Positions 1 through 7,842 of a stretch of DNA of 7,842 bases are shown here, piece after piece. Position 1 is the stretch's first letter. The number at the start of each line of letters is the position of its first letter. The notes beneath the pieces are model-generated. The model searched no databases. It saw only the letters and a program-made list of their open reading frames with translations, and had not been told where the DNA came from. The DNA is taken from assembly GCA_025774205.1 (NCBI GenBank), contig JALGWK010000195.1, positions 1-7,842 on the forward strand. The letters are read 5' to 3'. This DNA is from a bacterium. GTDB lineage: Bacteria > Blakebacterota > Blakebacteria > Blakebacterales > Blakebacteraceae. Position numbers and translations under genes: made by a program.

Positions 1-146
1 TCCATGTAGTTCTCCTTCGATCCCCGGTGTGGTGTATCCACCGCATAGTATACGCTGTGATCGTCAGGCGTCACGAACAGCCTCACTGTTTGCGCATGAG
101 GGTGAATAACGACTACATAATAGGTAGCGCCATCATCTGAATCATT
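1..146 (-). other. possible remnant or 5' part of an unrecognised gene running off the left edge
   Basis: One minus-strand frame stays open from an upstream stop at 192-194 to the window edge. From about base 146 down it reads like real protein, with alternating beta-strand-like residues such as ATYYVVVIHPHAQ and RLFVTPDDHSVYYAVD. There is no ATG at a useful place. The only in-frame start candidates are GTGs, the first at 84-86, without a Shine-Dalgarno. The stretch is less GC-rich and its codons end in A/T more often than in the neighbouring genes. Two plus-strand frames are also open over most of it, so an open frame alone means little. It could be the decayed 5' end of a gene lying to the left, or chance. 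I do not recognise a family. Confidence 0.25.
116..121 (+). promoter_or_regulatory. weak -10-like box upstream of the S9 peptidase gene
   Basis: CATAAT matches TATAAT in five of six positions and lies in the only AT-rich patch before the peptidase gene, about 64 bp ahead of its ATG. No good -35 hexamer sits 16-18 bp upstream; the nearest candidate, TTGCGC at 90-95, is 20 bp away. This is a weak guess. Confidence 0.2.
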
Positions 147-171
147 ACGTGAACCGTTACCGTGTCCCGTC

Positions 172-180
172 AGGAAAGAG
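172..180 (+). promoter_or_regulatory. ribosome binding site that sets the S9 peptidase start
   Basis: AGGAAAGAG ends a few bases before the ATG at 185, with AGGA nine bases from it. The upstream in-frame GTG at 149 has no purine-rich stretch in front of it. Starting at 185 also puts a classical signal peptide at the very N-terminus. All three points favour ATG 185. Confidence 0.7.
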
Positions 181-184
181 AGCC

Positions 185-3109
185 ATGAAGATCAGATCCG
201 GTATCTCGCTGTCCTATCTCTTCACGATCGCCCTCTTCACGGCCGGTCCTGTCCCGGCCGCGGCCCAGGATCAGCCGAAGCGGCCCCTCGACCATTCCGT
301 CTACGACGACTGGAACCGCCTGCAGGGTCAGGCCATCTCCGCCGACGGGCGCTGGGTCCTCTACACCCTGGCGCCGCAGGACGGCGGCGACGTGACGCTG
401 AAGATCAAGAGCCTGATCGCAGATACCGAATACACCGTCCTCAACGGCACCTCGGCCCGGTTCGGGCCGGGCAGTCGGATGGTCGCCTGGTTGCTCGAGC
501 CGACCGAGGCGGAGATGGAGGCGGCCCGGGAAGCGGAATTCGAGCCGGCCGAGCAGCCGAAGAAGAAGCTGGTCGTCATGGACCTCCTCTACGGGACGGC
601 TCAGAAGTTCGAGATCGACCGGGTCCGGTCCTATCAGCTCCCCGCCGAATCGACTCATTACCTGGCCTACCTGATGGAAGCGCCGGTACCGGATGAGACA
701 GGCGAGGAGGCTGAAGCAGGGGCGGAGGAGGCCGAGACCGAGGCGGTGGAAACCGGGGAAGAAGCCCCGCGCAAGGAGGGACGCCCGGGCACCGAACTCA
801 TCCTGCGGAACTACCGCGACGGCACCGAGCGGAGTTTCGCCCATGTCACCAGCTACACCTTCAGCGAGGACGGGGACCTGCTGGTCTATGCCACCCGCAC
901 CCCGACCGGGGAGACCGACGGGATCTACGCCGTCGAGACCGGTTCGGACGATGTCACCACCCTGCTGACCGGCAACGGCTCCTATCAGCGGATGACCATC
1001 TCCGAGGAGGGCGACCGGGTGGCCTTCCTCTTCAACCCCGATGAGGAGCCGGTGGAGGCCGGGAGCGATGAGGATGAGGGTGAAGCACAGGAGGAGGCGG
1101 GGACCGAAGAAACCGCCGTCACCCTCTATCACTGGCAGGCCGGCGAGAGCGCCGCGGAAGCGGTCGCCATGGACGGAGCGGCCGGCATCCCCGAAGGCTG
1201 GTTAGTGAGCGAAAACGGTTCGGTCGCCTTCTCCCGCAGCGGCGAACGCCTCTTCTTCGGCACCGCTCCCCACCGCGACACCGAACCGGTGTTCGGGGAG
1301 GATTCTGAGGAGAGCGAAGTGGTACTCGACATCTGGCACTGGCAGGATACCCGACTCCAGCCGCAGCAGCTCCTCGAGGTCAATCGGGACCGGGATCGGA
1401 ATTACCGGGCGGTTATCCACCTGGAGAGCGGCCGGATCGTCCAGCTTGCCGACGAGGAGGTACCGAACGTCTCGATCAACCAGCACAGTGACGCGCCGGT
1501 CGGGCTCGCTATCACCAGCGTTCCCTATGAGAACCCGGTCTCATGGGAATACCCGAGTCTCGTCGATGTCTACCTCGTGGACATCGCCACCGGCGAACGA
1601 ACCCTGGTGATGGACGGCGACCAGCGGCAGGTGAGCATGTCCCCGGGCGGAAACTACCTGGTCTGGTGGGATTACCAGGAGCAGCAGTGGTTCTCCACCG
1701 ACCTCGAGACCATGGAGAGCCGGCACCTCTCGGCGGGGATCCCTTTCCCCCTTTACAACGAATTACACGACACCCCCATGCCGGCCGGCTCCTACGGCAG
1801 TGCCGGCTGGACCGACAATGACCGGCTCTTCCTGGTCTATGACGCCTTCGACATCTGGGCGCTCGATCCCACCGGCCGGTCGGGTGCCAGGTGCGTGACA
1901 GAGGGAATCGGCCGCAACCAGGGCCTCCAGTACCGCTACATCCGGCTCGATCCGGAGGCCGAAACGATCAATCCGCGGGAAGATATCCTGCTCAGGACCT
2001 TCCACACGCGGATCAAGGCTTCGGGTTTCTCGACCGACCGCGTGGCCGGAACGCTGGCACCACACCAGCTTCACATGGACAACTACTCCTACTCCAGTCC
2101 GGTGAAAGCCAAAGACGCGAATATCATGCTTCTCACGCGGCAGAGTTTCATCGAGTTCCCCGACCTGTGGACCACCGGTCCGCAGTTCGGCGACTGGAGG
2201 AAGGTGAGCAACGCCAATCCGCAACAGGAGGAGTACCTGTGGGGCACCGCCGAGCTGGTCCACTGGGTTTCGGTCGACGGCCGGCCGCACGACGGCATCC
2301 TCTACAAGCCTGACGACTTCGATCCCGACCGGCAGTACCCGATGATGGTGACCTTCTACGAGAAGAACTCCGACAACCTCCACCGGCACTGGATGCCGGA
2401 GCCGCACCGGTCGATCATCAACTACACCTTCTACACCAGCCGCGGCTACCTGGTCTTCATTCCCGACATTCACTACACCGACGGATACCCGGGTGAGAGC
2501 GCCATGAACTCGGTCATCCCCGGCGTGCACATGCTGATCGATGAAGGCTTCGTGGACACCGACAACATCGGGACCGCGGGGCACTCGTGGGGCGGCTACC
2601 AGATCGCCTACATGGTGACGAAGACGAACCTCTTCAAGGCCGCCGAGGCGGGCGCGCCGGTCTCCAACATGTTCAGCGCCTACGGGGGAATCCGGTGGGG
2701 GAGCGGTCTCTCCCGCTCCTTCCAGTACGAGTGGACCCAGAGCCGGATCGGCGGGACCATCTGGGAGATGCCGTTCCGCTACATCGAGAACTCACCCATC
2801 TTCTGGGCCGACAAGGTCGAGACACCGCTGCTGATCATGCATAACGACGAGGATGGCGCGGTGCCGTGGGAACAGGGGATCGAGCTCTTCGTGGCCCTGC
2901 GTCGGCTGCAGAAGCCGGTCTGGATGATCACCTACAACGAACAGCCCCACTGGCCGATTACCTGGCCGAACAAGAAGGACTGGGCGGTGCGCCTGCAGCA
3001 GTACTTCGACCACTTCCTGACGGGGGCCCCCGCTCCACTCTGGATCAGTGAGGGTGTGCCGGCCATCGACAAGGGGAGGACGCTCGGCAGGGAGATTCCG
3101 CCGAACTAA
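185..3109 (+). CDS. exported S9-family serine peptidase (prolyl oligopeptidase / DPP-IV-like)
   Basis: This is a 974-residue secreted peptidase of clan SC, family S9, which typically cleaves short peptides or removes N-terminal di- or acyl-peptides in the periplasm. Residues 1-27 form a Sec signal peptide (charged MKIR, a hydrophobic stretch, cleavage near PAAA-QD), with no lipobox cysteine. Residues from about 30 to 690 fit the beta-propeller that gates the active site. From about 690 to 955 lies the alpha/beta-hydrolase domain. The triad is visible: Ser801 in GHSWGGYQ, Asp890 in HNDEDGAVP and His922 in EQPHWP. DIWHWQDTRLQPQQ (382-395) resembles a segment I associate with the large S9 homologues of FCB bacteria. 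The protein is longer than DPP-IV-like enzymes (about 700-750 residues), partly because of three charged Glu/Ala-rich inserts near 107-128, 170-194 and 286-310. Substrate is unknown. Its stop overlaps that of the convergent carbonic-anhydrase-like gene. Confidence 0.92.
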   Translation: MKIRSGISLSYLFTIALFTAGPVPAAAQDQPKRPLDHSVYDDWNRLQGQAISADGRWVLYTLAPQDGGDVTLKIKSLIADTEYTVLNGTSARFGPGSRMVAWLLEPTEAEMEAAREAEFEPAEQPKKKLVVMDLLYGTAQKFEIDRVRSYQLPAESTHYLAYLMEAPVPDETGEEAEAGAEEAETEAVETGEEAPRKEGRPGTELILRNYRDGTERSFAHVTSYTFSEDGDLLVYATRTPTGETDGIYAVETGSDDVTTLLTGNGSYQRMTISEEGDRVAFLFNPDEEPVEAGSDEDEGEAQEEAGTEETAVTLYHWQAGESAAEAVAMDGAAGIPEGWLVSENGSVAFSRSGERLFFGTAPHRDTEPVFGEDSEESEVVLDIWHWQDTRLQPQQLLEVNRDRDRNYRAVIHLESGRIVQLADEEVPNVSINQHSDAPVGLAITSVPYENPVSWEYPSLVDVYLVDIATGERTLVMDGDQRQVSMSPGGNYLVWWDYQEQQWFSTDLETMESRHLSAGIPFPLYNELHDTPMPAGSYGSAGWTDNDRLFLVYDAFDIWALDPTGRSGARCVTEGIGRNQGLQYRYIRLDPEAETINPREDILLRTFHTRIKASGFSTDRVAGTLAPHQLHMDNYSYSSPVKAKDANIMLLTRQSFIEFPDLWTTGPQFGDWRKVSNANPQQEEYLWGTAELVHWVSVDGRPHDGILYKPDDFDPDRQYPMMVTFYEKNSDNLHRHWMPEPHRSIINYTFYTSRGYLVFIPDIHYTDGYPGESAMNSVIPGVHMLIDEGFVDTDNIGTAGHSWGGYQIAYMVTKTNLFKAAEAGAPVSNMFSAYGGIRWGSGLSRSFQYEWTQSRIGGTIWEMPFRYIENSPIFWADKVETPLLIMHNDEDGAVPWEQGIELFVALRRLQKPVWMITYNEQPHWPITWPNKKDWAVRLQQYFDHFLTGAPAPLWISEGVPAIDKGRTLGREIPPN

Positions 3110-3483
3110 AAAGGGACTTCTTTCACATCCCACTTCTCATTAACCCAGAGGGCGGTCACCTCGACTGACGGGTAGTGTTCCCGCAGGAACTTGACCGCAT
3201 ACTCGAGATGCTCTTTCTGGATCTCTTCGCCGGCCGGGTTGCCGGCGCAGTCGTGATGACCGACCACGGCGATACCCTTCGAAGCGTGCTTCTCGATCGA
3301 GATGTCGATCCGGGCGAGGATCGACTCGACCAGGTGGGGAGGGTCCTGCTCTGCCAGGATCCGGTTGGGACCCGGCTCGGTGATCATATCGACGTATTTC
3401 GACAGGAAGCGGGAACGGCAGAACCGAAAGACTTCCTTCTGCACCCGTCCATCCATGCAGTTCACCGCGGTCGAGAACGACAT
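3106..3483 (-). CDS. small beta-carbonic-anhydrase-like protein
   Basis: This 125-residue protein has the zinc-site layout of beta-carbonic anhydrases. CMDGR gives Cys9, Asp11 and Arg13; GHHDC gives His76 and Cys79 (the H-x-x-C pair). Classical beta enzymes of about 200 residues interconvert CO2 and bicarbonate. This one is much shorter and fits the small putative carbonic anhydrase group (Pro_CA_2-like), whose activity is poorly established. No signal peptide is visible, so it should be cytoplasmic. It lies 27 bp after the DUF362 stop, on the same strand and in the same reading frame, and is probably co-transcribed with it. The Shine-Dalgarno is poor: CAGGA sits only about two bases before the ATG, so translation may depend on the upstream gene. 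The zinc-site call is firm; enzymatic activity is inference. Confidence 0.8.
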   Translation of the reverse strand: MSFSTAVNCMDGRVQKEVFRFCRSRFLSKYVDMITEPGPNRILAEQDPPHLVESILARIDISIEKHASKGIAVVGHHDCAGNPAGEEIQKEHLEYAVKFLREHYPSVEVTALWVNEKWDVKEVPF

Positions 3484-3510
3484 ATCCTGCTTCGACTGAA
3501 TGGTGGTCTG

Positions 3511-4506
3511 TCAGGCCTGCAGAAAACCCCTGAGCTTCCGCGCGTAGGCCTCACTCTCTCCCGGTTTGGTCACGAACTCGATGTTCTCCTGGCGGTCGAT
3601 CCCGATCCCCAGTTCGGCTGCCCGCCTGATCTGTTCGAGGTCGAAGATGCTGCCCTGCGAGACCTCATCGGTGGTCCCCTTCTCTCTCAGGATCGCCACC
3701 CCGACGGCGTCGATGGCGACGCGGTCGGTGCTGGCCAGGATCACGTTCGGCGTGGCCCGGGTACCTTCGTGGGGTCCGCGATCGGTAAAGCACTCGATGG
3801 CGTCCATGACGATCAGCTCCGGCTGGTAGCAGAGGTTCGCCTCGGCGATCATGATCCGCTGATCAGGTGATGAGTGCAGTTCCCGCATGAAGCGGTGGTC
3901 AACCCCTGGAACATCGCCGGCTATCATGCCGATTGTGTTCTTGAGCGACAGGGTGAAATGCCCTCCGAAGCCATGGGTCTTGAGGCAGCAGGTCTGGACG
4001 ATGGCGTCGACCTCTTTGAAGATGCTTCCCAGGTAGTAGCCCTGGCTCCAGTGTAGATCGGGATGCTCCACGGCGGTCCAGCCTTCAGCCGGCAGGTCGT
4101 GGAGCGGATGGGTCTCGAAGCCGAGCTTCTCGGCCTGCTCGAAGACGCCCTTCTCCTGGTAGACCTCCCTCGTGTTCGCCATCCCGCTGCGGTCGGCTAC
4201 CACCACCCGATCGGCTCCGGCTCCCTTGATCATGCGCACCATCACATCGAGGGTGTCCGGGTGTGTGCCGCCGGGATAGGCGTGGGCGCTGTTGAAGTTC
4301 GGTTTCAGAGCGACGTATTGTCCGTTGAAGGTCGGCGCTCCGACCAGGTCCACCGCCGTGCGGATCGCTTCCTCACGACCCCCCTCCCCGACCGTGACGA
4401 GGCTCACTTTGGCTGACGCGGGGACCGGCCAGCCCAGCCGTCCGGCCGTCATCGCCACCCCCATCGCCGAGGTCTTCACGAATTCCCTCCGGTTCCACAG
4501 ACGCAT
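3511..4506 (-). CDS. Tat-signal DUF362-domain protein
   Basis: This 331-residue protein begins with NRREFVK (residues 5-11) followed by a mildly hydrophobic stretch ending near PASA (29-32). That is a twin-arginine signal, so the protein is probably exported folded, often meaning a bound cofactor. The rest matches the DUF362 family: VALKPNFN (65-72), VVVADRSGM (101-109), LKTHGFGGHFTLSLKNTIG (175-193) and the C-terminal DRVAIDAVGVAIL (261-273). The function of DUF362 is not established. Many relatives carry 4Fe-4S ferredoxin motifs; none is seen here, and the only close cysteines are Cys173-Cys174. The frame extends to a GTG at 4566, but ATG 4506 follows a strong Shine-Dalgarno and places the Tat motif at the N-terminus. 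It heads a probable two-gene unit with the carbonic-anhydrase-like gene. Confidence 0.85.
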   Translation of the reverse strand: MRLWNRREFVKTSAMGVAMTAGRLGWPVPASAKVSLVTVGEGGREEAIRTAVDLVGAPTFNGQYVALKPNFNSAHAYPGGTHPDTLDVMVRMIKGAGADRVVVADRSGMANTREVYQEKGVFEQAEKLGFETHPLHDLPAEGWTAVEHPDLHWSQGYYLGSIFKEVDAIVQTCCLKTHGFGGHFTLSLKNTIGMIAGDVPGVDHRFMRELHSSPDQRIMIAEANLCYQPELIVMDAIECFTDRGPHEGTRATPNVILASTDRVAIDAVGVAILREKGTTDEVSQGSIFDLEQIRRAAELGIGIDRQENIEFVTKPGESEAYARKLRGFLQA

Positions 4507-4524
4507 GACTGCCTCCTCCTCCTC
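4507..4524 (-). promoter_or_regulatory. strong ribosome binding site of the DUF362 gene
   Basis: Read on the minus strand, four GAG/GGAG repeats (GAGGAGGAGGAGG, 4524-4512) lie five bases before the ATG at 4506. This supports that start over the GTG 60 bp upstream, where the repeat would have to be translated as a run of four glutamates. Confidence 0.75.
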
Positions 4525-4635
4525 ACGGCGCGCTCCCGACGCCTCGATTGCCACCCGACCAGCCACCAGGACCGTTCATCACGATCACCACGAACAGGGT
4601 AGCACCTGAGCCCGACTCCGGAAAGCGGTTGGCAG

Positions 4636-4643
4636 AGTATATT
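4636..4643. promoter_or_regulatory. AT-rich box, possible shared -10 of two divergent genes
   Basis: The region between the divergent DUF362 and cupin genes (4507-4685) is GC-rich except here. On the plus strand TATATT (4638-4643) and on the minus strand TATACT (4641-4636) each match TATAAT in five of six positions and overlap. The plus-strand box would give a leader of about 35 bases before the cupin. Neither direction has a good -35 hexamer, so the assignment is tentative. Nothing else stands out in the region. Confidence 0.3.
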
Positions 4644-4685
4644 CATTAGTCAGCGATTCACCCCAGCCATGAGGATGATCTGACC

Positions 4686-5015
4686 ATGGACGACTTCCCT
4701 CCCTTCATCGCCGGCCTGCCCGACATCGATGTCCCCTTCGATGGTGTGACCGGATACCTCCTGCAGGGTGAGAATCAGCAGGTAGCATTCCTTCGCTTCG
4801 CCGATGATACCGATGTGCCGGAACACCAGCACAAAGGCCAGTGGGAACACGTGCTGGCTGGAGAAGTAACGCTCAACGCGTGGGGCCGGGAACAGACCTA
4901 CACTGCAGGTGAATCGTTCTACCTGGAGGAGGGGGAGCCCCACAGCGCGGTCGTGAAGGCCGGCTACAGGGCGATCATCTTCTTCGACCAGACCGACCGT
5001 TATACAACGAAGTAG
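4686..5015 (+). CDS. small single-domain cupin protein
   Basis: This 109-residue protein is essentially one cupin barrel. Motif 1 is PEHQHKGQWEHVLAGEV, giving metal ligands His47, His49 and Glu54. Motif 2 is GESFYLEEGEPHSA, giving His86. All four usual ligands are present, so it should bind a divalent metal. Such minimal cupins include isomerases, dioxygenases, sugar-binding and regulatory proteins, and the sequence does not decide among them. It has no signal peptide and no fused DNA-binding domain. The ribosome binding site is ordinary to weak (GAGG, 11 bases before the ATG). It stands alone on its strand, diverging from DUF362 and converging on the ROK gene, whose stop codon starts three bases past its own. 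A role beside the sugar genes is possible but unproven. Confidence 0.85.
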   Translation: MDDFPPFIAGLPDIDVPFDGVTGYLLQGENQQVAFLRFADDTDVPEHQHKGQWEHVLAGEVTLNAWGREQTYTAGESFYLEEGEPHSAVVKAGYRAIIFFDQTDRYTTK

Positions 5016-5018
5016 TTT

Positions 5019-6137
5019 TTACACCCGATCAAGTTCGGCCAGCGCGAAGGCGTAAGCGCCGACCGCGGTCGCCCGGCTGGTGCCGAGCTTCGTGATGCCC
5101 ACTCCGACCCGTTTCAGGGGATCCCAGGGCACGGTCCGGTCGCTTCCCGGGACGGCAAGTTCCTTCGCCTCAGCATGGCAGAAGGCGAGCCGCTCCCCAT
5201 CGTCCTCGACATTGAACGCCTGCAGTTCCATCCGGGGAATCTCATCCCCTTCGGGAGAAACGAAGCCGGTGTTCATCTCCTCCACCACCGCCGGAAGGAA
5301 GAGCTCGTGGGCGCCAGCCACCCCGCCGCCGATCACGATCGGCGCGTCGATCAGGGTGACGGCGTTGGCCAGGGCGTCACCCAGCGCCCGGCCGAACTCC
5401 AGCCAGGCGTTTCGGGCAGCTTCTTCCGCTCCCTCCACCTCGCTCATCCCGATTCTATATATCTCCTTCGGGCTGGGAGCAGCGTCGGGATCGAGTCCTG
5501 TCGCGGCCGCGTAGGAACGCTGCACCCCCCGGATACTCACCGATTCCTCCGCGGTGGTGGTGGGCATCACCCGGTTCCGCAGGCACCATATCTCACCCCC
5601 AGCCGAGTTGTCACCGATGTGGAGCCGGCCGTCGGTTACGATGCCGCCGCCGAACCCGGTCCCGAGAGTGACACCGAGCAGGTTCCGGAAACGTTTCGGG
5701 CTGTTGGCATCTTCCATCAGGCGGTTCAGCCAGGGCAGGTAACCGCCGATCGCCTCGCCGAAGGTGAAGAGGTCGCCGTCGTTGTTGATGAAGACCGGCA
5801 GGTCGAAGCGGTCTTCGAGGATCGCCCCGAGCGGCACTCCGCCCCGGTAGGCGGGCAGATTTCCAAGGTCGCCGATCACCCCCCGCTCGTAGTCGGCTGG
5901 CCCGGGGAAGGCGAAGCTGATGGCGACCGGTCGCTCATCGAGTGATTCCCCGAGGAGAACCACCACCTGTGAGAATCCCTCAAGGATGTTCGTGAGACTC
6001 TGATCCAGATCATCTCCCGCTGACGGGAGCGTGACCGGATCGACCACTTCCTTCCCCCCGCGGATCGCGCCGAAGACGAAGTTCGTCCCTCCCGCGTCGA
6101 GGGTCATCACCGCCCGGCTGTCCTCATACAGTTTCAT
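5019..6137 (-). CDS. ROK-family protein, probable sugar kinase, lacking the zinc motif
   Basis: This 372-residue ASKHA-fold protein probably phosphorylates a sugar delivered by the adjacent permease. Visible are the phosphate-1 loop LDAGGTN (13-19), NNDGDLFTFGE (118-128) with the likely catalytic Asp120, the phosphate-2 loop LGTGFGGGIV (158-167), and the adenosine-region IVIGGGVAGA (267-276). Where ROK kinases usually have GH followed by a cysteine-rich zinc knuckle, this protein reads NSAGGEIWCLRNR, with a single cysteine. It is also longer than the typical ROK kinase of about 300 residues, with roughly 50 extra residues at the C-terminus. There is no helix-turn-helix, so it is not a NagC/XylR-type repressor. 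ATG 6137 is chosen over GTG 6155 because AGAAAGG lies six bases upstream. It overlaps the permease gene by 14 bp. The family call is firm; the substrate is unknown. Confidence 0.85.
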   Translation of the reverse strand: MKLYEDSRAVMTLDAGGTNFVFGAIRGGKEVVDPVTLPSAGDDLDQSLTNILEGFSQVVVLLGESLDERPVAISFAFPGPADYERGVIGDLGNLPAYRGGVPLGAILEDRFDLPVFINNDGDLFTFGEAIGGYLPWLNRLMEDANSPKRFRNLLGVTLGTGFGGGIVTDGRLHIGDNSAGGEIWCLRNRVMPTTTAEESVSIRGVQRSYAAATGLDPDAAPSPKEIYRIGMSEVEGAEEAARNAWLEFGRALGDALANAVTLIDAPIVIGGGVAGAHELFLPAVVEEMNTGFVSPEGDEIPRMELQAFNVEDDGERLAFCHAEAKELAVPGSDRTVPWDPLKRVGVGITKLGTSRATAVGAYAFALAELDRV

Positions 6138-7287
6138 CGGCGACCTTTCTGCCACCGGTGTAGACAGCGAGGAAGGTGATGTAGACGAAGATCGCCAGCG
6201 GCACTACGAAGCTGAGCGTGATCGAGGCATTGGCGATCAGTCCCATGATCGGCGGGATGAGCGCCCCCCCGACGATGGCCATCACCATGAGGCCGGAAAG
6301 TTCGTCGGAGCGCTCCGGCTTTGAGTCGATGAGGATCGAGAAGATGAGCGGGAAGATGTTCCCGAAGGCCAGCCCGGCGATGAAGATCGAGATCAGGACC
6401 AGCGTCTGCGAGCCGGTGAACATCCCCAGGATGCCGACCACCCCGAGGATCGAGGTATAAAGGAAGAACTTTTGCGGGGTAAGGAAGTTGAGCACGATCG
6501 AGCCCATGAGACGGCCGATGGCGAGCGCGGTCAGAAAAAAGCCTATCCCGAGGGTCGCCATCGATTTGAGGTCGAATCCGAACCGGTCGGTCAGGAAGGT
6601 GGCGATCCAGGAGTTGAGCCCCACCTCGGCGCCGACGTAGAAGAAGATCCCCAGCACCATCATCAGGACGAACGGCTCCTTCAGCAGCGCAAAACTGGAA
6701 CGGATGCTCACCGTATTGTCCGGCTCCTCCTGTTCGGTCTCCTCGATCTTCATGGTGAACACGATCAGGAGGGTGATCCCGGCCACGATGGCGTAGATCG
6801 TGAAGATCCCGGTCCATTTCGCCAGCCCGATGGCAACCACCAGCGGCACCAGGTAGGGAGCGGTGTTGGATCCGATGCTCTTGATGAACTGCGCGAAGGT
6901 GAGGTTGCGCGAGAACATCCCCGACGGAGAAACATCGCGCATGATCGGATTGCCTGCCACCTGGAGGGCCGTCATCCCGACCCCGATCAGGAAGATCGCC
7001 CCCAGGACGTAGGCGTAGCTGGCAACGGAGATGACCGGTATCAGTTCCCCGATGGTCACCAGGATCAGCGCGAAGATGAGGACGTACTTCTTCCCCTTCC
7101 GCCCGCCCATGATCCCGAAGGGCACCGAGAATATCCCGAAGGCGAGGAAGCCGAAGAAGGGGAGCAGGCCGGCCATGAAGGGCGAGATGCTGAATTCCTC
7201 CTGCACGAACCCGACCAGGGTCCCCACGGCGTCGCCGAACCCCATGATGAAGAAGACGATGAATATCGGAAAGGTCTTCATGCGCAC
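6124..7287 (-). CDS. MFS sugar permease, FucP/GlcP-like
   Basis: This 387-residue inner-membrane protein of the major facilitator superfamily has about 12 hydrophobic segments. A short charged central loop (about 180-196, KIEETEQEEPD) divides the two halves. It probably imports a monosaccharide by proton or sodium symport. Features typical of the FucP/GlcP branch are FFIMGFGDAVG in helix 1, the loop GGRKGKKY (61-68), and the segment QVAGNPIMRD (109-118) followed by SRNLTFAQFIKSIGS (126-140). The length is at the short end for the family (about 400-440), but both ends look intact. The GTG at 7287 is chosen because AGGGGAG lies eight bases before it; the ATG six bases later is too far from that site. 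The gene overlaps the downstream ROK kinase by 14 bp. Substrate cannot be read from the sequence. Confidence 0.9.
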   Translation of the reverse strand: MRMKTFPIFIVFFIMGFGDAVGTLVGFVQEEFSISPFMAGLLPFFGFLAFGIFSVPFGIMGGRKGKKYVLIFALILVTIGELIPVISVASYAYVLGAIFLIGVGMTALQVAGNPIMRDVSPSGMFSRNLTFAQFIKSIGSNTAPYLVPLVVAIGLAKWTGIFTIYAIVAGITLLIVFTMKIEETEQEEPDNTVSIRSSFALLKEPFVLMMVLGIFFYVGAEVGLNSWIATFLTDRFGFDLKSMATLGIGFFLTALAIGRLMGSIVLNFLTPQKFFLYTSILGVVGILGMFTGSQTLVLISIFIAGLAFGNIFPLIFSILIDSKPERSDELSGLMVMAIVGGALIPPIMGLIANASITLSFVVPLAIFVYITFLAVYTGGRKVADETV

Positions 7288-7299
7288 GATGAGCGCTCC

Positions 7300-7310
7300 C
7301 CTGTTACAGG
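7300..7310. repeat. 11-bp palindrome abutting the permease ribosome binding site
   Basis: CCTGT-T-ACAGG is a perfect palindrome around one base. It overlaps the edge of the minus-strand Shine-Dalgarno (7296-7302). A protein bound here, or a hairpin in the mRNA, could affect permease expression. Palindromes this short also arise by chance. Confidence 0.35.
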
Positions 7311-7328
7311 TGTCAGGTTACTGATTCG

Positions 7329-7341
7329 AGCCGATCCGGCT
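7329..7341. repeat. 13-bp inverted repeat in the permease leader
   Basis: AGCCG-ATC-CGGCT has 5-bp arms around three bases. It lies between the candidate permease promoter and the permease start, downstream of the predicted transcription start, where a repressor site or leader hairpin could act. There is no other support. Confidence 0.25.
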
Positions 7342-7358
7342 GTACCGGTTTACCAGGT

Positions 7359-7387
7359 ATTATCTGAACCGCCCGCCTTCGTCTGAA
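7359..7387 (-). promoter_or_regulatory. candidate sigma-70-type promoter for the permease-ROK pair
   Basis: Read on the minus strand, TTCAGA (7387-7382, four of six to TTGACA) and GATAAT (7364-7359, five of six to TATAAT) are separated by exactly 17 bp. Transcription would start near 7352, leaving a leader of about 65 bases before the GTG. The promoter overlaps the 3' end of the broken small membrane gene. If real, it lets the sugar genes be expressed despite the lesions upstream. Confidence 0.45.
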
Positions 7388-7487
7388 ACGCGGAACCGGT
7401 CTTCACTATCCGGACGGTGCTCTGGATCATGACCCCGAAGGCACAGATGCCCCCGACCCAGAATCCGACAGCCTTACTCGCGTGGAA

Positions 7488-7521
7488 GGGCCAGACTACG
7501 CACACGACGTAGATAAGGCCC
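7488..7521. repeat. two-stem hairpin just downstream of the in-frame TGA
   Basis: On the plus strand GGGCC (7488-7492) pairs with GGCCC (7517-7521), and CTACG (7496-7500) pairs with CGTAG (7508-7512). The internal loop is AGA opposite ATAA, and a seven-base apical loop closes the structure. In the minus-strand transcript it begins three bases (GGG, less one) after the TGA of the broken membrane gene. No U-run follows it in either direction, so it is not an intrinsic terminator. Confidence 0.5.
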
Positions 7522-7564
7522 CCTCATATGGCCATGATGAACAGCGTGCCGACGATGTTCAGAA

Positions 7565-7584
7565 CCATCTTCATCCATCTTCAT
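7565..7584. repeat. perfect 10-bp tandem duplication over a start codon
   Basis: CCATCTTCAT occurs twice without a gap (7565-7574 and 7575-7584). On the minus strand each copy reads ATGAAGATGG. Removing one copy restores AGGAGG, six bases, then the ATG in frame with the membrane-protein reading frame. The copy number therefore decides the frame of translation initiation. Confidence 0.85.
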
Positions 7585-7610
7585 GATGAGCCTCCTGTGG
7601 TGTGGGGGAC

Positions 7611-7640
7611 ACTATAACGGGACAGGAGGACGGCAGGTAA
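7611..7640 (-). promoter_or_regulatory. candidate promoter for the broken small membrane gene
   Basis: Read on the minus strand, TATAGT (7616-7611) matches TATAAT in five of six positions. TTACCT (7640-7635) lies 18 bp upstream and matches TTGACA in only three. A start near 7604 would put the Shine-Dalgarno close to the 5' end of the transcript. Confidence 0.35.
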
Positions 7641-7664
7641 GAGGATATTCGAAGGAGTTTCTGT

Positions 7665-7693
7665 TTTGCATGGCTCCGACTGAACAGTACATT
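7665..7693 (+). promoter_or_regulatory. candidate promoter for the secreted-protein gene at the right edge
   Basis: TTTGCA (7665-7670) and TACATT (7688-7693) are separated by 17 bp and each match the sigma-70 consensus in four of six positions. Transcription would start near 7700, leaving a leader of about 60 bases. It is divergent from the membrane-gene promoter at 7611-7640. Confidence 0.35.
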
Positions 7694-7699
7694 CGAGCG

Positions 7700-7710
7700 C
7701 GGTTAAACCG
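7700..7710. repeat. 11-bp palindrome at the predicted start of the right-edge transcript
   Basis: CGGTT-A-AACCG is perfectly symmetric around one base. It sits just after the candidate -10 box at 7688-7693, where a bound repressor would block transcription. Its reverse reading, CGGTTTAACCG, resembles CGGTTTACC at 7346-7354 in the permease leader. Confidence 0.35.
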
Positions 7711-7759
7711 AACCAGCAGCCGGCATGAATCTCTTTCAGTCTGCGAGGAAGAGTATCCG

Positions 7760-7842
7760 ATGACGGGAATGAAGGCCCCCCATCTACCTGAGAGGTCCGC
7801 GAAGATCAGATTCCTGTTCTTCCTGGCCCTCTTCGCGGGGAC
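7760..7842 (+). CDS. N-terminus of a secreted or membrane-anchored protein, cut off by the window end
   Basis: The ATG at 7760 is preceded by GAGGA (7745-7749), ten bases away. The 27 visible codons give MTGMKAPHLPERSAKIR followed by FLFFLALFAG, a basic region then a hydrophobic core, as expected for a Sec signal peptide. A second ATG at 7769 is a possible start. The mature protein lies outside the window, so its function cannot be named. The KIR plus LALFAG pattern resembles the signal peptide of the S9 peptidase at 185 (KIR, IALFTAG), with an 11-base identity (GAAGATCAGAT). This could reflect paralogy or convergent signal-peptide composition. It is divergent from the broken membrane gene and the sugar permease. 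Confidence 0.6.
   Translation, partial: MTGMKAPHLPERSAKIRFLFFLALFAG

Follow-up and report, generated by a model that had tools for sequence, protein, structure and literature searches.

A candidate small membrane selenoprotein encoded by a gene with an in-frame TGA upstream of a FucP/GluP-like sugar permease

Background

A 2026 catalogue of prokaryotic selenoproteins comprises 119 families and subfamilies (PMC13188914). Membrane proteins are represented in it by the MerT-like mercuric transport protein, YeeE/YedE, the SO_0444 Cu/Zn efflux protein and SaoP (PMC13188914). The bSECIS model given in the same work requires an apical loop of 3-9 nt, an upper stem of 4-16 bp, a G within the first two nucleotides of the loop, a distance of 16-37 nt from the UGA and a minimum free energy of -7.5 kcal/mol or lower (PMC13188914). 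In selenoproteins of the E. coli formate dehydrogenase (fdhF) type, the SECIS lies within the coding sequence.

The window analysed here (the whole stretch of DNA, 7,842 nucleotides) carries on its minus strand a small gene that resembles the fdhF type in having an in-frame UGA with a hairpin directly downstream, an apical loop that begins 17-18 nt after the UGA, a G at the start of this loop, and SelB and tRNA-Sec in the same genome. Unlike the fdhF-type selenoproteins, its product is neither a thioredoxin-fold protein nor a metalloenzyme, but a tiny two-helix protein with the putative selenocysteine (Sec) inside a membrane helix; it also lacks a UxxC or CxxU motif, the nearest cysteine following Sec by 8 residues. 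The MerT-like, YeeE/YedE, SO_0444 and SaoP proteins likewise have Sec in membrane proteins, but the product described here is much smaller, has other motifs and has no Pfam or NCBIfam sequence match. Judged by the family descriptions, Table 1 of the catalogue contains no recognizable small two-helix family (PMC13188914). A further comparison is with MetS/MaAIMP (PF16951), the small subunit of NSS transporters, which is also a small hydrophobic protein encoded beside a transporter gene. In contrast to that family, the small protein scores below the gathering score (13.1 bits with tryptophan assumed at the TGA, against 26.2), has no match with cysteine at this position, and shows no conserved linkage to a transporter. 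The small gene most likely represents a new, undescribed family of small, membrane-embedded selenoproteins.

Reading frame and start region

The earlier note on this DNA described a minus-strand frame of about 74 residues with TGA at codon 17, and this was confirmed. The frame has 74 codons (7353..7574) and ends at a TAA (7352-7350), with the in-frame TGA at 7526-7524; from 7574 to 7350 it reads MKMVLNIVGTLFIMAI[TGA]GGLIYVVCVVWPFHASKAVGFWVGGICAFGVMIQSTVRIVKTGSAFQTKAGGSDNTW-TAA. By every measure tried, this frame is coding. Its codon log-odds score is +14.7, compared with a shuffle mean of -11.5 (sd 5.5; best of six frames), and none of 2000 shuffles reached this value. G+C at third codon positions is 0.78 (0.75-0.88 in the neighbouring genes), and only 1 of 2000 shuffles had a membrane-helix hydrophobicity peak as high as that of the frame. 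A frame containing no more than one stop was present in 1514 of the 2000 shuffles, so this property is not unusual by itself.

The tandem duplication that the earlier note had proposed to put the frame out of phase with its Shine-Dalgarno sequence is also real. It is a perfect 10-bp duplication (7565..7584, minus strand) in which ATGAAGATGG occurs twice. A Shine-Dalgarno sequence, AGGAGG, was read by eye at 7596-7591. The ATG at 7584 lies 6 nt from it and is out of phase with the 74-codon frame, while the in-phase ATG (7574-7572), carried by the second copy of the repeat, lies 10 nt beyond the first ATG and 16 nt from AGGAGG and begins the same protein. Because of the duplication, the in-frame start stands at a distance from the Shine-Dalgarno sequence that is 10 nt greater, which makes expression of the window copy uncertain; a start displaced in this way may weaken or silence the gene. 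A possible promoter, TTACCT-18-TATAGT (7611..7640, minus strand), is retained in a sister species and scores below the promoter-scan threshold.

Other repeats were observed in the window. The start regions of the small gene (7582-7591) and of the downstream permease gene (7285-7294) share a 10-bp near-repeat (GCTCATCATG and GCTCATCGTG, respectively), and recombination between the two copies would delete the small gene, much as is seen in the sister species. In the S9-family peptidase, the N-terminal half contains a short, acidic repeat in tandem with a period of 21 (window 700-750).

Homologues and the shared TGA

The read-through protein and a two-member profile served as queries against approximately 1,100 genomes. 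Two clear homologues were found, each in a different phylum from the window: one in a KSB1-phylum genome (E-value: 8.8e-9) and one in a genome from the phylum of a Neomarinimicrobiota MAG (E-value: 1e-10). The family thus has three members, with products of approximately 60-74 residues. All pairings of the three score 12-17 sd above shuffles, including shuffles that keep the hydrophobic pattern. Further weak matches from the genome search, examined in part, were judged to be due to chance: they lie inside or antisense to other genes, are short fragments, include a KdpF-like piece, or have a TGA at a non-homologous place. As stops are common within such noise matches, the evidence was confined to position and score. 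A short frame similar to ALWGGLIYAA.KVWTFCFGYPD.FW is present in three genomes from one phylum (twice in one of them); it probably belongs to another repeated sequence or runs antisense to it, and is unrelated to the small gene.

Each of the three members contains exactly one in-frame stop, and in each case it is a TGA situated 11 codons before the tryptophan (W28) of an invariant W-P-F motif, with a constant 10 codons between them. The search profile contained cysteine rather than a stop at this position, so the shared TGA did not contribute to the hits. The Neomarinimicrobiota-phylum homologue has an ATG with a Shine-Dalgarno sequence at the normal spacing, and from this ATG the TGA is codon 17. 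When the window and KSB1 proteins are aligned with gaps, the top alignment places their TGA codons out of register with each other, and their common register rests on ungapped alignments of each with the Neomarinimicrobiota-phylum member. No homologue with cysteine at position 17 was found among the approximately 1,100 genomes.

In the KSB1 copy, the ATG best placed with respect to a Shine-Dalgarno sequence is one base out of phase with the reading frame, the offset lying at an A7 run, and there is an in-frame ATG 25 nt upstream. Neither SelB nor tRNA-Sec was detected above cut-off in the KSB1 genome. This copy may be a remnant left after loss of the Sec system or a dying copy, or the MAG may be incomplete.

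No DNA copies of the small gene were found elsewhere in the window's genome or its family, and nothing was found in searches of viral contigs, plasmids, phages and solved structures, or with Rfam at the locus. No Pfam or NCBIfam family matched two of the members, no NCBIfam family matched the third, and the window protein had no match in PHROGs.

SECIS-like hairpins and selenocysteine machinery

Immediately after the UGA of the window member, a hairpin (7486..7523, minus strand) is predicted with a folding energy of -19.0 kcal/mol (z = -3.1). Its lower stem pairs 7523-7517 with 7492-7486, its upper stem pairs 7512-7507 with 7501-7496, and its apical loop is CGUGU (7506-7502). The hairpin agrees with the bSECIS model (PMC13188914), as do those that follow the UGA in the other two members. 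In the three hairpins the apical loop (CGUGU, CGUGU and GGU) begins 17 or 18 nt after the UGA, the stem has 6-8 bp and the folding energy is between -13 and -20 kcal/mol. By chance, 6-16% of codon starts satisfy the general bSECIS model, while a hairpin of the strict form was found at approximately 1% of codon starts in neighbouring genes (24/2252, 19/1852 and 20/1674).

Within the gene, conservation is highest in the DNA beneath the hairpin: nucleotide identity among the members is 0.64-0.74 over codons 18-31, compared with 0.39-0.48 elsewhere. Val26 is encoded by GTA in all three, though this codon accounts for only 9 of the 181 valine codons in the genes of the window. Covariation in the hairpin is weak, with one two-sided change that does not exceed shuffles, three sequences being too sparse for this measure to count.

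The genome from which the window derives encodes SelB (342.8 bits, cut-off 242) and a canonical tRNA-Sec with a UCA anticodon (65.9 bits, cut-off 47). The sister species also has the Sec machinery, and it lacks the small gene. A changed genetic code in which TGA specifies tryptophan was ruled out because, in all three contigs, TGA is an ordinary stop that ends genes and TGG serves for tryptophan.

Genomic context

The next gene downstream of the small gene encodes a FucP/GluP-like MFS sugar permease (6124..7287, minus strand). The small gene is located 62 bp upstream of it and is probably part of the same transcript; the relationship is one of neighbours only. In the sister species the same divergent layout is found, with a VTT-domain gene in one direction and the permease gene (86% identity) in the other; the intervening leader is conserved, yet the entire segment with the small gene is missing. 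None of the other genomes of the phylum (four in the collection) has the small gene. The KSB1 homologue adjoins genes for a sulfatase and for apparent secreted or outer-membrane proteins, and the Neomarinimicrobiota-phylum homologue adjoins a diaminopentanoate dehydrogenase-like gene and a DUF498 gene. Because the homologues adjoin such unrelated genes, there is no conserved partner; the small gene is not conserved together with the sugar permease, nor is it specific to it.

Two features of the sister-species operon were observed alongside this comparison. The leader (window 7600-7742, sister-species locus 2850-2975) is strongly conserved, with runs such as CAGAAACTCCTTCGAATATCC, which suggests a shared promoter or operator. 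In addition, the sister-species ROK sugar-kinase gene (locus 4142-5375) is split into two frames near 5089-5106 and contains an in-frame tandem duplication (GRLHIGDNSAGGEIWCL twice); the orthologous operon therefore shows a duplication and frameshift of its own.

Alternative explanations

The earlier note had recognized an unannotated two-helix membrane-protein gene at this site, which holds, and had considered it to be recently broken, which most likely does not. If the gene were a recently broken pseudogene, the TGA would have arisen by nonsense mutation, with the duplication acting as a frameshift. The out-of-frame ATG next to the Shine-Dalgarno sequence would fit this account, as would the sister species without the gene, but the TGA is not private to the window copy, SECIS-like hairpins follow it in every member, and the frame has no other stop and intact codon usage. 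We therefore consider a pseudogene of this kind to be very unlikely and read the TGA as most likely selenocysteine rather than as a recent loss, because the same codon occurs in two other phyla and a SECIS-like hairpin is found in all three members. A different possibility, which is compatible with this reading, is that the family is a real selenoprotein family whose window and KSB1 copies have been newly inactivated at the start, by the 10-bp duplication and by a one-base slip in the A7 run, respectively. The best-placed start is out of frame in two of the three members and normal in the third, and the KSB1 genome has no detectable SelB or tRNA-Sec. Against this, the second repeat copy in the window supplies an in-frame version of the same start (at 16 nt from the Shine-Dalgarno sequence), the KSB1 frame has its upstream in-frame ATG, and the coding region shows no other decay. 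Inactivation of this kind is a serious possibility, to which we give somewhat less than an even chance.

The UGA might instead be recoded in another way, as tryptophan or through near-cognate read-through, or might end a 16-residue leader as a regulatory stop. The lack of a cysteine homologue and the KSB1 genome without detected Sec machinery would be consistent with this; however, the hairpin stands at SECIS distance with a G among the first two loop positions, SelB and tRNA-Sec are present in the window's genome, and TGG is used normally for tryptophan, so that the chance of such a mechanism is slight. The earlier note also proposed that the product is a small subunit or accessory protein of the FucP-like permease, a role comparable to that of MetS beside NSS transporters. 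Apart from its position and probable cotranscription, this is favoured by weak, sub-threshold MaAIMP/MetS matches (E-values: 0.08 and 0.42), which were obtained only with tryptophan in place of the TGA and were lost with cysteine. Homologues do exist, as the note had envisaged, but searching upstream of the other FucP-like permeases collected gave no related small membrane frame. As the gene is missing from the sister operon, which does contain the orthologous permease and leader, and as both homologues lie beside unrelated genes, a permease subunit is the most improbable of the readings weighed here.

Proposed mechanism and significance

Based on the shared codon, the hairpins and the Sec machinery, we infer that the small gene probably encodes an inner-membrane selenoprotein in which the UGA at codon 17 is read as selenocysteine. 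Translation would start at the ATG at 7574, or at the Shine-Dalgarno-proximal ATG in a duplication-free form of the gene, and the ribosome would then reach the UGA at codon 17. The hairpin just downstream would recruit SelB with Sec-tRNA-Sec, selenocysteine would be inserted, and the frame would continue through the second helix. A single-sequence AlphaFold prediction has two helices (residues 2-30 and 34-67) at modest confidence (pLDDT 70.7). The product should accordingly form a helical hairpin; Sec17 and Cys25 are predicted to lie in helix 1, which is followed by the invariant WPF turn. Such a membrane-embedded selenol could take part in thiol, quinone or peroxide redox chemistry, or in metal binding.

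It is also conceivable, but improbable, that start slippage switches expression of the gene on and off. The 10-bp tandem repeat in one member and the A7 run in another, each with the Shine-Dalgarno-proximal ATG out of frame while the third member is in frame, are the basis for this suggestion, which if true would amount to phase variation of a selenoprotein with its Sec buried in a membrane helix.

When a short gene contains an internal TGA, gene callers easily fail to find it, and small selenoproteins may consequently escape notice systematically. The locus also serves as a warning: if a genome encodes SelB, a gene with what seems to be a nonsense mutation should be compared with its homologues and examined for a SECIS before it is declared broken. 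Selenocysteine within a helix of a two-helix membrane protein would widen the roles of selenium beyond the thioredoxin-like and metalloenzyme folds.
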